This document shows positions 1-64,000 of a stretch of DNA of 64,000 nt, piece by piece. The translations under genes were made by a program, and so were the position numbers. Where the stretch lies: positions 124,001-188,000 of the forward strand of contig NZ_JACIEU010000006.1 in NCBI RefSeq assembly GCF_014197035.1. Direction: 5' to 3'. The DNA is from Sphingobium scionense. GTDB lineage: Bacteria > Pseudomonadota > Alphaproteobacteria > Sphingomonadales > Sphingomonadaceae. A model generated the notes under the pieces. It had not been told where the DNA came from, did no database searches, and saw only the letters and a list, made by a program, of their open reading frames with translations. How positions within the stretch are numbered: the first letter of the stretch is position 1; every line of letters starts with the position of its first letter.

Positions 1-176
1 AGCGGATTGTGGATGGTCACGCGACGGTGAGCCTGCATGACGAAGAACTCTTTGCCGGGGTTAGCCACAGCTAGACGCTTGGCCTCTTCCGCTGCTCGTC
101 CGAAAGTGTCGTGACGGACACGGGGGTTCATCCCTTCTGGATTCCAGACGAGATAAAAGGTGTCTGCGAGCCTCAT
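1..176 (-). CDS. Phage protein of unknown function, partial
   Basis: The 5' end (about 58 codons) of a gene that continues off the left edge. It begins MRLADTFYLVWN. The start codon overlaps the stop of the YqaJ-like gene by four bases (ATGA at 173-176), so it is the next cistron of the same early operon. I do not recognise the family, and nothing in the visible part points to a function. Confidence 0.6.
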   Translation of the reverse strand, partial: MRLADTFYLVWNPEGMNPRVRHDTFGRAAEEAKRLAVANPGKEFFVMQAHRRVTIHNP

Positions 177-1096
177 CCGCGCTTCTCCACGATGCTGAAG
201 CGCCGGTAAGACTTCCGGCCCTTGATGATTGTGCCGATGTCGTCGGCAGTGATTTCGCGATCCGGCTGGGCCTTGGTGGTCGGGCACTTGACGGTCATCC
301 CGTGGAGCAGCGCCACGCCAGCATTACCGAGCTTGTCGAGCAGTTCAGCCTGGGCCGCATCGGCCTGCGCCTTGCCCTGCTTCTCCAGCGCCTTGCCGGT
401 CAGCCAGCGGGCTGCAGCGTCCACAGCCAGATTGTCGGTCCGCAGGTCGATCAGGTCGCCGTTATCCTCGGGATAGAGCGCACTGATCGTCGGCAGGTCG
501 CGGGTGTAGTCTGCCGCCGGCGGATCTCCCGCAGCGATGGAGCGCCAGAATGCCGCAACCCGCGCCTCGATATCGGCCCAGATGAGCGGGCGGAACTGAT
601 ACTGAAACCGGCGCAGTTCATTGCCGCCGACCAGCACGATGACATCGCCCCAATCGCAGCCGGCAAGCCCCATGTAGGACATGACCTGCAGCAGATAGTT
701 CAGCGGCGGCTCATCGCCCCAGCCCTTGGCTACTATCCAGTCTGCCGTCTTCACCTCAAGGATGCCACGGCCGCGCTGGGGGCACATAACCATCTGGTCG
801 GGGTGACCACCTAGGCCGGCGTCGTTCGTGAGGCGCTTGGGCGTCTCCAGCTTCTGGTAGCCAAAGCGGTCGCAGGCGCCTTCGATAATGACCGGCTCAA
901 GGCGAACGCCCCATTCCGCGCGCTCATTGCCAGTGAAGTCTGGCGTTGCGACATTGCCGGCCTTCCGGTGCCAAAGCTCGAACTCGGTCAGCCAGGGATG
1001 CTGGTTGAACAGCGCAGCCACCTCCGACGCGCCGACCACGGACGCGCGGAAAGCGTCATCGCCATCGCCGGCCATGATGTTGGTCACGGCGTTCAT
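173..1096 (-). CDS. YqaJ-type viral recombinase (lambda-exonuclease family)
   Basis: A 307-residue protein of the PD-(D/E)XK YqaJ/lambda exonuclease family, which degrades one strand of dsDNA ends so that a phage annealing protein can recombine them. Visible signs are the N-terminal VGASEVAALF segment, the RLEPVIIEGAC stretch with a helix glutamate, GGHPDQMV, and the catalytic-type ILEVKTAD motif near residue 116 (the E-x-K of the nuclease core). It starts in a four-base overlap with a 46-residue upstream ORF and ends in a four-base overlap with the partial gene to the left. A partner annealase (RecT/Erf-like) would be expected further left. Family assignment is firm; activity is inferred. 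Confidence 0.88.
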   Translation of the reverse strand: MNAVTNIMAGDGDDAFRASVVGASEVAALFNQHPWLTEFELWHRKAGNVATPDFTGNERAEWGVRLEPVIIEGACDRFGYQKLETPKRLTNDAGLGGHPDQMVMCPQRGRGILEVKTADWIVAKGWGDEPPLNYLLQVMSYMGLAGCDWGDVIVLVGGNELRRFQYQFRPLIWADIEARVAAFWRSIAAGDPPAADYTRDLPTISALYPEDNGDLIDLRTDNLAVDAAARWLTGKALEKQGKAQADAAQAELLDKLGNAGVALLHGMTVKCPTTKAQPDREITADDIGTIIKGRKSYRRFSIVEKRG

Positions 1097-1233
1097 ATGT
1101 GGCTCCCCACCAACAACCCCATCATGAACACCACAGCCCCCGCACCGATCAGCTCGGCATAGGGAGGGCGGATGCCCATCCGGCCTTCAGGGTTGGTCAG
1201 GGCGGCTATGGCGGCGTGGATGGTGGAGATCAT
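1093..1233 (-). CDS. Small membrane protein, 46 aa
   Basis: A 46-residue ORF beginning MISTIHAAIA, with one hydrophobic segment near the C-terminus (about residues 27-42). Both ends use ATGA overlaps: its ATG at 1231-1233 overlaps the stop of the zinc-finger gene, and its stop overlaps the ATG of the recombinase gene. That coupling is the main argument that it is real. No function can be assigned. Confidence 0.6.
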   Translation of the reverse strand: MISTIHAAIAALTNPEGRMGIRPPYAELIGAGAVVFMMGLLVGSHI

Positions 1234-1586
1234 GACCGGGCCTCCATCTTCTCGCGATGGGCGCGCTGGTGCATTTCATCCATGCTGACCGGCGGTTCAC
1301 CCTCGCACATGTCAGAAAAGGCATCGGCCGCAGCGTCGTCCATCTCGTCCTGCGTCATAGGTCGCCAGCCATGGCCAGCGCAGTCGGAGCACTCGACCGT
1401 GAAATCGTCAGGCGAAAGATCGTCCATGCCGACGAAGCGCGAACGGCGGTTGGGGTTGACCCCGCACACTTCGCCATGGCCGTCGCATTGCGGGCACTCG
1501 ATTTCCGGCCGATAATGCTCGTCGCAGGTAAATTTGCTGGCGACACAATTCGGGCAACCAGCCTGCCAGTTCGCTCCCCGGATCAT
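1230..1586 (-). CDS. Cysteine-rich zinc-finger phage protein
   Basis: A 118-residue protein with DnaJ-like CxxCxGxG knuckles (CPQCDGHG about residues 31-38 and CSDCAGHG about 66-73) plus an earlier CPNC pair. This arrangement suggests a zinc-binding module. The C-terminal 45 residues are acidic and end in a charged helix. The gene is the middle of the minus early operon, joined to both neighbours by four-base overlaps. DnaJ-type fingers are common in short phage proteins of unknown role; no J domain is present, so this is not a chaperone. Confidence 0.7.
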   Translation of the reverse strand: MIRGANWQAGCPNCVASKFTCDEHYRPEIECPQCDGHGEVCGVNPNRRSRFVGMDDLSPDDFTVECSDCAGHGWRPMTQDEMDDAAADAFSDMCEGEPPVSMDEMHQRAHREKMEARS

Positions 1587-1930
1587 GCTGCACCGCCTTT
1601 CGCCTTGGCGATGGCGGCGTCAGCGCCGGGGGTTGAGCCACTCACGAACTCTTCGTCCGATCCTGCTGCGCGACATGCGTTGTGGAACCGGCGGCGAAGG
1701 TCGATCAACTCCGACAGCAGTTCCGGCGCGGCGGCGAAACGGTGAGCATCAGCCTCGCTGCAAATGCCTGTGATCAGCATGTAAGGGCGATCGTCGCCGA
1801 TATCGCCAAAGCCGCGAACCCCGCCATCAGGATACGAACCAAGGCCAATGCCCCACTGTCCCCCATGCTGGCGTTGATTTTCAGACTGCCCGACCACAAA
1901 CGGCCCCGGCGTATGCGTTGCGTTGCTCAC
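1583..1930 (-). CDS. Conserved phage protein, THTPGPF family
   Basis: A 115-residue protein starting MSNATHTPGPF and containing ADAHRFAAAPELLSELIDL. The pairing of an N-terminal HTPGPW/F motif with a later (N/H)ARLIAAAPELL-like helix is widespread in temperate phages of Proteobacteria, where it remains without a known function. It is coupled by four-base overlaps to the genes on both sides of the early operon. Confidence 0.7.
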   Translation of the reverse strand: MSNATHTPGPFVVGQSENQRQHGGQWGIGLGSYPDGGVRGFGDIGDDRPYMLITGICSEADAHRFAAAPELLSELIDLRRRFHNACRAAGSDEEFVSGSTPGADAAIAKAKGGAA

Positions 1931-2148
1931 ATCAAATCTCCCAGATCAGCAACCCGGCGCTCCCATCCCAGCGCGAGGCGGTCGCACTCGGCGTGATAGT
2001 TGCGCACCATGGTGTTGAGCCGCGCCACAGCGGCGCAGGTGAGGTCATCAGCCAGCGTCGGATCGAAGCCGGCAGCGTTGACGGTCGCAGCGATTTCGGC
2101 GGCAATGCGCGCATCCTCGACTGCGGTGGCCAGGGTCGAGCCGGTCAT
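1927..2148 (-). CDS. Hypothetical early phage protein, 73 aa
   Basis: A 73-residue mostly helical acidic protein (MTGSTLATAVEDARIAAEIA). It is in the coupled early operon, with ATGA overlaps at both ends. I do not recognise a family, and the helical content alone does not suggest a function. Confidence 0.55.
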   Translation of the reverse strand: MTGSTLATAVEDARIAAEIAATVNAAGFDPTLADDLTCAAVARLNTMVRNYHAECDRLALGWERRVADLGDLM

Positions 2149-2444
2149 GCCGCGATCCCCCGACCCGCATTGACCGCGACCGCAATGTCGATCGCCTCGG
2201 CAACGCTCAGGCCGACAGCGATGCGCGCGGCTTCACGGCCACCAAGGCACTCGGCGGCAAGAAAGTGCTCGTTCTGGATGGCCGACAGCTTGGCGACACG
2301 CTCGTCGCTCACATCGTAGGCCAGCCACTCGTCGCTGGTCAGATAGAACTGCTTGGTGTGCCGCAGCTTGGCCGGCGGCTCGATCGCGCAGGACGCGAGG
2401 ATCGCGATTGCCTGCGGAGTGTCCTGCCATGGAATGATGCGCAT
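2145..2444 (-). CDS. First gene of the PL-like early operon, hypothetical
   Basis: A 99-residue protein. The start chosen is the ATG at 2444 (MRIIPWQDTPQ), preceded by a GGAG ribosome-binding site; an in-frame ATG further upstream (2567) would read through the operator region and is unlikely. It is the promoter-proximal gene of the minus operon driven from about 2508. No recognised domain. Its position is that of the first delayed-early gene behind PL in lambdoid phages. Confidence 0.6.
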   Translation of the reverse strand: MRIIPWQDTPQAIAILASCAIEPPAKLRHTKQFYLTSDEWLAYDVSDERVAKLSAIQNEHFLAAECLGGREAARIAVGLSVAEAIDIAVAVNAGRGIAA

Positions 2445-2507
2445 GTTGGTGCTCCATCTCGCGGTTTCCCGCTGGGGCCGGGTCTGCGGTGGTGCGACCG
2501 GGCTGAT

Positions 2508-2567
2508 GGAGTGATATCTACATGCGCATACGCATATCGTCAATGACCAATTTATGCGCCACCGCAT
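2508..2567 (-). promoter_or_regulatory. PL-like promoter with two operators (OL1, OL2)
   Basis: On the minus strand a -35 TTGACG (2538-2543) and a -10 TAGATA (2515-2520) are 17 bases apart. The spacer holds the dyad ATGCG-N4-CGCAT (OL1, 2522-2535). A second perfect copy of the dyad, with a different N4, sits at 2554-2567 (OL2), 32 bp upstream centre to centre, about three helical turns. The same layout recurs at the cro promoter (4924-4974), so both are probably shut by the same repressor. Confidence 0.75.
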
Positions 2568-2606
2568 TTTTTATGAGCAAGCGGATTTCCGCCGATCGCG
2601 CCCACG

Positions 2607-2639
2607 AAAAAGCCCCGCAGCGAATGAACGCGCGGGGCT
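2607..2639 (-). terminator. Rho-independent terminator (minus strand)
   Basis: Stem AGCCCCGC/GCGGGGCT (2611-2618 with 2632-2639), followed on the minus strand by a T run (2607-2611 read in reverse). It ends the transcript of the small gene at 2723-2905 before it can enter the PL operon. Confidence 0.7.
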
Positions 2640-2722
2640 AGTTTGGGAGGGTGACGAGCAAGGGGGCTTCGTCGCCGGTCGCTAGAGCAGCGTTATGTTA
2701 CGGGCGTGTGGCAGACCGACGC

Positions 2723-2905
2723 CTAAGCCATTTCATGCTCTTCGCCCTGTTCAGCATCCGCCTCCATTGAGCGAACGTGTTTCAGATAGTTGGCCGCCAG
2801 AGCGAGATGAACCCGCTTGGCTGACGGATCGCTGGTCATGTTGGCTTTCCGGATCTCATTCCTGGCGCGGCGCTCGTAGTAGGCCTTTTCCGAAATTTTG
2901 CGCAT
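2723..2905 (-). CDS. Small basic protein, 60 aa
   Basis: A 60-residue helical, charged protein (MRKISEKAYYERRARNEIRK). The start at 2905 is chosen over an in-frame ATG eight codons upstream because it follows a strong AAGGAGG site. It stands alone as a single-gene unit, with a terminator just downstream (2607-2639) and another upstream (3029-3059). This insulation within the immunity region is typical of a lysogenically expressed accessory gene. No function recognised. Confidence 0.65.
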   Translation of the reverse strand: MRKISEKAYYERRARNEIRKANMTSDPSAKRVHLALAANYLKHVRSMEADAEQGEEHEMA

Positions 2906-3028
2906 TTTGCTCCTCCTTGAGTTGAACAAAAGCGACCTCTTTGAGAGGGCGCCATCCCAGGCGGCGAGCCTTGGGGCGCTCGGAATTTATCAAAGAGCGG
3001 CTCGATTCTTCAAGAGCGGGGAGCCACG

Positions 3029-3059
3029 AAAAAGCCCCGCTCGATCGCTCGGCGGGGCT
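3029..3059 (-). terminator. Rho-independent terminator (minus strand), near-copy of the one at 2607
   Basis: Stem AGCCCCGC/GCGGGGCT (3033-3040 with 3052-3059) and a T run on the minus side. The first and last ten bases match the terminator at 2607-2639, only the loop differs. It would stop leftward transcripts coming from the repressor gene side. Confidence 0.65.
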
Positions 3060-3213
3060 AGTCGAAGGTCATCGAGCAACGGGGGGGATGCTCGTTGGGA
3101 GGTATTACACCTGGGCGGGGAGATCGTTCCGCGAAACCCCGCGGCGAGATGGTCGGGCGGGGTGGGCCAATCGGATGAAAAGATTCGACACCCTCAATCT
3201 GGGCATTCAGAAT

Positions 3214-4047
3214 ATGACTATGGCAAAGTATCACGTATATATTGATGAAGCAGGCGATCCTGGCGTGAAGCCGAAGACTGGTGATCCATCTTGGACCGAT
3301 TGGTTTGCAATCGGCGCCGTCATTGTAAGTGATGCAGCCAACCCGGACACCGTTGACTGGGTGAAGGATATGAAAGAGGCCGCCCGAAGCCAAGAAGGTC
3401 CACCGCTACATTATCGCAACTTATCGCCCACAAATCAGGCTCGCGTCTGTCGGATGCTATCACGAAAAAAGGCAAGGGTTCTCGTTGTCGCATCGCATAA
3501 GGACACGATGCGTTCGCACTACAATCCGCGTCTTGGCCGAGCGAATGACCAGAAATTCTACAATTGGTGCCTGAGACTGCTTTTGGAGCGGGTGACCGAA
3601 TGGTGTTACCGCCGCTCATTATTTGAAAAGATAGACGATCACTCAGCCAGGATCGTCTTTTCCAAACGCGGCGGACATAAATACGAAGAACTGAAAGATT
3701 ATCTCCGGAAGCTTGAGGCGCAGAGCCTTACCGGCAATCTGATACTATCAAAACGCGGGATCGTGCCAGGCGTCATTCACGACAAGCGCATCGAGGTCGA
3801 ATCTGACATGAACCATGCCGGCCTTCAGCTTGCGGACATTGCGGTCAGCTCATTCTTCAATGCGGCTAATTCTTTGGCGGCGAAACACGACTTGGAACCT
3901 GCCAAGACGCTAAAGCCGATCGTGCCAACAATGCCGGGTTGTAAGACGGCGTGCGATTTCGGTCTTTTGCGATTACCGTTTGCGCATCAAGGTCAGATTC
4001 CAGAGGCTGACCGAGGCATTTTCGAGGAGTACGGCTACATTTTTTAG
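3214..4047 (+). CDS. DUF3800 protein in the immunity region
   Basis: A 277-residue protein with the DUF3800 opening YIDEAGDPG (just after the start), followed by WFAIGAVIV, a central HYRNLSPTNQ segment, and HAGLQLADIAVSSFFNA near the C-terminus. The acidic D/E residues of YIDEAGD and the LQLAD motif are the family's conserved set and have been linked to an RNase H-like fold. The start is uncertain: ATGs at 3175, 3214 and 3220 are all in frame and none has a clear ribosome-binding site. It lies alone between the two operator regions, in the opposite direction to the repressor, and reads as visibly less GC-rich than neighbouring phage genes. That is the position of lysogenic conversion genes such as lambda rexAB. 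DUF3800 genes are often found on phages and near defence genes, so superinfection exclusion is possible but unproved. Confidence 0.8.
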   Translation: MTMAKYHVYIDEAGDPGVKPKTGDPSWTDWFAIGAVIVSDAANPDTVDWVKDMKEAARSQEGPPLHYRNLSPTNQARVCRMLSRKKARVLVVASHKDTMRSHYNPRLGRANDQKFYNWCLRLLLERVTEWCYRRSLFEKIDDHSARIVFSKRGGHKYEELKDYLRKLEAQSLTGNLILSKRGIVPGVIHDKRIEVESDMNHAGLQLADIAVSSFFNAANSLAAKHDLEPAKTLKPIVPTMPGCKTACDFGLLRLPFAHQGQIPEADRGIFEEYGYIF

Positions 4048-4258
4048 TAGGTGGCAGGCCCCAGACTCCGTTTCCTTGCAAGTGGTAGGTTACCATCCAC
4101 CGGGCAACCATCTTGTAAGGCGCCGTCACGAACAGGCCGATCGGGCTGAAGCTTTAATCCGGCGTTTCCTGCCGGGCACCAAAATAGCCATTTGCCCTTA
4201 AGATTCAATAAATTGTATTGAGTCAATTTCAGCGGGTTAGCAATTGACCGTTCCCCAC

Positions 4259-4267
4259 TTATCCACA
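4259..4267 (+). promoter_or_regulatory. DnaA box
   Basis: TTATCCACA, an exact match to the consensus DnaA box. A single box by chance is not rare, and no cluster of boxes or AT-rich iterons is seen next to it, so a replication origin cannot be claimed. Confidence 0.35.
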
Positions 4268-4324
4268 GCTAAATCCCGATAGGAAACACCCTGCCCCGCT
4301 TTTCCTATTTCCTACACGCCCCGT

Positions 4325-4350
4325 GTTCCGGTAGAGAACAAAAAGAGAAC
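4325..4350. promoter_or_regulatory. Candidate LexA (SOS) box of alphaproteobacterial type
   Basis: GAAC-N7-GAAC at 4336-4350 (read on the minus strand: GTTC-N7-GTTC), the established LexA box of alphaproteobacteria. A third half site, GTTC at 4325-4328, is again spaced by seven bases. The box lies just beyond the repressor's 3' end. On the plus strand it precedes an ATG at 4353 opening a 40-codon frame (to 4475) that is antisense to the end of the repressor gene. Confidence 0.5.
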
Positions 4351-4420
4351 GGATGAGTCGAGGCGTTGGCGATGGCGGTGCTAGCAGAACCAGCATGCGA
4401 AGTGGGTTGCCGAACCTGCC

Positions 4421-4888
4421 TCATGGGTTGCGCTGTTCTCCCTGCCCGCCTGCTTTGGTGGGAGCGGGAGATTGAACGACTGTGCCAGGAACGCTCGCTT
4501 CGGCCGAACTGTCTGGAGACGCGCCGTGCTTTAGAAGGAGCGCTAACCTGTCACGCAGGCTTGAAGCGACAATTGGCGGATAGCCCGAGAGCGGCGTTCC
4601 GGGTGGAACCTCCTGCATTGCGTCGGAGATCATACGCCGGAAGTCGTCTTCACTAGGCAGGCCGTCCCCTGCCCGCAGTGCCGGGATCTCGGTCAGTGGC
4701 ATGGTGATAAGCTGCTCGATCGTCACCTCAGCAATGCGGGCAAGAGACAGCAGGTTGTCTGGCCTCGGATCGGCACCCTTCTCCCAACGAACGATGGTTG
4801 ATTGGCCGACACCGATTTGCTCGCCAAACTCGGTTTGGTTGGCGAATTTCGACCGCAGCGATTTGATGTTTTCGGAGAGGATCGACAT
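4421..4888 (-). CDS. CI-like phage repressor without a peptidase domain
   Basis: A 155-residue protein with an N-terminal Cro/CI (HTH_3) DNA-binding domain: SKFANQTEFGEQIGVG, QSTIVRWEKG, then LARIAEVTIEQL. The start at 4888 (MSILSENIK) gives the usual distance to the helix-turn-helix; an ATG at 4969 is in frame but would begin inside the operator. The C-terminal half (from about residue 70) is short, proline-rich and lacks the S24/LexA-type Ser-Lys peptidase of classical CI. The gene diverges from the Cro-like gene across the OR operators. It is the likely ligand of ATGCG-N4-CGCAT. Without a peptidase it should not self-cleave with RecA, so induction must come by another route. Confidence 0.8.
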   Translation of the reverse strand: MSILSENIKSLRSKFANQTEFGEQIGVGQSTIVRWEKGADPRPDNLLSLARIAEVTIEQLITMPLTEIPALRAGDGLPSEDDFRRMISDAMQEVPPGTPLSGYPPIVASSLRDRLALLLKHGASPDSSAEASVPGTVVQSPAPTKAGGQGEQRNP

Positions 4889-4923
4889 TCCCGCCGGATA
4901 ATTGGAGAGGCGCAGATTCTCCA

Positions 4924-4980
4924 ATCCGCTCACGCATATTTGCATTTGACACCATATGCGTATGCGCATAGAGATATCGG
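4924..4980 (+). promoter_or_regulatory. PR-like promoter with two operators (OR1, OR2)
   Basis: -35 TTGACA (4946-4951) and -10 TAGAGA (4969-4974), 17 bases apart. The spacer contains the dyad ATGCG-N4-CGCAT (OR1, 4956-4969). A second copy with one mismatch (ATCCG-N4-CGCAT) is at 4924-4937 (OR2), again exactly 32 bp upstream centre to centre. 23 of 25 bases from 4954 match the reverse complement of 2513-2537. Transcription would start at about 4981, the first base of the next gene's ATG. Confidence 0.78.
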
Positions 4981-5181
4981 ATGAGCGAGATCAGAGCCAT
5001 CCGTGACGCCCTTGGTTTGACGCAGGCCCAGCTTGCCGCCCAACTCGGCGTAACGCAATCCACCGTTTCCCGGCTCGAAACCGGCGAGATCACCCCCGAT
5101 CGGCGGACGATGCTCGCCGCTCATGCGCTGAAAGCCGCAGCGAAGCCCGCTCGCCGCCCCACCAAGCAGGTGGCCGCATGA
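4981..5181 (+). CDS. Cro-like HTH regulator
   Basis: A 66-residue protein that is almost entirely one HTH_3 domain: IRDALGLTQAQLAAQLGV then TQSTVSRLETGEI. Divergent from the CI-like gene and first in the rightward early operon, this is the Cro position. No ribosome-binding site is seen, and the predicted transcript starts at or next to the ATG, so it may be translated leaderless. The C-terminal tail is basic (RRPTKQVAA). Confidence 0.82.
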   Translation: MSEIRAIRDALGLTQAQLAAQLGVTQSTVSRLETGEITPDRRTMLAAHALKAAAKPARRPTKQVAA

Positions 5182-5552
5182 GCGCGCTCGATCCCATCCT
5201 TGACGAAGCGACCTATGCCAAGCTGCTCGCTCGCCTCAGCTTCGCGGAAGCTCAAGCAGGGCCGCGAGCGTGTGAAGCTGCTGGGCCAGTTTCGGAGGAA
5301 GCTGCTCAGCATCGCTCATTCCCTCGACGGTTGTGGCAAGTTGCTTCAGCGTTTTTGCAATCGTCTCCTCTTGTTCGCGCCCTAGCATTTTTGCTTCGGA
5401 CAGCACGATCACGCAGTTGGCTGAAAGCTTCAGCGCCGCGAATGCCGCGTCCGCAGTCAGCTTCTGTAGGTCTGTCATGCGATTCTCCTTCGCAGGCATC
5501 TGAGCCTAGCGACGGCGCAGAGTCCACCAAGCCCGCGAGCGCGGCGGCGTGA
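5178..5552 (+). pseudogene. Early operon ORF apparently interrupted by a reversed gene
   Basis: A 124-codon open frame coupled to its neighbours by ATGA (with the Cro-like gene) and GTGA (with 5549). The first about 24 codons (MSALDPILDEATYAKLLARL) and last about 18 codons have the GC-rich third positions of real phage genes. The middle does not, and reads as the shadow of the minus gene at 5236-5478. The simplest reading is an old gene split by insertion of a reversed gene, with the frame open by chance. It could instead be a real but unusual overlapping gene. Confidence 0.35.
5236..5478 (-). CDS. Hypothetical helical protein, 80 aa, reversed in the early operon
   Basis: An 80-residue helical protein (MTDLQKLTADAAFAALKLSA) with a strong AAGGAG site before the ATG at 5478. 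The composition (GMSDAEQLPPKLAQQLHTLA) is that of a real soluble protein. It runs against the rightward operon and its stop lies in a small inverted repeat (AGCTTC/GAAGCT, 5238-5252). Function unknown. Confidence 0.6.
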   Translation of the reverse strand: MTDLQKLTADAAFAALKLSANCVIVLSEAKMLGREQEETIAKTLKQLATTVEGMSDAEQLPPKLAQQLHTLAALLELPRS

Positions 5553-5764
5553 TAGGGTTCGGCCTCCTCGGCTATGCTCTGGCCACCTATCTTTGGGTGA
5601 CGCGTCCAAACGTCAAACGCCTGCGCGCGATCATGCGCGAGGAAATTGACAAGGATCTTCTGCGGCGCAGTGGCCTGACGGGTGACGCAGCTATTGCCTA
5701 CGCTGCTGCGCTCCACGCCGATCGCTTCAAAACTTCCAATCAATCGGAGGATCGGCATGCGTGA
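5549..5764 (+). CDS. Small protein with an N-terminal membrane helix, 71 aa
   Basis: Begins at GTG in a GTGA overlap. It has a hydrophobic N-terminus (IGFGLLGYALATYLWV) followed by a charged helical region. The 3' end overlaps the convergent gene at 5727-5972 by 38 bases. No family recognised; the coupling is the main support. Confidence 0.45.
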   Translation: MIGFGLLGYALATYLWVTRPNVKRLRAIMREEIDKDLLRRSGLTGDAAIAYAAALHADRFKTSNQSEDRHA

Positions 5765-5972
5765 TCGGGCAATCAACCTGTCCGTCGCGGGCGATATCCA
5801 TGCACAGTTGTCGAAGCGATACGCGCGCCGTGGTCTGATGATCTCGACCAGCCTTCTCGTCGGCATCCACCAAGGCTTCCACGATTTTGCTGATATGCCG
5901 CTGATCGATGGTGCCCGCGTGATGCAGCCCGGAAACGATGGCTCGCAGCGCAAGCTTGGTGGCGTAGTCCAT
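5727..5972 (-). CDS. Hypothetical phage protein, 81 aa
   Basis: An 81-residue protein (MDYATKLALRAIVSGLHHAG) with a good AAGGGAG site upstream of the ATG at 5972. Helical N-terminal two thirds; ends in IDWKF. It is on the minus strand within an otherwise rightward region and converges with the gene at 5549. No function recognised. Confidence 0.55.
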   Translation of the reverse strand: MDYATKLALRAIVSGLHHAGTIDQRHISKIVEALVDADEKAGRDHQTTARVSLRQLCMDIARDGQVDCPITHADPPIDWKF

Positions 5973-6202
5973 CCCGAATCTCCCTTCGCGCTGACCATAG
6001 CACGGAGGGCTTCGTGAGCAGCCTCATCGATCGCCTGTCCCCCACGCCGATCCACGCCCCCTGCGCGGTTCGTGTCGGCGGCCATAGCTTCGGCTTCGGG
6101 GCGCAGTTCTTTCCAGTTCTTCGGGTCGCATCCGAAGACGGCGCCGAGGGTCGTTTCCTCTCTCCGGTTCTCGGCGCCAATGTTTCCACTCTCGATCATG
6201 GA
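5973..6202 (-). other. Possible coding stretch, unresolved
   Basis: A minus-strand frame from the ATG at 6202 (MIESGNIGAENRREETTLGA) reads like protein, with GC-rich third positions, for about 75 codons. Near 5985 the reading quality drops without a stop, as it enters the frame overlapping the 5727-5972 gene. It may be an N-terminal part of that gene broken by a frameshift, or a chance frame. The plus strand holds no better candidate. Confidence 0.25.
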
Positions 6203-6689
6203 TACCGCAATGCAGCAGACTAGCCCAAGTGTGTCCGGTCGGCTCGCCCGCCCCACCCAAAATGCTTACCGCCAGCGCTGCGCCGACGTGATCCGGCGCC
6301 TCAAACTGGAACATGGCCTGACGAACGAGGAACTGGGCGACCGCCTGGGCTGCTCGGACGAGACGATCAGCAATGTCGAGAACATGCGGACCAACCTCAA
6401 CCCGGTCACGCTGCTCAACATCGACTTCGAGTTCGGCCCCGGCACGATCGATCCTATCCGCGAGCTGTCTGGCACCCGCGGCGTCCCGGTCGGCGCGATC
6501 TGCGACACCGACGCCCTACCCGCGCTGACGGCTTCGGTTCACAGCATCGCACAGGCCCGCGCGCCCGCCAGCCCCGGCGGCGCAGTCATGACCCATGGCG
6601 AACTGGCCGAAATGAAGCCGGTTCTGCGCGAGGCCATCAAATCGCTCAACTGGTTGCTGGACCGGGCCGAGCGGGGCGAGGCAGCATGA
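6198..6689 (+). CDS. HTH (XRE-type) early regulator
   Basis: A 163-residue protein with an HTH domain at about residues 22-60 (LEHGLTNEELGDRLGCSDET, then ISNVENMRTNLN). The C-terminal part (MTHGELAEMKPVLREAIKSL) is a helical region often seen in phage CII/regulator-type proteins. Start ATG 6198 or 6210. The stop overlaps the next ORF by four bases. Its place just behind the Cro-like unit and before replication genes fits a second early regulator; its target is unknown. Confidence 0.7.
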   Translation: MDTAMQQTSPSVSGRLARPTQNAYRQRCADVIRRLKLEHGLTNEELGDRLGCSDETISNVENMRTNLNPVTLLNIDFEFGPGTIDPIRELSGTRGVPVGAICDTDALPALTASVHSIAQARAPASPGGAVMTHGELAEMKPVLREAIKSLNWLLDRAERGEAA

Positions 6690-6835
6690 CCGGCCCCCAG
6701 GAAGCCGCGCCCTGCTGCGAGCAATGCGGCAAGGCATTCCCCATCCGCCGTCGGGCGCCCAAGACGGGACTTTGCCGCCACTGCTGGTCGGTCAAGGCGC
6801 TGCTGTTGCGCGGTGTGCATCGGAGGGCGGCATGA
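6686..6835 (+). CDS. Zinc-ribbon micro-protein, 49 aa
   Basis: A 49-residue ORF with two cysteine knuckles, CCEQCGKAF near residue 10 and CRHCW near residue 33, suggesting one zinc ribbon. ATGA overlaps at both ends place it in the operon. The remainder is basic. Function unknown; nucleic-acid or protein binding is plausible. Confidence 0.6.
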   Translation: MTGPQEAAPCCEQCGKAFPIRRRAPKTGLCRHCWSVKALLLRGVHRRAA

Positions 6836-7008
6836 ACTGGCGCCGCATCTTCGCGCGCCGTCGCCCGGCCCTGTCGCTGGACGCTCTGGTCGCCGCCACC
6901 CGCGCCGCCAACGCCCCATGGGCTGCCAAGCGCCGCGCCCAGCTTCCGGCCGAACGTCAGGCCCGTATCCGCACCATCATTGAAACAGGAGTTCGCCCGA
7001 GCGGCTGA
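6832..7008 (+). CDS. Small basic phage protein, 58 aa
   Basis: A 58-residue arginine-rich, helical protein (MNWRRIFARRRPALSLDALV). It is coupled to the zinc-ribbon ORF by ATGA. No recognised family. Confidence 0.5.
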   Translation: MNWRRIFARRRPALSLDALVAATRAANAPWAAKRRAQLPAERQARIRTIIETGVRPSG

Positions 7009-7084
7009 CAATTCGCCGGGGCGGGATGGGCCGCGCCCCGAGGAAAGCGAGACACGGCCCGAACTACGCCGATGGAGAATATAG

Positions 7085-7501
7085 ATGGAAACTATCGATC
7101 AGGAAACAGGTGAGATTGTGGAGCGCGCCGCCGATGGCGGGCAACGCTATCCCGCCGCGCATAGTCTGGCTGACTTCATCCGCATGCAGGAGGATGGTCA
7201 GTTCGATGCGGATGTCGCGTTCGATCTGAATGAGCTTGCTGCCGAACTGGAGCAACTCGCGCAGGACACCGGGCAAGGCAAACTGAAGGCGAAGCTGACC
7301 ATCACGGTCGATATCGCCCGCGATCCAGCCGGCTTCTACGTCTTCGCCGCCAAACACACGATCAAACGCCCCGACGAGAAGCGAAAGCAGTCGGTCGGGT
7401 GGGTCACCGAAGACAACAAGTTCACCCCGAACAAGCCGCGCCAGGGAAACCTTTTCGGCACCGTCCGCGACGTGACGCCCCGTCGCGAAGTCCGCAACTA
7501 A
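7085..7501 (+). CDS. Conserved phage early protein, 138 aa
   Basis: A 138-residue protein with an acidic, helical N-terminal half (FDLNELAAELEQLAQDTGQG), a strand-rich middle (KAKLTITVDIARDPAGFYVF) and a basic end. It stands directly before the DUF2303 gene, with which it commonly pairs in phages of this type. No enzymatic motif is visible. Function unknown. Confidence 0.65.
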   Translation: METIDQETGEIVERAADGGQRYPAAHSLADFIRMQEDGQFDADVAFDLNELAAELEQLAQDTGQGKLKAKLTITVDIARDPAGFYVFAAKHTIKRPDEKRKQSVGWVTEDNKFTPNKPRQGNLFGTVRDVTPRREVRN

Positions 7502-7516
7502 TCAGGAGCCAAGTCC

Positions 7517-8455
7517 ATGACCACCACTGAAGCAGCAATCCACACCACCCGCGTCGGCGAATTGATCACCGAGTCCCTCAAGGCGTCGGAAGAATATCAG
7601 AAGCCCATCGTGATCAGCATCATGGAGCCGTCGTCTGGCCTCAAGGTCGACGCCGTTCTTTCCCGCAATGGACTGAGCGCCATCCCCAAGGCGGTGTTTG
7701 ACGAATATCGCAACGCGCCGGAACGGCGGAAGGGAACGTCTATCCTAACCCGCCTGGAAAGCCTGATCGATCACGTCAACCGCTTCAAGGATGAAGACAG
7801 CGTTCTGTTCGCTCACGACGATCGCAAGGCTCCCCGCCTGACCGCAGTGCTGGACTATCATTCGAAGGGTGCGGAAGGCTCGCCCCGTTTTGGCCAGCAC
7901 CGTTCGGTTTTCGCCTTCCCCTTGTCTGATGAATGGAAGGCGTGGATCGCCGCCGATGGCAAGAAGATGCCGATGATCGAATTTGCCGAGTTCATCGAAG
8001 AGCGGATTACCGACATCGAAACGGTCGAGGATATCGATGACCTTTCTTCCGGTATCCGGGAATATATCGGCGCCGCTCGCATCTCGAACATCGCCAGCGC
8101 TTCCAAGCTGATGGAATTGTCCAACGGCCTCCAGATTCACGAAACCAGCGTGATCAAGCAGGCCAACAAGCTGTCGAGCGGCGAAGGCCAAATCCGTTTC
8201 GAAAGCGAGCATACCGACGCCAATGGCGCGCCGGTCGATGTGCCAGGCCTGTTCATCATCTGCATCCCGGTGTTCGCGCACGACGGATATTATCGGATCG
8301 CGGCTCGCCTCCGCTATCGCAAGACGGGCGAAGGCATCGTGTTCTGGTACGACCTCTGGCGCACTGATCTCGTCTTTGACGACGCCTTCGACAAGGCATG
8401 CACGCGCGTGAAGGACGAAACCGGCCTGCCGCTTCTGGTGGGCGCGCCTGAGTAA
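7517..8455 (+). CDS. DUF2303 (YfdQ-like) phage protein
   Basis: A 312-residue protein matching the DUF2303/YfdQ family by its overall plan: an N-terminal region on PSSGLKVDAVLSRNGLSAIP, the central FAFPLSDEWKAWIAADGKKM, and EFAEFIEERITDIE. An AGGAG site precedes the ATG. Members are found in early regions of temperate phages near recombination or replication genes, but the molecular role is unknown. A small nested hairpin (CACTGG...CCCCGG/CCGGGG...CCAGTG) follows between 8459 and 8509. Confidence 0.75.
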   Translation: MTTTEAAIHTTRVGELITESLKASEEYQKPIVISIMEPSSGLKVDAVLSRNGLSAIPKAVFDEYRNAPERRKGTSILTRLESLIDHVNRFKDEDSVLFAHDDRKAPRLTAVLDYHSKGAEGSPRFGQHRSVFAFPLSDEWKAWIAADGKKMPMIEFAEFIEERITDIETVEDIDDLSSGIREYIGAARISNIASASKLMELSNGLQIHETSVIKQANKLSSGEGQIRFESEHTDANGAPVDVPGLFIICIPVFAHDGYYRIAARLRYRKTGEGIVFWYDLWRTDLVFDDAFDKACTRVKDETGLPLLVGAPE

Positions 8456-8515
8456 TCACTGGCGTCACCGGACCCCGGAGCAATCCGGGGCGAGGATGAA
8501 ACCAGTGGACGCGAT

Positions 8516-8860
8516 ATGAAATTCGACCTGCCCTTCCCCGCATCCTCTCTCGCTGGCCATGCCAAAGGCAACGGCCAGTGGAAGAAGATTGCGGACACCA
8601 AGAAGCACCGAGAGTGGGCGCGCAATGCCGCGCTTGCCGTTCGCGCTGCCATGCCGGCCACGGGAGATATCACCGTGCGCGTCCGGTTCGTGCCCGCCAA
8701 CCGGCGCGGTGACCGGGTGAACTATCCCAACCGGATGAAGCCCTATTTCGACGGCATCGCTGATGCGCTGGGCGTAAACGATAGCCGGTTCGTGCCGGCC
8801 TATGAGTTCGCCGCGCCCGAGGCACCGGGGCGGGTTGAGGTGGAGGTTTTGGCGCTATGA
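8516..8860 (+). CDS. rusA: RusA-like Holliday junction resolvase
   Basis: A 114-residue protein of the RusA family, a homodimeric endonuclease that resolves Holliday junctions. The core is RGDRVNYPNRMKPYFDGIAD followed by ALGVNDSRF, holding the conserved aspartates (DR, FD, ND) that bind the metal. Length fits the family. It overlaps the replication-type gene by four bases, the usual setting in phage replication modules. Confidence 0.85.
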   Translation: MKFDLPFPASSLAGHAKGNGQWKKIADTKKHREWARNAALAVRAAMPATGDITVRVRFVPANRRGDRVNYPNRMKPYFDGIADALGVNDSRFVPAYEFAAPEAPGRVEVEVLAL

Positions 8861-9735
8861 CCTCCGACGCTGGGTTCGTGAAGATGTACAGAAGCCTCCT
8901 TGGGCACCCAGCGTTTCGCAATGACGCGGAGGCCATGGCGTTCGCCTGGATGGTTATCCGTGCATCATGGAAGGGGACGCGCGTCCGCTACAAGGATCGC
9001 GTCATAACGCTCAAGCGTGGACAGCTTGCTATGTCCGTTCGCGACATGGGCGCGGCCATGGACCGGGATAAGGCATGGGTTGAACGCCTCTGGAAGCGCC
9101 TGAAATCCGAGACGATGATTGAGACAGTGGTTGATGCAGGCGTTAGCGTCGTAACAATCTGTAATTACGATACATTTCAGGGTGAACGAGACACGTCCGA
9201 GACGGTGAATGAGACACCAGACGAGACAGGCGCAAGACAGGCGCAAGACACAGAACAAAGAACTGAAGAATATACTTCGGAAGATAAATCTTCCTCAGTT
9301 GTGAACATCGCGCAGGCGCGCAAACCCGATCCGTTCCCCCGGCCCGTCTTTGCCGATCCACAGGTCTGGTCAGACTTCCTGGCGAACCGAAAATCCAAGC
9401 GCATGAAAAACACGGCGACCGCCTACCGGGATTTCCTGCGCGCCATTGCTGACCAGCAGGATGAGAACTGGCCGCCGGGTCGGCTGCTCGAACACGCCAC
9501 CGCGAAGGGCTGGGGCAGCATACACAATCCCGACAAGGACGATCGACATGGAACACGCACACGGCAACCCGCTGTTCAACAAGCCGCTCACGGCGTACGT
9601 GGGCCAAGGCCAGACCCGGCCGTTGACCTCCTCCGACAAGCCCGCGCCGAGCAGGAGGCAGGTTTCGGCGAAGACGAAGGAAGCGATAGCCAAGCTTGGG
9701 CTGCGCTACCGTCCTACCTCACAGACCGATCTTGA
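8857..9735 (+). CDS. Phage replication-initiation-type protein (winged helix)
   Basis: A 292-residue protein. Residues 1-110 resemble the winged-helix N-terminus of phage replication/DnaT-like proteins (GFVKMYRSLLGHPAF, TLKRGQLAMSVRDMG, WVERLWKRLKSETMIE). A linker follows, then a conserved VWSDFLANRKSKR region with TAYRDFLRAI. The order RusA, this gene, next gene matches replication modules in which this protein acts like lambda O. The last 188 bases overlap the next gene in a different frame. Function is inferred from layout and fold, not from catalytic residues. Confidence 0.65.
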   Translation: MTSDAGFVKMYRSLLGHPAFRNDAEAMAFAWMVIRASWKGTRVRYKDRVITLKRGQLAMSVRDMGAAMDRDKAWVERLWKRLKSETMIETVVDAGVSVVTICNYDTFQGERDTSETVNETPDETGARQAQDTEQRTEEYTSEDKSSSVVNIAQARKPDPFPRPVFADPQVWSDFLANRKSKRMKNTATAYRDFLRAIADQQDENWPPGRLLEHATAKGWGSIHNPDKDDRHGTRTRQPAVQQAAHGVRGPRPDPAVDLLRQARAEQEAGFGEDEGSDSQAWAALPSYLTDRS

Positions 9736-10216
9736 GGCCCACGCCGGCCAGCTCGCGATGCTTGCAACCGACCTGCACGACCTCCCCGTTGATCTACTGG
9801 AACGGGCTATCGGTGACTGGTCGATCAAGTCGCCATTCATGCCGAAAGCCTTCGACCTGGTGCAGTTGGCAAAGAGCTATCTCGCCAAGGCTCATCCGCA
9901 GCAGCGCGAGGTTACGACCGATTGGGTGGATGTCGCGCGCCGCCGGAATGACCGGATGAACGCTGACCCAGAAGCCCGGCGCGGTGTTCGCTGGGTCGCC
10001 AATTCCACCGGCGTGAACCTGGAGCTGGACCCGACTTATCGCACCGACATGGATCGTTTCATGGGCAAGCTGCACGACGGCACCGCTACCGCTCGCGATG
10101 TCGATCGAGCGCCTGAGGTCTGGCGGAAGATTGCCGAGGAGCGCGGATATCTGCGCCGGTTTGACGATGGCGCTTTCGTGATCCGCGAACGCCGCTGCGA
10201 GAATGTGGGGCTGTGA
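9548..10216 (+). CDS. Replication-module protein, 222 aa (P-like position)
   Basis: Starts at ATG 9548 behind an AAGGA site, inside the preceding gene. A 222-residue protein with a conserved-looking helical middle (GLRYRPTSQTDLEAHAGQLA, DLPVDLLERAIGDW, PFMPKAFDLVQLA) and a charged C-terminus. Proteins with this middle part occur next to phage replication initiators and may be helicase loaders; I see no ATPase motif here, so that is inference. Confidence 0.65.
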   Translation: MEHAHGNPLFNKPLTAYVGQGQTRPLTSSDKPAPSRRQVSAKTKEAIAKLGLRYRPTSQTDLEAHAGQLAMLATDLHDLPVDLLERAIGDWSIKSPFMPKAFDLVQLAKSYLAKAHPQQREVTTDWVDVARRRNDRMNADPEARRGVRWVANSTGVNLELDPTYRTDMDRFMGKLHDGTATARDVDRAPEVWRKIAEERGYLRRFDDGAFVIRERRCENVGL

Positions 10217-10344
10217 TGGACCAGCAGCGCATCAAAGAAATCGCCTGCCTCTGCGGCGCCCGCGAGCGCGACACCGGGCAGAACCGACCCCGGCCTTGCT
10301 GGGGCTGTGGGGACAAGATGGGCATGGGGAGGTGGGATCGATGA
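10216..10344 (+). CDS. Zinc-binding micro-protein, 42 aa
   Basis: Forty-two residues with CLC and CWGCG cysteine pairs, about 20 residues apart, suggesting a small zinc ribbon. Both ends use ATGA overlaps. No function known. Confidence 0.5.
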   Translation: MDQQRIKEIACLCGARERDTGQNRPRPCWGCGDKMGMGRWDR

Positions 10345-10487
10345 CCCCCACCACCCTCCAGCAAGCCCGCGAGAACGTCGCGGCCCGCCTCCATCAGCCA
10401 TATCAGCAAAGGGCTGTGCTCGAAGGTTCCTGGGATCGCGGCTCCCTCGTTCGGGATGAGATCGCCAAGGTTGAGGGGAGGAAGTGA
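10341..10487 (+). CDS. Hypothetical phage micro-protein, 48 aa
   Basis: Forty-eight residues (MTPTTLQQARENVAARLHQP), helical, coupled on both sides by ATGA overlaps. No recognised family. Confidence 0.5.
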   Translation: MTPTTLQQARENVAARLHQPYQQRAVLEGSWDRGSLVRDEIAKVEGRK

Positions 10488-10612
10488 TGGGGAATGGGCC
10501 GAATTTGGCAGAACGCGCCACACACAGCGCCAAAACAGCCGCACATGGTAGTTGGGTAGCCAAAGACCAACAAAAGCGCTCCACGGGGCTTAAATCGGAG
10601 GACCGCCCATGA
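10487..10612 (+). CDS. Hypothetical phage micro-protein, 41 aa
   Basis: A 41-codon frame opening at the ATG that overlaps the previous stop (TGATG) and closing in an ATGA overlap with the next gene. Composition is unremarkable (MGNGPNLAERATHSAKTAAH). Coupling is the only support. Confidence 0.35.
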   Translation: MGNGPNLAERATHSAKTAAHGSWVAKDQQKRSTGLKSEDRP

Positions 10613-10809
10613 ACCCCCGAGCCGCCCGCCAGGCATCCGGCATGACCCGAAACGAATGGGCAAGGGCCATGGGGGTGTCAGTGCTGACCACGAAACGCTG
10701 GGAAGCCCCCGGCAGCCGATACGCCCGCTCGCCAACGCAGCACCGCGTCGAGCGCATGGAGCGCGTGCTTACCGGGTGTGGGGTTGATTTGAGGGAGGAT
10801 CGGGTATGA
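10609..10809 (+). CDS. Small HTH protein, 66 aa
   Basis: A 66-residue protein with a helix-turn-helix: ASGMTRNEWARAMGVSVLTT then KRWEAPGSRYARSP. The pattern is that of small phage XRE/Cro-like DNA-binding proteins. It precedes the packaging genes, where a late activator could sit, but no direct sign of such a role is present. Confidence 0.6.
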   Translation: MNPRAARQASGMTRNEWARAMGVSVLTTKRWEAPGSRYARSPTQHRVERMERVLTGCGVDLREDRV

Positions 10810-11351
10810 ACGCTGTTGCTGTGATTGAGGCGGCGCCGGTTCCGGCTCCCACGCTGGAACAATGGCTGGACATCGGCCGAGCGATTGCCGACGAAGGCCG
10901 CCGCGTGGGGTGGGCGTTTGCTGACTGGGCGCGCCAAGGGAAAGTCCTTGGGTACACCAAGCAGCTTGGTTTCAATTTCCTTGGCCATGAACTTGGGATT
11001 GATCCGCGCAGGCTCGAAATAATCGACAAGGCCGCAGACGCATTCCCCCCCGGAACCAGACACCCAAAGCTTAGCGTGGAGCATCACGCTCATGTGGCTG
11101 ACCTCCCGAAAGAACGTGGATTTGAACTCCTGAATGAGGCCGCTGCCAACAAGTGGACTGATGTGGACCTGCGCAAGGAAGTGATCACCACAAAGGTGGC
11201 GAGCGGCCTGGCTCATCTTCTTTCGCCCGACGATTATGACGATTTTTGCCGGATGCAACTGCAGCATGCCTGGAACCGGGCCAGTCCCTCGGTGCGTGAG
11301 GATTTCGCCGAACTGATCGCGGCAAGCAATATGGGGGTCATCGATGCTTAA
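10806..11351 (+). CDS. Phage protein with ParB-like helical DNA-binding features
   Basis: A 181-residue helical protein. The segment LSVEHHAHVADLP, then LLNEAAANKWTDVDLRKEVI, resembles the helices after the HTH of ParB/KorB-type proteins (LS..HH..VA.LP...LL..A....W....LR..V). A preceding IDPRRLEIIDKAADAF could be the recognition part. Assignment is tentative. It overlaps the next ORF and lies in the run-up to the terminase genes. Confidence 0.5.
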   Translation: MNAVAVIEAAPVPAPTLEQWLDIGRAIADEGRRVGWAFADWARQGKVLGYTKQLGFNFLGHELGIDPRRLEIIDKAADAFPPGTRHPKLSVEHHAHVADLPKERGFELLNEAAANKWTDVDLRKEVITTKVASGLAHLLSPDDYDDFCRMQLQHAWNRASPSVREDFAELIAASNMGVIDA

Positions 11352-11571
11352 TCACGGCACACGGGGCGCGCATCGTCGCCCATCGTCCAGGCTGGTGCCC
11401 CCGCTCCCGCCCGAGTTCGCGCAGCAGTTCGTGGAAGGCGGATGGCGGCGCATCGAGCGGGTCTATGGTGCCCGCAATGATCTGGTGCGCAAGTGGATAG
11501 CCATGGCCGGCGGGGAGCGCGAGCTTAAGCGGCTGCGGCGGGAGTATATGGCTGGGAGGCGGAAGGGATGA
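11344..11571 (+). CDS. Hypothetical basic protein, 75 aa
   Basis: A 75-residue, very basic protein with an HTH-like helical pair (GGWRRIERVYGARNDLVRKW). The stop overlaps the ATG of terS by four bases. DNA binding is plausible from charge only. Confidence 0.5.
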   Translation: MLNHGTRGAHRRPSSRLVPPLPPEFAQQFVEGGWRRIERVYGARNDLVRKWIAMAGGERELKRLRREYMAGRRKG

Positions 11572-12062
11572 CTCCGAAGCAACAGCGCTTCGTTGACGAA
11601 TATCTGATCGACCTGAATGCCACTCAGGCGGCCATTCGGGCAGGCTACAGCGCGAAGACGGCAAACGAGCAAGGTGCGCGGCTGTTAGCGAATGTTAGCG
11701 TCCGTAATGCTGTCTCAGAGGCCAAGGCCAAGCGGTCGAAGGAAACAGGCATCGACGCAGCGTGGGTGTTGAGCCGGCTCGCCGCCGAAGCCTTTGCCGA
11801 CCTTGCCGACCTGTATGATGAACATGGTCGGGTGAAGCCGGTAAAGGATTGGCCATTGGTGTGGCGCCAGGGGCTTGTCGCGGGGATCGAAGTCGAGACG
11901 ATCGGGGAAGGCGCGGGCCACGTTACCAAGATCAAGATCAGCGAGCGGATCAAGCGGGTCGAGTTGATCGGCAAGCATGTCGACGTGCAAGCCTTTAAGG
12001 AAAAGCTGGAGGTCGCTGCGGCGATGACGCTGGTGATCGATCCTAAGGATGCTGCGCTTTGA
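11568..12062 (+). CDS. terS: Terminase small subunit
   Basis: A 164-residue protein with the Terminase_2/XtmA N-terminus: MTPKQQRFVDEYLIDLNATQ, AAIRAGYSAKTANEQGARLL. This HTH-bearing domain recognises the phage pac/cos DNA and recruits the large subunit. The remainder covers the oligomerisation region. It overlaps terL by four bases (TTGA). Confidence 0.9.
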   Translation: MTPKQQRFVDEYLIDLNATQAAIRAGYSAKTANEQGARLLANVSVRNAVSEAKAKRSKETGIDAAWVLSRLAAEAFADLADLYDEHGRVKPVKDWPLVWRQGLVAGIEVETIGEGAGHVTKIKISERIKRVELIGKHVDVQAFKEKLEVAAAMTLVIDPKDAAL

Positions 12063-13507
12063 GTCCAGCAGCCGGATTTGCTGACGAAATTACTGCTGAA
12101 CGCCCTGTTGGCATAGGCCACAACGGCGGCCCTCCGATTGCCAAACTGACCCCGAGGCAGGAAGAGGCGCGCGACCTCCTCGCCTCATCGGCCCGCAACA
12201 TCATGCTTCGGGGCGGATCGCGCTCGGGCAAGACCTTCCTGCTGGTCCGCGCCATCCTCCAGCGCGCCATCAACGCGCCGGGCAGCCGGCATGCGATCTT
12301 CCGATTCCGGTTCAACCACGCCAAGACCAGCATATGGGCCGACACGCTGCCCAAGGTGCTGAAACTGTGCTTTCCTGCCCTGCGCGTCCGGTTCGACAAG
12401 ACGGATTTCTATGTCGAGCTGCCAAACGGGTCGCAAATTTGGATCGCCGGCCTGGACGATAAGGAACGGGTCGAGAAGATCCTTGGCGCGGAATATTGCA
12501 CGCTCTACTTCAACGAGAGTAGCCAGATACCTTGGGGATCGGTGGAAATCGCCATGTCCCGCCTCGCGCAGAAGTGCGAACTGGCTCCAGAGATCGCGGC
12601 GGCGACCGGCCGCACCCATCTGCCGCTCAAGGCATATTTCGACTGCAACCCGCCGAGCAAGCTGCACTGGTCGTTCCAGTTGTTCCGCGCCAAGGTGAAG
12701 CCTGGCACCAAGGAAGCGCTGCCCAACCCCGCCGATTATGTCGAAATGAAGGTCAACCCTTCGGACAATGCCGATAACCTGCCTGCCGAATATTTCGAGG
12801 TGCTGGCGTCCATGTCTGCGGCCAAGCGGCTCCGGTTCGAGGCTGGCGAATGGGCCAGCGAGGTCAATGGCGCGCTTTGGGCGCTGGAGGACCGTCAGAC
12901 AGAGGGCGGGACTATACCCGGCATCGATGGCCACCGGGCGACGCTGGAACGCAGCCCTGACGATGGCAGGCCTCAGGTGCGCTATGCAGGCGCAGTGATC
13001 GACCTGCAGCGCATCGTGGTCGCGGTCGATCCTAGCGGCACCAAGGGCGACGGAGGCGGCGATGACATCGGCATCGTGGTCGCTGCTAAGGGTGTCGACG
13101 GGCGCGGCTATGTGCTGCAGGATGCGACCTGCCAGCTATCGCCTGATGGCTGGGGCCGGCGCTCGGTCGAGATGTATCGTCGGTGGGGTGCTGATCGCGT
13201 CGTTGGCGAACGCAACTTTGGCGGCGCCATGGTCGAGTTCGTGGTGAAGACGGCCGACAAGTCGGTGCCTTACAAGGAGGCGAACGCGACGCGAGGCAAG
13301 GTTGTGCGCGCTGAACCGATCTCAGCGCTCTACGAGCAGGGCAAGATCAGCCATGTGGGGGATCACCCTGACCTTGAGGACCAGATGTGCAATTTCACCG
13401 CGTCGGGGTTCGTCGGCGAGGGGTCACCTGACCGGGCCGATGCGTTGGTGTGGGCGCTGACCGAGTTGATGTTGAACGGCAAGGGCAGCGCCTTCGACGT
13501 GCTTTAG
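12059..13507 (+). CDS. terL: Terminase large subunit
   Basis: A 482-residue packaging ATPase/nuclease. Walker A is GGSRSGKT (residues 52-59, lysine 58); YFNESSQIPWGS fits the Walker B/coupling region. The C-terminal nuclease half shows VAVDPSGTKGDGGGDDIG with metal-binding aspartates, and a late DALVWALTEL aspartate. The start is TTG at 12059, overlapping the terS stop (TTGA); no upstream alternative exists. The N-terminal IGHNGGPP motif recurs in alphaproteobacterial phage proteins. Confidence 0.93.
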   Translation: MSPAAGFADEITAERPVGIGHNGGPPIAKLTPRQEEARDLLASSARNIMLRGGSRSGKTFLLVRAILQRAINAPGSRHAIFRFRFNHAKTSIWADTLPKVLKLCFPALRVRFDKTDFYVELPNGSQIWIAGLDDKERVEKILGAEYCTLYFNESSQIPWGSVEIAMSRLAQKCELAPEIAAATGRTHLPLKAYFDCNPPSKLHWSFQLFRAKVKPGTKEALPNPADYVEMKVNPSDNADNLPAEYFEVLASMSAAKRLRFEAGEWASEVNGALWALEDRQTEGGTIPGIDGHRATLERSPDDGRPQVRYAGAVIDLQRIVVAVDPSGTKGDGGGDDIGIVVAAKGVDGRGYVLQDATCQLSPDGWGRRSVEMYRRWGADRVVGERNFGGAMVEFVVKTADKSVPYKEANATRGKVVRAEPISALYEQGKISHVGDHPDLEDQMCNFTASGFVGEGSPDRADALVWALTELMLNGKGSAFDVL

Positions 13508-13516
13508 CGTCCGTAG
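13508..13516 (+). repeat. CGTCCGTAG motif, copy 1
   Basis: Nine-base motif directly after the terL stop codon and 33 bases before the portal start. Identical copies are at 17683, 23689 and 32870, all on the plus strand in gaps between morphogenesis genes. Confidence 0.6.
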
Positions 13517-13549
13517 CGATAAGCGGCCCCTCCCCGCACCGTCGCAAAC

Positions 13550-15427
13550 ATGGGAACCGTGACGCGCCTCTGGGATGGCCTGGCCAACGTTTTGACCGGG
13601 CGCGGAACGACGGTCGACCGCTCAGCGCACAACTTCTGGATGCGCCGGTTCACCACCCCCGAGCAGATCGAGAGCGCCTATCTCGGCTCCTGGCTGCATC
13701 GCAAGATCGTGGATATCCCGGCTCAGGACATGACCCGCGCCGGCCGCGATTGGGACGCGACGGACGACCAGATCAGCGCGATCGAGAAAGAGGAAAGGCG
13801 GCTCGGTTACTGGCCCAAGCTGTATGAGGCGCTGACCCTTGGACGCCTCGGTGGCGGCGCCATCCTTATCGGCCTTGGCGATGATCCGACCAAGCCCCTG
13901 CCCACATCGATCCGGCCCGGCCAGATCCGATACCTGTCCGTCCTCTCGCGGTGGCAACTGTCGCTCGGCGAAATGGAGACGGACCCGGAGAGCGACAACT
14001 TCGGCCAGCCCCGCTATTTTCGCCTGTCAGGAACCGGGCGCCAGGTCGATATCCACCCCTCGCGTGTCGCCGTGTTCAAGGGGCTGCCCATCCCCGCGAT
14101 CCGCATGACATCGTGGGAGGATAATTTCTGGGGCATGTCCGTCGTGGAGGCCTGCGACGAGGCGGTCCAGCAGGCGACCACCGCTTGCGCGGGCTTCTCC
14201 GTGCTGATCGATGAAGCCAAGATCGACGTGTTCCGGTTCAACGGCACGGTCGAACAGCTCAGCCAGCCCGATGGCGAAGCGAAGCTGATGAAGCGCGTGG
14301 AACTGACCAACACCGGCAAGAGTGTTCATCGCGCGGTCATCCTCGACAAGGAAGACGAGTGGGTGCAGCGTCAGCTTTCGCTGGCTGGTGTCCGCGATGT
14401 CATCATCACCTATGACGCGCGCGTGGCAGGCGCGGCCGATATCCCCGCGACCCGCTTGTTCGGGAAGTCACCGGATGGGCAGAACAGCACCGGTGAAAGC
14501 GACCTCGCCAACTATTTCCAGGGCGTTGGCGCCAAGCAGGACATGCAGCTTCGCCCACCCATGCAGCAGATCGACGCGGTCATGATCCCTTCCGCCGGCG
14601 TGCCCGCCGATCTGCCTTGGACCTTCTCGACGCTCATGGTGCTGACCGAGCAGCAGGCAGCAGAGATTGAACTCAAGGAAGCCCAAGCGCTCGAAAAGAT
14701 CGTGGGCCTCGCGCTGGTCCCTGAAACCGCGATGGCCAAGACCGTCCAGAACCGCCTGATCGAAAGCGGGCGCTGGCCGGGGCTGAAGAAGGCGATCGAG
14801 GAAGCTGAGGCCTCCGGCGAGGAGCTTCCCGAGAGGGTTGACGAATCCGAACTGGGGATCGTGCCCCTCGGAGAGAAAGGAGGTGGTCAGTCGTCTCGTG
14901 CGCCGGGCGGTGGCCGTTCCACTGTGGCTACCGCCGACGCATGGCTATCCGACGCCACGCCGCGCGCGCTCTATGTCCAGCGCAAGCTGCTGAACGCCGC
15001 CGACCTGATCGCATGGGCCAAGGACAACGGGTTTGCCACCACCCTGCCTGCCAGCGACATGCATGTGACGGCCCTCTATTCCCGCAGCCCGGTCGACCCC
15101 ATGAAGATGGGCCGCGATTGGCGGGAGGACGAGAAGGGCCAGATCATCGTTCGCCCCGGCGGTCCGCGCGTCATCGAGAAGCTGGGCGAAAACGCCGTCG
15201 TTCTGCGCTTCGCCTGCCCCGATCTGGACTGGCGCCACAAGGACATGATCGAAGCGGGCGGGTCGCATGACTGGCCGGAATATGCGCCGCATGTGACGAT
15301 CAGCTACACCGCGCCCGAGAGTGTCGACATCGATGCGCTCAAGCCGTTCAACGGTGCGCTGCGGTTCGGGCCTGAGATATTCGAGGCGCTCGATCTGGAT
15401 TGGAAGTCGAAGGTGACGGAACAGTGA
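13550..15427 (+). CDS. Portal protein fused to an Acb1-like 2H phosphoesterase domain
   Basis: A 625-residue protein. Residues 1 to about 440 are a DUF1073-type portal (MRRFTTPEQIESAYLGSWLH, IVDIPAQDMTRAGRDW, FWGMSVVEACDEAVQQATTA, RLFGKSPDGQNSTGESDLAN). The portal ring is the DNA channel at the head vertex. After a Gly/Ser-rich linker (about 430-455), residues 460-620 form a separate domain with two HxT motifs, HVTALY (H505, T507) and HVTISY (H581, T583). This is the 2H phosphoesterase signature and matches the anti-CBASS protein Acb1, which cleaves the cyclic nucleotides of CBASS defence. Both catalytic pairs are intact. The stop overlaps a possible GTG start of the next gene. Portal identity is firm; anti-CBASS activity is inferred from family. 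Confidence 0.88.
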   Translation: MGTVTRLWDGLANVLTGRGTTVDRSAHNFWMRRFTTPEQIESAYLGSWLHRKIVDIPAQDMTRAGRDWDATDDQISAIEKEERRLGYWPKLYEALTLGRLGGGAILIGLGDDPTKPLPTSIRPGQIRYLSVLSRWQLSLGEMETDPESDNFGQPRYFRLSGTGRQVDIHPSRVAVFKGLPIPAIRMTSWEDNFWGMSVVEACDEAVQQATTACAGFSVLIDEAKIDVFRFNGTVEQLSQPDGEAKLMKRVELTNTGKSVHRAVILDKEDEWVQRQLSLAGVRDVIITYDARVAGAADIPATRLFGKSPDGQNSTGESDLANYFQGVGAKQDMQLRPPMQQIDAVMIPSAGVPADLPWTFSTLMVLTEQQAAEIELKEAQALEKIVGLALVPETAMAKTVQNRLIESGRWPGLKKAIEEAEASGEELPERVDESELGIVPLGEKGGGQSSRAPGGGRSTVATADAWLSDATPRALYVQRKLLNAADLIAWAKDNGFATTLPASDMHVTALYSRSPVDPMKMGRDWREDEKGQIIVRPGGPRVIEKLGENAVVLRFACPDLDWRHKDMIEAGGSHDWPEYAPHVTISYTAPESVDIDALKPFNGALRFGPEIFEALDLDWKSKVTEQ

Positions 15428-15468
15428 AATCGATTCGCCGCCGCCTCGAAAAGCTGGAGAAAAATTCC

Positions 15469-15756
15469 ATGGACCGTGTAGACAGCGCATCGGACGACCG
15501 CACCGCCAACAATGCCGTCCGCCATACATATCGCGTATTGGGCGATGTCGAGAAGGCGCAGATGGTCGCGATCAAAGACAAAGGGGCTGAGTTCCTAAAC
15601 CTGATCGAGAGCCTTCGGAAAGAGCCTGAGCCTGTCATCAATGATGATGGCACGGAAAGCGCTTTCGCCGTCCACACTTTCGACCGCGAACTGAACATCG
15701 CCGCCGAGAAGATTGAGGAAGCCGTGATGTGGGCGGTGAAGCACATCACTGCCTGA
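15469..15756 (+). CDS. Acb2/Tad1-like cyclic-nucleotide sponge (anti-CBASS)
   Basis: A 95-residue helical protein. It carries AVRHTYRVLGDVEKAQMVAI, KDKGAEFLNLIESL, and ends LNIAAEKIEEAVMWAVKHIT. The plan (R..YR.L...E....IK..G....L...L, then a helix ending in KxEEAVMWA) matches the Acb2/Tad1 helical-hairpin family, whose members bind and sequester cyclic oligonucleotide signals of CBASS and Thoeris. The start at 15469 follows GGAG; an upstream GTG at 15424 overlapping the portal stop would add 15 residues. Directly after the portal-Acb1 fusion, it makes a second anti-CBASS layer plausible. Similarity is judged by eye; the binding pocket was not modelled. Confidence 0.72.
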   Translation: MDRVDSASDDRTANNAVRHTYRVLGDVEKAQMVAIKDKGAEFLNLIESLRKEPEPVINDDGTESAFAVHTFDRELNIAAEKIEEAVMWAVKHITA

Positions 15757-15779
15757 CGGTGCCCTATTCCCTCCACCGC

Positions 15780-16607
15780 ATGGCTCGCCAAGCAGGCAAG
15801 CGCCGCGACATCACCCTGCGCCCCATCATCCCTACCCAAGCCGCCGCGACCGACCTCGCCGCGATCTACGCGCCAGCCTGGCAGATATGGGCCGACAACA
15901 TCGACCGCATCCTTGCCGGCTATGACCCACAGCCTTTGCCAACCGCCGACGCGCTGACGATCGACACTGTGGATCAGGTGCAGGCCGCCATCAGCAGCGT
16001 GGCGCAGGAGTTCCTGACGATCCTCACCGCGAAGATAGCGCCAGGGCTGCGGCAGTGGGCTATTCGTGCGGAGCGCGTCCACCGCTCTAAATGGTCTGCC
16101 GCGATCAAAGCCGGCGTGGGCGTCGATCTCGACCTGATCCTGTCCGCGCAGCCGGTGGAGGAGACGCTGGGGACTTGGCTCGCGCGCAATGTGGCGTTGG
16201 TAACGAACGTGTCCGATCAGGCACAGGGCCGAATCGCTGACGCCGTGTTCCGAGGATATGAGCAGCGCACGCCGGTGCGCGAGGTGGCCAAGGAAATCCG
16301 CGAGGCGACGGGCATGGGGCGCGACCGGGCTTTGCGCGTGGCGGCCGATCAGTCGAGCAAGCTATCGTCCCAGCTCGACCGTGAACGGCAGGCAGAAGCC
16401 GGGCTGACGCAGTTCAAATGGCGCCATTCTGGGAAAGTTCACCCGCGATCATGGCACAAGGCGCGCGACGGCAAGGTTTATTTCAGCCGCAGCGGCAATC
16501 CGGTCGACGGCGGCGAGGCCATCCCTGCCGATGATCGCGCAGGGATGGCGCCTTGGTGTGGCTGCCGCGAGCAGGCTTATATCGCGCTGCTGGATGAGAT
16601 CGACTAG
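15780..16607 (+). CDS. Minor head protein, MuF/SPP1 gp7-like
   Basis: A 275-residue protein with the MuF-type C-terminal domain: EVAKEIREATGMGRDRALRV, AADQSSKLSSQLDRERQAEA, FKWRHSGKVHPRSWHKARDG, and the final PWCGCREQAYI. These proteins act in head morphogenesis next to the portal. A GTG at 15759 (giving VPYSLHRMARQ) is an alternative start. It follows the sponge gene without overlap. Confidence 0.82.
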   Translation: MARQAGKRRDITLRPIIPTQAAATDLAAIYAPAWQIWADNIDRILAGYDPQPLPTADALTIDTVDQVQAAISSVAQEFLTILTAKIAPGLRQWAIRAERVHRSKWSAAIKAGVGVDLDLILSAQPVEETLGTWLARNVALVTNVSDQAQGRIADAVFRGYEQRTPVREVAKEIREATGMGRDRALRVAADQSSKLSSQLDRERQAEAGLTQFKWRHSGKVHPRSWHKARDGKVYFSRSGNPVDGGEAIPADDRAGMAPWCGCREQAYIALLDEID

Positions 16608-16690
16608 CCACGACTCCGCAGAAATGGTAGGTTGCGGGCCAGCGGTGCGGGAACACCGCCGACCCTGACCACAACGCAATGGAGTGCGGT

Positions 16691-16966
16691 ATGGCTGACG
16701 AATTCATATACACGCCGATCACCGATTTGAAGCACCGCATGATGCGCGCAATTGGGCGGCGCCATTTGCCGAAAGTCCAGTCTATCAGCGTGACGGGGTG
16801 GCCAAACGCTATAGCAGAGACACCTGACGAGGCGATTGGGAAGCTTGTCAAGGTGCAAGATGGGCATCTTGAAGCAAAATTTAGCATCGACCGAGTTGAT
16901 GGCGACCAGCTATTTTTGAGGCGCGTGATCGATGCAGATTATGATCATGAAGATGTGCGCGCATGA
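16691..16966 (+). CDS. Hypothetical protein, 91 aa
   Basis: A 91-residue protein (MADEFIYTPITDLKHRMMRA) of mixed strand and helix. A small hairpin (GCGGTG/CACCGC) lies upstream. It overlaps the next ORF by four bases. This and the next two genes form an insert between the head protein and protease genes and are not standard head genes. No function recognised. Confidence 0.6.
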   Translation: MADEFIYTPITDLKHRMMRAIGRRHLPKVQSISVTGWPNAIAETPDEAIGKLVKVQDGHLEAKFSIDRVDGDQLFLRRVIDADYDHEDVRA

Positions 16967-17283
16967 CCCCGCTTGAACGCGCCGCGCGGGCGATATGCGC
17001 CACGTTCGGTTACGACCCCGATAAAGACGACGAGGTCGGGCTTGGCGAGGATGGAGACGTGAACTGGAATATGTTCGAAGATCACGCCCGCGCCGTCATC
17101 GCCGCGATCCGGGAGCCGACGCACACCATGCAGGCCGCAGCCTTCGCCCAGAAAGTTTCGTTTCGCTCTGGCAGCGGTATGTCAGACGTGGGCCAGGTCA
17201 GCGTCGAATATGAAGGCGAGCCGGACAAAGGTGCCGCTACACTCTGGCAAGCCATGATCGACGCCATGCTGGAGGAAGGGTGA
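16963..17283 (+). CDS. Conserved phage protein, 106 aa
   Basis: A 106-residue protein opening MTPLERAARAICATFGYDPD, with WNMFEDHARAVIAAIREPT. This pattern, an amphipathic N-terminal helix then a ...ARAVIxAIREP segment, is very common in phages of Proteobacteria but has no known function. ATGA-type overlaps with both neighbours. Confidence 0.65.
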   Translation: MTPLERAARAICATFGYDPDKDDEVGLGEDGDVNWNMFEDHARAVIAAIREPTHTMQAAAFAQKVSFRSGSGMSDVGQVSVEYEGEPDKGAATLWQAMIDAMLEEG

Positions 17284-17672
17284 TGGCGGAACCCAGGAAA
17301 ATCTACGGCATGAATCTGAGCATCGAGGATGGGTTAGGCAATTTCGTCCCGATCCGCCCAATTGACCCGCCGGCTAGGATCAGGCCGCTGGATATGAAGC
17401 TGGAATTCAAGTGCGACATTCCAGCCGAAGCTATGGATGCCTGGAACGCGCTCGCCGCCGAGCAAGCCAAGGACCACGAGGAACGCTTGCAGGCGGAAAC
17501 TGATCGCTGGTGCTGGAAAGCCATCGCGCAGGGTGTCGGCAATCGGGTGTGGCGTTCCGACCCTGTGGTCGATGATGGGACGTTCGTGGCGACATATCAG
17601 TTCATGATTTTGAAGCCCGGCATGCATCCGCCCGGCGCAGGCGTCATCTTCGGACCATTCTCCAACGGATAG
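17283..17672 (+). CDS. Hypothetical protein, 129 aa
   Basis: A 129-residue protein with a helical middle (EAMDAWNALAAEQAKDHEER) and a strand-rich end. The ATG at 17283 overlaps the previous stop. No family recognised. Confidence 0.55.
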   Translation: MAEPRKIYGMNLSIEDGLGNFVPIRPIDPPARIRPLDMKLEFKCDIPAEAMDAWNALAAEQAKDHEERLQAETDRWCWKAIAQGVGNRVWRSDPVVDDGTFVATYQFMILKPGMHPPGAGVIFGPFSNG

Positions 17673-17682
17673 CACGCCCTCC

Positions 17683-17691
17683 CGTCCGTAG
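17683..17691 (+). repeat. CGTCCGTAG motif, copy 2
   Basis: Second exact copy, 11 bases after the preceding stop codon and 15 bases before the start of the capsid protease/scaffold gene. Confidence 0.6.
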
Positions 17692-17706
17692 AGCCTAGCC
17701 AAGACC

Positions 17707-19032
17707 ATGCGGCAGACAAGCCCCATGGTGCTATTCTCCGACGCCCTGACCCTTGACGCGCCCCGCCGCACCAGTGACGGCTACATGGCCGTGCGGGCAA
17801 AGGCGGCTCGGACTGGAACATACGCATACCTGGGCAGCGAAATCGATCCCGACAACAAGCACGGCCTTCGCGACGCGGGCATGGTCAACGTCCTGCGGGA
17901 CGCAGCTGCCGTTTTCGATCCGCTGTCTGCGCACAGCTTCATCGGGAAGCCGATCACCGACAATCACCCTACCGTAGCGGTCAACGCCAAGAACTGGCGC
18001 GATCACGCGCGCGGGACGGTGATGGGCGCGAAGTGGGAGGAAGGCGGCTATCTCGCCTTCGACCTGATGCTGACGGATGCCGACACCATCGATGCGGTGG
18101 ACGCAGGCAAGCGCGAACTGTCGAACGGCTACGCGGCGGAACTGCAATTCGGCGATTTCGATGGCCCCGGCGGCGTCAAATGCGTGGCCAAGCAGATCGC
18201 CATCAAGGGCAATCACGTCGCAATCGTGGACCGGGGCCGCGCTGGCCCGTCCTGCGCCATCACCGATGCCGCTCGCTGCGACAGCGCCCCTCGTTCCATC
18301 TTCGACAGCCTTACCACCGACGGAGCCGCAGAGGCCATTGCGTGGCTGAAGAAGGCCATCGCTCTGCATAAAAAGCATATGGACGGCACCGCTCCCACGA
18401 CAGGTAGCGATGGCGAAAAAAGCCAAATGCTCATGATGACGCAAATGAAAAACGCGTTGTCCGAGCTTGAGTCCGGATCGTCCGGCAAATCCATGAAGAT
18501 GGACCAGTCCACTTACGGAGCCCCTGCCATGAAGACCATGTTGATCGACGGGCTGACCGTCGACGTGTCCAACGCCGATACGGCCGAGGCCACGATCAAG
18601 ACCCTGATCGCCGCGCGTGATGCGGCCGGAGCGAAGGTTGCTGGCCTCGAAACGCAGGTCGTCACCCTGACGACTGACAAGGCGACGCTGGAAAAACAGG
18701 TCAAGGAACTGACCGACGCCAAGCCGACCCCCGCTCAGTTGCGCGACGCTGCCAAGCAGTTCTCGCAGGTGGTCGAGAAGGCCAAAGCTCTCGGCATCAC
18801 GGTCACGGACAGCATGGACGAGACGGCCATCATGAAGGCGGCCGTCACCAAGCATGTCGGTGACGCGGCCAAGGATTGGACCGACAAGGATATCTCCGTG
18901 TCCTTCGCCACCCTCAAGGCCGCCGACTCGTTCGACCCGCTGCGCCAGGGCATCATCGACAACGCCGCTCCCGGCGCAGTCACCAACATCGCCAACATCC
19001 GCGACGCCGCCCGCGCCGCGAGCAACCGCTAA
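17707..19032 (+). CDS. DUF2213 prohead protease fused to a scaffold-like region
   Basis: A 441-residue protein. The N-terminal about 200 residues match DUF2213, a prohead-protease-like domain (ELSNGYAAELQFGDFDGPGG, IKGNHVAIVDRGRAGPSC). The C-terminal part is a long coiled coil (VAGLETQVVTLTTDKATLEK) as in scaffolding proteins. Fusion of maturation protease and scaffold is common before capsid genes. A minus-strand frame of the same length is its shadow. Confidence 0.83.
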   Translation: MRQTSPMVLFSDALTLDAPRRTSDGYMAVRAKAARTGTYAYLGSEIDPDNKHGLRDAGMVNVLRDAAAVFDPLSAHSFIGKPITDNHPTVAVNAKNWRDHARGTVMGAKWEEGGYLAFDLMLTDADTIDAVDAGKRELSNGYAAELQFGDFDGPGGVKCVAKQIAIKGNHVAIVDRGRAGPSCAITDAARCDSAPRSIFDSLTTDGAAEAIAWLKKAIALHKKHMDGTAPTTGSDGEKSQMLMMTQMKNALSELESGSSGKSMKMDQSTYGAPAMKTMLIDGLTVDVSNADTAEATIKTLIAARDAAGAKVAGLETQVVTLTTDKATLEKQVKELTDAKPTPAQLRDAAKQFSQVVEKAKALGITVTDSMDETAIMKAAVTKHVGDAAKDWTDKDISVSFATLKAADSFDPLRQGIIDNAAPGAVTNIANIRDAARAASNR

Positions 19033-19045
19033 GGAGGGCTGAACC

Positions 19046-19492
19046 ATGGCTGTCAATCAGGACACCTACACTGACATGCTGGCGCCCGCCTATGCGGGCA
19101 TGGTCGCGAACGGCGAAACCAGCAATCGTATCTCGCGCACCTGCGAAGACTCTGCCGGCATCCCGTTCGGCGTGCCGGTCTATCGCGGTGCAGGCGATCA
19201 TGGCTGCACCCGCACCCCGAACGCCTTTCTGCTCGGCATCACGATCGCGCATGAAGCGCTCGGGCTGCTGACCGGCCAGACCGTCGATCGCTACCAGCAG
19301 TATGACAATGTCGCGATCCTTCCGCTGGGCGTGATCTGGGTCGTCGCTGGTGAGGCCGTCACCGATGGCGCTCCGGCCTATGACACCGGCTCCGCCATTG
19401 TCGACACCGTTGGCTCGAACACTGCGCTGACCGACTGGCAGTTCGACATCACCGGCGCCAACGCCGACCTCGTCAAGCTCTCGCGCCGTTAA
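19046..19492 (+). CDS. Capsid cement/decoration-type structural protein
   Basis: A 148-residue protein (MAVNQDTYTDMLAPAYAGMV) with a strand-rich sequence (QQYDNVAILPLGVIWVVAGE). Placement between protease/scaffold and major capsid, length and beta-rich composition fit the structural cement protein family. A strong AAGGAGG site precedes it. The role is inferred from position and resemblance. Confidence 0.7.
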   Translation: MAVNQDTYTDMLAPAYAGMVANGETSNRISRTCEDSAGIPFGVPVYRGAGDHGCTRTPNAFLLGITIAHEALGLLTGQTVDRYQQYDNVAILPLGVIWVVAGEAVTDGAPAYDTGSAIVDTVGSNTALTDWQFDITGANADLVKLSRR

Positions 19493-19505
19493 GGGGGACA
19501 TCATC

Positions 19506-20597
19506 ATGCTCATCAATTTCTCTGACGCAACCGGGGGCATGTTCAAGGATGCCGCCTCCTTCCTCACGGCCGACGCCTCCCAGCAGCAGATCGCCTTCGA
19601 TCGTTGGGCGGCGTATGATGCCGAAATCGCGCGCACCTTCGGTGACAAGGCGGATCAGTTCTACGTCGATGCCCAGATCGGCCGTGCGTTCCTGACCCCG
19701 CAGCTGTTCCGCATCGAGACGCAGGTCTATATGCGCCGCTATCCCAACGCGGATCTCAACGGCCTGATTCCCATCAACACCGATGGCGACATGTGGGATG
19801 TCGGCACCGTGTTCTACAGTATGGACGAGGTCGGCAAGGCCGAGTTCCTGAGCGGCAAGGGCTTCGATATGCCCTATGCTTCGACGCTGATGGACCAGAA
19901 GAGCCGCGGTTTCCACCTGGCCGGCATCGGCTATGAATGGTCGACCCAGGAACTGCAGCGCGCCGCCAAGCTGGGCCGCTCGCTCCCGACTGACAAGGCC
20001 GGCGCAGCGCGCAAGGCTGCGCAGTTCTTCAAGCGCTCGGTCGCCATGACCGGTCGCACCCCCGGCGCCGCCACCTCCGAAAAGGGCTGGACCGGCTTCA
20101 CCAATGATCCGAACGTGCCCGCATCGAACGTGACGGCGGACGGCACCGGTTCGACCACGACCTGGGCCACCAAGTCGCCGGACCAGATCAGCCGCGACAT
20201 CTGGGCTGCCGTCAATCTGGTCGAGACGCAGACCAAGGAAACGCACACCGCGACCGTCGTGGCCCTGCCGACCCAGAAGCTGCGCTACATCGAGCAGACC
20301 CGCATGACCGATGGTTCGGGCACCATTCTCGACTTCATCCGTGGCAATCGCGACGGCGGCGACAACATCACCTTCAAGCCGATCCGCGAACTGGCCGGCG
20401 CCGGCGCCTCGGGCACCGATCGCATGGTCGCGTTCGATAGCTCCGAGGAAGTCGTGCAGTTCCACCTGCCCGGCGACCATGAGTTCCTGCCGGCGTTCCA
20501 GAAGTCGTCCATGACCTATGAGGTCGGCGGCATCATGAATATCGGTGGCACCGAAGTCCGCCTGCCCAAGGCAATGACCTACAAGGATGGTATCTGA
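19506..20597 (+). CDS. Major capsid protein (DUF2184 type)
   Basis: A 363-residue protein of the DUF2184 major-capsid family (HK97 fold). Recognisable parts are LFRIETQVYMRRYPNADLNG, a GFDMPYASTLMDQKSRGFHL core and the C-terminal VQFHLPGDHEFLPAFQKSS. It is the expected size and is placed directly after the cement protein. Codon use is strongly biased, as in abundant structural genes. Confidence 0.88.
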   Translation: MLINFSDATGGMFKDAASFLTADASQQQIAFDRWAAYDAEIARTFGDKADQFYVDAQIGRAFLTPQLFRIETQVYMRRYPNADLNGLIPINTDGDMWDVGTVFYSMDEVGKAEFLSGKGFDMPYASTLMDQKSRGFHLAGIGYEWSTQELQRAAKLGRSLPTDKAGAARKAAQFFKRSVAMTGRTPGAATSEKGWTGFTNDPNVPASNVTADGTGSTTTWATKSPDQISRDIWAAVNLVETQTKETHTATVVALPTQKLRYIEQTRMTDGSGTILDFIRGNRDGGDNITFKPIRELAGAGASGTDRMVAFDSSEEVVQFHLPGDHEFLPAFQKSSMTYEVGGIMNIGGTEVRLPKAMTYKDGI

Positions 20598-20599
20598 CC

Positions 20600-20914
20600 A
20601 TGGCGAAGATCACCAACTATGCGCGCGGTTCGCGCGGCATCACCCTCAAGGATGGTTCGATCGTCTGGCTCGATCCGGGGCAGTCGGCGGACATCAAGAA
20701 GGACGATATCGCTGGCCCGCTGCCTGATCTGGGCCGCGAACCGGAAGAGCCGGTCAGCAACGACGATGAGGTGAGCGCCCTCACCGCACAGGTCGCCGAC
20801 CTCACCAAGCAGGTCGAGGCCCTGACGACCGAGCGCGACGGCCTGGCGAAGGACAAGGAAGACCTCACCAAGCAGGTCGAGGCCCTGACGAAGCCGGCCG
20901 ACACGAAGAAGTAA
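20600..20914 (+). CDS. Coiled-coil phage protein with internal repeat, 104 aa
   Basis: A 104-residue protein: a short strand-rich N-terminus (MAKITNYARGSRGITLKDGS) then a coiled coil in which DLTKQVEALT occurs twice. The two copies are near-identical at DNA level as well (about 20808-20827 and 20871-20890). It lies between capsid and connector genes and ends the capsid operon before a terminator. A head-associated fibre or accessory role is possible; not shown. Confidence 0.6.
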   Translation: MAKITNYARGSRGITLKDGSIVWLDPGQSADIKKDDIAGPLPDLGREPEEPVSNDDEVSALTAQVADLTKQVEALTTERDGLAKDKEDLTKQVEALTKPADTKK

Positions 20915-20936
20915 CCGCATCCTCCGGGGGCAAACG

Positions 20937-20969
20937 GGGCCGCTGCTCACGCCGGGCGGCGGCCCTTTT
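20937..20969 (+). terminator. Rho-independent terminator after the capsid operon
   Basis: Stem GGGCCGC/GCGGCCC (20937-20943 with 20959-20965) followed by TTTT. It would lower expression of the connector genes relative to capsid. Confidence 0.6.
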
Positions 20970-20984
20970 CGTAAGGACTGACCC

Positions 20985-21440
20985 ATGGCCTACACCCCGC
21001 CCGACAAGGCGACGTTCATTGCGATCTTCCCGGCCTTCGCCGCCGTGACGGACGAGGCCTATACCTTCTGGTCTGCGCAGGCGGTGTTGATCACCGAGCC
21101 TCTGGAATCCTGCCTTGGCGCGCGTATGGACCTCGCGACCATGCGGGCAACGGCGCACTACCTGACGCAAGCCGGTATTGGGACCGGGACCGAAAGCCAG
21201 CTGGCTGCGGAAGGCGCGAGCGGGTTCAAGCGGATCAAGTCTGGCACGCTCGATCTGGAGCGCTTCGATAGCAGCAACGCCGAGGACATGGGAGATTGGG
21301 GCACGACCAGTTACGGCCAGCAGCTTTACCCCATGCTCAAGGACTGCCTTGCCGGCCCGCGCGTAACCGGAACCGGCGCTCTCATCGGCGGCTGCGGCTT
21401 CAACGGGTTCGCCGGGCCGCTTCCCTATGGGAGGTGCTGA
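20985..21440 (+). CDS. DUF4054 head-tail connector
   Basis: A 151-residue protein matching DUF4054 connectors: KATFIAIFPAFAAVTDEAYT at the start, RMDLATMRATAHYLTQAG in the middle and a C-terminal GPLPYGRC. Such proteins form the ring below the portal. Coupled to the next gene by TGATG. Confidence 0.8.
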   Translation: MAYTPPDKATFIAIFPAFAAVTDEAYTFWSAQAVLITEPLESCLGARMDLATMRATAHYLTQAGIGTGTESQLAAEGASGFKRIKSGTLDLERFDSSNAEDMGDWGTTSYGQQLYPMLKDCLAGPRVTGTGALIGGCGFNGFAGPLPYGRC

Positions 21441-21808
21441 TGGGCTTGTTGGATGGCGGCATCGCGAGGATCTTCAACGCAGCGCTCTCGGGCGTCTATC
21501 TCGATGGCGCCCTTCATCGCGACGGCACCGACCCGATCTATGACAATGAGGGCAACATTACAGGCTATGCTGGTGGCGCTGACATTCCGATCAAGGTCCA
21601 GCGCGACGCCTGCACATATGCCATGCGCCAATCCGAAGGCTATTCGGAGGGCGACGTTATGCTGCTCATCCTGGCCGCCCCGCTCAATGGGGTGAAGGTG
21701 ACGACCGATATGCAGGCGACCGATGGGGCCGGCGATCGGTGGATGATCCGGTCGGCCGATCTGGACGCTGCCAGCTCGCATTGGATTTGTCGGGGGCGGG
21801 CGGCATGA
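21440..21808 (+). CDS. Head-tail adaptor/neck protein, probable
   Basis: A 122-residue protein (MGLLDGGIARIFNAALSGVY) with a beta-rich second half (GDVMLLILAAPLNGVKVTTD). Order (connector, this gene, HK97 gp10-like) indicates a stopper/neck component. Sequence alone is not diagnostic. Confidence 0.6.
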   Translation: MGLLDGGIARIFNAALSGVYLDGALHRDGTDPIYDNEGNITGYAGGADIPIKVQRDACTYAMRQSEGYSEGDVMLLILAAPLNGVKVTTDMQATDGAGDRWMIRSADLDAASSHWICRGRAA

Positions 21809-22060
21809 TTAGTTCATGGGCCTCCCATGCCGTTCGAGCGTGTCGGCTACGGCTAGCAGATATGTGCCTAGCGCTCGGCAATCGGCTCCATCCAGGAGAA
21901 ACTGGGTATACAGCGGCCCCTTTGTTCCGTCGAAATCGTCGGGATGGGTGCTTTGGAACCGTAGCAACGCGCTATTATCGATCAACGCCGCTTGAAAAAG
22001 CTCAAGCATGGCTGAGGCTGTTTGCTCAGCGGGCCACCAATCATCCGAAGATCCTGCCAT
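21809..22060 (-). CDS. Reversed moron protein, 83 aa
   Basis: An 83-residue acidic protein (MAGSSDDWWPAEQTASAMLE) ending LAVADTLERHGRPMN. It is on the minus strand between two plus-strand structural genes, with its own AGGGG/TAGGA-type site, which is typical of a moron. Its C-terminal helix resembles that of the second reversed gene (22210-22431), suggesting paralogy. Function unknown. Confidence 0.6.
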   Translation of the reverse strand: MAGSSDDWWPAEQTASAMLELFQAALIDNSALLRFQSTHPDDFDGTKGPLYTQFLLDGADCRALGTYLLAVADTLERHGRPMN

Positions 22061-22144
22061 TTCCTATCGCCCCTCTGTTAGACGGCAAAGCCGAACGCAT
22101 TGATTTCGCCATCGCTGATATCCCCGCCGAGGATATTGCCTCTG

Positions 22145-22170
22145 CGATTCGAGATGTTCCATCCTGCGAG
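22145..22170. repeat. 26-bp direct repeat upstream of reversed gene 1
   Basis: Matches 22444-22469 at 23 of 26 bases. Each copy lies upstream of one of the two minus genes, and the sequence ATTCGAC occurs at the same distance (21 bases) above both copies, so a longer leader is duplicated. Confidence 0.55.
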
Positions 22171-22209
22171 CTGGGATCTGTAGTGTCGAATACAGGAAGC
22201 GTAGCATGA

Positions 22210-22431
22210 TCATGCGGACCCAACTTCACTCTTCAGCCTGTCAGCCAACTGCACGAGTTGTTCGGCCAGATCACGACAATGCTGTTCTTTCAGGAGGAGA
22301 GCGCTTTCCAGAGGCTTCACGCCCGTCGAGCCATCGTCTCCTTCCGCGTCTACGCCAAATAGAATGTAGCCCATCCCCATCGCTGTGTTCAGTTGCCAGC
22401 CACGGACCAGCATTGCTTTCAATTGAGGCAT
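22210..22431 (-). CDS. Reversed moron protein, 73 aa
   Basis: A 73-residue protein (MPQLKAMLVRGWQLNTAMGM) with LLLKEQHCRDLAEQLVQLAD at the end. The start at 22431 follows GGGAG; an ATG at 22461 inside the 26-bp repeat is the alternative. Second member of the reversed pair, probably related to the gene at 21809. Function unknown. Confidence 0.55.
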   Translation of the reverse strand: MPQLKAMLVRGWQLNTAMGMGYILFGVDAEGDDGSTGVKPLESALLLKEQHCRDLAEQLVQLADRLKSEVGSA

Positions 22432-22443
22432 TCCGATCGCTCC

Positions 22444-22469
22444 CGAATCGTGATGTCCCATCCTGCGAG
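22444..22469. repeat. 26-bp direct repeat upstream of reversed gene 2
   Basis: Second copy of the repeat at 22145-22170, 299 bp away, 23/26 identical. Overlaps the 5' leader of the gene at 22210-22431. Confidence 0.55.
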
Positions 22470-22548
22470 GGCTACGGCACGGAGTCGAATCCTGGGCCAA
22501 CTCGGATGATAGAGGTTTCCAAGGGCGAACGGATCAATCTGACGGGGC

Positions 22549-22977
22549 GTGGCAGTGGTTAAGATCACCGGCCAGAAGGCCCATAAGGCCCGCCTGAAAC
22601 GCATCCGCTCGGCAGAGATGGTGCGTGAAGTGGGTAAGGCTGTGTTGGTGGCGGCCGATCTGATTCGCCGCGATGCTCAAATCAGCATAACGGCCGGCTC
22701 AGTCAGCGGGAAAAACCATACTCCGTCCAAACCTGGAGAGCCGCCGAATAACGATACTGGCAACCTCGCTGACGATGCCAACATCCGATCCGAGCGCACC
22801 GGTCTTACTGAGGCGGAGGTTAGCAGCAACGCCACCTATAGCGCGGCTCTTGAATTCGGCACCTCCAAGATGGCCGCGCGCCCATTCATGCAACCTGCGG
22901 CCGAAAAGAACCGCAAGAAGGCCACGGCGCTGGTGCAGGATGCGGTAAAGCGCGTGGCGCGCGGAGGTTCTCTATGA
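22549..22977 (+). CDS. HK97 gp10-like head-tail closure protein
   Basis: A 142-residue protein matching the HK97 gp10 family: GKAVLVAADLIRRDAQISIT, SKPGEPPNNDTGNLADDANI, YSAALEFGTSKMAARPFMQP. The LEFGT...ARPFMxPA signature is typical. GTG start. Overlaps the next gene by four bases. Confidence 0.85.
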   Translation: MAVVKITGQKAHKARLKRIRSAEMVREVGKAVLVAADLIRRDAQISITAGSVSGKNHTPSKPGEPPNNDTGNLADDANIRSERTGLTEAEVSSNATYSAALEFGTSKMAARPFMQPAAEKNRKKATALVQDAVKRVARGGSL

Positions 22978-23255
22978 GGGTAAAATTCAACGCTGATTAC
23001 GATCACAAATGGCCATCGCGTGCCATGACCCATTTTCCCGCTGGCTACGAGGGGACGGTGAAACGCGAGGTCGGAGAGCGCGCCATTGCCAAAGGCAGGG
23101 CGACAGAGGTGAAGCGTCGTGGTAAGGCTGTTGCCGATGCAGCAGCCCCCGCAAATGCCGACCTGGGAACAGGTCGAGGAATGGCTAAACCTGACGATGC
23201 TCACCATGTGGGGAGAATCGTTCGGGATCAGATCATGGATGGGGCCGATAAATGA
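22974..23255 (+). CDS. Small phage structural-region protein, 93 aa
   Basis: A 93-residue protein (MRVKFNADYDHKWPSRAMTH) with the FPAGYEGTVKREVGERAIAKG stretch, in which G..G.V..E....A...G.A resembles the small strand-rich proteins that sit beside head-tail joining genes. The C-terminal 40 residues look disordered. Coupled at both ends by ATGA overlaps. Function unknown. Confidence 0.6.
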   Translation: MRVKFNADYDHKWPSRAMTHFPAGYEGTVKREVGERAIAKGRATEVKRRGKAVADAAAPANADLGTGRGMAKPDDAHHVGRIVRDQIMDGADK

Positions 23256-23689
23256 CAACGACGCTGGACCCATCCCTGTCGGTCAGGGGAAAGATCATAG
23301 CGAGCCTCAAGGCTGACGCGCAACTGACCGCGATCGTGCCGGCGACGCGGATCTATCCTGGCAAGCCCCCCGCCTCGCCCGTCTTCCCCTTCATTCGCGT
23401 GCCGATGCTGATCGGCACGGTGGCCGAGCTGGACGGCGGCAGCGGATCGGAGCAGTCCGGCGTGATCCATTGCTTCACCAAACTGGTCAATCCCACTGTG
23501 CCGGACCCCGAAGCGCAGGCTGCGACCATCAATCGCCATATCGTGCGCATCGTCGGCGGCATCGATGATGTCGATCTTGGCGACGGGGAATCGCTGGGCG
23601 TTCATGCGGTCCAGACGCAGGTGATTGAGGACGGCGCCGAGGCTGATGCATACCATGGCATGGTCACAGTGCGCGCCACCGCAACCTAG
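23252..23689 (+). CDS. DUF3168 tail completion protein
   Basis: A 145-residue protein of the DUF3168/tail-terminator type: VRGKIIASLKADAQLTAIVP, TRIYPGKPP...FPFIRV, and HCFTKLVNPTVPDPEAQAAT. These proteins cap the tail tube at the head side. Order and size agree. Confidence 0.8.
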   Translation: MTTTLDPSLSVRGKIIASLKADAQLTAIVPATRIYPGKPPASPVFPFIRVPMLIGTVAELDGGSGSEQSGVIHCFTKLVNPTVPDPEAQAATINRHIVRIVGGIDDVDLGDGESLGVHAVQTQVIEDGAEADAYHGMVTVRATAT

Positions 23690-23697
23690 CGTCCGTA
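23689..23697 (+). repeat. CGTCCGTAG motif, copy 3
   Basis: Third exact copy, starting with the base after the tail completion gene's stop codon, 55 bases before the tail tube gene. Confidence 0.6.
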
Positions 23698-23752
23698 GAT
23701 CGCCAGCCCCCTCCCCCATAGCCTGCCCGCAAATCCTCGCTGGAGTTGCGGA

Positions 23753-24208
23753 ATGGCCTATACCGACAAGCTGAAATCGACGCGCGTCTATATCGCGATG
23801 GGCGATGGCGCGACCCCGACCGAAGTCTTCGCGCCGATGTGCGGCATCAATACCAAGGGCTTCCAGCAGACCCGCGCGACCAATGACACCGTCGACTGGG
23901 ACTGTGCCGATCCCGATGCTTCGCCGATCACGGTTCGCGATATCGGCGCGAAAGACTGGACCATCACCGGCTCGGGCCTGCTGCACCGTTCGCTTCTGGC
24001 CGATCTCCAGGCCGCGTTTGACAGCGGCAATCCGACCAATTTTCGCTTCGTGTTTGATGAACCAACCGGCAGCGAAGTGATCGACGGCTTTTATGCAGGC
24101 CCCGGCATCGTTACCGACTTTAACATCACCGGCAACAACGGCGAATATGTGAACATCAGCATCACGATCAGCGGCGCAGGCCCGGTCGCGTTCGTCACTA
24201 ACCCCTGA
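23753..24208 (+). CDS. Major tail tube protein
   Basis: A 151-residue protein with the tail-tube plan: LKSTRVYIAMGDGATPTEVF, GFQQTRATNDTVDWDCADPD, WTITGSGLLHRS, and a beta-rich end (VNISITISGAGPVAF). Placed between tail completion and chaperone genes. A terminator follows. Confidence 0.83.
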   Translation: MAYTDKLKSTRVYIAMGDGATPTEVFAPMCGINTKGFQQTRATNDTVDWDCADPDASPITVRDIGAKDWTITGSGLLHRSLLADLQAAFDSGNPTNFRFVFDEPTGSEVIDGFYAGPGIVTDFNITGNNGEYVNISITISGAGPVAFVTNP

Positions 24209-24236
24209 CGCTCTCCATCTGCCAGCGAACCTTGAG

Positions 24237-24263
24237 GGGCGGTCGAAAGGCCGCCCTTTATTT
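24237..24263 (+). terminator. Terminator after the tail tube gene
   Basis: GGGCGGTC-GAAA-GGCCGCCC hairpin (24237-24256) with a GNRA loop and a TTTATTT tail. It sits between the convergent tail tube and Mnt-like genes and may serve both. Confidence 0.7.
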
Positions 24264-24267
24264 GCGA

Positions 24268-24552
24268 CTAAAGACCGGCGTCTTTCATTTTGGCGAGCAT
24301 TGCGCGCATCTCGTTCACCGTCGCGCGGATGTCTTTCATCTCCAGCTCATGCGCGCCGAGCTTCGTTTCGATCGCCTCTACGATCGGCTCATCAATAGGC
24401 GAGGCATCGAAGGACTTTTCCAAACGAGCCACAATCTCAGCGTTCAGAGAACGGTCGGATTTGAACGCCGCCTCTAGCAGTCGCTGCCTCAGATCATCGC
24501 TCATGCGGATCTGGACCTTGGATTGGTCTCTTACTCGCGAATCTTCACTCAT
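24268..24552 (-). CDS. Mnt-like ribbon-helix-helix repressor
   Basis: A 94-residue protein. A ribbon-helix-helix domain (SKVQIRMSDDLRQRLLEAAF, DRSLNAEIVARLEKSF) is followed by a coiled-coil C-terminus (KDIRATVNEMRAMLAKMK), as in P22 Mnt, whose C-terminus tetramerises. The start at 24552 (MSEDSRV) is preferred over an ATG 21 codons upstream that lies in the operator. It is transcribed away from the Arc-like gene and antirepressor, the same divergent layout as mnt and arc-ant of P22. Confidence 0.75.
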   Translation of the reverse strand: MSEDSRVRDQSKVQIRMSDDLRQRLLEAAFKSDRSLNAEIVARLEKSFDASPIDEPIVEAIETKLGAHELEMKDIRATVNEMRAMLAKMKDAGL

Positions 24553-24587
24553 TGCCCCGGTATACGGACGCCCACGGAAAATAGAAG

Positions 24588-24639
24588 TGGGCACAAATAG
24601 GCACTTGACGTGCACTTATTAATGGGCACATATGGGCAC
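24588..24639. promoter_or_regulatory. Divergent operator/promoter of the antirepressor cassette
   Basis: Two 17-bp repeats, TGGGCACAAATAGGCAC (24588-24604) and TGGGCACATATGGGCAC (24623-24639), 35 bp apart, 15/17 identical. Each has two GGCAC half sites ten bases apart, suited to tandem RHH dimers. Between them a -35 TTGACG (24605-24610) with ACATAT (24628-24633) 17 bases on would drive the Arc-like gene rightward. Confidence 0.65.
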
Positions 24640-24669
24640 ACCGAGACACGCGGTGGAAAGGAGGAAAAA

Positions 24670-24849
24670 ATGACGAAGCATTCTCCCAGTCAAGCAATGA
24701 CCAAAGTGCAAATCCGCCTGCCGGATGGGTTGCGAGATGATTTGAAGGCGCTTGCAATCGCACGGCACCGATCGATCGCAAATCTGGCGACCATGGTTCT
24801 GACAGAATACGTGAAGTCGGAGAAAACGGCGTCGAACCCCACAGCCTGA
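24670..24849 (+). CDS. Arc-like ribbon-helix-helix repressor
   Basis: A 59-residue protein with TKVQIRLPDGLRDDLKALAI then ARHRSIANLATMVLTEYVK, a complete Arc/MetJ-type fold and little else. The ATG at 24670 follows a very strong AAAGGAGG site. It is the first gene of the arc-ant-like operon and should repress its own promoter. Confidence 0.75.
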   Translation: MTKHSPSQAMTKVQIRLPDGLRDDLKALAIARHRSIANLATMVLTEYVKSEKTASNPTA

Positions 24850-24887
24850 GAAACCTGGGGCCGACGCCTTTCATAGGAGCAAACCTT

Positions 24888-25583
24888 ATGAATGACATGA
24901 CGATAGGAGGTTTTGGCGGGAATAGCCAGCCTCAGACGATGAGCAGCCGCGAGATCGCGGAACTGACCGGCAAGCGGCATGACCACGTCATGCGTGACAC
25001 CCGCAAAATGCTGGTGGAATTGCATGGCGAAGAAGCTCTCCCCAAATTTGGGGGCAGCTACACCGGGCAGGACAACACTGCCCGCCCCTGCTTCAATCTG
25101 CCCAAGCGGGAAAGCCTGATCCTCGTGTCTGGCTACGATGTCCACATGCGAGCCGCGATCATCGACCGCTGGCAGCTTCTGGAAGATCGCCGTTCGCCCG
25201 AGGCAATGCTGAACGACAAGTCGGTTCTGCGTGCCCTGCTGCTCGAAAACGTCGAAAAGGTCATCGCGCTTGAAACGCGCGTCGCCAGCGATGCGCCCAA
25301 AGTCGCCTTCGCCGATCAGGTTTCGGCCGCGCCCGACGCGATCAGTATCAGCCAGGCGGCCAAGACGCTCGGCACCGGGAGGACGCGTCTCGCTGCCTTC
25401 CTTCGCCAGAAGGGCTGGCTGACGCGGACGAACGAGCCTTATCAGGACAAGATCAATTCCGGCCTGCTCGATGTCAAAATCGGCAGTTGGGAGCATCCTG
25501 AAAAGGGCTTGCAGCGGAGCGTCACGGCGCTGGTGACCGGCAAAGGCTTGGCCAAGCTGCATCAGCTTTTCACCGCCCACTAA
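24888..25583 (+). CDS. Phage antirepressor (Rha N-terminus, KilAC C-terminus)
   Basis: A 231-residue protein. The N-terminal domain is of the Rha type (SSREIAELTGKRHDHVMRDT, FNLPKRESLILVSGYDVHMR). The C-terminal KilAC/ANT domain follows (DAISISQAAKTLGTGRTRLA, FLRQKGWLTRTN, VTGKGLAKLHQLF). Antirepressors inactivate phage repressors by binding them. Located 38 bases after the Arc-like gene, under the same promoter. Because the CI-like repressor here lacks a self-cleaving domain, this gene is a candidate switch for induction. Confidence 0.82.
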   Translation: MNDMTIGGFGGNSQPQTMSSREIAELTGKRHDHVMRDTRKMLVELHGEEALPKFGGSYTGQDNTARPCFNLPKRESLILVSGYDVHMRAAIIDRWQLLEDRRSPEAMLNDKSVLRALLLENVEKVIALETRVASDAPKVAFADQVSAAPDAISISQAAKTLGTGRTRLAAFLRQKGWLTRTNEPYQDKINSGLLDVKIGSWEHPEKGLQRSVTALVTGKGLAKLHQLFTAH

Positions 25584-25656
25584 AAACAGAACGGCGCCGG
25601 GATTGCCCTCCCAGCGCCGCTCCTAACCCCTGAACGATCTGAATAGGAGATCGACC

Positions 25657-25896
25657 ATGGCTCATGCCCATATATCCGTTCATCCAGCTTTCGCCAACCC
25701 GTTCAATCCGTCCGCATGGCTTTCCACCTGGGAGGCTGCTGGCGGCAGAGCGTCGATCGAGGATGGCGCTGTCACACTGCGTCATGCCCCAGCCCAGCCT
25801 TGGGCGCAGTCGGTCGAACAGAAAGGTCTCCGCTCCTATCTGCTGCTTAGCCAGAGCGAGCAGGCGTTGGCCGAATATATGATGGGGAGGGCATGA
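25657..25896 (+). CDS. Hypothetical protein, 79 aa
   Basis: A 79-residue protein (MAHAHISVHPAFANPFNPSA) behind a GGAG site, coupled to the next gene by overlap. A GC-rich inverted repeat lies between it and the antirepressor. No family recognised; probably part of the accessory cassette. Confidence 0.55.
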   Translation: MAHAHISVHPAFANPFNPSAWLSTWEAAGGRASIEDGAVTLRHAPAQPWAQSVEQKGLRSYLLLSQSEQALAEYMMGRA

Positions 25897-26207
25897 TGAC
25901 CGACCGTCGCGCATTCCTCACCGCCGCGTTGGTGGCGCCCGTCGCTATCGCGGCACCAGCCCTCGCCCAGACCTTCTCTTGCGGCCTCGATCCGGTCGAG
26001 CGCTATTATGCGGCCACCGATGCGGTCAACGCCAATCGCATGGAGGAGGACGACTATATCCAAGTCATCCACGAACTGGACGATTGGGAGCCGCCGACGC
26101 AGCGCGATTTCATTCGGAAGTTCATCGCTCAATATGAAGAAGGGGGCATTCCTACCGACGCCGACCGCAGGATCATGATCGAGCAGGGACGGAAGCTGAT
26201 CGCCTAA
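25893..26207 (+). CDS. Exported accessory protein with a Tat-like signal
   Basis: A 104-residue protein beginning MMTDRRAFLTAALVAPVAIA then APALAQ: a twin-arginine motif, a hydrophobic stretch and an ALA cleavage site. The mature part (about 78 residues) is acidic and helical (DDYIQVIHELDDWEPPTQRD). Export to the periplasm by a small protein in a moron position suggests a role in the lysogen, such as surface or entry exclusion, but this is speculation. Confidence 0.65.
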   Translation: MMTDRRAFLTAALVAPVAIAAPALAQTFSCGLDPVERYYAATDAVNANRMEEDDYIQVIHELDDWEPPTQRDFIRKFIAQYEEGGIPTDADRRIMIEQGRKLIA

Positions 26208-26209
26208 TG

Positions 26210-26229
26210 GGGCGGCCTTCGGGCCGCCC
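26210..26229. terminator. Bidirectional terminator with UUCG loop
   Basis: GGGCGGCC-TTCG-GGCCGCCC (26210-26229) followed by TATTTC. It lies between convergent genes and overlaps the last base of the minus gene's stop codon. Confidence 0.72.
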
Positions 26230-26501
26230 TATTTCGGTGAAGGCGCGGTTGCCTCTACCAAGTGCTCAATACCCCCATGGTTCATCCAAATCACAAACAG
26301 GATCAAGATCACGAGGAAGCCGAACAACTTACCTCCAATTGCTTTGCGAGCCTCAAACTGACCGCTTAGCATTTCACCCTTGGTGAAGTCGGCGCTGCAC
26401 TGCGGGCATCTGCTCGCGCGAGTGTCGATTCTCGTTCTGCATCGCGGGCACGTTTTCAAGCCACCTCTCCCGTTCGTAGCACCGCGCCATGCCTCGCACA
26501 T
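26229..26501 (-). CDS. Zinc-ribbon membrane protein, reversed moron
   Basis: A 90-residue protein: two CxxC pairs (CPRC, CPQC; about residues 18-35) forming a zinc ribbon, then one membrane helix (GFLVILILFVIWMNHGG) near the C-terminus. The ATG follows GGGGGAA. It is reversed relative to the tail genes and capped by its own terminator, so it is an independent unit. The topology would place the ribbon in the cytoplasm. Possible exclusion protein; function not known. Confidence 0.65.
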   Translation of the reverse strand: MCEAWRGATNGRGGLKTCPRCRTRIDTRASRCPQCSADFTKGEMLSGQFEARKAIGGKLFGFLVILILFVIWMNHGGIEHLVEATAPSPK

Positions 26502-26512
26502 AGCGTTCCCCC

Positions 26513-26947
26513 ATGCAAACCGAGATCGCCCTGCCCTTCGCTGACGGGACTTATCTGTTCCGGTTGCCCATCAAGCGCATCATCGAAATCGAGGAAAAGG
26601 CCGGGCCGATCGACCTTGTGAAGCATCGGCTGATGCACGGTGGCTGGTCGATCCATGATGTCATTGAGACGCTGCGCCAGGGCCTAATCGGTGGCGCCAA
26701 AGGCGAAGTGAATGGCAAGGCGATCGATGTAACCGCCCTTCGCGCGAACAGCCTCATCGAGAACTATGTCGACGGCCACGCCCTGGCCGAACATCACCTG
26801 ACCGCAAAGGCCATCATCGCTGCGCTCTATGTCGGATACGCGCCCGCGCAACAGGCTAAAAAAAAAGCCCCGGTGAAGCGACCGAGCCGTCGAAAATCGA
26901 CTGGGGCCTCGTCCTCCACAACTGCCGAACCCTCGGGCTTAGCCTGA
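26513..26947 (+). CDS. Tail assembly chaperone (GTA gp10-like), frameshift donor
   Basis: A 144-residue protein of the GTA gp10 type (ALPFADGTYLFRLPIKRIIE, LMHGGWSIHDVIETLRQGLI). In this place, between tail tube and tape measure, long-tailed phages encode the chaperone G. At codons 116-118 it contains nine consecutive A (26858-26866). After this point the zero frame gives a low-complexity basic tail, while the +1 frame continues as protein for 78 codons. Confidence 0.78.
   Translation: MQTEIALPFADGTYLFRLPIKRIIEIEEKAGPIDLVKHRLMHGGWSIHDVIETLRQGLIGGAKGEVNGKAIDVTALRANSLIENYVDGHALAEHHLTAKAIIAALYVGYAPAQQAKKKAPVKRPSRRKSTGASSSTTAEPSGLA
26858..26866 (+). promoter_or_regulatory. A9 slippery site for programmed frameshift or transcript slippage
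   Basis: CT-AAAAAAAAA-GCC within the chaperone gene. A +1 (equivalently -2) shift here joins the gp10-like N-terminus to the downstream frame, as in the G/GT arrangement of siphovirus tail chaperones; a -1 shift would stop within three codons. Slippage by the polymerase on A9 is an alternative mechanism. Confidence 0.6.
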
Positions 26948-27102
26948 GCGATGCGGAGGCCATCACCATGCCGGAATATGCCGCGCTGATCCATCATCAT
27001 GAACTGGCCAATGAGGACGGCGAGGAAGCGCCACCGTCCGCCGATGACGTGAGCAGCATGTTCCTGCGCATGGAGCGCGCCGGCATTGGGAAGATCCACT
27101 GA
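26866..27102 (+). CDS. Frameshifted C-terminal part of the tail chaperone (GT-like)
   Basis: Seventy-eight codons in the +1 frame of the chaperone, starting at the A9 run: SPGEATEPSKIDWGLVLHNC, then LSLSDAEAITMPEYAALIHH, then ADDVSSMFLRMERAGIG. It reads as a folded domain, has no good start of its own (an ATG at 26968 is mid-domain) and stops at TGATG overlapping the tape measure start. It is best explained as the GT-type extension that binds tape measure and tube. Confidence 0.65.
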   Translation, partial: SPGEATEPSKIDWGLVLHNCRTLGLSLSDAEAITMPEYAALIHHHELANEDGEEAPPSADDVSSMFLRMERAGIGKIH

Positions 27103-29612
27103 TGGCCGTCACCGCCGATCGCGTCGTTGTCGAGCTTGAGGCCCGGCTTGATCGCTACGAGGCAGACTTGGCTCGCGCTGAGGCAAAGTTCGATCAGGCC
27201 ATGGATGGGATATCAAGCAGCTCGAGTGCTGCTGAGGCCGTTGTTACTAGAGCGTTCGCCTACATGAAGGCAGCTGTGGCCGGTTTCACGTTAGTTGGCC
27301 TGACGCAAGAATTTCTCTCGCTGGCTGACGAAGCGAAGAAGCTCGACGCAACGCTTAAGCTTGCCACGCAGGGCTTTGGATCGTTCGGCCAGGCACAGAA
27401 GGACGTGAACCGGATCGCCAATGACACGCGGTCGGGTTTGTCCGAAACCGCGTCGCTCTATGCAAACTTCGTGCGCGGGGCGAAGGAACTCGGCGGCACG
27501 CAGGCCGAGGCGGCGCGCGCAACCGAGACGTTCTCCAAGACGCTCAAGATCAGCGGTGCAGATGCCAATCAGGCTGCATCCGCCACCCTGCAGTTCGGCC
27601 AGGCACTTGCCGCCGGGGCGCTGCGCGGTGACGAACTGAACAGCATCCTTGAGGCATCCCCCCGTCTCGCCCGTCTGCTAGCCGAAAGCATGGGGCAGCC
27701 GATCGGCCAGATCAAGCAGTTGGGTGAAGAGGGCAAGCTGACCTCGGACAAGCTGCTGCGTGCGCTGACGGACCAGAAGTTCACCGCCGGGATAGATGCT
27801 GAGTTCAAGCAACTCCCACTGACCTTCGATGATGCGATGACGCGGGTCTACAACGCCGCGCTGACGACGTTCTCAGGGTTTGACCGTGGCGGCGAGTTCT
27901 CCACGATGCTGGCCAACTTCTTTGTGGATGGTGCAGACGGCTTTGCTGATCTGGAGAAGCGAGCCGAGGATTTCGGCATATCTGTTCGCGGCACCCTTGA
28001 GGGGCTTGGTGATGCCTTCGATCCGCTGATCGAGGCGGGCGCTGAAGCTTTCCGCTTGCTCGGTATCGACCTGAGCAATTTCAGCATGAATGGCCGCAAG
28101 GAGATAAGCGAAATCCTTGGGGCCTTTGATGATCTGCTCAATATAGGTCCGTCGATTGCGAACCGGTTCGGCGCTAATGGCAAGTTCGATAGCCGTTTGC
28201 AGGAAACCTTCAATAAGAGGTCGGCGGAATCTGACGTGCAGCGCCGTATGGCGCTCATCATGGCGGCTGACCCGCTCGTTGATGCTCCTCCCCGACCAGC
28301 CAAAGGCCCGTCCGCTACGTCAGGCGAATCCGACGCCGACAAAAAGAAGCGGCAGGCCGCCGAGCGCAAAGCCGCCCGCGAGGCGGAGAAGGCTGCGCGC
28401 GAAGCCTACCAGAACGCGCAGGAAGACCGCCAGACACAGATCGATATCCTGCGCGCCAAGTCTGCGCTCACGGATGATATCGAAGAGCGGGCGCAGTTTG
28501 AGCGCGAAATGCTGGATATTGAGCGCCAGCAACGCCTTGCTGAAATCGCTCAGAACAAGACGCTTTCCGACCAGCAGCGCCAGGCACGGATCGACGTTAT
28601 CAACCGCCTCTACGGCTCAGCCGGCCAGGGCGACGAGATTATTGTCGACGGCGGCGGCCTGCTCCCGCGCGCTGTCATGCGCGACCTGCAGAAGCGCCTT
28701 GAGGACGCCGCCAACATGCAGGCGGAGGCGCAATATGACATCGCGCACGACGCCCTGGCATGGCAGGAGCGCATGGCCGGCACCCGCGAGGAGCGCCAGA
28801 AGGTCCAGCTTGAACTACTCAACCTTGAGTATGAAGAGCGGCGCCGCCAGCTCGAATATCAGCAGAAGAACGCAACGTCTCAGGCCGAACGCGATGCCTT
28901 CCAGACGCGTATTGACGCGCTTGGCGGCCAGATGGCCAATGACCGCGCGTCGATCGAGCGGGACAATGAAGGCCCTCTTGCCCGCTATCGTCGCCGCATG
29001 GACGAAACCAGCACGCAGGATCAGGTCGAGGAACTGATCACGCAGGAGCTGGACTATGTGCGTGACGGCATCCGGGACAGCATCACCAAGCGTCTCGGGG
29101 TGAAAGACCCGTTCCTGACTGGCATCATCGACATGTTCATCCAGCAGAACGTCATCAAGCCGCTGGCGAATGCCCTCAATCAGCAGGGCGGGATCGGCGG
29201 GTTGCTCGGCTCCCTCGGGAAGATCATTTCTGGTGGCAGCACGCCAGGCGGCGGCGAAACCGGCACCGGCGTTGGCTTCGCCTCGGGCGGCTCTGGCGTC
29301 CTCGGCGGTCGCGGCGGCACTGACCGCAACACCCTGTCGCTGAACGGTCGGCCGATTGCGAACGTCACGCGGGGTGAGACGCTGAGCGTAGGAAGCAAAG
29401 CGCTGCGTGGGGGCACGTCTCCCTCCACCACCGTCATCAATTACATCGGCCCCGGCGCGGAAGAGTTCTGGGGTTCGGTTGACGCCCGTTCGGCGCGGGT
29501 TGCCTCACCCATCGCAAGGGATGCGTCTGCCCGTTCCGGCGCCGCCTCCTACGCGCAGGGCCAGCAATCCACCCCAGGCACGATGTTCAAATATCAGCAG
29601 CTCAAGGGCTGA
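27102..29612 (+). CDS. Tape measure protein
   Basis: An 836-residue protein that sets tail length. The N-terminal part is a coiled region (VVVELEARLDRYEADLARAE); the tape-measure N domain is clear (LKISGADANQAASATLQFGQ, ALAAGALRGDELNSILEASP, MGQPIGQIKQLGEEGKLTSD). A long Lys/Glu/Arg-rich helix and a glycine-rich C-terminus follow. It overlaps the frameshifted chaperone stop. At about three bases per 1.5 angstrom of helix the length fits a medium siphovirus tail. Confidence 0.9.
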   Translation: MAVTADRVVVELEARLDRYEADLARAEAKFDQAMDGISSSSSAAEAVVTRAFAYMKAAVAGFTLVGLTQEFLSLADEAKKLDATLKLATQGFGSFGQAQKDVNRIANDTRSGLSETASLYANFVRGAKELGGTQAEAARATETFSKTLKISGADANQAASATLQFGQALAAGALRGDELNSILEASPRLARLLAESMGQPIGQIKQLGEEGKLTSDKLLRALTDQKFTAGIDAEFKQLPLTFDDAMTRVYNAALTTFSGFDRGGEFSTMLANFFVDGADGFADLEKRAEDFGISVRGTLEGLGDAFDPLIEAGAEAFRLLGIDLSNFSMNGRKEISEILGAFDDLLNIGPSIANRFGANGKFDSRLQETFNKRSAESDVQRRMALIMAADPLVDAPPRPAKGPSATSGESDADKKKRQAAERKAAREAEKAAREAYQNAQEDRQTQIDILRAKSALTDDIEERAQFEREMLDIERQQRLAEIAQNKTLSDQQRQARIDVINRLYGSAGQGDEIIVDGGGLLPRAVMRDLQKRLEDAANMQAEAQYDIAHDALAWQERMAGTREERQKVQLELLNLEYEERRRQLEYQQKNATSQAERDAFQTRIDALGGQMANDRASIERDNEGPLARYRRRMDETSTQDQVEELITQELDYVRDGIRDSITKRLGVKDPFLTGIIDMFIQQNVIKPLANALNQQGGIGGLLGSLGKIISGGSTPGGGETGTGVGFASGGSGVLGGRGGTDRNTLSLNGRPIANVTRGETLSVGSKALRGGTSPSTTVINYIGPGAEEFWGSVDARSARVASPIARDASARSGAASYAQGQQSTPGTMFKYQQLKG

Positions 29613-29616
29613 GCGC

Positions 29617-30162
29617 ATGAACGAGTCCTTCGGCATCCGCATCGCCTCCGATCCCCCGGCCCGGCTCTGGGGTGGCTTCGGCGACCTCGAAATTCCCGCC
29701 GACATCGTGGAGGACGCGCCGGCCATCTATCTCGGCGGCGGCGAACTGCTCAACGCGCCCGACTTCGAGATACCGATCAACGGCCAGGCCGAGCGCATCG
29801 ATATCCGCCTGTCCGGTGTCAGCGCCGAGGTTCTCGCCATCGCGATCGGCGAAGCGGCATCCGTAAAGGGCGCCAAGGTCCATTTCGTCCGCTTCTATTT
29901 CGATGAGGACTGGCAGCTTGAAGAGGTCGAATATGACAATGTGTTCCGCGCCGACAAGCTGACCTTCAGCAGCGAGGAAACCGACGAAGGCCGGTCCCGC
30001 GTCCTTACCCTCTCGATCGCCACCGAGGACACGGATCGCAACCGGTCCCCGCAGGCATATTGGACCGATGCGGATCAGCGTCGCAAGTCGCCCACCGACG
30101 CGATCTTCAGCCATGTGGCCCAGATTTACCAGGGCGTGCTGCGCCGGTTCGGGCCGCGCTGA
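29617..30162 (+). CDS. Minor tail protein, 181 aa
   Basis: A 181-residue protein (MNESFGIRIASDPPARLWGG), beta-rich (FEIPINGQAERIDIRLSGVS). It lies between the tape measure and the NlpC-like gene, where distal tail proteins are encoded, and overlaps the next gene by one base (TGATG). Function inferred from position. Confidence 0.65.
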   Translation: MNESFGIRIASDPPARLWGGFGDLEIPADIVEDAPAIYLGGGELLNAPDFEIPINGQAERIDIRLSGVSAEVLAIAIGEAASVKGAKVHFVRFYFDEDWQLEEVEYDNVFRADKLTFSSEETDEGRSRVLTLSIATEDTDRNRSPQAYWTDADQRRKSPTDAIFSHVAQIYQGVLRRFGPR

Positions 30163-30551
30163 TGGAGCTTGGCGAATATCTCCGGGTCAAGCGGCCGGCA
30201 TGGGACTGGCAGACGCACGACTGCTCCCGATGGCTCGACCGATGGCTGGTGCTTCGTGGCCACGCCAGCGCCATGGAGGCGACCGGCATCGTCTATGACA
30301 GCGAGCGCAGCGCCATTCGCACCATCGTGCTTGGGCGCGGGCTTCTGCCGCTCTGGCAACGAGGCATGGAGGCGATCGGCCTGCCTGTGGTCGATGAGCC
30401 GCAGGTGGGCGACGCGGCAATCCTCAACGCGCCGACCGACGACGGCCACAACCGGACGACCGGAATCTGGACCGGTCAGCGCTGGGCCAGCGTCCATCGC
30501 CATGGCCTCATCTGCGCGCCGGGCGATCCTTTGATGATCTGGAGGGTCTGA
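30162..30551 (+). CDS. NlpC/P60-like tail protein (DUF6950 type)
   Basis: A 129-residue protein with WDWQTHDCSRWLDRWLVLRG at the start, the D-C-(S)-RW motif of cysteine peptidase-like tail proteins, and a later histidine-bearing segment (ASVHRHGLI). Such proteins sit just upstream of the tail tip gene (lambda K-like) and may cleave peptidoglycan at DNA entry. Catalytic C and H are present; I cannot confirm the third residue. Confidence 0.72.
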   Translation: MELGEYLRVKRPAWDWQTHDCSRWLDRWLVLRGHASAMEATGIVYDSERSAIRTIVLGRGLLPLWQRGMEAIGLPVVDEPQVGDAAILNAPTDDGHNRTTGIWTGQRWASVHRHGLICAPGDPLMIWRV

Positions 30552-32863
30552 TGGGCGGTGTCGTTAGGGCGATCGTATCGCCGCTCAGCATTATCGACAG
30601 GGATCTGGGCCGGCTATCGCTCCAGATCGTGGCCATCGGCGCCGCTTTCATCCCCGGTGGACAGCCCATCGCTGCCGCAGCCGCGCTGGCGCTGGCGGTC
30701 CTCTACAAACCGAAGGGGCCAAAGCCCGAGCAGCAGGAACGGTCGATCAAGACGCCCATGCCGGCGCGCGTGTCAGCTTATGGGCGGGTCCGCCTCTTCG
30801 GCGCCTATATCCTCTACGTCACGAACGACGACGGCTATGCGGTCGATGTCTGGGCTTTCCATGACGGCCAGCTCGACTTCATCGAGCGCATCTATCTCGG
30901 TGACAAGCAGGTCAAGCTGAACGGCGGTGGCTTCGTCATTGCCCAGAACGACGGCGAGTTCGGCGACGGCGACACCATCCAGATCGGGACGCGGCTCGGG
31001 CTGACCACCGAAACCGCGTTCGCCGAGGTTATCGCCCGCCTGGCCGGCATCTGGACGCCAAACCATCGTGGCGACGGCGTGGCGACCGGCTGCATGATCT
31101 CCAAGCCGGTGAAAGCCAAGAACTACAACGATGTCTATCCGACCGGCGGGCCAGATGCGAATGCCATGTCGATCGTTGCGCGTGCCCAGTTGGTCTTCGA
31201 CTGGCGCGACCCAACACAGGACATCAATGATCCAACGACTTGGAAATGGTCGGACAACAACGCCCTCTGCATCGCTCACTATTACCTCGTCCGCAACAAC
31301 AAGGATTGGGACACCCATTTCGCGCCGACCCTCGCCTACTGGACCGCCTTCGCCGATGACTGCGATGCCCCGATGGAGGTCTATCACGGCGCTGGCGTCT
31401 TCGTGGACGATGTGGATTCCGGCGACACCAGCATTGAGCTGACCAGCGTTGAGGGCCTGACGCCCGGCAAGACCGTCACGCTCGCGGCCTATGGCATCGA
31501 CAAGGTGGTGGATAGCGTCAGCGGCAATATCGTCACACTGACCTCTTCGCTTGGCGACGATTACAAGGCCGGCACGGTGCTGCGCTGGATCGGCGGCGGG
31601 ACTGAGCCACGCTATTGCGTCGCTCTGGCCCACAAGCACACCGATGCGCACAAGGTGACGCTCGGCAACCTGCTTGCGGGCTGCGACGGCATGGTGACGA
31701 CGCGCGCGGATGGCGCTTTGGTCCCATGGTCCGGTCGCTATGTCGAACCTGATCCTGATGACCTGATCGGCCCCGGCGAGATCGTCACGTGGTCGATGGA
31801 CGACGGGATCGTTGACGAGGACCAGGCCAATGTCGTCGCGCTGACCTATCTGTCCTCCGACCATGATTTCACCAGCGTCCCGACGAGTGACTGGCGCGAC
31901 GAGGGCAGCATCGCCGAGGTGGGCGAGAAGCCGACCACGCTGGACAACGCAGTGCCCAGCCATGCGCAGGCAGCCCGTTTGGCAAAGCGCCTGCTCGACA
32001 AGACCATGGCGCCATATCGCGGCACGATCGCGACCAACCCCAAGGGGCGCAAGATCAGGGGTAAGCGCTTCATCCCTCTCCATATCGAAGAGGCCGGGAC
32101 CGTCTTCTATTCCGGCCCGGCGGAAATCGTGCGCATCAAGCGGACGCAGACCGGCGTCCAGTTCGATTGGGTGCGCGCCAACCCGAATGTCGACGCCTGG
32201 AACGCCGCAACCGAGGAAGGCGAACCAGCCCCTGTCGGCGCGCGGCCGGCGGTTGTGCCCCTGCCTACTCCGACGATCACGGATGCCGAAGCTGAGCTGG
32301 GTGAAGGCGGCGCCAATGCGAGGGTGCGGATCACCGTCGACGGCTTCGACCGCGATGACGTGACTTGGTATGCGCGCTGGCGGATCACCACCGACACAAC
32401 ATGGGTCCCACAAGAATATACCGACATCGATCCCGGCCCGGCGGCGGTACTGCTGACCAATCTCGTCCCCACTGATGTCAGCATTGATGTCGCCGTGTCC
32501 TATGGCGTTGGCGATGGCCGGCGCTCGGAATGGTCGGCCATTGAATCGGTCAGCACCTCAACCGCAGCCCTCGCACCATCGCCGCCGGCGTCTGTTTCCG
32601 GCACTGGCGGAACCGGCCAAGCGACGATCCAATGGACAAACTCCAGCTCGGCGAACCTGTCCTATAGTCGGGTCTATCGCAACAGCACGAACACCATCGT
32701 CGGCGCGGCTCTTGCGAGCGGGGATCTACCGTCAGCGCCTGGCGCCACACAAAGCTATGTCGATACGATCGCTGCCGGGACATATTATTATTTCGTTCGC
32801 GCGTTTAGCGCATCGGGCGCACAATCTGGGGCAGTCGGGACAAGCGCGGTGACGGTCGCTTAA
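30551..32863 (+). CDS. Tail tip/attachment protein (lambda J-like position)
   Basis: A 770-residue protein. An N-terminal hydrophobic segment (LSLQIVAIGAAFIPGG, AAALALAVLYKPKG) is followed by the conserved tip part (ARVSAYGRVRLFGAYILYVT, NDDGYAVDVWAFHDGQLDFI) and C-terminal fibronectin-like repeats (ASVSGTGGTGQATIQWTNSS). It forms the central hub/tip that contacts the cell. Confidence 0.83.
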   Translation: MGGVVRAIVSPLSIIDRDLGRLSLQIVAIGAAFIPGGQPIAAAAALALAVLYKPKGPKPEQQERSIKTPMPARVSAYGRVRLFGAYILYVTNDDGYAVDVWAFHDGQLDFIERIYLGDKQVKLNGGGFVIAQNDGEFGDGDTIQIGTRLGLTTETAFAEVIARLAGIWTPNHRGDGVATGCMISKPVKAKNYNDVYPTGGPDANAMSIVARAQLVFDWRDPTQDINDPTTWKWSDNNALCIAHYYLVRNNKDWDTHFAPTLAYWTAFADDCDAPMEVYHGAGVFVDDVDSGDTSIELTSVEGLTPGKTVTLAAYGIDKVVDSVSGNIVTLTSSLGDDYKAGTVLRWIGGGTEPRYCVALAHKHTDAHKVTLGNLLAGCDGMVTTRADGALVPWSGRYVEPDPDDLIGPGEIVTWSMDDGIVDEDQANVVALTYLSSDHDFTSVPTSDWRDEGSIAEVGEKPTTLDNAVPSHAQAARLAKRLLDKTMAPYRGTIATNPKGRKIRGKRFIPLHIEEAGTVFYSGPAEIVRIKRTQTGVQFDWVRANPNVDAWNAATEEGEPAPVGARPAVVPLPTPTITDAEAELGEGGANARVRITVDGFDRDDVTWYARWRITTDTTWVPQEYTDIDPGPAAVLLTNLVPTDVSIDVAVSYGVGDGRRSEWSAIESVSTSTAALAPSPPASVSGTGGTGQATIQWTNSSSANLSYSRVYRNSTNTIVGAALASGDLPSAPGATQSYVDTIAAGTYYYFVRAFSASGAQSGAVGTSAVTVA

Positions 32864-32869
32864 CTGTCC

Positions 32870-32878
32870 CGTCCGTAG
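32870..32878 (+). repeat. CGTCCGTAG motif, copy 4
   Basis: Fourth exact copy, six bases after the tip gene stop and 15 bases before the next start. Confidence 0.6.
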
Positions 32879-32893
32879 CTTGGCACCCTGGCT

Positions 32894-33586
32894 ATGGCCA
32901 CGCTTGCGCGCATGCTCGCGACCTTCCCGACGTGCCAGTTCAGCTTCGCCTCGCGCGAGATGATGGTCCGCGCCAACGTCATTTCGGGCGGGATAGCGAT
33001 CAACGGCGACGAAAGCGTGATTGCCACGGATGGAGGCGGCCGGTGGGTCGCTGATTATCAGAACGCGCCGCTCAACCGTCGTGAGAAGGTTTTGTCATGG
33101 CGCGCGCTTCGGGCGCTTCTCAACGGCGGAACGCGCGCGATCATATTCCCGATCTGCGACGCCCGCCACCAGCCCGTAGCGTCTCGCCAGCATGTCCCTC
33201 ACAGCGATGGTTCGCCGTTCAGCGATAGCAGCCTCTACAGCGGTGGGGATTGCGAGGTCAGGGCCGCCGCGAACGCACCTCTGCGCGCCACGTCGATGAC
33301 CATGGATATCGTGACGCTCGGCAAGCCCCTCATCGCCGGAGAGCGGTTCAGCATCAACCATCCGACCTGGCGCGACCGCCTCTATGAGATCGCGACAATC
33401 GATGGCGACGACATCACCTTCCGCCCACCGCTGCGCGAAGCCGTCACGGCTGGGACAGAACTCAACTTCTCCGACCCTCGCTGCGTGATGCGGCTGTCCG
33501 GTGACATGTCGGCGCCGCTCAGCGGCCCGCGCTTCGCCACCGGCTCCCTCATGCTGGTGGAAGACATGACCGGGAGCTATGAATGA
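32894..33586 (+). CDS. Tail protein, 230 aa
   Basis: A 230-residue protein (MATLARMLATFPTCQFSFAS) rich in strands (FRPPLREAVTAGTELNFSDP). Proteins of this type occur between tip and fibre genes. ATGA overlap with the fibre gene. Function inferred from place. Confidence 0.6.
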   Translation: MATLARMLATFPTCQFSFASREMMVRANVISGGIAINGDESVIATDGGGRWVADYQNAPLNRREKVLSWRALRALLNGGTRAIIFPICDARHQPVASRQHVPHSDGSPFSDSSLYSGGDCEVRAAANAPLRATSMTMDIVTLGKPLIAGERFSINHPTWRDRLYEIATIDGDDITFRPPLREAVTAGTELNFSDPRCVMRLSGDMSAPLSGPRFATGSLMLVEDMTGSYE

Positions 33587-36500
33587 GCCAGGCCATTGAT
33601 GACCTGAAAGTTGCCTGGCGCGATTTCGTCACCGCCGGGATTCCAGCGTCGGGCGAGAACGAGCCTGACAAGGGGCAAATCCGCGCCGGCCTGGACAAGC
33701 TGGACACGCTTCTCGCGACGATCGGCTCTGGCCTGCTGCGCTATGGCGACGTCCCCGCGATGGACGCCGACACGTCGCAGGACGATGGTGCGCTGGCCTA
33801 TGTCTACCTGAACAACGGCAGTGCCGCGGACCCCGCGAACGGCTTCTATGAGTGGACCGGCAGCGCGTGGATCGCCGCCCCGTGGTATCTCTCGGGCACT
33901 GGCATCGAAGATATTCTCACGCTGGCCGCCCTCTCCACCGGCAACCTCCTCCCCGACGTAAAGGGCCTGAACGTCGACAGCCCGACGCCGATCGCGGGTG
34001 TGACGGTGACGACGGACAGCGACGATGCGAAGATCGGCTTCACGATCGCATCGGGCCAGACGGGCGCAGGGGCAGTGCTTATCGCCTATCCTCTGCACGA
34101 CACCCGCACGATTGCCAGCCTCGCAGGCAAGACGATCCGCATCCTCGCGACCTATGCGGCGTCGGCCAACTTCCTCGCCACTAAGGGCCTCGCTGCCGAG
34201 TTTGTCGATATCGGCCACTTCGCCGGCACCGCGGGCGGCAGCCTCGTCTACGAGGGCCAGGTCGGCAACCTGCTCACCCGACTGGTCGAATACACGGTCT
34301 TGGGCACCGAGGATCACCTCGGGATCATCGCCCTTGTCCCGCCAGCGGCTCCGGCAGGCGCGGCAAGCCTGACGCTCAATTCGGTGTCCTATAGCGTGGT
34401 GGGCGACAATGCCGCGACGCTTGACCTCGCGATGGCGCAGAAGTCGGCAGAACGCTTCGGCCTCTCGCTGGCTGGAGAATTTCAGAACGGCGTCGGGCAG
34501 AAAGGCCTCGGCCCGGTCGATAGCACGGTCGTGGTCCTGCGCGATGCGACCAAGGGCTATGCCAACGGCCTGCGCATCCTCGCGGGCAACACTGGCGCCG
34601 GCAACAGCATGTCGGTCTTTACGCTGGTGGCGCCTGAGGACTTCGTTCTGGTGCGCGGCGCACGGGTCCGCCTGACCGTCGTTCTCAAGACCAGCACCGT
34701 CTTTGACCGCAAGCTGGACATTCTGGCGTCGGGTCATGTCCGCGCAACCGGTGGTGGGCCTCTCAACGAATATCGCGCCCTGACCCAGCACATCCGACCG
34801 GGCCGTCTCGTCGCGGTGATCGAAGGCATTTTCGACCCCGGCACCGAGCAGATCACGATCACCGTCAACAACATCAGCACGGCCAATGCTGCGGCGGATC
34901 AGGACTGGCAGTTCGATGATGTCCGGTTGGAGATCATTTCCACGGCTGAAGGATCGCTGACCGGGGCGCAGGCGACGATGGCGCTGCAGCGCAATTTCTG
35001 GGCGCGGCGGCAGGAACGTCCGGTTGGCCAGCAGGTCAGCGTCGCGCTGAGCGGTGGCGACTTCACGAACCTCTACAGCGCCTTTGCCAATGTGGTTGCC
35101 TATCAGGATGTCCTGCTGTCCGGCACGATCACGGCGACGACTTCGACCATTTCAACCCGGCCGTTCTTCCCGCCGTTCGAGAACGCCATTGTTATCGGCG
35201 TGGGAGCGACAAGGCCGCGCATTCTGCTGCAACAGCCGGTTGGCACTTCGCTGCCCGATGTGGAAGGCAATAGCGCGTCCGACTTCCATTTCAGCGGCTA
35301 TTTCACCAATGGCAATGTCGGCGGCTTTGGTATGCGATATGCCATCCACACCGACGACGGATCGAACGGCTATAAAAATCAAAAAATGGTCTGGGAAGAC
35401 TATGTTTTCCAGCATGACGGGAACGATCACATAGCCAGCGCATGGCGCAATACCGCCGCCCTTGGTTATGGTCTTTCCGATGGGAGCCATAAAATCTTTA
35501 ATGGCGTTAATTTCATCGCTTGGAATTACGATGCTGCCATCGGTCACGGTGACCCTCTCGCCAAAAAACCCGGCCGTATCGAATTCATTAATGCCGCTTT
35601 CTGCGCGCGACCGAAGTTCACTGATCCCGGTGCAAGTGTCGGTGGCCTTCGTCATATGGTTACGTCTGCGCTTGTTCGGGACCGCCTCGATATTACCGGC
35701 GCAAACCTGAACGGTGCGCTCATTGTCGGTAGTTCCCCATGGAACGAAACCGATCCGCTTAAAATTCCCGCGTTCAAGATCAACCTTAGCGTTGTTGGCC
35801 ACGCAAATGCCCCGTTCTCGTTTGTTTTGGATGATGACGGCTCAAGAGCCTTGCGTATCACCAGCGCCACGAAAGGCCCCGGCTCGTCTGTTGTCGTGAA
35901 TAATACAGCAGCGGCCGTTAATAAATTGCTTGGTCCGGTTGACAAACGAGCAACCCGCGCGGGTGCAACAAACGTTGCCGCATCGGTTACGGGTTACTAT
36001 GATATTGCTACTCGTAATGTTGGCCCGAATAACGACCAAGCTGTAACGCAGATAAGCGCACGGCTTACTGTTACTGATCCTTTCACCGTCACAATTGACG
36101 GCGGATCGCCTGTAACGTTTACGTTTGATGCGGGTATGAACAGCGCCCAATGGCTGACGGCCGCGCAGACCGCGCTTGGCTCCACTGCCACGATTGAACT
36201 TGTTAACTTGAATAACAATTATCGGCCGGAATTTCCGACCGAAGAAGAACGGGTTTGTAACCTGTCGTCCGTTATTATCCCACAAAAAGCAGCGGTTCGT
36301 TGGGCGGATGCCGGGCGCCCCTACGTTCAGGTGATGACCCCGGCGGATGATGCGTCAACCTTCGCAGGCTTCTGCTATGCTGACGAAATCCTGCCTAACG
36401 GTTGGGGCCGGGTAAAGTCTTCCGGGCAGATTAATCTGTCAATGGATGCTATCCGTTCGGATAGTGGCACGATTTATTCGGGTGATACTTTTGTTGTCTC

Positions 36501-38433
36501 GACAACTGACGGTAAGATTGCAGTCGGTAACGGTGCGGTCATTGCGGTTGCCGTGAATAGCCGTGATATCCGGTTTGAGGCCGGAACGGTTGAAGCGTTT
36601 CGCCTGGACAACTTGACGGCCGATCAGGTTGCGGATGGCGAAACCAAGGTCAGCATGACGGCAGAGGAGCGTGTAAGACTGCAAGAACTGAGCGTTATTT
36701 TTCGCAGCATTGACGGTGTTGATGGGATCGTATTCACGGACTCGGCCAGCAATGAGGTTGGCTTCATTCCATTCGACGCCACTCGCTCAACACAATTTCC
36801 GTTTCTCACCGCAGCCGCTGATCGAGCAACTGTCGGTCCTTTTACGGCCTTCGCTTCTGCCGGTGGCGCGGGCCTGTCCATTGTTGATGCGCACAGGATG
36901 GAGGTAGCATTCATCCCGTTCGATGATCTTGAACTTCGCCTGCCGTATACCAGCATTAAAAAGGACGCATTCACGGTGGGTCCGTTGACGGTTAGCCTGA
37001 TTGAAGGCATCGACGGCATCGTTTTCACCGACAAGCATCGTTTTGGTATCCTCCCACCGGGGGCGAGCAACGAAGGCGACTCCCTCGACAAGGCCGCCGT
37101 TCTCAAGCAATCGCGGCCTGCAAATTCGGTAGTCACCCAAGGCCACTCAAAGACGCAGCAGAATAGCTGGAGCAGCCCGACAAACCCGAGCAACCCGAAC
37201 GGGGGCACCGCCCGGAAAGCCGACCTCGGATGGCTGGCGTGGGCGGACTATTATCTGCGCGGTTCGATCAACTGGATTTGGAACGCCGGTGTAGGCGGCG
37301 AGAACGATGCTCAAATCATCGCACGCATGGCTAACGATGTCGTCGCGAAAGACCCGGCATGGTGTTTCATGATGGGTGGCACCTGCAACTCCATCAATGT
37401 TGGCCGCACCGCAGCCGAGATCATCGCTACCCAGATCGGCACGGAAACGCAGGACAGTTCCAATTCAATTCTTGGCATTCTGCAGGATGCCGGTATCCGA
37501 ACGCTGTGGCTGACCGATCCGACATGGCATGATGGCCATGCGGACCTCACACCGGCGAATATTGCTACGCTGAACCGCGTCAACCGGGCCATGCTGCGCG
37601 CCCCCGGCTACAAAAGCGGGCTGATGGCCGTAGATGCTGCCGGTCTGTTTGTGGACCCGCTATCGGCCACGGGATCAGCAAAGCAATATTGGCTTCAAGA
37701 CGATGACAATATCCACCCCTCTCCCTTTGGTGCGCGACATGCCGGATATTTAATGGCGCAGCGCCTGCTTGCGGCGGGCTTCCCGCTCATGGATATTCTG
37801 GTTGCATCGGCGGCCGACACCTACGACAATTCGGCCGCAAGCCGTCAGCTTCTCGACAATCCGTTGATGATTGCCACAGGTGATCCGCTACCGTCTGGTG
37901 GGATAGTTAGCGGCCGTCTGCCAGACGACTGGATCATAGAAACAACCGGGGCCTGGGCGGACGGAAGTATCACCTCGGCCTTGGTGCCACGGCTGGACGG
38001 GTACGGCTACGACTGGGTCGTCAGCGCGCTGAACGCACCCGCCGATGGCTCCAGATTTACGCTGATAGGGCAGGACATTCGCAGCCGCGTCACAACCGGC
38101 GATGTGCTGGAAGCGGCGGCGCAAGTCGATATCACGGGCATGTCGATGGTCAAGGGCCATGAGCTGGTATGCGCCTTGAGTGATGGGTCCGTGTTCCCCG
38201 CGATTTCCACGCTGGAGCGCGACGCGACCGTCAATAGCGGCGCGGGTTGGGGATATCAGTTCTACGATCAGGCCGACCTGGTCGGGGGCGTGATGAAAAC
38301 CGGCAAGGCCAGCGTGCCAAGCAATTCAATGACGGACAGTTCTGGCAGCCTTCGCTTCCGCACAACCTTCGGCGGCGCGGGCGGTGCCGCCACCGTCAAA
38401 ATGTCCCGCGCCCAGCTTCTGAAAAACTCCTGA
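33583..38433 (+). CDS. Tail fibre/receptor-binding protein with an SGNH hydrolase domain
   Basis: A 1616-residue protein, the largest in the prophage. Residues 1 to about 500 are a virion-attachment and beta-rich region. About 500-1180 is a more AT-rich beta-helix-like section with repeated units ending in DGIVFTD or FIPFD. About 1180-1400 is an SGNH/GDSL hydrolase: nucleophile S1189 in TQGHSK, glycine block in GVGGEND, N1269 in GGTCNSIN, and D1375/H1378 in DDNIHPSPFG. The last 200 residues are a carbohydrate-binding-like beta domain. Such fibre hydrolases remove acetyl groups from surface polysaccharides. Substrate unknown. Confidence 0.82.
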   Translation: MSQAIDDLKVAWRDFVTAGIPASGENEPDKGQIRAGLDKLDTLLATIGSGLLRYGDVPAMDADTSQDDGALAYVYLNNGSAADPANGFYEWTGSAWIAAPWYLSGTGIEDILTLAALSTGNLLPDVKGLNVDSPTPIAGVTVTTDSDDAKIGFTIASGQTGAGAVLIAYPLHDTRTIASLAGKTIRILATYAASANFLATKGLAAEFVDIGHFAGTAGGSLVYEGQVGNLLTRLVEYTVLGTEDHLGIIALVPPAAPAGAASLTLNSVSYSVVGDNAATLDLAMAQKSAERFGLSLAGEFQNGVGQKGLGPVDSTVVVLRDATKGYANGLRILAGNTGAGNSMSVFTLVAPEDFVLVRGARVRLTVVLKTSTVFDRKLDILASGHVRATGGGPLNEYRALTQHIRPGRLVAVIEGIFDPGTEQITITVNNISTANAAADQDWQFDDVRLEIISTAEGSLTGAQATMALQRNFWARRQERPVGQQVSVALSGGDFTNLYSAFANVVAYQDVLLSGTITATTSTISTRPFFPPFENAIVIGVGATRPRILLQQPVGTSLPDVEGNSASDFHFSGYFTNGNVGGFGMRYAIHTDDGSNGYKNQKMVWEDYVFQHDGNDHIASAWRNTAALGYGLSDGSHKIFNGVNFIAWNYDAAIGHGDPLAKKPGRIEFINAAFCARPKFTDPGASVGGLRHMVTSALVRDRLDITGANLNGALIVGSSPWNETDPLKIPAFKINLSVVGHANAPFSFVLDDDGSRALRITSATKGPGSSVVVNNTAAAVNKLLGPVDKRATRAGATNVAASVTGYYDIATRNVGPNNDQAVTQISARLTVTDPFTVTIDGGSPVTFTFDAGMNSAQWLTAAQTALGSTATIELVNLNNNYRPEFPTEEERVCNLSSVIIPQKAAVRWADAGRPYVQVMTPADDASTFAGFCYADEILPNGWGRVKSSGQINLSMDAIRSDSGTIYSGDTFVVSTTDGKIAVGNGAVIAVAVNSRDIRFEAGTVEAFRLDNLTADQVADGETKVSMTAEERVRLQELSVIFRSIDGVDGIVFTDSASNEVGFIPFDATRSTQFPFLTAAADRATVGPFTAFASAGGAGLSIVDAHRMEVAFIPFDDLELRLPYTSIKKDAFTVGPLTVSLIEGIDGIVFTDKHRFGILPPGASNEGDSLDKAAVLKQSRPANSVVTQGHSKTQQNSWSSPTNPSNPNGGTARKADLGWLAWADYYLRGSINWIWNAGVGGENDAQIIARMANDVVAKDPAWCFMMGGTCNSINVGRTAAEIIATQIGTETQDSSNSILGILQDAGIRTLWLTDPTWHDGHADLTPANIATLNRVNRAMLRAPGYKSGLMAVDAAGLFVDPLSATGSAKQYWLQDDDNIHPSPFGARHAGYLMAQRLLAAGFPLMDILVASAADTYDNSAASRQLLDNPLMIATGDPLPSGGIVSGRLPDDWIIETTGAWADGSITSALVPRLDGYGYDWVVSALNAPADGSRFTLIGQDIRSRVTTGDVLEAAAQVDITGMSMVKGHELVCALSDGSVFPAISTLERDATVNSGAGWGYQFYDQADLVGGVMKTGKASVPSNSMTDSSGSLRFRTTFGGAGGAATVKMSRAQLLKNS

Positions 38434-38448
38434 TCGAAAGGTATCGAT

Positions 38449-39240
38449 ATGACTGCTCTTAACATTCAGAATGCTGAGGCCATTTCAGCTCCTTCGGTTC
38501 GGACTGGCAAGGTTTATCCTCCGAAAGTAGATGGCCTGCGCGGGCTGTTTTTTCTCGGCGGTTCAATCAATGAGAGCATCGCTAACCGATCCCCGTGGCA
38601 AGGGGCGCAGCCTAATGCGATTGCGGTAGGTGCGCCTGCGGTTAACGCGTCGTATCTCACGCTGAAAAACATGACGAACTATTTGCAGACGCAGATCGCC
38701 GAAGTCGAAGAGATGACGCTAATCGCGTGGCACACAGCCGAATATCTCAACTTCAATGCTATCTCTAACACATGGACAACGCGGCAGGGCGGCACCGGGA
38801 ATTCATATGGTGTTTCGCTCGCAGTCGGTGGCGGTTCGAGCCCAGCGACCGGCAAGCAGAACCGAGCGATCGCAGGTTACAAAACAACGGAGGAGCAGAC
38901 CGCGGCTGGATCATCGCTGACGACCTCTCACACCGCAGTCATAAACGGCGGCGGCGCAGGCTCGTATATGACCCATGCAGCCCGATTCACCGCTACGGAA
39001 GTCTGTCATGACATCCTGACTAATGCATCTGGCAAGTCCACAGCGCTGTTCGGCTCGAATATTCGCGACAAGGCATCTGGGCTTCTGCGCATCGGCAGTT
39101 CGTCCGTTGGCGGGGCTGATGACGCCTTTAACATGTGTGGGGCGATCATTGCTGAGGGATTCTGGTCCGACGAAGACCTTTCAGACTGCTATGCGTGGCT
39201 ATCTGCGCTTGAACTCGATGTGCGCGGTATCTCCGTATGA
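38449..39240 (+). CDS. Fibre-associated protein, 263 aa
   Basis: A 263-residue protein (MTALNIQNAEAISAPSVRTG), Gly/Ser/Thr-rich and strand-rich (YGVSLAVGGGSSPATGKQNR), probably a concanavalin-like or beta-sandwich adhesin. The closing motif (EGFWSDEDLSDCYAWLSA) resembles the end of phage LamG-like proteins. It follows the fibre with a GAAAG-type site, so it may decorate or chaperone the fibre. Confidence 0.6.
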   Translation: MTALNIQNAEAISAPSVRTGKVYPPKVDGLRGLFFLGGSINESIANRSPWQGAQPNAIAVGAPAVNASYLTLKNMTNYLQTQIAEVEEMTLIAWHTAEYLNFNAISNTWTTRQGGTGNSYGVSLAVGGGSSPATGKQNRAIAGYKTTEEQTAAGSSLTTSHTAVINGGGAGSYMTHAARFTATEVCHDILTNASGKSTALFGSNIRDKASGLLRIGSSSVGGADDAFNMCGAIIAEGFWSDEDLSDCYAWLSALELDVRGISV

Positions 39241-39443
39241 TCGCTGATAAAACCAATCATGCGCAGCCCGTTGGCAATATCAATATCACAGCCGAGATGA
39301 TCAAGGCAGGCGCTATGGAGATGCGCAGATTTCAAATCGGTGAGCCGTTGGAGCGTGTCGCAGAAGCAGTTTATTTGGCGATGGTCATAGAGGCTAATGC
39401 ACACACAACAGGGAGCGGCGGCGGATGGCCTCTGAATATCTAG
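39237..39443 (+). CDS. Hypothetical protein, 68 aa
   Basis: A 68-residue helical protein (MIADKTNHAQPVGNINITAE) with an ITAEMIKAGAMEM...LVERVAEAVYLAMV-like pattern found in phage small proteins (here PLERVAEAVYLAMVIEAN). It overlaps both neighbours. Function unknown. Confidence 0.55.
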   Translation: MIADKTNHAQPVGNINITAEMIKAGAMEMRRFQIGEPLERVAEAVYLAMVIEANAHTTGSGGGWPLNI

Positions 39444-39787
39444 AGCAGATCGGCGCGGTGGCAACGTTGGGCGCGAGCGGTGGCGGCGGGTTCTTCGCGG
39501 TCAAATGGTTCGCCGAATGGATCGCGGGGCGGCTCGACAAGCGAGAGCAGCGCCTTGACGACACTGCGGCGAAACTGATCGCTGGGCTGGAACAGCGCAT
39601 CGAAACGCTAACGTCACGCCTCGATATGGTCGAACGACTGCTGGCGGACTGCCAGAAACAGCACGCTAAGGCCGAGGCCGAGGTGATGAAGCTGACCGCG
39701 ATCGTGGAGAGCAAGGGGATCATCAACCAGAAGGCGCAAGCGATCGTCGCGGCGGATCGCCTGGCGCAGGCTCAGGGGGAATTGTGA
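39425..39787 (+). CDS. Membrane-linked coiled-coil protein, 120 aa
   Basis: A 120-residue protein: a glycine-rich hydrophobic N-terminus (IGAVATLGASGGGGFFAVKW) followed by a long coiled coil (RLDKREQRLDDTAAKLIAGL and on). It is the first gene before the endolysin and may be a lysis accessory or tail-lysis linker. Overlaps the endolysin start. Confidence 0.6.
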   Translation: MASEYLEQIGAVATLGASGGGGFFAVKWFAEWIAGRLDKREQRLDDTAAKLIAGLEQRIETLTSRLDMVERLLADCQKQHAKAEAEVMKLTAIVESKGIINQKAQAIVAADRLAQAQGEL

Positions 39788-40329
39788 TGGCCACCATCAA
39801 CGCAATCATTGAAGACGTGCTGGCGAACGAGGGCGGCTATGTGAATGATCCGCGCGACGCCGGGGGCGAAACCAACTTCGGCATCACGATCGCGACGGCG
39901 CGCGCCAACGGCTTCACCGGCCCGATGAAGGCCATAACCCGCGACTTCGCGCGCGGCGTCTACGTGAAGCAATATGTGGAAGCGCCTGGCTTCGACAAGA
40001 TCGCGGCTATCTCGCCCTCGATCGGCGCCGAGCTGGTCGACACGGGCGTCAACATGGGACCGAAGGTGGCGGCGCAGTTCCTCCAGCGCGCGCTCAATGG
40101 TCTGAACAATCAGGGCAAGGACTATGCCGACCTTCTGGTTGACGGATCGGCCGGGCAGAAGACGCGCGACGCGCTGACCGCCTTCCTGAAGAAGCGCGGC
40201 GCCGAAGGTGAGCGCCGACTGTTGCTGCTGCTCAATGCTCTCCAGGGTGAGCGCTATCTGTCCCTGTGCGAGGGCCGGGCTGCGAATGAGGCGTTTCTGT
40301 TTGGCTGGCTGGCAAGGATCGCGGCATGA
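39787..40329 (+). CDS. Endolysin, glycoside hydrolase family 108
   Basis: A 180-residue lysozyme-like muramidase. The GH108 signature is at the N-terminus: EDVLANEGGYVNDPRDAGGE then TNFGIT, with the catalytic glutamate in the ANEGGY motif. The C-terminal peptidoglycan-binding-like part (FLQRALNGLNNQGKDYADLL, LVDGSAGQKTRDAL) follows. No signal peptide, so release depends on the holin downstream. Confidence 0.9.
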   Translation: MATINAIIEDVLANEGGYVNDPRDAGGETNFGITIATARANGFTGPMKAITRDFARGVYVKQYVEAPGFDKIAAISPSIGAELVDTGVNMGPKVAAQFLQRALNGLNNQGKDYADLLVDGSAGQKTRDALTAFLKKRGAEGERRLLLLLNALQGERYLSLCEGRAANEAFLFGWLARIAA

Positions 40330-40529
40330 GCCAGCCCCACGCCCTCATCGCCTTCATCGCAACCCTGGCAACGCTGCTCATGGTCCTGATCGCGTCATTC
40401 GTCGCCGCCTACATGGTGCCCCAGCTCATCGGCAAGATCGAGGCGTTCGGGTTGGGGACTGTCACCGGCGGCCTCGTCACGCTGGCGGCCTCGTTCCGGC
40501 CTCGCCACCCACAGGAGCCGCAGCCATGA
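40326..40529 (+). CDS. Holin, two membrane helices
   Basis: A 67-residue protein with two hydrophobic helices (LIAFIATLATLLMVLIASFV; FGLGTVTGGLVTLAASF) and a short charged, proline-rich tail. The ATGA overlap with the endolysin and the size fit a class II holin. Confidence 0.75.
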   Translation: MSQPHALIAFIATLATLLMVLIASFVAAYMVPQLIGKIEAFGLGTVTGGLVTLAASFRPRHPQEPQP

Positions 40530-40618
40530 TCTTCGCCGCTGGATTTTTCATGGGCGCCGCGACCGTCGTCGGCGGGCTGGTGATCGCGGCATGCTTGATC
40601 TGGAAGCAACTGGCATGA
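40526..40618 (+). CDS. Single-helix membrane micro-protein, 30 aa
   Basis: Thirty residues that are nearly all one membrane helix (FAAGFFMGAATVVGGLVIAA), overlapping the holin stop and the Rz-like start. It may be an antiholin or pinholin-type regulator of lysis timing. The coupling supports it, but it is very short. Confidence 0.5.
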   Translation: MIFAAGFFMGAATVVGGLVIAACLIWKQLA

Positions 40619-41133
40619 TTCCCCTGCCCGCCTCGATCCGTCCCTACCTGCTCGGTGCCGCCGGAATCGCCATCCTCGCCGCTGCCATCTGGGTATGGCG
40701 CATTGACAGCCTGCGCGCGTCCCACAAGGCCGACGCGGCGAACGTGCGGCGCGAATACGCCCTGTTCCGCGAGCAGGTGACGGCCAAGGCAACGGAAGCC
40801 CTGACAGCTCAGAAGGCCGTCAACGCCGCCCAGGAACAGAAATGGAAGGAGAGGGCCCATGCGGCTGACCAGATGCACGAAACCGAGCTGGCTTCGGCGA
40901 ACGCTGCTGCTGAGCGCTATATTCGCGACAACCGCCTGCTGCGGCAAGCAGTCGTTCGAGGTGCGGGCGGGGAAGCCGGTGGAGCCGCCCAAGGTGACAG
41001 TGCCCAAGGTGGCGACCGATCCGGTGCGGCTGCCGACCTGGTTGCAGTGACGGCGGATGATGTGCGGATCTGCACCGAGAACACCCGCCGGCTGATCGAT
41101 GTGCGGGATTGGGCGCTGGGGCTTAATCCTTAG
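40615..41133 (+). CDS. Rz: Rz-like inner-membrane spanin
   Basis: A 172-residue protein with an N-terminal membrane anchor (LLGAAGIAILAAAIWVWRID) and a long alpha-helical periplasmic part (LFREQVTAKATEALTAQKAV). This is the i-spanin plan. An Rz1-type lipoprotein gene is nested in its 3' half in the +1 frame. Together they fuse inner and outer membranes in the last step of lysis. Confidence 0.78.
   Translation: MIPLPASIRPYLLGAAGIAILAAAIWVWRIDSLRASHKADAANVRREYALFREQVTAKATEALTAQKAVNAAQEQKWKERAHAADQMHETELASANAAAERYIRDNRLLRQAVVRGAGGEAGGAAQGDSAQGGDRSGAAADLVAVTADDVRICTENTRRLIDVRDWALGLNP
40859..41050 (+). CDS. Rz1: Rz1-like outer-membrane spanin lipoprotein, nested in Rz
   Basis: A 63-residue ORF wholly inside the Rz-like gene in another frame. 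A signal sequence (RRTLLLSAIFATTAC) ends in a lipobox with cysteine, and the mature part is proline-rich (KPVEPPKVTVPKVATDP). Lipobox, proline content and embedding match known Rz1 proteins. Confidence 0.7.
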   Translation: MRLTRCTKPSWLRRTLLLSAIFATTACCGKQSFEVRAGKPVEPPKVTVPKVATDPVRLPTWLQ

Positions 41134-41470
41134 CCCCCGCCTCCCGCGCTTCGGAGAGGGCGGCGCGGGCGATAACTTGGGCGTCTTTGTCCCGAAGCGG
41201 CCGATTATGGTGTTCCGAACCAGTAAACCGGATCGTTCGTCCATCAGATATTTTGCCCAGCGCCTTCCGCATCCGCGCAATCTCCTCATCCTTCCCGGCG
41301 GTTGCAGCGGCGACGGACTGGAGGCGGTGGGAAACGATCCGGCGCACAGTCTCGCTATCGCCGTCGTCCAGCGGATAGCCGGTCAGCCACATGTGCAACT
41401 CGCGATCCGCATCCGTCACCCCGCCAGCTTCCGCGACTGGCTGGGCGGGGGCGGGTTCTGTGCTCGTCAT
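41123..41470 (-). CDS. Phage hypothetical protein, 115 aa
   Basis: A 115-residue protein starting MTSTEPAPAQPVAEAGGVTD; the ATG at 41470 follows AAAGGAGG and overlaps the HNH gene stop. Last gene of the minus operon from 45017. It converges on the Rz-like gene, overlapping it by 11 bases. Function unknown. Confidence 0.6.
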   Translation of the reverse strand: MTSTEPAPAQPVAEAGGVTDADRELHMWLTGYPLDDGDSETVRRIVSHRLQSVAAATAGKDEEIARMRKALGKISDGRTIRFTGSEHHNRPLRDKDAQVIARAALSEAREAGAKD

Positions 41471-41892
41471 TTGTTCCTCCTTTCGCGCTTCCACTGCCGG
41501 TCGCACTCTCTGCATTTCCTGCGCGTGCCGTCGCCACGAACTACGATTTTCACGTTTTCAGCCGAAAGCTCATGCCCGTTAGAGCAATGAGTTTTCCGGC
41601 TATTTATGGCAGTAGGAGCATCCCCACGCAGTGTGTTGACCTTGCTAGTTACTGGCTCAAGGTGTGCCGGGTTCACGCACAGTTTGTTCCTGCACAAGTG
41701 ATCGATGGTAAGGCCGTCCGGTATAGCCCCAACCTTTTCTTGATAGGCAACTCGATGGGCGAGCTGCGAACGGAAATTGCCATACCCGCGACTATTCGTG
41801 GCACCTGTCCAAACCCAACATTCATCACCGATAATTACCTTCGACCAAAACGGGCACGGCTCCAGCTTCTCGGCTTCTGGTCTGTCAGTCAT
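41467..41892 (-). CDS. HNH endonuclease
   Basis: A 141-residue protein with the phage HNH layout: an N-terminal C-W-WTGATNSRGYGNF segment, LTIDHLCRNKLCVNPAHLEP (the HNH core with DH and N-x-x-H), and a C-terminal zinc-ribbon (KTHCSNGHELS...CRECDR). It may be a homing-type or packaging-related nuclease; the ribbon form is typical of free-standing phage HNH genes. Confidence 0.83.
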   Translation of the reverse strand: MTDRPEAEKLEPCPFWSKVIIGDECWVWTGATNSRGYGNFRSQLAHRVAYQEKVGAIPDGLTIDHLCRNKLCVNPAHLEPVTSKVNTLRGDAPTAINSRKTHCSNGHELSAENVKIVVRGDGTRRKCRECDRQWKRERRNK

Positions 41893-42320
41893 GGGCGGTG
41901 CTCCTGCAGGGTGAGGGGGAATTTTTGGCGGGCGACGATTTGCGGAAATGATTTGCAGGCGAATGCGAAAGCCTGTTCCGCCTCTGGCCAGCCGAAGCCC
42001 CGAACATAGAAGCCTGAATTTGATGCGCCGCGCTTATCCCCTGACCGGTCCCACCAATAGAACGCATACCAGAAGGTCAGGCCGCCGCAGGTCCACCACA
42101 CGCGACCATCAGGATCGTCGGCGCGCTTTCCATTCTTGAGCAGGCCGCCGTCCATGTGCGAAGGCTTCCACGGCAGTTGAATGGCGGACGCCTCGCGCTC
42201 CCAGACGGTTCGGCCTTGGGGATCGTGTAGGTAATGGCCCGGAGCGCCCCAGCATCCCCAATATAGCGCTGACTTCCCAGCCTCATGGCTGCGCCGAATA
42301 GCCGTTTCGAGGTCCATCAT
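41889..42320 (-). CDS. Phage hypothetical protein, 143 aa
   Basis: A 143-residue, Trp-rich protein (ALYWGCWGAPGHYLHDPQGR, WWTCGGLTFWYAFYWWDRSG). It is coupled to both neighbours by ATGA overlaps. Trp and aromatic content is striking, but I do not recognise the family. Confidence 0.6.
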   Translation of the reverse strand: MMDLETAIRRSHEAGKSALYWGCWGAPGHYLHDPQGRTVWEREASAIQLPWKPSHMDGGLLKNGKRADDPDGRVWWTCGGLTFWYAFYWWDRSGDKRGASNSGFYVRGFGWPEAEQAFAFACKSFPQIVARQKFPLTLQEHRP

Positions 42321-43498
42321 TCATCCCCCTTCTGTGAGGCGGCGACATCGGGATGCATGGCATAGCGGTCTGCGCTCTGTGAGGCGGCGAGGGCGCGTAG
42401 CTGCGTCGGGACCGCGATCATCTGGAAGCCCTGTGGCTCGACCTCGACCACGTAGCGGTGCTTGCCCTTGGTTGTCAGATAAGACGCGACGATGACGCCG
42501 TGCCAAATCGCCTCGCCTGTGAACTTCTCGACCGGATCGCCGATAGCAAAGCCCTCCCCCTCCCCGTCGAACGCCTGCCCGCGAGATTGGGGGCGACAGA
42601 ACAGGTCGTATTCGCCGTCATCATCGGTGTCCGTGTGCGAATATTTCCAGATTTCACCAGCGTCTATTTTCAGACCGCTTATCCGGCCAGAAAGCAATTC
42701 GTTCGGCGTCCATTCGTGCAAATAGCATTTACGCTTTTCGACGGGTGTATCGTGAGATTGGGGCGGGTGGGCGAGGGCAGGGGCGATATGCTGTTCGATG
42801 ATATCGCGCACCTCATCCCAATCGGACAGGCTGGCAACCGCGATCTTTTCAGGGCCATAGACCGAGAAGCCCATGCCCCCACCTTCGATGTCGAGAAGCT
42901 CGCCTAGCCACAGTTCCTTGCCGCCGCCCAAGCCGATCATGATGCCGACATCGGGGTCGCCGTCTTCTTCGCTGGAATGCCACTGGACATGACCCGGTTC
43001 CAGCCCCTCCCCCGCGTCGAACTCTTGGCCGAGACGCTGGAGCGTGGGGAGTGGGGCTTCGGTAGGCTGTTGAGCGTCACGCCACTCAGCATATTCCATC
43101 ACGATCCCGATAATCGTGTCATCGAAATATTCAGACTGAGCATCCTGCCACGCCTGCAAATCCGGTCTCTGACTGCGGCTAATGCCGGGTTGTGCCTGAT
43201 GCCGGCAAAGGCGCATATCGACGTTCACGAGCCGCATCACATCCTTTGTCGCGGCCTTCATGTCGCAGGAGAAATCCGCACCTCGGCAATGCTCAACCAA
43301 GGCATCAACGATGCGGCGCGCTTCAACGAGCGAAAGCATGACCTTCGGAGCCACCGGCTCCCCGGCCTGCTCAAGGGCGGAGATCAGCGTCTGGCAATCG
43401 CTGGCCAGCTGCTTGCTATCGGACGCGCCATCAATTCCATAGTGCGGGTGAAAGCGGGCCTTGATCCGCTCAATCGCCATCTTCACAGCATCAGTCAT
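42317..43498 (-). CDS. Large mosaic phage protein, 393 aa
   Basis: A 393-residue protein; start ATG 43498 (MTDAVKMAIERIKARFHPHY). The N-terminus is helical. The middle (PDLQAWQDAQSEYFDDTIIG) and the C-terminal part (GDPVEKFTGEAIWHGVIVAS, KHRYVVEVEPQGFQMI) look like separate modules; the last resembles small beta-barrel (KOW/PUA-like) phage domains. Function unknown. Confidence 0.55.
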   Translation of the reverse strand: MTDAVKMAIERIKARFHPHYGIDGASDSKQLASDCQTLISALEQAGEPVAPKVMLSLVEARRIVDALVEHCRGADFSCDMKAATKDVMRLVNVDMRLCRHQAQPGISRSQRPDLQAWQDAQSEYFDDTIIGIVMEYAEWRDAQQPTEAPLPTLQRLGQEFDAGEGLEPGHVQWHSSEEDGDPDVGIMIGLGGGKELWLGELLDIEGGGMGFSVYGPEKIAVASLSDWDEVRDIIEQHIAPALAHPPQSHDTPVEKRKCYLHEWTPNELLSGRISGLKIDAGEIWKYSHTDTDDDGEYDLFCRPQSRGQAFDGEGEGFAIGDPVEKFTGEAIWHGVIVASYLTTKGKHRYVVEVEPQGFQMIAVPTQLRALAASQSADRYAMHPDVAASQKGDE

Positions 43499-43727
43499 GT
43501 TCGTTTTCCTTGGATAGGAGGTGGGCGCGGACCTGCTCGCCACGCTTTGTCAGGGTCCAGCGGTCACGGAATCCCCGCGCAGTCACGCGTTTGAACAGGC
43601 CGAGCCTGCCGAGCGGGCGCATGACCGATGCGGCATACTGACAATTACCGAAGGCGATGCCGCGCCGCGCGATGACGAAGGCCTGATCCTCCGTCAGCTT
43701 CTCGGCTATCTGGTGGGCGGGGGTCAT
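43491..43727 (-). CDS. Winged-helix-like phage protein, 78 aa
   Basis: A 78-residue protein (MTPAHQIAEKLTEDQAFVIA) whose end (LGLFKRVTARGFRDRWTLTK, RGEQVRAHLL) looks like a winged helix: helix, beta-hairpin, helix. Overlaps both neighbours. Probably DNA-binding. Confidence 0.55.
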   Translation of the reverse strand: MTPAHQIAEKLTEDQAFVIARRGIAFGNCQYAASVMRPLGRLGLFKRVTARGFRDRWTLTKRGEQVRAHLLSKENEHD

Positions 43728-43939
43728 GCTGCGAGGCCTTCCGCCAGGGTCGCCACATGGATCGCCCAGTCTGCCATGCGATAAGCGTATTCGAGAGCGA
43801 ACGGCTTGTAGGATCGGATGTGAGCAACATACTCGGCTGAGGTGCATTGCGCCGGATCGAACAGAGGCCGGCTATCCAGAGGGCTGCGGGTGTTGAACTC
43901 GCTGACTAGAAACAGATCGGCTAGTTGATCGCGTGTCAT
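43724..43939 (-). CDS. Phage hypothetical protein, 71 aa
   Basis: A 71-residue protein (MTRDQLADLFLVSEFNTRSP) with an acidic helical end. Coupled by four-base overlaps in the operon. No family recognised. Confidence 0.5.
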   Translation of the reverse strand: MTRDQLADLFLVSEFNTRSPLDSRPLFDPAQCTSAEYVAHIRSYKPFALEYAYRMADWAIHVATLAEGLAA

Positions 43940-44607
43940 GCTGCAGCCCTCCTATTCTTCGCGAGGCGCGCAAGGCTCAGCAGCAGGTCGCGGAACGGAC
44001 CAGGCGTGCGGTTGCGGATGCGCACCTTGTCCTTGCCGCCGACCATGGCCATCATCCCGATCCGCCGCGCCTTGGCATATCCGTAGCGCTCCAGGGCGCG
44101 GGGGTGCAGCCGCTGCCTACCCTTGCCCCAGATCAGTTCGGGCAGGTCTTTGGGGTCCACGCCGTTGACGTAAAGCCACGTCAGCTTGTTCGCGAAATGA
44201 CCATAGTGCCCTTGGTCGACGCAGCAGGTCCATCCCCCGAGCATATCAGCGCGAACCCATCCGCCGTCCCGTGGGGGGGCATTCAGATTGAAGTGTGACC
44301 AGGCTTTGCTGTCAGCCGGATGCTCGATGACGCCGCCATGCTCGCGAGCCGATTCGAGTGCATGCTCGAAGCACCCGCCATCATCGCCCAGCTTGAACTG
44401 GTGAGGCTTGCGCGTGCTACCGTGCCAGAAACGGCCCCAGCGCTTGCAACTCGGATGCGCCACGACAGGCCAGGGGCCGGCATAGGTCCGCCCATCCATA
44501 TGAACGGTCGTTGAGCCATCGGCATGGTCTTCGCCGTGCCCAACGACCTGGACGCCGGGCAGTCCAAAATAGCAGCCGTTGGTTTCGACATAGAGGGCGG
44601 CGATCAT
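43936..44607 (-). CDS. Phage protein resembling a degenerate cytosine-methyltransferase fold
   Basis: A 223-residue protein: IAALYVETNGCYFGLPGVQV, WPVVAHPSCKRWG, GGVIEHPADSKAWSHF, VDQGHYGHFANKLTWLYV, and the end PGPFRDLLLSLARLAK. The spaced motifs (a P-x-C loop, an EHP and a QG-Y-GH segment) recall motifs IV, VI and VIII of C5-cytosine methyltransferases, but the usual PPC is PSC here and the cofactor loop is not evident. It belongs to a family common in phages without tested function. Enzyme activity is not claimed. Confidence 0.55.
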   Translation of the reverse strand: MIAALYVETNGCYFGLPGVQVVGHGEDHADGSTTVHMDGRTYAGPWPVVAHPSCKRWGRFWHGSTRKPHQFKLGDDGGCFEHALESAREHGGVIEHPADSKAWSHFNLNAPPRDGGWVRADMLGGWTCCVDQGHYGHFANKLTWLYVNGVDPKDLPELIWGKGRQRLHPRALERYGYAKARRIGMMAMVGGKDKVRIRNRTPGPFRDLLLSLARLAKNRRAAA

Positions 44608-45017
44608 ACACCCCTCCCCATCAGATCGGCGGGGCGGGTGGCGTTGAGGATTTCAGCGACAGCACCAACCGGGATGACGCCCCATTCCTCCATGAGGGCC
44701 ACATGCGCTTTCCAGCGCCGCTCTTCGTGCCTGCCAGGCCGGAGCGCAGCGATGCGGTTTATCTCCTTGGTCATCGCGGCGCTGCGTCGGAACCACTCCC
44801 CGCGGATGCGCGTGTCAGCGAACATGCGGTGATAGTGGGCCTCAAGGGTAGCGTTGCCGGCGACGGAGGCGAGCAGCCTCAACGGCACCGGGTTTCCGAT
44901 CTGGAGACTGTGCAGGCGCCTCCGCACGTCCTTTGCGATGCCGATCTTTACCAGACCCCGATCGCCGCCGATGAAATAGACGTGAGTCGTTTGATCGATT
45001 AAGCTGCTGTCAGCCAT
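44604..45017 (-). CDS. GIY-YIG (T5orf172-type) nuclease-domain protein
   Basis: A 137-residue protein. HVYFIGGDRGLVKIGIAKDV, RRRLHSLQIGNPVPLRLLAS and YHRMFADTRIRGEWFR form the T5orf172/Mug113 version of the GIY-YIG fold. The C-terminus is an additional helical part. First gene of the minus operon, with GGAGG before its ATG. Nuclease activity is likely but the target is unknown. Confidence 0.78.
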   Translation of the reverse strand: MADSSLIDQTTHVYFIGGDRGLVKIGIAKDVRRRLHSLQIGNPVPLRLLASVAGNATLEAHYHRMFADTRIRGEWFRRSAAMTKEINRIAALRPGRHEERRWKAHVALMEEWGVIPVGAVAEILNATRPADLMGRGV

Positions 45018-45041
45018 TGCGAACCTCCATTCGCTTGGTGA

Positions 45042-45086
45042 GGGCCGGGTGCGTTTGCAGACGCATTTCCGGCCCGTTTTTGTTTT
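45042..45086 (+). terminator. Strong rho-independent terminator at the phage right end
   Basis: Long stem: GGGCCGG/CCGGCCC (45042-45048 with 45069-45075) and an inner TGCGT/ACGCA, followed by GTTTTTGTTTT. On the plus strand it would stop phage late or antisense transcription before cpaA. Confidence 0.75.
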
Positions 45087-45108
45087 CCATTCGGCCGCTA
45101 TGATATTG

Positions 45109-45137
45109 ATTTAAATAGCGGAGGTTTTGCGGTTCAA
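45109..45137 (-). promoter_or_regulatory. Promoter of the right-end minus operon
   Basis: On the minus strand TTGAAC (45132-45137) and TTAAAT (45109-45114), spaced by 17 bases, upstream of the GIY-YIG gene. An inverted repeat (GGTTTTGCGG with CCGC-AG-AAAACC, 45123-45160) overlaps the -35 side and may be an operator or part of the attachment region. Confidence 0.5.
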
Positions 45138-45211
45138 TCCGTGGAGAGCCGCAGAAAACCTTCCTTCTTGGTAAAGGTTTGGTAAGCCATATGGTCTAGT
45201 GCCTGACCCTC

Positions 45212-45685
45212 ATGTTGGGGGAATATTTCAGACTGGCGCTGATCGCCGCACTGGGCATTCTGCTGATCGCAGCCGCGATCACGGACCTGCGTGCGCGCAT
45301 CATCTCCAACCGGCTGAACCTGGGCATCGCCGCCCTGGCGCCACTATGGTGGCTCGCCTGCGGCCTGCCGTTCTGGCCTGGCATGGCGGTGCAGTTGCTG
45401 GTCGGCCTGCTGGTCTTCGTCCTGTTCGCCGCGCTGTTCGCGTTCGGCATGATGGGCGGCGGCGATGTGAAGCTGCTCGGCGCGCTGGCGCTGTGGTTCC
45501 CGTGGCAGGCAGTGCTGACCTTGTTGACGCTGATGGCGATCCTGGGGGGGGCCGTGACGATCGTCACCGTGGTCCACCACCGCCTCCGCCGGAAACAGGG
45601 GCAGCCCGAAATACCCTACGGCGTAGCCATATCGATCGCCGCCCTTTGGTTACTTGGCGAACGATATCTTAACCAATTTGCGTGA
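45212..45685 (+). CDS. cpaA: Prepilin peptidase CpaA/TadV
   Basis: A 157-residue membrane aspartic peptidase of the A24 type that processes Flp prepilins. The signature GMMGGGDVKLLGAL carries the conserved GxGD-type aspartate, and the first catalytic aspartate is in AAAITDLRARIISN. Six hydrophobic helices. The gene is the first of the tad cluster and lies 195 bases from the prophage. No ribosome-binding site is evident before the ATG. Confidence 0.9.
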   Translation: MLGEYFRLALIAALGILLIAAAITDLRARIISNRLNLGIAALAPLWWLACGLPFWPGMAVQLLVGLLVFVLFAALFAFGMMGGGDVKLLGALALWFPWQAVLTLLTLMAILGGAVTIVTVVHHRLRRKQGQPEIPYGVAISIAALWLLGERYLNQFA

Positions 45686-45735
45686 TGTTTGGGGCCTGGG
45701 GGCAGTGCACCCATTTGAGAAAGGCGAGTTCCGTC

Positions 45736-46749
45736 ATGGATGCTAAGAAGATCGTGCTGCTGGTGGGGGCGTTAATCATAGCGGTCACTACAGCTTTGCT
45801 TGCACGCAGCATGCTGAGTTCTTCATCTACGCCGCAGGTGAACGCGGCCGCAATGCCGAACGAGGCGGATCAACCGCATGTTCTGGTCGCGACCAAGGCC
45901 CTGCCGGTGGGGACCATATTGGATGCGGAAAGCTTCCGCTTCCAGCCCTGGCCCAAGGATCTGATCGAAGCCGCCTATTATCTCAAGGGCCAGGCCGATC
46001 CGCTCAAGCTCGCGGGCAGCGTGGTGCGCAATCCGATCACCGCCGGCCAGCCGCTGACCCAGGGCGCCGTCATCCGTCCGGGCGACCGTGGTTTCCTGGC
46101 TGCTGCGCTCGGTCCGGGCATGCGCGCCGTCACCGTGCCAGTGTCCTCGCAGAACGCGGTTGCCGGCTTCGTCTTCCCGGGCGATCGCATCGATCTGGTG
46201 CTGACCCAGACGGTCTCGGGCGGCGGCGATGGCGCCCCGCTCAAGGTATCGGAAACGATCCTGCGCAACCTGCGCGTGCTCGCCACCGACCAGCGGACCG
46301 ACGCCATGGGCCCCGATGGCAAGCCCGTCGTCCAGACCTATTCCAACGTCACGGTCGAAGTGACGCCCAAGATCGCCGAAAAGCTCGCCGTGTCGCAGAC
46401 CATCGGCTCGCTGTCGCTGTCGCTGCGCTCGATCGCCGACACCGCGTCGGACCTGGATGCCGCCATCGCCGGCTCTGACGTCGACCTGCCCGATGGCACC
46501 AATCCGGGTTCGGAAAAGTCGATCATTGCCAAGATCGCCGCTCGCCCGGTCGATCGCGGCTCCACCTATTCGACCGGCGCCGACGTGTCGCGCTACCAGC
46601 GCAGCAGCGTCCCGGCCAAGCCTGATGCGGCCATGCCCGCGATGGCAGCTCCGGGTGGCGCACCGGTCGGCACGGCCGTCTTCAAGGGGCCGACCGTCCG
46701 CATCGCCCGCGGCACCAATGTGACCGAAGTTCCGGTCGGGGGGAAGTAA
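45736..46749 (+). CDS. cpaB: Pilus assembly protein CpaB (RcpC)
   Basis: A 337-residue protein with an N-terminal membrane anchor (IVLLVGALIIAVTTALLARS) and an SAF domain (VATKALPVGTILDAESFRFQ), followed by AGQPLTQGAVIRPGDRGFLA. The start at 45736 (MDAKK) is preferred over an upstream in-frame ATG because it places the anchor at the N-terminus. Part of the periplasmic tad machine. Confidence 0.9.
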   Translation: MDAKKIVLLVGALIIAVTTALLARSMLSSSSTPQVNAAAMPNEADQPHVLVATKALPVGTILDAESFRFQPWPKDLIEAAYYLKGQADPLKLAGSVVRNPITAGQPLTQGAVIRPGDRGFLAAALGPGMRAVTVPVSSQNAVAGFVFPGDRIDLVLTQTVSGGGDGAPLKVSETILRNLRVLATDQRTDAMGPDGKPVVQTYSNVTVEVTPKIAEKLAVSQTIGSLSLSLRSIADTASDLDAAIAGSDVDLPDGTNPGSEKSIIAKIAARPVDRGSTYSTGADVSRYQRSSVPAKPDAAMPAMAAPGGAPVGTAVFKGPTVRIARGTNVTEVPVGGK

Positions 46750-46750
46750 G

Positions 46751-48301
46751 ATGAACGCTTACCAGATGCTCGCGCGGCACAAGGCGGCCCGTCCGCTCGC
46801 CGCCCCGGCGATCGCGCTCGGCCTGGCTATCGCCGCCGTCGCGGCGCCCACCACGGCCCTCAACGCCGCCCCTGCGGCCGATCAGGACAATGCGATCCTG
46901 ATGTCGGTCGGCGGCAGCAAGGTCGTCAACCTGCCGGCCAAGATGTCGGACGTCGTCATCGCAAACCCCGAAGTGGTCGATGTCCATGTCCGCACCAACA
47001 ACCAGCTCTATCTGATCGCCAAGAAGCCGGGCGAAACCACCGTCTTCGTGACGGCCGGCAATGGCAAGGTGCTGTTTTCGGGCACCGTTCGGGTCGGCAA
47101 CAACCTGACCACCATCGACGACATGCTGCGTCTGGCGATGCCGGGTGCCAACATCGCCGTCAACAAGATGAACGGCATGGTGCTGCTGACCGGGACGATC
47201 AAGGCACCCGAAGACGCGGCCGAAGCCGAACGCCTGACCCAGGCCTTCGTCGGCAAGGAAACGACCGTGGTCAGCCGCCTGCTGATGGCTACCCCGCTTC
47301 AGGTCATGCTTCAGGTGAAGATCGCCGAAGTCAGCAAGGATGTCGGCCACAAGATCGGCACCAACTTCGCCAGCGTGGATCGGGGCAATTCCCTGGGTTT
47401 TGTGGGCGGCGGAAGCCGAGCTTTCTCGACCTACACCAAGCCGGAAATTGATACGGCTACCGGATTGATCACCAAGCCTGCCGAATGGGCATTCTCCACC
47501 CCTTCCGATGGTTCCTACAGCCTGGGCGGCGTTGCCCGCCTGTTCGGCATGGACATCGCCGGCGCACTCGACCTCGCAGAATCCAGCGGCCTTGCCACCA
47601 CCCTGGCCCAGCCGAACCTGACCGCACTGTCGGGCGAAACCGCCAGCTTCCTGGCCGGCGGCGAGTATCCCTACACAGTCAACAACGGCCCGTCGTCGGG
47701 CAACAGCATCCAGTTCAAGCAATATGGCGTGCAACTGGCCTTCACCCCGACCGTGCTGGCCGATGGCCGCATCTCGCTGCGCGTCCGCCCGACCGTGTCG
47801 AGCCTGGACTTCAGCGTGAACAGCACCGTTCCCGCCCTCAAGAGCCGCACCGCCGAAACCACGGTGGAACTGGGCTCGGGCCAGGGCTTCATGATCGCGG
47901 GCCTGCTCAACAATGAAACCGGCAATACGATCAACAAGGTGCCGGGCCTGGGCAATGTCCCGATCCTGGGCAGCCTGTTCAAGTCGCGCAGCTTCCAGCG
48001 CAGCGAGACCGAACTGGTGATCGTCGTCACCCCTTATCTGGTGAAGCCGGTCAACGCGTCCGACATTCGCCTGCCGACCGACGGCTTCCGCAATGCCAAT
48101 GTTGGCCAGGGCCTGTTCCTCGAACAGACCCATGACGGCGTCAGCGGCGCCCTGCCAAACATGCCCACGCGTGCCCCGGGTTCGCCCGTGGCGCCCACAC
48201 CCGGCCCGCAGGCTTCGATCGCGGCGCCCGCGCTTGCCGCCCGCGAAGAGAGCCGGTCGTCCGGCAAGTCGGGCGGCGCGACCCCCGGCTTCAGCTTCTG
48301 A
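46751..48301 (+). CDS. cpaC: Tad secretin CpaC (RcpA)
   Basis: A 516-residue outer-membrane secretin. Signal sequence at the N-terminus, BON/N0-type domains (VSVGGSKVVNLPAKMSDVVI and on), and the secretin core (TTLAQPNLTALSGETASFLA, KSRTAETTVELGSGQGFMIA, GLLNNETGNTINKVPGLGNV then PILGSLFKS). It forms the pilus channel. Two bases separate it from cpaB. Confidence 0.93.
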   Translation: MNAYQMLARHKAARPLAAPAIALGLAIAAVAAPTTALNAAPAADQDNAILMSVGGSKVVNLPAKMSDVVIANPEVVDVHVRTNNQLYLIAKKPGETTVFVTAGNGKVLFSGTVRVGNNLTTIDDMLRLAMPGANIAVNKMNGMVLLTGTIKAPEDAAEAERLTQAFVGKETTVVSRLLMATPLQVMLQVKIAEVSKDVGHKIGTNFASVDRGNSLGFVGGGSRAFSTYTKPEIDTATGLITKPAEWAFSTPSDGSYSLGGVARLFGMDIAGALDLAESSGLATTLAQPNLTALSGETASFLAGGEYPYTVNNGPSSGNSIQFKQYGVQLAFTPTVLADGRISLRVRPTVSSLDFSVNSTVPALKSRTAETTVELGSGQGFMIAGLLNNETGNTINKVPGLGNVPILGSLFKSRSFQRSETELVIVVTPYLVKPVNASDIRLPTDGFRNANVGQGLFLEQTHDGVSGALPNMPTRAPGSPVAPTPGPQASIAAPALAAREESRSSGKSGGATPGFSF

Positions 48302-48317
48302 CGGAAGGACGAAAGAC

Positions 48318-48971
48318 ATGACTTCCAAGTCCTACAAGAGCATCGTCCGCCTCGGCACCCTTGCCCTGCTGGCGCTGCCGCTCGCGGCCTGCTCGACCGA
48401 CACCACCAATCGCGGCGTGGACTCGGTCCACCAGCCGGTCGTCAGCTATACCAGCTACACGTTCGACGTGCAGGCTGGCGGCGGCCGCCTTGCTCCGGCA
48501 GAAGCCGCGCGCCTGGATGACTGGTTTGCTTCGATCAAGCTGAGCTATGGCGACCAGGTCGCGATCGTCACCGACGCCGGCTATTACAGCCCCGACCTTG
48601 GCGAAGACATCGCCAATGTCGTCGCCCGCCATGGCATGCTGCTGGGCCAGGACAGTTCGGCCGCTGCCGGGTCCGCTCCCGAAGGCGCCGTCCGCCTGGT
48701 CGTGCGCCGCACCACCGCATCGGTGCCGGGTTGCCCCGACTGGTCGAACAAGGCCGAAACGCCGATGAGTCTGGGCACGTCGTCCAATTTCGGCTGCGCC
48801 ATGAACAGCAATCTGGCGGCAATGGTCGCAGACCCCGAAGATCTGGTCCGCGGCCAGAGCAGCGACAGCGAATTGCGCACCGCCACGTCGAACCGCGCCA
48901 TCTCCACCTATCGCGACAAGCCTCCGACGGGCTCGGGCGACCTCAAGCAGCTCTCGAACGGAGGCCAGTAA
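48318..48971 (+). CDS. cpaD: Pilus assembly lipoprotein CpaD
   Basis: A 217-residue lipoprotein: a signal peptide with lipobox (LALLALPLAAC), then a CpaD-type domain with VPGCPDWSNKAETPMSLGTS and SNFGCAMNSNLAAMVADPED. It helps secretin assembly. The start at 48318 follows GAAAG and sits 16 bases from cpaC. Confidence 0.88.
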   Translation: MTSKSYKSIVRLGTLALLALPLAACSTDTTNRGVDSVHQPVVSYTSYTFDVQAGGGRLAPAEAARLDDWFASIKLSYGDQVAIVTDAGYYSPDLGEDIANVVARHGMLLGQDSSAAAGSAPEGAVRLVVRRTTASVPGCPDWSNKAETPMSLGTSSNFGCAMNSNLAAMVADPEDLVRGQSSDSELRTATSNRAISTYRDKPPTGSGDLKQLSNGGQ

Positions 48972-48972
48972 G

Positions 48973-50268
48973 ATGAACGCACCCTGGAAACATGGTTCCG
49001 TGGGCCAGCGCGACCCCTTCCACGCCTTCGTTTGTGACGATCACAGCTTCGACCTGCTGCGCGCCGTCGCGTCCGAAATGGGCTGGGCACCGGAAAAGGT
49101 GAACAAGGGCGGCATGCGCAACGCCGTGCAGAGCCTGTCGATCACCGCCAGCCCTCAGATCCTGTTCGTCGACATGTCCGAAAGCGGCGATCCGCTGAAC
49201 GACATCAACAGCCTGGCCGAGGTATGCGAACCCGGCACCGTCGTGATCGCGGCGGGCCAGGTCAATGACGTGCGCCTCTATCGCGACCTGGTCGCCAGCG
49301 GCATCCAGGACTATCTGCTCAAGCCCTTTGGTGCCGACCAGTTGCGCGATGCGCTGGCCCAGGCACAGGCCGTCTTCCTCGCCCCGCGCGACGCCGGGCC
49401 GGAACGGCCGCACATGACGGTCGCGGTCGTCGGCACCCGTGGCGGCGTCGGCGCCTCCAGCATGGCCACTTCGCTCGCCTGGATGCTGAGCGAGAAGAAG
49501 AAGCGCCCGACCGCCCTGCTCGATCTCGACATCCATTTCGGCACCAATGCGCTGGCGATGGACCTGGAACCGGGTCGCGGCCTTACCGACGCAATCGAAA
49601 ATCCCAGCCGCATCGACGGCCTGTTCATCGAGCGCGCCATGGTCCGCGCCAGCGACATGCTGGCCATCCTGTCGGCCGAAGCGCCGATCAATCAGCCGAT
49701 GATGACCGACGGCGGCGCCTTCTACCAGTTGCTGGAGGAGTTTCGTCAGGCGTTCGAATGCAGCATCATCGACCTGCCGCGCAACATGCTGATCCAGCAC
49801 ACCCACCTGATGACCGACGTCAATGTCGCAGTGGTCGTGACCGAACTCAGCCTGGCCGCGGCGCGCGACACGATCCGCATCCTGTCCTGGCTCAAGTCGA
49901 ACGCGCCGCAGGCCCGCGTCCTGGTGGTCGCCAATCGCGTCCATCCCGGTGCGCCGGAAATCAGCCGCAAGGATTTCGAACAGTCGATCGAACGCAAGGT
50001 CGATGTGATCGTGCCGTTCGACCTGCGCATCGCGGCCCAGGCCGCCAAGCTCGGCAAGACGCTGGCGGAAACGGCCAAGGGCAGCAAGGTCGGCGCCGCC
50101 TGCACCGCCATGATGGACGAAGTGCTCGGCTTGGCCGGCGATGAGATCGACAATCCGGGCGGCAAGTCGGCAGCCAGGAAGGGCGACTCCCTGCTCGGCA
50201 AGATTGGCGACTTCAAGAGCATGATCCCGTCGCGCCGCAAGGACAAGGCGACGGCACTGGAAGGCTGA
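48973..50268 (+). CDS. cpaE: Pilus localisation ATPase-like protein CpaE
   Basis: A 431-residue protein: a receiver-like N-terminal domain (residues 10-130) and a ParA/MinD-like ATPase domain (VVGTRGGVGASSMATSLAWM). The usual deviant Walker A lysine after GGVG is absent (GGVGASS), as in many CpaE proteins. It guides the pilus machine to the pole in Caulobacter. A basic tail (KSMIPSRRKDKATALEG) ends the protein. Confidence 0.88.
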   Translation: MNAPWKHGSVGQRDPFHAFVCDDHSFDLLRAVASEMGWAPEKVNKGGMRNAVQSLSITASPQILFVDMSESGDPLNDINSLAEVCEPGTVVIAAGQVNDVRLYRDLVASGIQDYLLKPFGADQLRDALAQAQAVFLAPRDAGPERPHMTVAVVGTRGGVGASSMATSLAWMLSEKKKRPTALLDLDIHFGTNALAMDLEPGRGLTDAIENPSRIDGLFIERAMVRASDMLAILSAEAPINQPMMTDGGAFYQLLEEFRQAFECSIIDLPRNMLIQHTHLMTDVNVAVVVTELSLAAARDTIRILSWLKSNAPQARVLVVANRVHPGAPEISRKDFEQSIERKVDVIVPFDLRIAAQAAKLGKTLAETAKGSKVGAACTAMMDEVLGLAGDEIDNPGGKSAARKGDSLLGKIGDFKSMIPSRRKDKATALEG

Positions 50269-50330
50269 CGCGCGGGCCGCTTCAGGGCGGCCCCGCACAG
50301 GCACATTCACGCACGGGGAACGGGCGAACA
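50269..50330. other. Gap between cpaE and tadB, where cpaF is usually found
   Basis: Only 62 bases, with a hairpin GGGCCGC/GCGGCCC (50274-50280 with 50287-50293) lacking a T run. No fragment of an ATPase gene (cpaF/tadA) is present. The GGGGAA before the next ATG is the ribosome-binding site of tadB. Confidence 0.75.
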
Positions 50331-51329
50331 ATGGACGGCAATTTCCTTCTGATCTTGGTGCTGATCGCGACCATGCTTGGTCTCGTCGTGGTCGCCTTTG
50401 CCGGCCCCTCGCCCGACAAGGCCCAGAAACGCCGTGTCGCCCTGATCCGTGGCCGCCACAGCGACTCCACCGAGGCGATGATGGAAGCGCGCATGCGCAA
50501 GGCCATCTCCAACCGGGCCACCGGCAACGAGGCCAAGATGCTGGTGTCGCTGATTCCCAATCCGGAGAATCTGGCCAAGCGCATCCGCATGACCGGCAAG
50601 AAATGGACGCTCAGCCAATATATGACGTCCTGCGCGGTGGTCTTCCTGCTGACCACCTTGTTCCTGCTGATGCGCGGCTTCCCCTTCCTGCTCGCTCTGA
50701 TGGTGGGGCTGGCAGCCGGTCTTGGCCTGCCGCATCTCTGGATCGGCCGACTGATCAAGAAGCGGATCAACCAGTTCACCGGCAAATTTCCCGACGCCCT
50801 CGAACTGCTGACCCGCGGGCTTCGCTCGGGCCTGCCGGTTGGCGAGACGCTGGGTATCGTATCAACTGAAATCCCCGGTCCGGTCGGCGAGGAATTCAAG
50901 CTGATCACCGAGCGCATCAAGATCGGCAAGAGCATGGACCAGGCGCTCCAGGAAACCGCCGATCGCCTCGGCACGCCGGAATTCCAGTTCTTCGTCATCA
51001 CATTGGCGATCCAGCGCGAAACCGGCGGCAACCTGGCCGAAACCCTCCAGAACCTTGCCACCGTGCTGCGCCAGCGTGCCCAGATGAAGCTCAAGATCCG
51101 CGCCATGTCGTCGGAATCCAAGGCGTCGGCCTATATCATCGGCGCCCTGCCGTTCCTGGTATTCGGCATGATCTGCTACATCAACTTCAACTATATGAGC
51201 CCCTTCTTCACCCCCGATCCGGCGGGCATTTTCGGGCTCTCGACCATGCAGGTCGTCGGCATTGGCGGCTTCTGCTGGATGGGCATCGGCGCCTTCATCA
51301 TGGCCCAGATGATCAACTTCGAGATTTGA
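50331..51329 (+). CDS. tadB: Pilus platform protein TadB
   Basis: A 332-residue inner-membrane protein of the T2SSF type: a T2SSF domain (FPDALELLTRGLRSGLPVGE, then TETGGNLAETLQNLATVLRQ-like QRETGGNLAETLQNLATVLR) and three to four membrane helices. With TadC it forms the platform on which the pilus is assembled by the TadA ATPase, not encoded here. Confidence 0.92.
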   Translation: MDGNFLLILVLIATMLGLVVVAFAGPSPDKAQKRRVALIRGRHSDSTEAMMEARMRKAISNRATGNEAKMLVSLIPNPENLAKRIRMTGKKWTLSQYMTSCAVVFLLTTLFLLMRGFPFLLALMVGLAAGLGLPHLWIGRLIKKRINQFTGKFPDALELLTRGLRSGLPVGETLGIVSTEIPGPVGEEFKLITERIKIGKSMDQALQETADRLGTPEFQFFVITLAIQRETGGNLAETLQNLATVLRQRAQMKLKIRAMSSESKASAYIIGALPFLVFGMICYINFNYMSPFFTPDPAGIFGLSTMQVVGIGGFCWMGIGAFIMAQMINFEI

Positions 51330-51347
51330 CGGGGAACGGATAGAGAT

Positions 51348-52337
51348 ATGGACGCCCCTACCCCCACCGGCACCCTGTTCGGCATGACCGCGACCGATTT
51401 CGGGACGCTGCTTGCCGCGCTGGCCACGCTCGCCACGCTCTACGCGCTCTATGCGGTGATGACCGTGCGCGATCCGATGGCCAAGCGGGTCAAGGCCCTG
51501 AACGAACGCCGCGAACAGCTCAAGGCCGGCATCACCGCATCGACCGCCAAGCGTCGCGCCAAACTGGTCAACAAGAACCAGACCACCGACCAGATGCGGT
51601 CATTCCTGACCAGCCTCAAGGTGCTGCAGGACGATCAGCTCAAGGACGCCCAGATCCGCCTGGCCCAGGCCGGCATCCGTTCCAAGGACTGGGCGGTCGC
51701 GGTGATCTTCGGTCGCATGATCATGCCGATCGTCATCGGCAGCACCGCCGCGATCCTGCTCTATGCGGTCGGCATCTATCCCGAATGGGGTGGCGCCAAG
51801 CGCTTCATGGCCTTCGCCGCCGCGCTGCTGCTCGCCTACAAGGCGCCCGACATCTTCATCGACAACAAGATCGCCAAGCGCTCCGCCGCGATCCGCAAGG
51901 GCCTGCCCGACGCGCTCGACCTGCTGGTCATCTGCGCCGAGGCCGGCCTGACCGTCGACGCCGCCTTCAGCCGCGTCGCTCGCGAACTGGGCCGCGCCTA
52001 TCCCGAACTGGGCGACGAATTCCAGTTGACGGCGATCGAACTGAGCTTCCTCACCGAACGCCGCATGGCCTTTGAAAACCTGGCCACGCGCGTAAAGCTG
52101 GACGCGGTCAAGGGCGTGGTCACGACCATGATCCAGACCGAGAAATATGGCACGCCGCTGGCCTCGGCACTGCGCGTGTTGTCGGCCGAGTTCCGCCATG
52201 AACGCATGATGCGCGCGGAAGAAAAGGCCGCCCGACTGCCCGCAATCATGACCGTGCCGCTGATTCTCTTCATCCTGCCGACCCTGTTCGTCGTCATTCT
52301 CGGCCCGGCCGCCTGCTCGATCAGCACGGCCTTCTAA
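51348..52337 (+). CDS. tadC: Pilus platform protein TadC
   Basis: A 329-residue T2SSF-family membrane protein (LPDALDLLVICAEAGLTVDA, TAIELSFLTERRMAFENLAT, QTEKYGTPLASALRVLSAEF). Partner of TadB, 18 bases downstream of it. The gene ends the tad operon, as a terminator follows. Confidence 0.92.
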   Translation: MDAPTPTGTLFGMTATDFGTLLAALATLATLYALYAVMTVRDPMAKRVKALNERREQLKAGITASTAKRRAKLVNKNQTTDQMRSFLTSLKVLQDDQLKDAQIRLAQAGIRSKDWAVAVIFGRMIMPIVIGSTAAILLYAVGIYPEWGGAKRFMAFAAALLLAYKAPDIFIDNKIAKRSAAIRKGLPDALDLLVICAEAGLTVDAAFSRVARELGRAYPELGDEFQLTAIELSFLTERRMAFENLATRVKLDAVKGVVTTMIQTEKYGTPLASALRVLSAEFRHERMMRAEEKAARLPAIMTVPLILFILPTLFVVILGPAACSISTAF

Positions 52338-52352
52338 AAAAATCGGGCTAAG

Positions 52353-52383
52353 GAGGGGGCGCTGCCGTAGCGTCCCCTCTTTC
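52353..52383 (+). terminator. Terminator of the tad operon
   Basis: Stem GAGGGGGCGCT/AGCGTCCCCTC (52353-52363 with 52369-52379; one G-T pair) then TTT. Confidence 0.72.
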
Positions 52384-52471
52384 CGTTTCCGTAAACTGCC
52401 GGCAAACGCCTAGCGCGCTTCATTTTCCTCCCTTATTCTCGCCCTCAACCCTAAAAGGAGAGGATCGCATC

Positions 52472-52900
52472 ATGACCATCAAGACCGGCGTTCGCATCGC
52501 CATCGCCGCTCTGGCCGCCTTCACTGCCACCCTGCCCGCTTATGCAGCCCAGCCCATCACCGGCCGCTGGTCGACCGTTGACGGCAAGGCGATCGTCCAG
52601 ATCGCGCCGTGCGGAAAGAGCATCTGCGGCAAGATCGAGAAGATCGTGAAGCCGACGCCCGGCCGCCCCCAGACCGACATCAAGAATCCCGATCCCGCGC
52701 TGCGCACGAAGCCGCTGGTGGGCCTGGCCCTGCTGTCGGGCTTCAGCGATGCCGGCGATATCTGGAAGGGCACGATCTACGACCCGGAAAGCGGCAAGAG
52801 CTATACGTCCAAGGTCAGCCGCAATAGCGACGGCACGCTCAAGGTGCAGGGCTGCATCGCCTTCTTCTGCAAGACCCAGACCTGGACGCCGCTGCGCTGA
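52472..52900 (+). CDS. DUF2147 secreted protein
   Basis: A 142-residue protein with a signal peptide (IAIAALAAFTATLPAYAA) and a DUF2147 domain: ITGRWSTVDGKAIVQIAPCG, LLSGFSDAGDIWKGTIYDPE, KSYTSKVSRNSDGTLKVQGC. DUF2147 proteins are small periplasmic beta-barrel-like proteins of unknown role. AGGAG before the ATG; a terminator follows. Confidence 0.85.
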   Translation: MTIKTGVRIAIAALAAFTATLPAYAAQPITGRWSTVDGKAIVQIAPCGKSICGKIEKIVKPTPGRPQTDIKNPDPALRTKPLVGLALLSGFSDAGDIWKGTIYDPESGKSYTSKVSRNSDGTLKVQGCIAFFCKTQTWTPLR

Positions 52901-52926
52901 TCCCGCGCGCCGACCGGCAAAAAGAA

Positions 52927-52949
52927 GGGGCGCCAATGGCGCCCCTTTT
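52927..52949. terminator. Terminator after the DUF2147 gene
   Basis: GGGGCGCC-AAT-GGCGCCCC (52927-52945) and TTTT. It stands between convergent genes and could serve both. Confidence 0.75.
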
Positions 52950-52968
52950 GCTATCCATATTTCCCCGT

Positions 52969-53307
52969 TCAATCCCCGGCATGCTCCATTGGCGTGAAGC
53001 GCTGCGACCAGAGCGCGCCATAGATCGCCATCCACTGCACCACCGGCCCCAGACCCTTGGTCCGCGCCGCATACCAGGTTTCACGCCCCGTCCGCCTCGC
53101 CGTCACCAGTCCGGCGCGCTTGAGCTTGCCCATATGGCGGGACACCATCGGTTGCGAAACGCCGGCCACGGCGGTCAGCGCGACGACATTCTGCTCCCCC
53201 TCGCGCACCAGATATTCCAGCAGGGCACGTCGCGTACCGTCGGACAGCGCCTTGAAGAGTGAATCACTGTTCGCTCCCAGATCGCCTCTGAATTTCACTT
53301 CCGTCAT
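52969..53307 (-). CDS. ArsR-family transcriptional regulator
   Basis: A 112-residue winged-helix protein: SDSLFKALSDGTRRALLEYL, LTAVAGVSQPMVSRHMGKLK, RAGLVTARRTGRETWYAARTKG. No metal-binding CxC in the recognition helix, so it is not a classical metal sensor. Often such genes pair with an AHSA1/SRPBCC gene, but none is adjacent here. Confidence 0.85.
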   Translation of the reverse strand: MTEVKFRGDLGANSDSLFKALSDGTRRALLEYLVREGEQNVVALTAVAGVSQPMVSRHMGKLKRAGLVTARRTGRETWYAARTKGLGPVVQWMAIYGALWSQRFTPMEHAGD

Positions 53308-53359
53308 CCAATTTTCATAATCATCTGGTTATGAATTGGTCAAGCGGCGGATGATTTTC

Positions 53360-53560
53360 GACTCGCCCGCGCCATTAACCAAAAAAAATGAAAAGCGGCG
53401 CTCCGCTGAGTCTTTTGAGTCACACTACCCGATGATGAGTCTCGCGCGACTCGCATGACTCAATATGTTGTGGCTACCCGCTTCGTTCTCCACCATCCTC
53501 GCAATCCTCACAGGGACGACCGCTAAAGCCCTGACCTTGACGGCAGACTCCTGAGGACTC
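53360..53560. promoter_or_regulatory. GANTC cluster upstream of ccrM
   Basis: Eight GANTC sites at 53360, 53408, 53417, 53437, 53448, 53457, 53546 and 53556, five of them within 54 bp. GANTC is the target of CcrM. About one site per 256 bases is expected by chance. This region lies within the 288-base gap before ccrM and probably makes its promoter methylation-sensitive. Confidence 0.65.
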
Positions 53561-53568
53561 AGTGCTGA

Positions 53569-54729
<1,161 letters not shown>

Positions 54730-54809
54730 TTTCCGTTCCCCGTTCGGGTTGAGGCAGCCATAGTTCTTCCAAGACATGGCCCCGACCCGTCCGGGGCGAA
54801 CGGAGCTTT

Positions 54810-55934
54810 ATGACCCTCTCCTCCATCCCCGCTGACGCCCGGCTCTACCTCAAGCCGACCTGGTTCGTGCCGAGCCCGATCGGCCTGCCGGACGGATCGA
54901 CCGCGCGGATGGGCAATGGCCTGATCTGGTTCCAGGCCTATGAACTGACGGCGCGCCATGCCGGCCGCCGCATCGCCCGCGACACCATCCCGGTCGCAGC
55001 GTTCGAGGCCGTCACCGCCACCCTGCCCGCCCCGCTGGCCGAGCGCGCCCGCCAACTGGCCGCCAACATCTCCGCCCAGCGCGCGCCGCTCAGCCTTGGC
55101 GATCGCGTCATCCGCTTCGACGCGCCACAGGCGATGGCGATCCTCAACATCACGCCGGACAGCTTCTCCGACGGCGGCAAGCATATGACCGACCCGCAGG
55201 CGGCGGCCGATGCCGGCTTTGCCATGGCGGCGGCCGGCGCCGCGCTGATCGATGTCGGCGGCGAATCCACCCGGCCCAAGGCACCCAAGCTCTGGGAAGG
55301 CGACGAGATCGCCCGGATCGTGCCGGTGATCGAGAAGCTCGCCGCAGCCGGCGTCGCCATGTCGGTTGACACGCGCAAGGCGGCGGTGATGGAGGCGGCG
55401 CTGGCCGCCGGCGCCCATGTCGTCAACGATGTCAGCGCGCTGGAACATGATCCCCGCAGCCTGGAGGTCGCGGCCCTCGCCGGTTGCCCGGTGATCCTGA
55501 TGCACGCCCCTTCCGCCGGCGACGATCCGCACGACAATCCCAACGGCTATGCCGATGTCGTCACCGACGTGTTCGACTATCTCGATGCCCGCATCGCCGC
55601 CTGTCTCGACGCCGGCATCGCGCGCGAGAAGATCATGGTCGATCCGGGCCTGGGCTTCGGCAAGAACCTGGCCGACAATCTGGCGCTGGTGAACGGCCTC
55701 GCCACCTTCCAGGGGCTGGGCGTGCCGCTACTCTTCGCCGGCAGCCGCAAGCGCCTGATCGGCGCCCTGTCGAACGAGGCGCCCGCGCCCGACCGGCTGG
55801 GCGGTTCGGTCGCCCTCGCCTTCCGCGCGGCGCAACTGGGCGCGCAGATGGTCCGCGTCCATGACGTCAAGGAAAGCGTCCAGGCGCTCCATCTGTGGCG
55901 GGGCCTGGCCGATGCGGGGCTGAGCGCGGTCTGA
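54810..55934 (+). CDS. folP: Dihydropteroate synthase
   Basis: A 374-residue enzyme joining p-aminobenzoate and pterin pyrophosphate in folate synthesis. The signature MAILNITPDSFSDGGKHMTD and DVGGESTRPKAPKL are present, as are HVVNDVSAL, the loop DPGLGFGKNLADN and SRKRLIG. The first about 95 residues are an N-terminal extension beyond the usual 280-residue enzyme, as is common in sphingomonads. Confidence 0.93.
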   Translation: MTLSSIPADARLYLKPTWFVPSPIGLPDGSTARMGNGLIWFQAYELTARHAGRRIARDTIPVAAFEAVTATLPAPLAERARQLAANISAQRAPLSLGDRVIRFDAPQAMAILNITPDSFSDGGKHMTDPQAAADAGFAMAAAGAALIDVGGESTRPKAPKLWEGDEIARIVPVIEKLAAAGVAMSVDTRKAAVMEAALAAGAHVVNDVSALEHDPRSLEVAALAGCPVILMHAPSAGDDPHDNPNGYADVVTDVFDYLDARIAACLDAGIAREKIMVDPGLGFGKNLADNLALVNGLATFQGLGVPLLFAGSRKRLIGALSNEAPAPDRLGGSVALAFRAAQLGAQMVRVHDVKESVQALHLWRGLADAGLSAV

Positions 55935-55958
55935 CACCGCGCCCGGCCGCCTCCGCCC

Positions 55959-56651
55959 TCATTCGCCCAGGATGAATTCCACGCCCGCCATGGCGTGGAT
56001 TTCGGTGCAGTCGTAGATCGGCAGCACATTGGCCTTCACGTCGACGATCATCTCCAGCTCGGTGCAGGCCAGCACCACCGCCTGCACATCCTCCTTGGCG
56101 ATGTCGGTCAGTTCCGACTTCATGAAGCGCTCGGAATCGCGGTTGATCTTGCCGACGGTCAGTTCGTCATAGACGATCCGGTCGATCCGCTCGGCCAGCG
56201 CGATATCGGCGGGCAGCAGCGATACGCCATGCGACACCAGCCGCTGGCGATAATATTTCTCGGTCATCACGTTGCGCGTGCCGATCAGCGCGGCGCGATC
56301 GATCCGGTCCGCCTTCATCCGCGTACCGACGACATCGGCGATATGGATGATGGGAATGGAAACCGCCGGCTTTACCCGATCATAGACACGGTGCATGGAG
56401 TTGGCGCAGATCAGCAGCGCTTCCGCCCCGCCCTGCTCCAGCCGCTGCGCCGCGCCGATCAGATGACCTGATGCACAATCCCAGTCTTCCTGGGTCACGC
56501 AGCCAGAAACCTGGGCAAAATCCAGGCTCTCGATCAGCAGCGGCGCGCTGTGCTGGCCGCCCTTTGCCCGGTGGATCGCCTGGTTGATGATCTCATAATA
56601 GCGGGCGGTGGACGTCCAGCTGAGACCACCAATCAGACCAAGTTTACGCAT
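55959..56651 (-). CDS. Aspartate/glutamate racemase family protein
   Basis: A 230-residue racemase. The N-terminus LGLIGGLSWTSTARYYEIIN and the second catalytic cysteine in LACTELEMIV are clear. The first catalytic site reads ICANSMHR, where Asp racemases have CNT and the L-Asp/L-Glu-specific YgeA type has a Thr; here it is Ser. That favours a one-cysteine enzyme with changed specificity. Substrate not assignable. Confidence 0.83.
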   Translation of the reverse strand: MRKLGLIGGLSWTSTARYYEIINQAIHRAKGGQHSAPLLIESLDFAQVSGCVTQEDWDCASGHLIGAAQRLEQGGAEALLICANSMHRVYDRVKPAVSIPIIHIADVVGTRMKADRIDRAALIGTRNVMTEKYYRQRLVSHGVSLLPADIALAERIDRIVYDELTVGKINRDSERFMKSELTDIAKEDVQAVVLACTELEMIVDVKANVLPIYDCTEIHAMAGVEFILGE

Positions 56652-56753
56652 GTCGCTCCCAATATGAGGGCGCCTGTCCGGCCCCGTTCGGGCCGGGCAT
56701 GTCAGTGCCCCACCCCCTCTTTTACGAAAGATGCGGGCTTCGACAAGTCAGGA

Positions 56754-56799
56754 CGATCCACCCGCCCCGTCGACGGGGCGATCCGACGCGGGTGGATCG
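56754..56799. repeat. Nested inverted repeat downstream of pntB
   Basis: Perfect 12-bp arms CGATCCACCCGC/GCGGGTGGATCG (56754-56765 with 56788-56799), and inside them the palindrome CCCCGTCGACGGGG (56765-56778). It follows the 3' end of pntB by a few bases and probably acts as an RNA 3' stem; without a T run it is not a classical terminator. Confidence 0.6.
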
Positions 56800-56806
56800 T
56801 TCGGTT

Positions 56807-58231
56807 TTAATGGGCCAGCGCCTTGACGATCTCCTCGACCATCTTCTTGGCGTCGGCCAGCAGCATCATCGTATTGTCCATGTAGAAGACCTCATTGTCG
56901 ACGCCGGCATAGCCGGCCCCGCCCATGGAGCGCTTCACGAACAGCACCGACTTGGCATTGGCCACGTCCAGGATCGGCATGCCATAGATGGGCGACGCCT
57001 TGTCGGTCTTGGCCGCCGGGTTGGTCACGTCATTGGCGCCGATGACGAAGGCGACGTCGGCCTGGCCGAACTCGCTGTTGATGTCCTCCAGCTCGAACAC
57101 CTCGTCATAGGGGACGTTGGCTTCGGCCAGCAGCACGTTCATGTGGCCGGGCATGCGCCCTGCGACCGGGTGGATCGCATATTTGACGCTGACGCCTTCC
57201 TTCTTCAGCATGTCGCCCATTTCGCGCAGCGCATGCTGCGCCTGGCTGACCGCCATGCCGTAACCGGGCACGATGATGACGCTGTCCGCCTGGCTCATCA
57301 GGAAGGCGGCATCCTCGGCGCTGCCGCGCTTGTAGGGACGATCGGCCGCTGCCGCGCCGCCGCCCGACGGGCCGGCTTCCGCGCCGAAGCCGCCGGCGAT
57401 CACGCTGATGAAGCTGCGGTTCATCGCCTTGCACATGATGTAGGACAGGATCGCGCCGGAACTGCCCACCAATGCGCCGGTGATGATCATCGCCGTGTTA
57501 CCGAGCGTGAAGCCCATGGCGGCGGCGGCCCAGCCCGAATAGCTGTTCAGCATCGACACCACGACCGGCATGTCCGCCCCGCCGATCGGGATGATCAGCA
57601 GGAAGCCGATGACGAAGCTCAGCGCCGTCACCGTCCAGAAGATCCAGGGCGACTGGTCGGTCACGAAATAGGCGATCAGGCCCAGGATCGCCGCCAGTGT
57701 CGCCAGATTGATGACATGGCGGCCCGGCAGCATGATCGGCTTGCCCGACATGTTGCCGTTCAGTTTCAGGAAGGCGATGACCGAACCCGAGAAGGTGATC
57801 GCACCGATCGCGACCCCCAGCCCCATCTCGATGCGGCTGGCATTGTGAATCTCGTTCGTCAGCGGATCGAGAATGCCGAAGGCGCCGGGATTGAGATAGG
57901 CGGCCGCGCCGACCAGCACGGCGGCCAGGCCGACCAGCGAGTGGAAGGCAGCAACCAGCTGCGGCATCGCCGTCATCTCGATGCGACGGGCGATGATGAA
58001 GCCGATGCCGCCACCGATGGCGATGGCGCCCAGAATTTCGGGCAGGCTCAGCACGTCATGGGTGTAAAGGGTCGTGACCATAGCGATCGCCATGCCGACC
58101 ATGCCCATGCGGTTGCCGCGACGGCTGGTCGACGGGCTCGACAGGCCGCGCAGCGCGAGGATGAAGAGGACGCCGGAAACCAGATAGGCCAAGGCGACGA
58201 AGGGCGAGACGGGCGCAAGCTCGTGCATCAC
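56807..58231 (-). CDS. pntB: NAD(P) transhydrogenase subunit beta
   Basis: A 474-residue protein: about nine membrane helices, then the NADP-binding dIII domain (IIVPGYGMAVSQAQHALREM, MPGHMNVLLAEANVPYDEVF, FVIGANDVTNPAAKTDKASP, IYGMPILDVANAKSVLFVKR). It couples proton flow to hydride transfer between NADH and NADP. Overlaps the small alpha subunit gene by four bases. Confidence 0.95.
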   Translation of the reverse strand: MMHELAPVSPFVALAYLVSGVLFILALRGLSSPSTSRRGNRMGMVGMAIAMVTTLYTHDVLSLPEILGAIAIGGGIGFIIARRIEMTAMPQLVAAFHSLVGLAAVLVGAAAYLNPGAFGILDPLTNEIHNASRIEMGLGVAIGAITFSGSVIAFLKLNGNMSGKPIMLPGRHVINLATLAAILGLIAYFVTDQSPWIFWTVTALSFVIGFLLIIPIGGADMPVVVSMLNSYSGWAAAAMGFTLGNTAMIITGALVGSSGAILSYIMCKAMNRSFISVIAGGFGAEAGPSGGGAAAADRPYKRGSAEDAAFLMSQADSVIIVPGYGMAVSQAQHALREMGDMLKKEGVSVKYAIHPVAGRMPGHMNVLLAEANVPYDEVFELEDINSEFGQADVAFVIGANDVTNPAAKTDKASPIYGMPILDVANAKSVLFVKRSMGGAGYAGVDNEVFYMDNTMMLLADAKKMVEEIVKALAH

Positions 58232-58512
58232 TTGCGCTCCTTCTTCTTGTACATGGCCAGCATGCGTTCGGTCACGGCAAAGCCGCCGAAGATATTGACC
58301 GATGCAAAGACCACCGCGACCAGCCCCAGCAGCTTGGCCGCCAGGCTACCGGCCTCCGCCGACGCGACCAGCGCACCGACGATGATGACCGACGAAATGG
58401 CATTGGTAACCGCCATCAGCGGCGTGTGCAGCGCCGGCGTCACCGACCAGACCACATAATAGCCGACGAAGCACGCCAGCACGAAAATCGACAGGATGGC
58501 AATGAAGTCCAT
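58228..58512 (-). CDS. pntAB: NAD(P) transhydrogenase subunit alpha part 2
   Basis: A 94-residue membrane protein with three helices, including LACFVGYYVVWSVTPALHTP and LMAVTNAISSVIIVGALVAS. In the three-gene form of the enzyme this is the membrane part of subunit alpha. In other genomes it directly follows pntAA; here a foreign-looking gene stands between. Confidence 0.92.
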   Translation of the reverse strand: MDFIAILSIFVLACFVGYYVVWSVTPALHTPLMAVTNAISSVIIVGALVASAEAGSLAAKLLGLVAVVFASVNIFGGFAVTERMLAMYKKKERK

Positions 58513-58514
58513 GG

Positions 58515-59240
58515 TTAGTAAACCTCCCCCTTTGGTTCACGGATCATTTTAATGATCAGCTTGTCACCATCAGTTTTTTTATAAGAAAATGCCCCACCCA
58601 TGAATTCCACCGTCTGCTCTAAATCAGAGGGCTTTATTTTTGGCGCATTTTGACGACAAACTTCCGTGCCATCGACACAATATGTCAGCATTCCCTGGGC
58701 GTAACGGATCTCGAAAGTCCCCCAAGGCTCAAGGCCCCTTACTTCCGAAATCGTCAACGGCTTTGTTGGCACCGGATCTATCGGATAGATATCATCACGT
58801 TTTAAGTGACCATAATATCCACCCCAAATAATGTTGATGCTGCTCTTAAACCAGGAATCGAGAACGCCATCCCCATCGCGATCAATCAGGCAAACAGGTG
58901 ATTTACCCATACCCATGATGCCTTGCGATATGGGGGCATTCTTCTGACAAGCCATGAATTGCGCGCTATTAGCGACCGAGAAGACAGTACCCTTCTCAAG
59001 GAATATGCCCTTTTCAGAAATCGGTAGTGCTTTCTCAAGAACTACAGCGCGTACCGGAACCGCCTTCCCCAGGAGCCAAGCCCCCTTCTTCTTGATTGTC
59101 TGCGATTGATTGTCAGCTTTATCTGGGACCAACAATGTTGGAAAAATATATCGAATTGCTTCGGAGCCCCGATCCTCCTGAGCCAACGACTGTCCTGGAA
59201 GACTGATCAAAACTAGCAGAGGTGAGAGTAGTACGCGCAT
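58515..59240 (-). CDS. AT-rich secreted protein inserted in the pnt operon
   Basis: A 241-residue protein with a signal peptide (LLSPLLVLISLPGQSLAQ), an EF-hand-like DRDGDGVLD loop in the middle and two paired cysteines. The codons are markedly AT-richer than the pnt genes on both sides, a sign of transfer. It lies in the same direction with two bases to pntAB and a one-base overlap with pntAA, so it is co-transcribed. Family unknown. Confidence 0.72.
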   Translation of the reverse strand: MRVLLSPLLVLISLPGQSLAQEDRGSEAIRYIFPTLLVPDKADNQSQTIKKKGAWLLGKAVPVRAVVLEKALPISEKGIFLEKGTVFSVANSAQFMACQKNAPISQGIMGMGKSPVCLIDRDGDGVLDSWFKSSINIIWGGYYGHLKRDDIYPIDPVPTKPLTISEVRGLEPWGTFEIRYAQGMLTYCVDGTEVCRQNAPKIKPSDLEQTVEFMGGAFSYKKTDGDKLIIKMIREPKGEVY

Positions 59241-60361
59241 CAGCCCAGCAGCCGTTCGTTGACGACCTTGCCCCCCTGGGTCAGGCGGATGGCGTTGCCG
59301 ATTTCCTCGTCCAGCACCGGCGCATTCCTCTCCTTGTCCCAGAAGGCGGACAGGAAATTATAGAGATTGCGCGAGAACAGGGCGGAGGTGTCGGCGGCCA
59401 GGCGGCTGGGCACGTTGCGATGGCCCACGATCTTGACGCCGTGGCGCACGACCACTTCGCCCGCGACCGCGCCCTCGACATTGCCGCCCTGCTCGACGGC
59501 CAGGTCGACGATCACGCTGCCCTGCTTCATCGATGCGATCTGCGCGTCACTGATCAGGCGCGGCGCAGGCCGGCCGGGGATCAGCGCGGTGGTGATGACG
59601 ATGTCCTGCTTGGCGATGTGCGACGACACCAGCTCGGCCTGAGCCGCCTTATATTCGTCCGACATTTCCGTGGCATAGCCACCGGTGCCTTCCCCCTCGA
59701 TGCCGGCCACCTTCTCCACGAAGATCGCCTTGGCGCCGAGCGATTCGATCTGCTCCTTGGTCGCGGCGCGCACGTCGGTCGCACTCACCTGCGCGCCCAG
59801 CCGCCGCGCGGTGGCGATCGCCTGAAGGCCGGCCACGCCCACGCCCATGACGAAGCATTTGGCCGCCGACACGGTGCCCGCCGCCGTCATCATCATCGGG
59901 AAAGCGCGGTCATATTCGGCCGCCGCGTCCAGCACCGCCTTGTAGCCCGACAGGTTCGACTGGGACGACAAGATATCCATCGACTGCGCGCGGGTGATGC
60001 GCGGCATGAATTCCATCGCCAGCGCCTCATAGCCGCCGGCGGCATAGGCATCGACCCGCACCCGCTCACCGAACGGGTTGAGGCCCGCGACGATCCAGGC
60101 CCCCGCCGCAGCGCCGCCAAGGCTTGCCGGATCGGGGCCTTGCACGCCCAGCAGGATCTCAGCCCCCGCCAGCGTCGCCGCACGATCGCCAACGCTGGCA
60201 CCGGCCGCCGCATAGGCATCGTCGGCAATCCATGCGGTCAGGCCCGCGCCGGCCTCGACGGCCACGCTCGCGCCCAGCGCGATAAATTTCTTCACGGTCT
60301 CGGGCGTACCGGCCACGCGCCGTTCGCCCGCAGCCTGTTCCTTCAATATCGCAATTTTCAT
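59240..60361 (-). CDS. pntAA: NAD(P) transhydrogenase subunit alpha part 1
   Basis: A 373-residue soluble NAD-binding subunit (dI) similar to alanine dehydrogenase: MKIAILKEQAAGERRVAGTP at the start, the Rossmann part GVGVAGLQAIATARRLGAQV, and ALIPGRPAPRLISDAQIASM. Full length and intact at the 3' end despite the inserted downstream gene. Confidence 0.94.
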   Translation of the reverse strand: MKIAILKEQAAGERRVAGTPETVKKFIALGASVAVEAGAGLTAWIADDAYAAAGASVGDRAATLAGAEILLGVQGPDPASLGGAAAGAWIVAGLNPFGERVRVDAYAAGGYEALAMEFMPRITRAQSMDILSSQSNLSGYKAVLDAAAEYDRAFPMMMTAAGTVSAAKCFVMGVGVAGLQAIATARRLGAQVSATDVRAATKEQIESLGAKAIFVEKVAGIEGEGTGGYATEMSDEYKAAQAELVSSHIAKQDIVITTALIPGRPAPRLISDAQIASMKQGSVIVDLAVEQGGNVEGAVAGEVVVRHGVKIVGHRNVPSRLAADTSALFSRNLYNFLSAFWDKERNAPVLDEEIGNAIRLTQGGKVVNERLLG

Positions 60362-60395
60362 TATATCTGCATCCCCTCCTATGACGTCGGCCGGT

Positions 60396-60521
60396 TCAGC
60401 TGGAGATCAGCAGCACGACAAGGGCGGCGACAATGATGCAGCCGATCGTGCCCCATTTCACGAAACCGACAAACCCTTCATAGGTCTGGGTCGCGCTCTT
60501 GATGTTCCCGTCAGAAGCCAT
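60396..60521 (-). CDS. aa3-type cytochrome c oxidase subunit IV
   Basis: A 41-residue protein with SATQTYEGFVGFVKWGTIGC and one membrane helix (IIVAALVVLLI). The T-Y-x-GF...KWG pattern is that of the small bacterial COX IV family. In sphingomonads it commonly precedes pntA. Start at 60521. Confidence 0.78.
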   Translation of the reverse strand: MASDGNIKSATQTYEGFVGFVKWGTIGCIIVAALVVLLISS

Positions 60522-60675
60522 ATCCGTTCCCCTAGTTCTTACATTGTTGTGCAACCTCTTATCCTGTCGCCCTACCCCCCTCAAGCCGTAGGGGCACAAG
60601 AAAATCTTTAGAGGTTAAGGGCGCCTTTACCCCCGGCGCCTACCCTGATGCTCTGTTTGCATATGAGGGGTCCAG

Positions 60676-62112
60676 ATGGTTCGCGAAGGCGTTCCCTTGC
60701 TGATGTTGATCGACGACGAGCCCGCCCAGCGCCGGCTCGTGTCCGCGCTGGCGGCGCGTGCGGGATGGCGGACCATCTTCGCCAGCGACGCCGAAACCGC
60801 CCTGGCGACGCTGGGCACGCAGGACGGGATGCAGCTCGACGCGGTGCTGATCGATCAGTGGAGCCCCGATTTCGATCCCACCGGCCTGATCCGGGACATC
60901 CATGCACAACGGCCAAATCTGCCGATCCTGATCCTGACCGCCCATAACAGCGTCGCCGTCGCGGTACAGGCGATGCGTGCGGGCGCCACCGATTATCTGT
61001 CCAAGCCGATCGCGCCGGAACGGCTGCTGGCCGCGCTGAACATGGCGGTCGAAGGCAATGTGCGCGGCGAACTGCGCCCCCTCACCGAAAAGATCACCGC
61101 GCCCCTTGCCTTCGAAGACGTGGTGGGCGCCGCGCCCCAATTCCGTACCGCGCTGGCGATCGCCGCCAAGGCCGCGCGTGCCCGCGTGCCGGTGCTGATC
61201 GAGGGCGAAAGCGGTGTCGGCAAGGATGTCATCGCGCGCGCAATTCATGCGGCCTCTCCCCGGCACAAGCAGGCGATGGTGACGCTCAACTGCGGCGCCA
61301 TCCCCGCCAATCTCGTCGAATCGGAACTGTTCGGTCATGAACGCGGCGCCTTCACCGGCGCGTTCGACCGCCATGTCGGCAAATTCCTGTCGGCCGACAT
61401 GGGCACGATCTTCCTCGATGAAGTCAGCGAAATGCCGCTCGACGCACAGGTCAAGCTGCTGCGCGTACTTCAGGATGGCGAGGTGCAGCCGATCGGCGCG
61501 CGCCGCCCCCTGCATGTCGATGTCCGCGTCATCGCCGCCACCAACAAGAAGCTCAGCGAAGAAATCGAGGCCGGGCGCTTCCGCGAAGATCTTTATTATC
61601 GCCTGAACGTCGTCCAGTTGACCGTGCCGCCGCTGCGCGAACGCATGGGCGACATTCCCGCCCTCTGCCGCCACCTCCTCGCCCGCATCGCCACCCAGCC
61701 GGGCCTGCGGGGCCTGGGCCTCACCGACGATGCGCTCGCGCTGCTGATGCAGCATGACTGGCCGGGCAATGTCCGCCAGCTCCAGAACGCGCTGTTCCGC
61801 GCCGCGGTGCTGTGCGAGGGCGATGCGCTGACCCCGCATGATTTCCCGCAGGTGTCCGCGCATATCCTGTCGCGCGGCGCCAATGGTCCGCGCCAGCGCG
61901 CCGCCAGCACACCGCACCGCGAAGCGGCCGGCATCACCCTGTTCGAGGGCGATGGCCATGTCCGCCAGTTGGCCGAGATCGAGGCCGACGTCATTCGCCT
62001 CGCCATCGGCCATTATCGCGGCCGCATGACCGAAGTCGCGCGCCGGCTGGGGATTGGTCGCTCGACCCTTTATCGCAAGCTTGCCGAACTGGGCATCGAC
62101 AACGCGGCCTGA
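60676..62112 (+). CDS. Sigma-54-dependent response regulator (NtrC family)
   Basis: A 478-residue protein. Receiver domain with the phospho-acceptor in VLIDQW (about residue 59) and a K in YLSKPI; AAA+ domain with Walker [15 protein letters not shown] loop (ERGAFTGAF) that contacts sigma-54, and the [11 protein letters not shown] Walker B; C-terminal Fis-type HTH ([20 protein letters not shown]). No histidine kinase is adjacent. The target promoters are unknown. Confidence 0.92.
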
Positions 62113-62206
62113 TCGCGGGACCGGGCGCCCCGCGACTGGGGCATATTGTCGCGGAGGCTCCGCTACGGCGTTGAATTATCCCCGCGCCTATGCTTTTGAA
62201 CGGGAC

Positions 62207-62857
62207 ATGAAAGCGCCCCTCCTCGCCGCCTGCTCTCCCCTCCTGCTGCTGGTCGCCTGCGGCCGCGCCGAACCGGTCGCGGACATGCCGACCCAGGAAG
62301 AACTGGCCGCCGCCGCCAATGCGGCCGCTGCCAGTGCGCTGGCAAACGCGCAGAAGGATGATGCCGGCGCCACGCGCAACTATGTGAATATCGACCATGG
62401 CTATTCCGTCACCATGCCCGAAGGCTGGATGAAGGATGGCGAGGCGAGCAATGCCGATGGTGTGGTCTATCAGGATCCCGGCGCCGGTGCCGACGTCCGC
62501 GTCTTCTGGCAAAAAAATGCCAATGACCAGACGCTGCAGCAGATCGTGGAAGCCCTGTCGAATGGCGCAGAGGGCGTGGACGGCGATTTCATCGGCGAGA
62601 ATGAATATCGCGGCACCGCCAATGACGGCGAAGGCAATAATGTCGCGCTGCGCCTGCTGAAACAGCCCGATGGCGCGATCGTCACCGCGACCTTCGTCTA
62701 TCCCGAAATGCTGAGCGAACAATATCAGCCGATTGCCCAGACCCTGCTCGACAGCCTGCGCATCTTCGCGCCCAAGGCCCAGACTCCGGAGGGCCAGACG
62801 CCGGAGGGCGCGAGCGCCACGGCCACGCCCGCACCGGCCGCCAACGCCAGCAACTGA
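62207..62857 (+). CDS. Lipoprotein, unknown function
   Basis: A 216-residue protein with a lipobox (LLLLVACG) and an Ala-rich helix (AAAANAAAASALANAQKDDA), then a PsbP/DUF1795-like beta domain (YVNIDHGYSVTMPEGWMKDG). The C-terminus has a short TPEGQTPEG repeat. The start at 62207 is chosen for the signal peptide. Function unknown. Confidence 0.72.
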   Translation: MKAPLLAACSPLLLLVACGRAEPVADMPTQEELAAAANAAAASALANAQKDDAGATRNYVNIDHGYSVTMPEGWMKDGEASNADGVVYQDPGAGADVRVFWQKNANDQTLQQIVEALSNGAEGVDGDFIGENEYRGTANDGEGNNVALRLLKQPDGAIVTATFVYPEMLSEQYQPIAQTLLDSLRIFAPKAQTPEGQTPEGASATATPAPAANASN

Positions 62858-62932
62858 CCGGCGGCTTTCGGCGCGGTCATTCGTTTCCTTCCGCGTCGAT
62901 CATCCCGATCCGTTGACAGGAACCCTAGACGC

Positions 62933-63433
62933 TTGCGCCTGATCCGCCCCTTCGCCCCCGCCGACCAGCGGGGCATTCTCGACCTGATCCTCAGCATCCA
63001 GCGCGACGAATATGGCATCGCCATCACCGCAGCGGACCAGCCGGACCTCACTGACATAGCCGGCTTCTACCTGCCCGGCGCCGGCGGCTTCTGGGTCGCG
63101 GAGGAGGACGGCCCGATCGTCGGCACGATCGCGCTCAAGGATATCGGGAACGCCCAGGGCGCGCTGCGCAAGATGTTCGTCGCGGCCAGCCATCGCGGCC
63201 GCGCCCCCGGCGTCGCCCAGGCGCTGCTCGACCATCTGCTCGACGCGGCGGCCGATCGCGGCCTGGCCCAAATCTATCTCGGCACCACCGCCCGTTTCCT
63301 GGCGGCGCATCGCTTCTACGAGAAGAATGGCTTCGCGCTGGTCGAAGCCGACGACCTGCCACCCGCCTTCCCCAGGATGGCGGTCGACACGTGCTTCTAC
63401 GAACGATCGATTAAACCGGCGAAAGCCGGATAA
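62933..63433 (+). CDS. GNAT-family N-acetyltransferase
   Basis: A 166-residue GNAT protein: MRLIRPFAPADQRGILDLIL, then the acetyl-CoA region LRKMFVAASHRGRAPGVAQA and the FYEKNGF end motif. The likely start is TTG at 62933. Substrate unknown. Confidence 0.85.
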   Translation: MRLIRPFAPADQRGILDLILSIQRDEYGIAITAADQPDLTDIAGFYLPGAGGFWVAEEDGPIVGTIALKDIGNAQGALRKMFVAASHRGRAPGVAQALLDHLLDAAADRGLAQIYLGTTARFLAAHRFYEKNGFALVEADDLPPAFPRMAVDTCFYERSIKPAKAG

Positions 63434-63434
63434 A

Positions 63435-63953
63435 TTACGGATTATCGGTGCTGTTGGCCTTGGCGCCGGGCACCGCTTCCTTGCTGGTCATCGCCACTGC
63501 CGGCGGCCCCTTCTGGATCGCGGCATTGAGCTGCGCGACCTCGGGGCAGTTCCCCTTGCACAGGTTCTGCGCCTGGGCGAGATTTTCCTTGGCCTTGGCG
63601 ATCGCGCCCTTCTCGACCATCGCCTCGCCCTGCCCGGCGATCGCGGTCACATCGGTGGGGTCGAGCAGCAACGCTTCCTTGTAGAGGCGGATCGCCTTGC
63701 CCTGCAGCCCCTGCGCCCGCGCCACTTCGGCCAGTTCGATATAGGCCGCGCGATTGCGCGGATCGACCGCCAGCGCGCTTTCCAGCGCATCGGTGGCACC
63801 GGTCAGATTGCCCGCCTTGCGCGCTGCCTCGCCCGCCTTCTGCCATTCGATCGACCGCGGTTCGATCTGGGTATCGGGGCGCTGGGTCAGGCCCACGCTG
63901 GAAACGGTGGTCAGAAGGACAGCAAGGGCAATCGAGGCCGGGGTGAAACGCAT
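63435..63953 (-). CDS. Secreted TPR protein
   Basis: A 172-residue protein with a signal peptide ([19 protein letters not shown]) and about three TPR units ([36 protein letters not shown] and on). The start at 63953 (MRFTPAS) is chosen for the signal. Its TadD-like TPR make-up could fit pilus assembly, but it is far from the tad cluster and alone. Confidence 0.8.
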
Positions 63954-64000
63954 CAAAATCTCCAGCCATGTTTCAGGCATTGACTCAGGCCCGCAGACCG

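Follow-up and report, generated by a model that had tools for sequence, protein, structure and literature searches.

Among the closest described relatives of the protein analysed here are the Acb1 enzymes of T4 (57B) and FBB1 (7t26/7t27). As set out in Hobbs et al. 2022, the catalytic tetrad of Acb1 is made up of H44, T46, H113 and T115, the stacking residues are Y12, W74, F107 and W147, E141 contacts the adenine and W147 serves as the lid. The T4 enzyme is reported to degrade cAAA and cAAG, its activity is reported to appear early, and nine further Acb1 homologues are reported in the literature to have been tested and to have all cut substrate.

A second line of relatives concerns the architecture. 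The portal of the Pseudanabaena phage Pam3 (8hds_A) has the same two-part layout as the protein described below, matches it from end to end at 1.5e-100 and contains PF06381 together with Acb1 (5.5e-29); its second motif is HIS where the window has HVT. Fusions of 2H domains to MuF or portal proteins are described by Iyer et al. 2017 (PMC5512222), who propose that they act as RNases or break down defence nucleotides, and a 2022 survey (PMC9503650) states that they may work against SMODS and CRISPR signalling. Both sources cover the same architecture class and make an anti-signalling prediction, but they propose packaging and injection. As the sequence-only reading had stated, relatives fused to DUF1073 portals exist, the Pam3 chain among them. 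As a type the fusion was already known, and the idea that it counters nucleotide-based immunity had been published in 2017 and again in 2022. The accessible passages of PMC5512222 and PMC9503650 make no mention of this portal family, of cassette exchange, of 2H fusions to head proteases or of a neighbouring hairpin gene, and no description of Acb1 cassette exchange or of Acb1-protease fusions was found among the titles and passages of the open-licence papers searched. What is added here is the presence of Acb1 on several head-protein families, its exchange as a cassette, a hairpin gene as neighbour and two CBASS loci in the host.

The head module and its portal

The window (the whole stretch of 64,000 nucleotides that was analysed) contains a prophage-like head module with TerS, TerL, portal, hairpin, MuF-like, DUF2213 and major capsid genes, and the open reading frame at 13550-15427 sits within it. 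The features are as follows.

11568-12062: terminase small subunit (TerS)
12059..13507, + strand: terminase large subunit, directly upstream of the portal (Pfam Terminase_6C 8.6e-13)
13550-15427, + strand: portal-Acb1 fusion ORF, ATG start, 625 aa
13550..14869, + strand: portal core, residues 1-440, PF06381 at 39-382 (Pfam 7.8e-91; phrog_146 portal 1.7e-116; 8hds_A 1.5e-100)
14870..14950, + strand: Gly/Ser/Ala-rich linker, residues 441-467 (sequence)
14951..15424, + strand: Acb1-type 2H phosphoesterase domain, residues 468-625 (Pfam PF23474 2.7e-39; AlphaFold2 model; VIA Z 16.2 to 7t27)
15062..15070, + strand: first HxT motif, H505, V506, T507 (read from the DNA)
15290..15298, + strand: second HxT motif, H581, V582, T583 (read from the DNA)
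15383..15403, + strand: E612 and lid W618 (profile alignment to 7t26; roles from Hobbs 2022)
15425-15427, + strand: stop codon of the portal-Acb1 ORF
15469..15756, + strand: small Acb2/Tad1-hairpin gene (Pfam PF24729 1.4e-14)
15729..16607, + strand: MuF/SPP1 gp7-like head morphogenesis protein, start uncertain (phrog_324 4.1e-41; Phage_Mu_F 1.4e-06, at 29.4 bits against a Pfam cut-off of 29.6)
17707..19032, + strand: DUF2213 head protein (Pfam 2.5e-50)
19506-20597: major capsid protein

The portal part is a member of Phage_portal_3 (PF06381, DUF1073-type), which it matches at 304.9 bits in Pfam and to which its position between the terminase and the MuF/major capsid genes also points. By comparison with its relatives it would be a dodecamer in the virion. 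From the letters, a portal had been proposed that is followed by a Gly/Ser linker and by an Acb1-like 2H domain with two HxT motifs; the reading frame, the linker and residues H505, T507, H581 and T583 are all found in the DNA, and the two Pfam matches (PF06381 at 7.8e-91 and PF23474 at 2.7e-39) bear out both halves of the assignment. The first nine residues of the modelled stretch, linker residues 452-460, have pLDDT values below 50. An IMG/VR record of 50.8 kb (L020) contains an identical domain (100% identity).

Elsewhere in the window, positions 33583-38433 encode a protein of 1616 aa behind the tail genes, in which residues 1180-1518 resemble a lipase (phrog_6102).

Identity and conservation of the Acb1-type domain

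Profile, structure and residue comparisons place the C-terminal domain with Acb1. The PF23474 match at residues 473-620 spans profile positions 2-143 of 144 and scores 134.6 bits against a cut-off of 27, and the HxT/HxT catalytic tetrad is complete (H505, T507, H581 and T583). The nearest solved free enzyme by sequence is Acb1 of FBB1 (7t26), found at 1.1e-06 in a search with the single protein and at 3.6e-14 when eleven portal-fused Acb1 domains were combined into a search profile. An AlphaFold2 model of the domain, built from 51 sequences (pLDDT 86.1, pTM 0.81), agrees with the Acb1 crystal structure, the comparison that the sequence-only reading had put forward as a check: its top fold match is 7t27, Acb1 with cGAMP product, with Z 16.2 and 1.9 A over 134 residues at about 25% identity. 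The next matches are 7t26 (Z 15.4) and the enzyme of phage BCSR5 (Z 14.2), and the E. coli LigT entries follow at Z of about 10, the best of them being 4qak at 10.4. The predicted fold is closer to Acb1 than to LigT. That the two HxT motifs arose by chance is ruled out by the 134.6-bit profile match, the fold match at Z 16.2 and the conservation of the motifs.

In the profile alignment to 7t26, Y475, W575, E612 and W618 of the window domain align to Y12, F107, E141 and W147 of Acb1, the equivalence of Y475 to Y12 resting on its position near the N-terminus. The column of W74 holds the non-aromatic E543 in the window domain, within a loop of uncertain alignment. The domain and the T4/FBB1 enzymes have in common the fold, the tetrad, the adenine-contacting Glu and the lid Trp; the T4/FBB1 enzymes are free small proteins, whereas that of the window is a portal domain in a head module.

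Acb1-bearing loci were gathered from IMG/VR, from GTDB genomes (43 loci) and from named phages. The 381 loci gave 374 open frames with Acb1, which reduce to 307 distinct domain sequences and to 227 at 90% identity (NR90). The IMG/VR scans supplied the best 80 of 573, at least 534, 581 and 567 relatives, ranked by similarity to the first sequence, and the 307 distinct sequences include T4, DSS3P8, RcXuper and ZHS, which were fetched on purpose as yardsticks or phage loci. Among the 227 NR90 rows, where the similarity-ranked sampling means that residue counts are not population frequencies, the first H and the first T are each present in 226, with one gap, and the second H is likewise present in 226, with one N. 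The second T position holds T in 188 rows, S in 38 and A in one; the E141-type residue is E in 175 of the 227 and the W147-type residue is W in 156. The tetrad is incomplete in four sequences: L038 reads HVA, N replaces the first H in L227 and the second H in L137, and the first motif of L198 has a gap. That Acb1 lost its function in portals was considered as well and appears unsupported, these four being the only ones of the 307 distinct sequences without a full tetrad.

Fusion partners, cassette exchange and the neighbouring hairpin gene

By Pfam, the proteins to which Acb1 is joined belong to three families of portals and three of other head proteins. The combinations are listed here with the loci that represent them.

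Acb1 with Phage_portal_3 PF06381: the window and others (Pfam)
Acb1 with HK97-type Phage_portal PF04860: L017, L114, L121 (Pfam)
Acb1 with Portal_Mu PF06074: L095, L126, L129 (Pfam)
Acb1 with prohead protease Peptidase_S78: L130 (Pfam)
Acb1 with DUF2213: L139, L141, L176 (Pfam)
Acb1 with protease Peptidase_S78_2 and ChaB: L169, L177, L197 (Pfam)
Acb1 with Peptidase_S78_2 and NUDIX: L137 (Pfam; second His lost)

Profiles built here assign the portal in front of Acb1, for the 307 distinct sequences, to the PF06381 type in 264 cases, the Mu type in 16 and the HK97 type in six, shares that the similarity-ranked sampling biases toward the window's kind. The remaining 21 have no portal profile: eight are protease or DUF2213 fusions, in seven, L183 among them, Acb1 stands alone or next to some other partner, and six are shortened or known stand-alone genes outside the Pfam check (L061, L113, L371, L146, L147 and L148). 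A tree of 128 Acb1 domains, in which most branches are weakly supported, has eight partner changes, the minimum with six partner labels being five. With the Pfam Acb1 model, which is not seeded with fusions, six of 296 genomes of the window's order are positive, and all six Acb1 copies, including that of the window, are portal fusions (five of the PF06381 type and one of the Mu type).

Several individual frames depart from these arrangements. At L137:4323-7481 a 1053-aa frame combines NUDIX, Acb1 and Peptidase_S78_2, and with Asn in place of the second His its Acb1 is possibly a dead copy. A 1920-aa frame at L183:624-6383 joins an FAD/pyridine-nucleotide oxidoreductase to Acb1. The gene at L147:3489-3941 (Roseobacter phage DSS3P8) is labelled 'prohead protease, HK97 family' and matches the Acb1 profile, so that the label is likely a naming error. 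At L017:970-3234 (- strand) an HK97-type portal with Acb1 is followed by about 170 C-terminal residues that have no Pfam match at E 0.01.

DNA identity between divergent portal genes delimits the following feature.

14942..15420, + strand: exchangeable DNA cassette common to the L025 and L028 portal genes (blastn, sharp identity edges)

The divergent portal genes of L025 and L028 match the window portal gene by blastn only over 14942-15420, at 91.9 and 92.9% DNA identity; close to 14940 identity climbs from about 0.4 to 0.9, and it drops near 15420, just before the stop codon, so that the edges lie at the domain boundary. Confined to this interval, the identity of 92-93% marks an exchange of the Acb1 coding sequence as a unit. 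L028 also matches the window elsewhere, for example at 17734-18879 in the DUF2213 gene.

When 238 full-length portal-Acb1 proteins are compared two by two, Acb1 is better conserved than the portal in 26187 of 28203 pairs; 37 of the pairs combine at least 85% identity in Acb1 with less than 45% in the portal, and 13 show the reverse, with at least 85% in the portal and less than 60% in Acb1. For two Synechococcus phage groups and phiPSA1, tblastn gives identities of 61, 52 and 55% over the domain, versus 42, 40 and 37% over the whole protein. Of 1207 phage records with a related portal, 33 hold at least 80% of the query; among these 33, ZHS has Acb1 and portal in separate frames and Yong-M3-232 was joined from two pieces. 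Since most phage records with a related portal are without Acb1, the domain is an optional addition that is not needed for portal function. Rhizobium phage RHph_N28_2 (L010:5511-5870) has a related portal without Acb1 and then a gene for a PBECR3-type nuclease, which points to a slot for accessory domains after the portal.

In the window the slot directly behind the portal-Acb1 gene is occupied by the hairpin gene (15469-15756), which encodes 95 aa from an ATG at 15469 with GGAGAAA ahead of it, 41 bases past the portal stop. The Acb2/Tad1 hairpin profile PF24729 is matched at 54.4 bits against a cut-off of 27 (1.4e-14) on a 118-aa frame from a TTG at 15400, and the protein model has a pLDDT of 81.2. 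Among described proteins it can be compared with the Acb2 sponge (T4 Vs.4; 8h2j/8h2x), in which Y8 and F82 of the T4 form are reported as base-stacking residues. The window protein has the hairpin profile and a Tyr at the Y8 equivalent, which is invariant in 9 of 9 rows, but it has Thr at the place of F82 and lacks the Acb2 C-terminal tail. Because of the Thr at the F82 place the gene is not filed as Acb2; its product may be called Acb2-like in fold, with putative nucleotide binding only. The protein has no PDB sequence matches up to E 10, and a fold search with the model returned nothing at E of 0.001 or less, the highest Foldseek probabilities among the matches listed being those of 8h2x (0.60) and 7uq2 (0.57), both with E above 1. 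PADLOC assigned neither the portal nor the hairpin protein to any of its families.

Of the PF06381-type fusions, 262 are followed by 400 bases or more of sequence, and 26 of these have a hairpin gene in the slot, namely 17 of the window type (the window's included) and nine of the Acb2 type; elsewhere the slot holds one in 0 of 15 Mu-type, 0 of 5 HK97-type and 1 of 19 other loci. These rates cover Acb1-bearing loci alone, leave out four loci without downstream sequence and two on the minus strand, and make a link between the hairpin gene and Acb1 at most tentative. All three of the Acb2-type slot proteins that were put to Pfam (L152, L097 and L156) pass. That of L152 matches PDB 8h2j/8h2x (p26, 'Structure of Acb2') at 1.7e-13 and has the GYR start and the C-terminal tail, and the slot proteins of L097 and L084 are identical to those of Pseudomonas syringae GAW0119 (L109) and P. 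cerasi (L140). In some Pseudomonas relatives, then, the slot holds what is by homology an Acb2-type sponge. The seven small proteins scanned near the portals of L002, L003, L005, L006, L009 and L010 include none with the hairpin domain.

Hairpin genes are also found in other settings. In Sinorhizobium phage Aussie (L011:6010-6246), which has another portal, one lies between the head-to-tail adaptor and stopper genes, and others are present in virus SI2 and in ctCJ8213.

Host CBASS and the probable role of the domain

The genome in which the window lies also encodes two CBASS loci, both recognised by PADLOC.

G000:C9:30000-41000: CBASS locus L387, with capP, TRIP13, HORMA, HORMA, cyclase and NucC
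G000:C17:107000-116000: CBASS locus L388, with cyclase, E1-E2, JAB and SAVED/2TM effector

NucC is reported to be activated by cA3. With a NucC locus in the host and a T4 Acb1 that acts on cAAA, it is plausible that a relevant signal would be present in the same cell on induction. Enrichment of CBASS among Acb1 hosts was considered as further support and dropped, the sets not being comparable and the sample from the window's order giving p 0.35. More specifically, SMODS cyclases over the cut-off were found in 15 of 43 genomes with GTDB Acb1 loci versus 15 of 385 of the window's class, and in 6 of 15 sphingomonad hosts versus 20 of 296 genomes of the window's order, where the sets differ in size, isolation and taxa, overlap, and have baselines that include the window's genome. 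Within the order sample, a CBASS cyclase is present in one of six Acb1-positive genomes, which is that of the window, versus 19 of 290 others (Fisher p 0.35).

The reading that is favoured here, with a probability somewhat above even, is that the portal carries a working Acb1-type phosphodiesterase on a flexible linker, made together with assembling heads and tethered to them, its activity, timing and place being put forward by inference. On induction of the prophage, or on infection by a related phage, the head operon would be transcribed late, and portal monomers and portal-nucleated proheads would fill the cytoplasm. There the tethered domains would cut the cyclic di- and trinucleotides made by CBASS cyclases, at the 3'-5' bond beside adenosine and by metal-free acid-base catalysis. 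With the enzyme built into an indispensable head protein, its supply would track head assembly, when and where the reported CBASS triggers appear, and the copies that remain in the virion would be passengers.

Published triggers of CBASS are reported to include RNA from terminase genes and, according to a review, the prohead protease of Bas13. Both come from the same late module as the portal. Given the place of the gene in the head module and the presence of Acb1 on prohead proteases and DUF2213 proteins, action during head assembly fits at least as well as the entry-site action that the sequence-only reading had also envisaged, in which 12 copies may be at work ahead of any separate inhibitor. 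The factor common to portals, proteases and DUF2213 proteins would be the prohead, with which delivery of a domain freed by the protease would still be compatible. Several points speak against the tethered model: once assembly has closed the capsid, a C-terminal domain on its inside would no longer reach the cytoplasm; CBASS cyclases are not enriched in the Acb1-positive genomes of the order sample; the hairpin of the neighbouring gene has no equivalent of T4 F82; judged by the T4 Acb1, which is early, a late enzyme would not follow the known mode; and E543 stands at the apparent place of W74, while residues of the E612 and W618 type are not universal among the sequences.

The domain might instead be packaged in the virion, be freed by cleavage of the linker and pass along with the DNA into the cell infected next, forestalling CBASS as infection begins, a course of events that seems unlikely though by no means negligible. 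It is close to what the sequence-only reading had in mind, and the published account of Iyer and Aravind predicts it for 2H-MuF/portal fusions. The linker is flexible, and the head-protease fusions would place Acb1 inside the prohead. The Pam3 portal 8hds is absent among the 50 matches listed in each of two fold comparisons, which hints faintly that its domain is unmodelled and hence mobile or removed. On the other hand, the protease fusion of L137 has Asn in place of the second His. In general a portal remains part of the capsid, with its C-terminal side as a rule turned toward the inside, so that the domain would have to be released before it could act in a cell just infected; portals are not known to be injected.

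A still less probable course is that the domain acts by other 2H chemistry, on RNA ends (2',3'-cyclic phosphates or 2'-5' bonds) or other nucleotides, and not on CBASS signals. PHROG 755 gives the family the legacy label 'RNA ligase', LigT folds match at Z 10, and the 2017 paper is reported to prefer RNase action or nucleotide degradation for fused 2H domains; however, Acb1 clearly leads both the sequence and the fold matches, the adenine-contacting E and the lid W are present, and the adjoining slot can hold an Acb2-type sponge. That the domain is a structural part or a relic, an enzyme fold retained because the portal needs it to fold or the head to assemble, with catalysis irrelevant, is very improbable: three sequences have a substituted tetrad (L038, L227 and L137), but most related-portal phage records do without the domain, the catalytic residues are its best conserved part over the 227 rows, and it is exchanged intact.

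Beyond the tethered enzyme of the window, it may tentatively be suggested, at rather less than even probability, that Acb1 is a mobile 'immune-evasion cassette' carried on at least six head components because expression and assembly of the head module trigger CBASS. It would then be an eraser placed on the particle that raises the alarm, often beside a gene for a nucleotide-binding hairpin.

What deserves to be followed is the exchangeable cassette that several head proteins carry. Finders of small accessory genes miss such enzymes, which are annotated as portal, head protein or hypothetical protein. If the domain is active, an evasion enzyme would be lodged in an indispensable part of the virion, evasion would scale with head assembly, and loss of the gene from a carrier of the fusion would require a change of the portal. 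Its recurrence on unrelated portals and on head proteases would then tie the site of anti-CBASS action to the site at which CBASS is triggered, and by moving or removing a single domain, when and where CBASS triggers would become testable.
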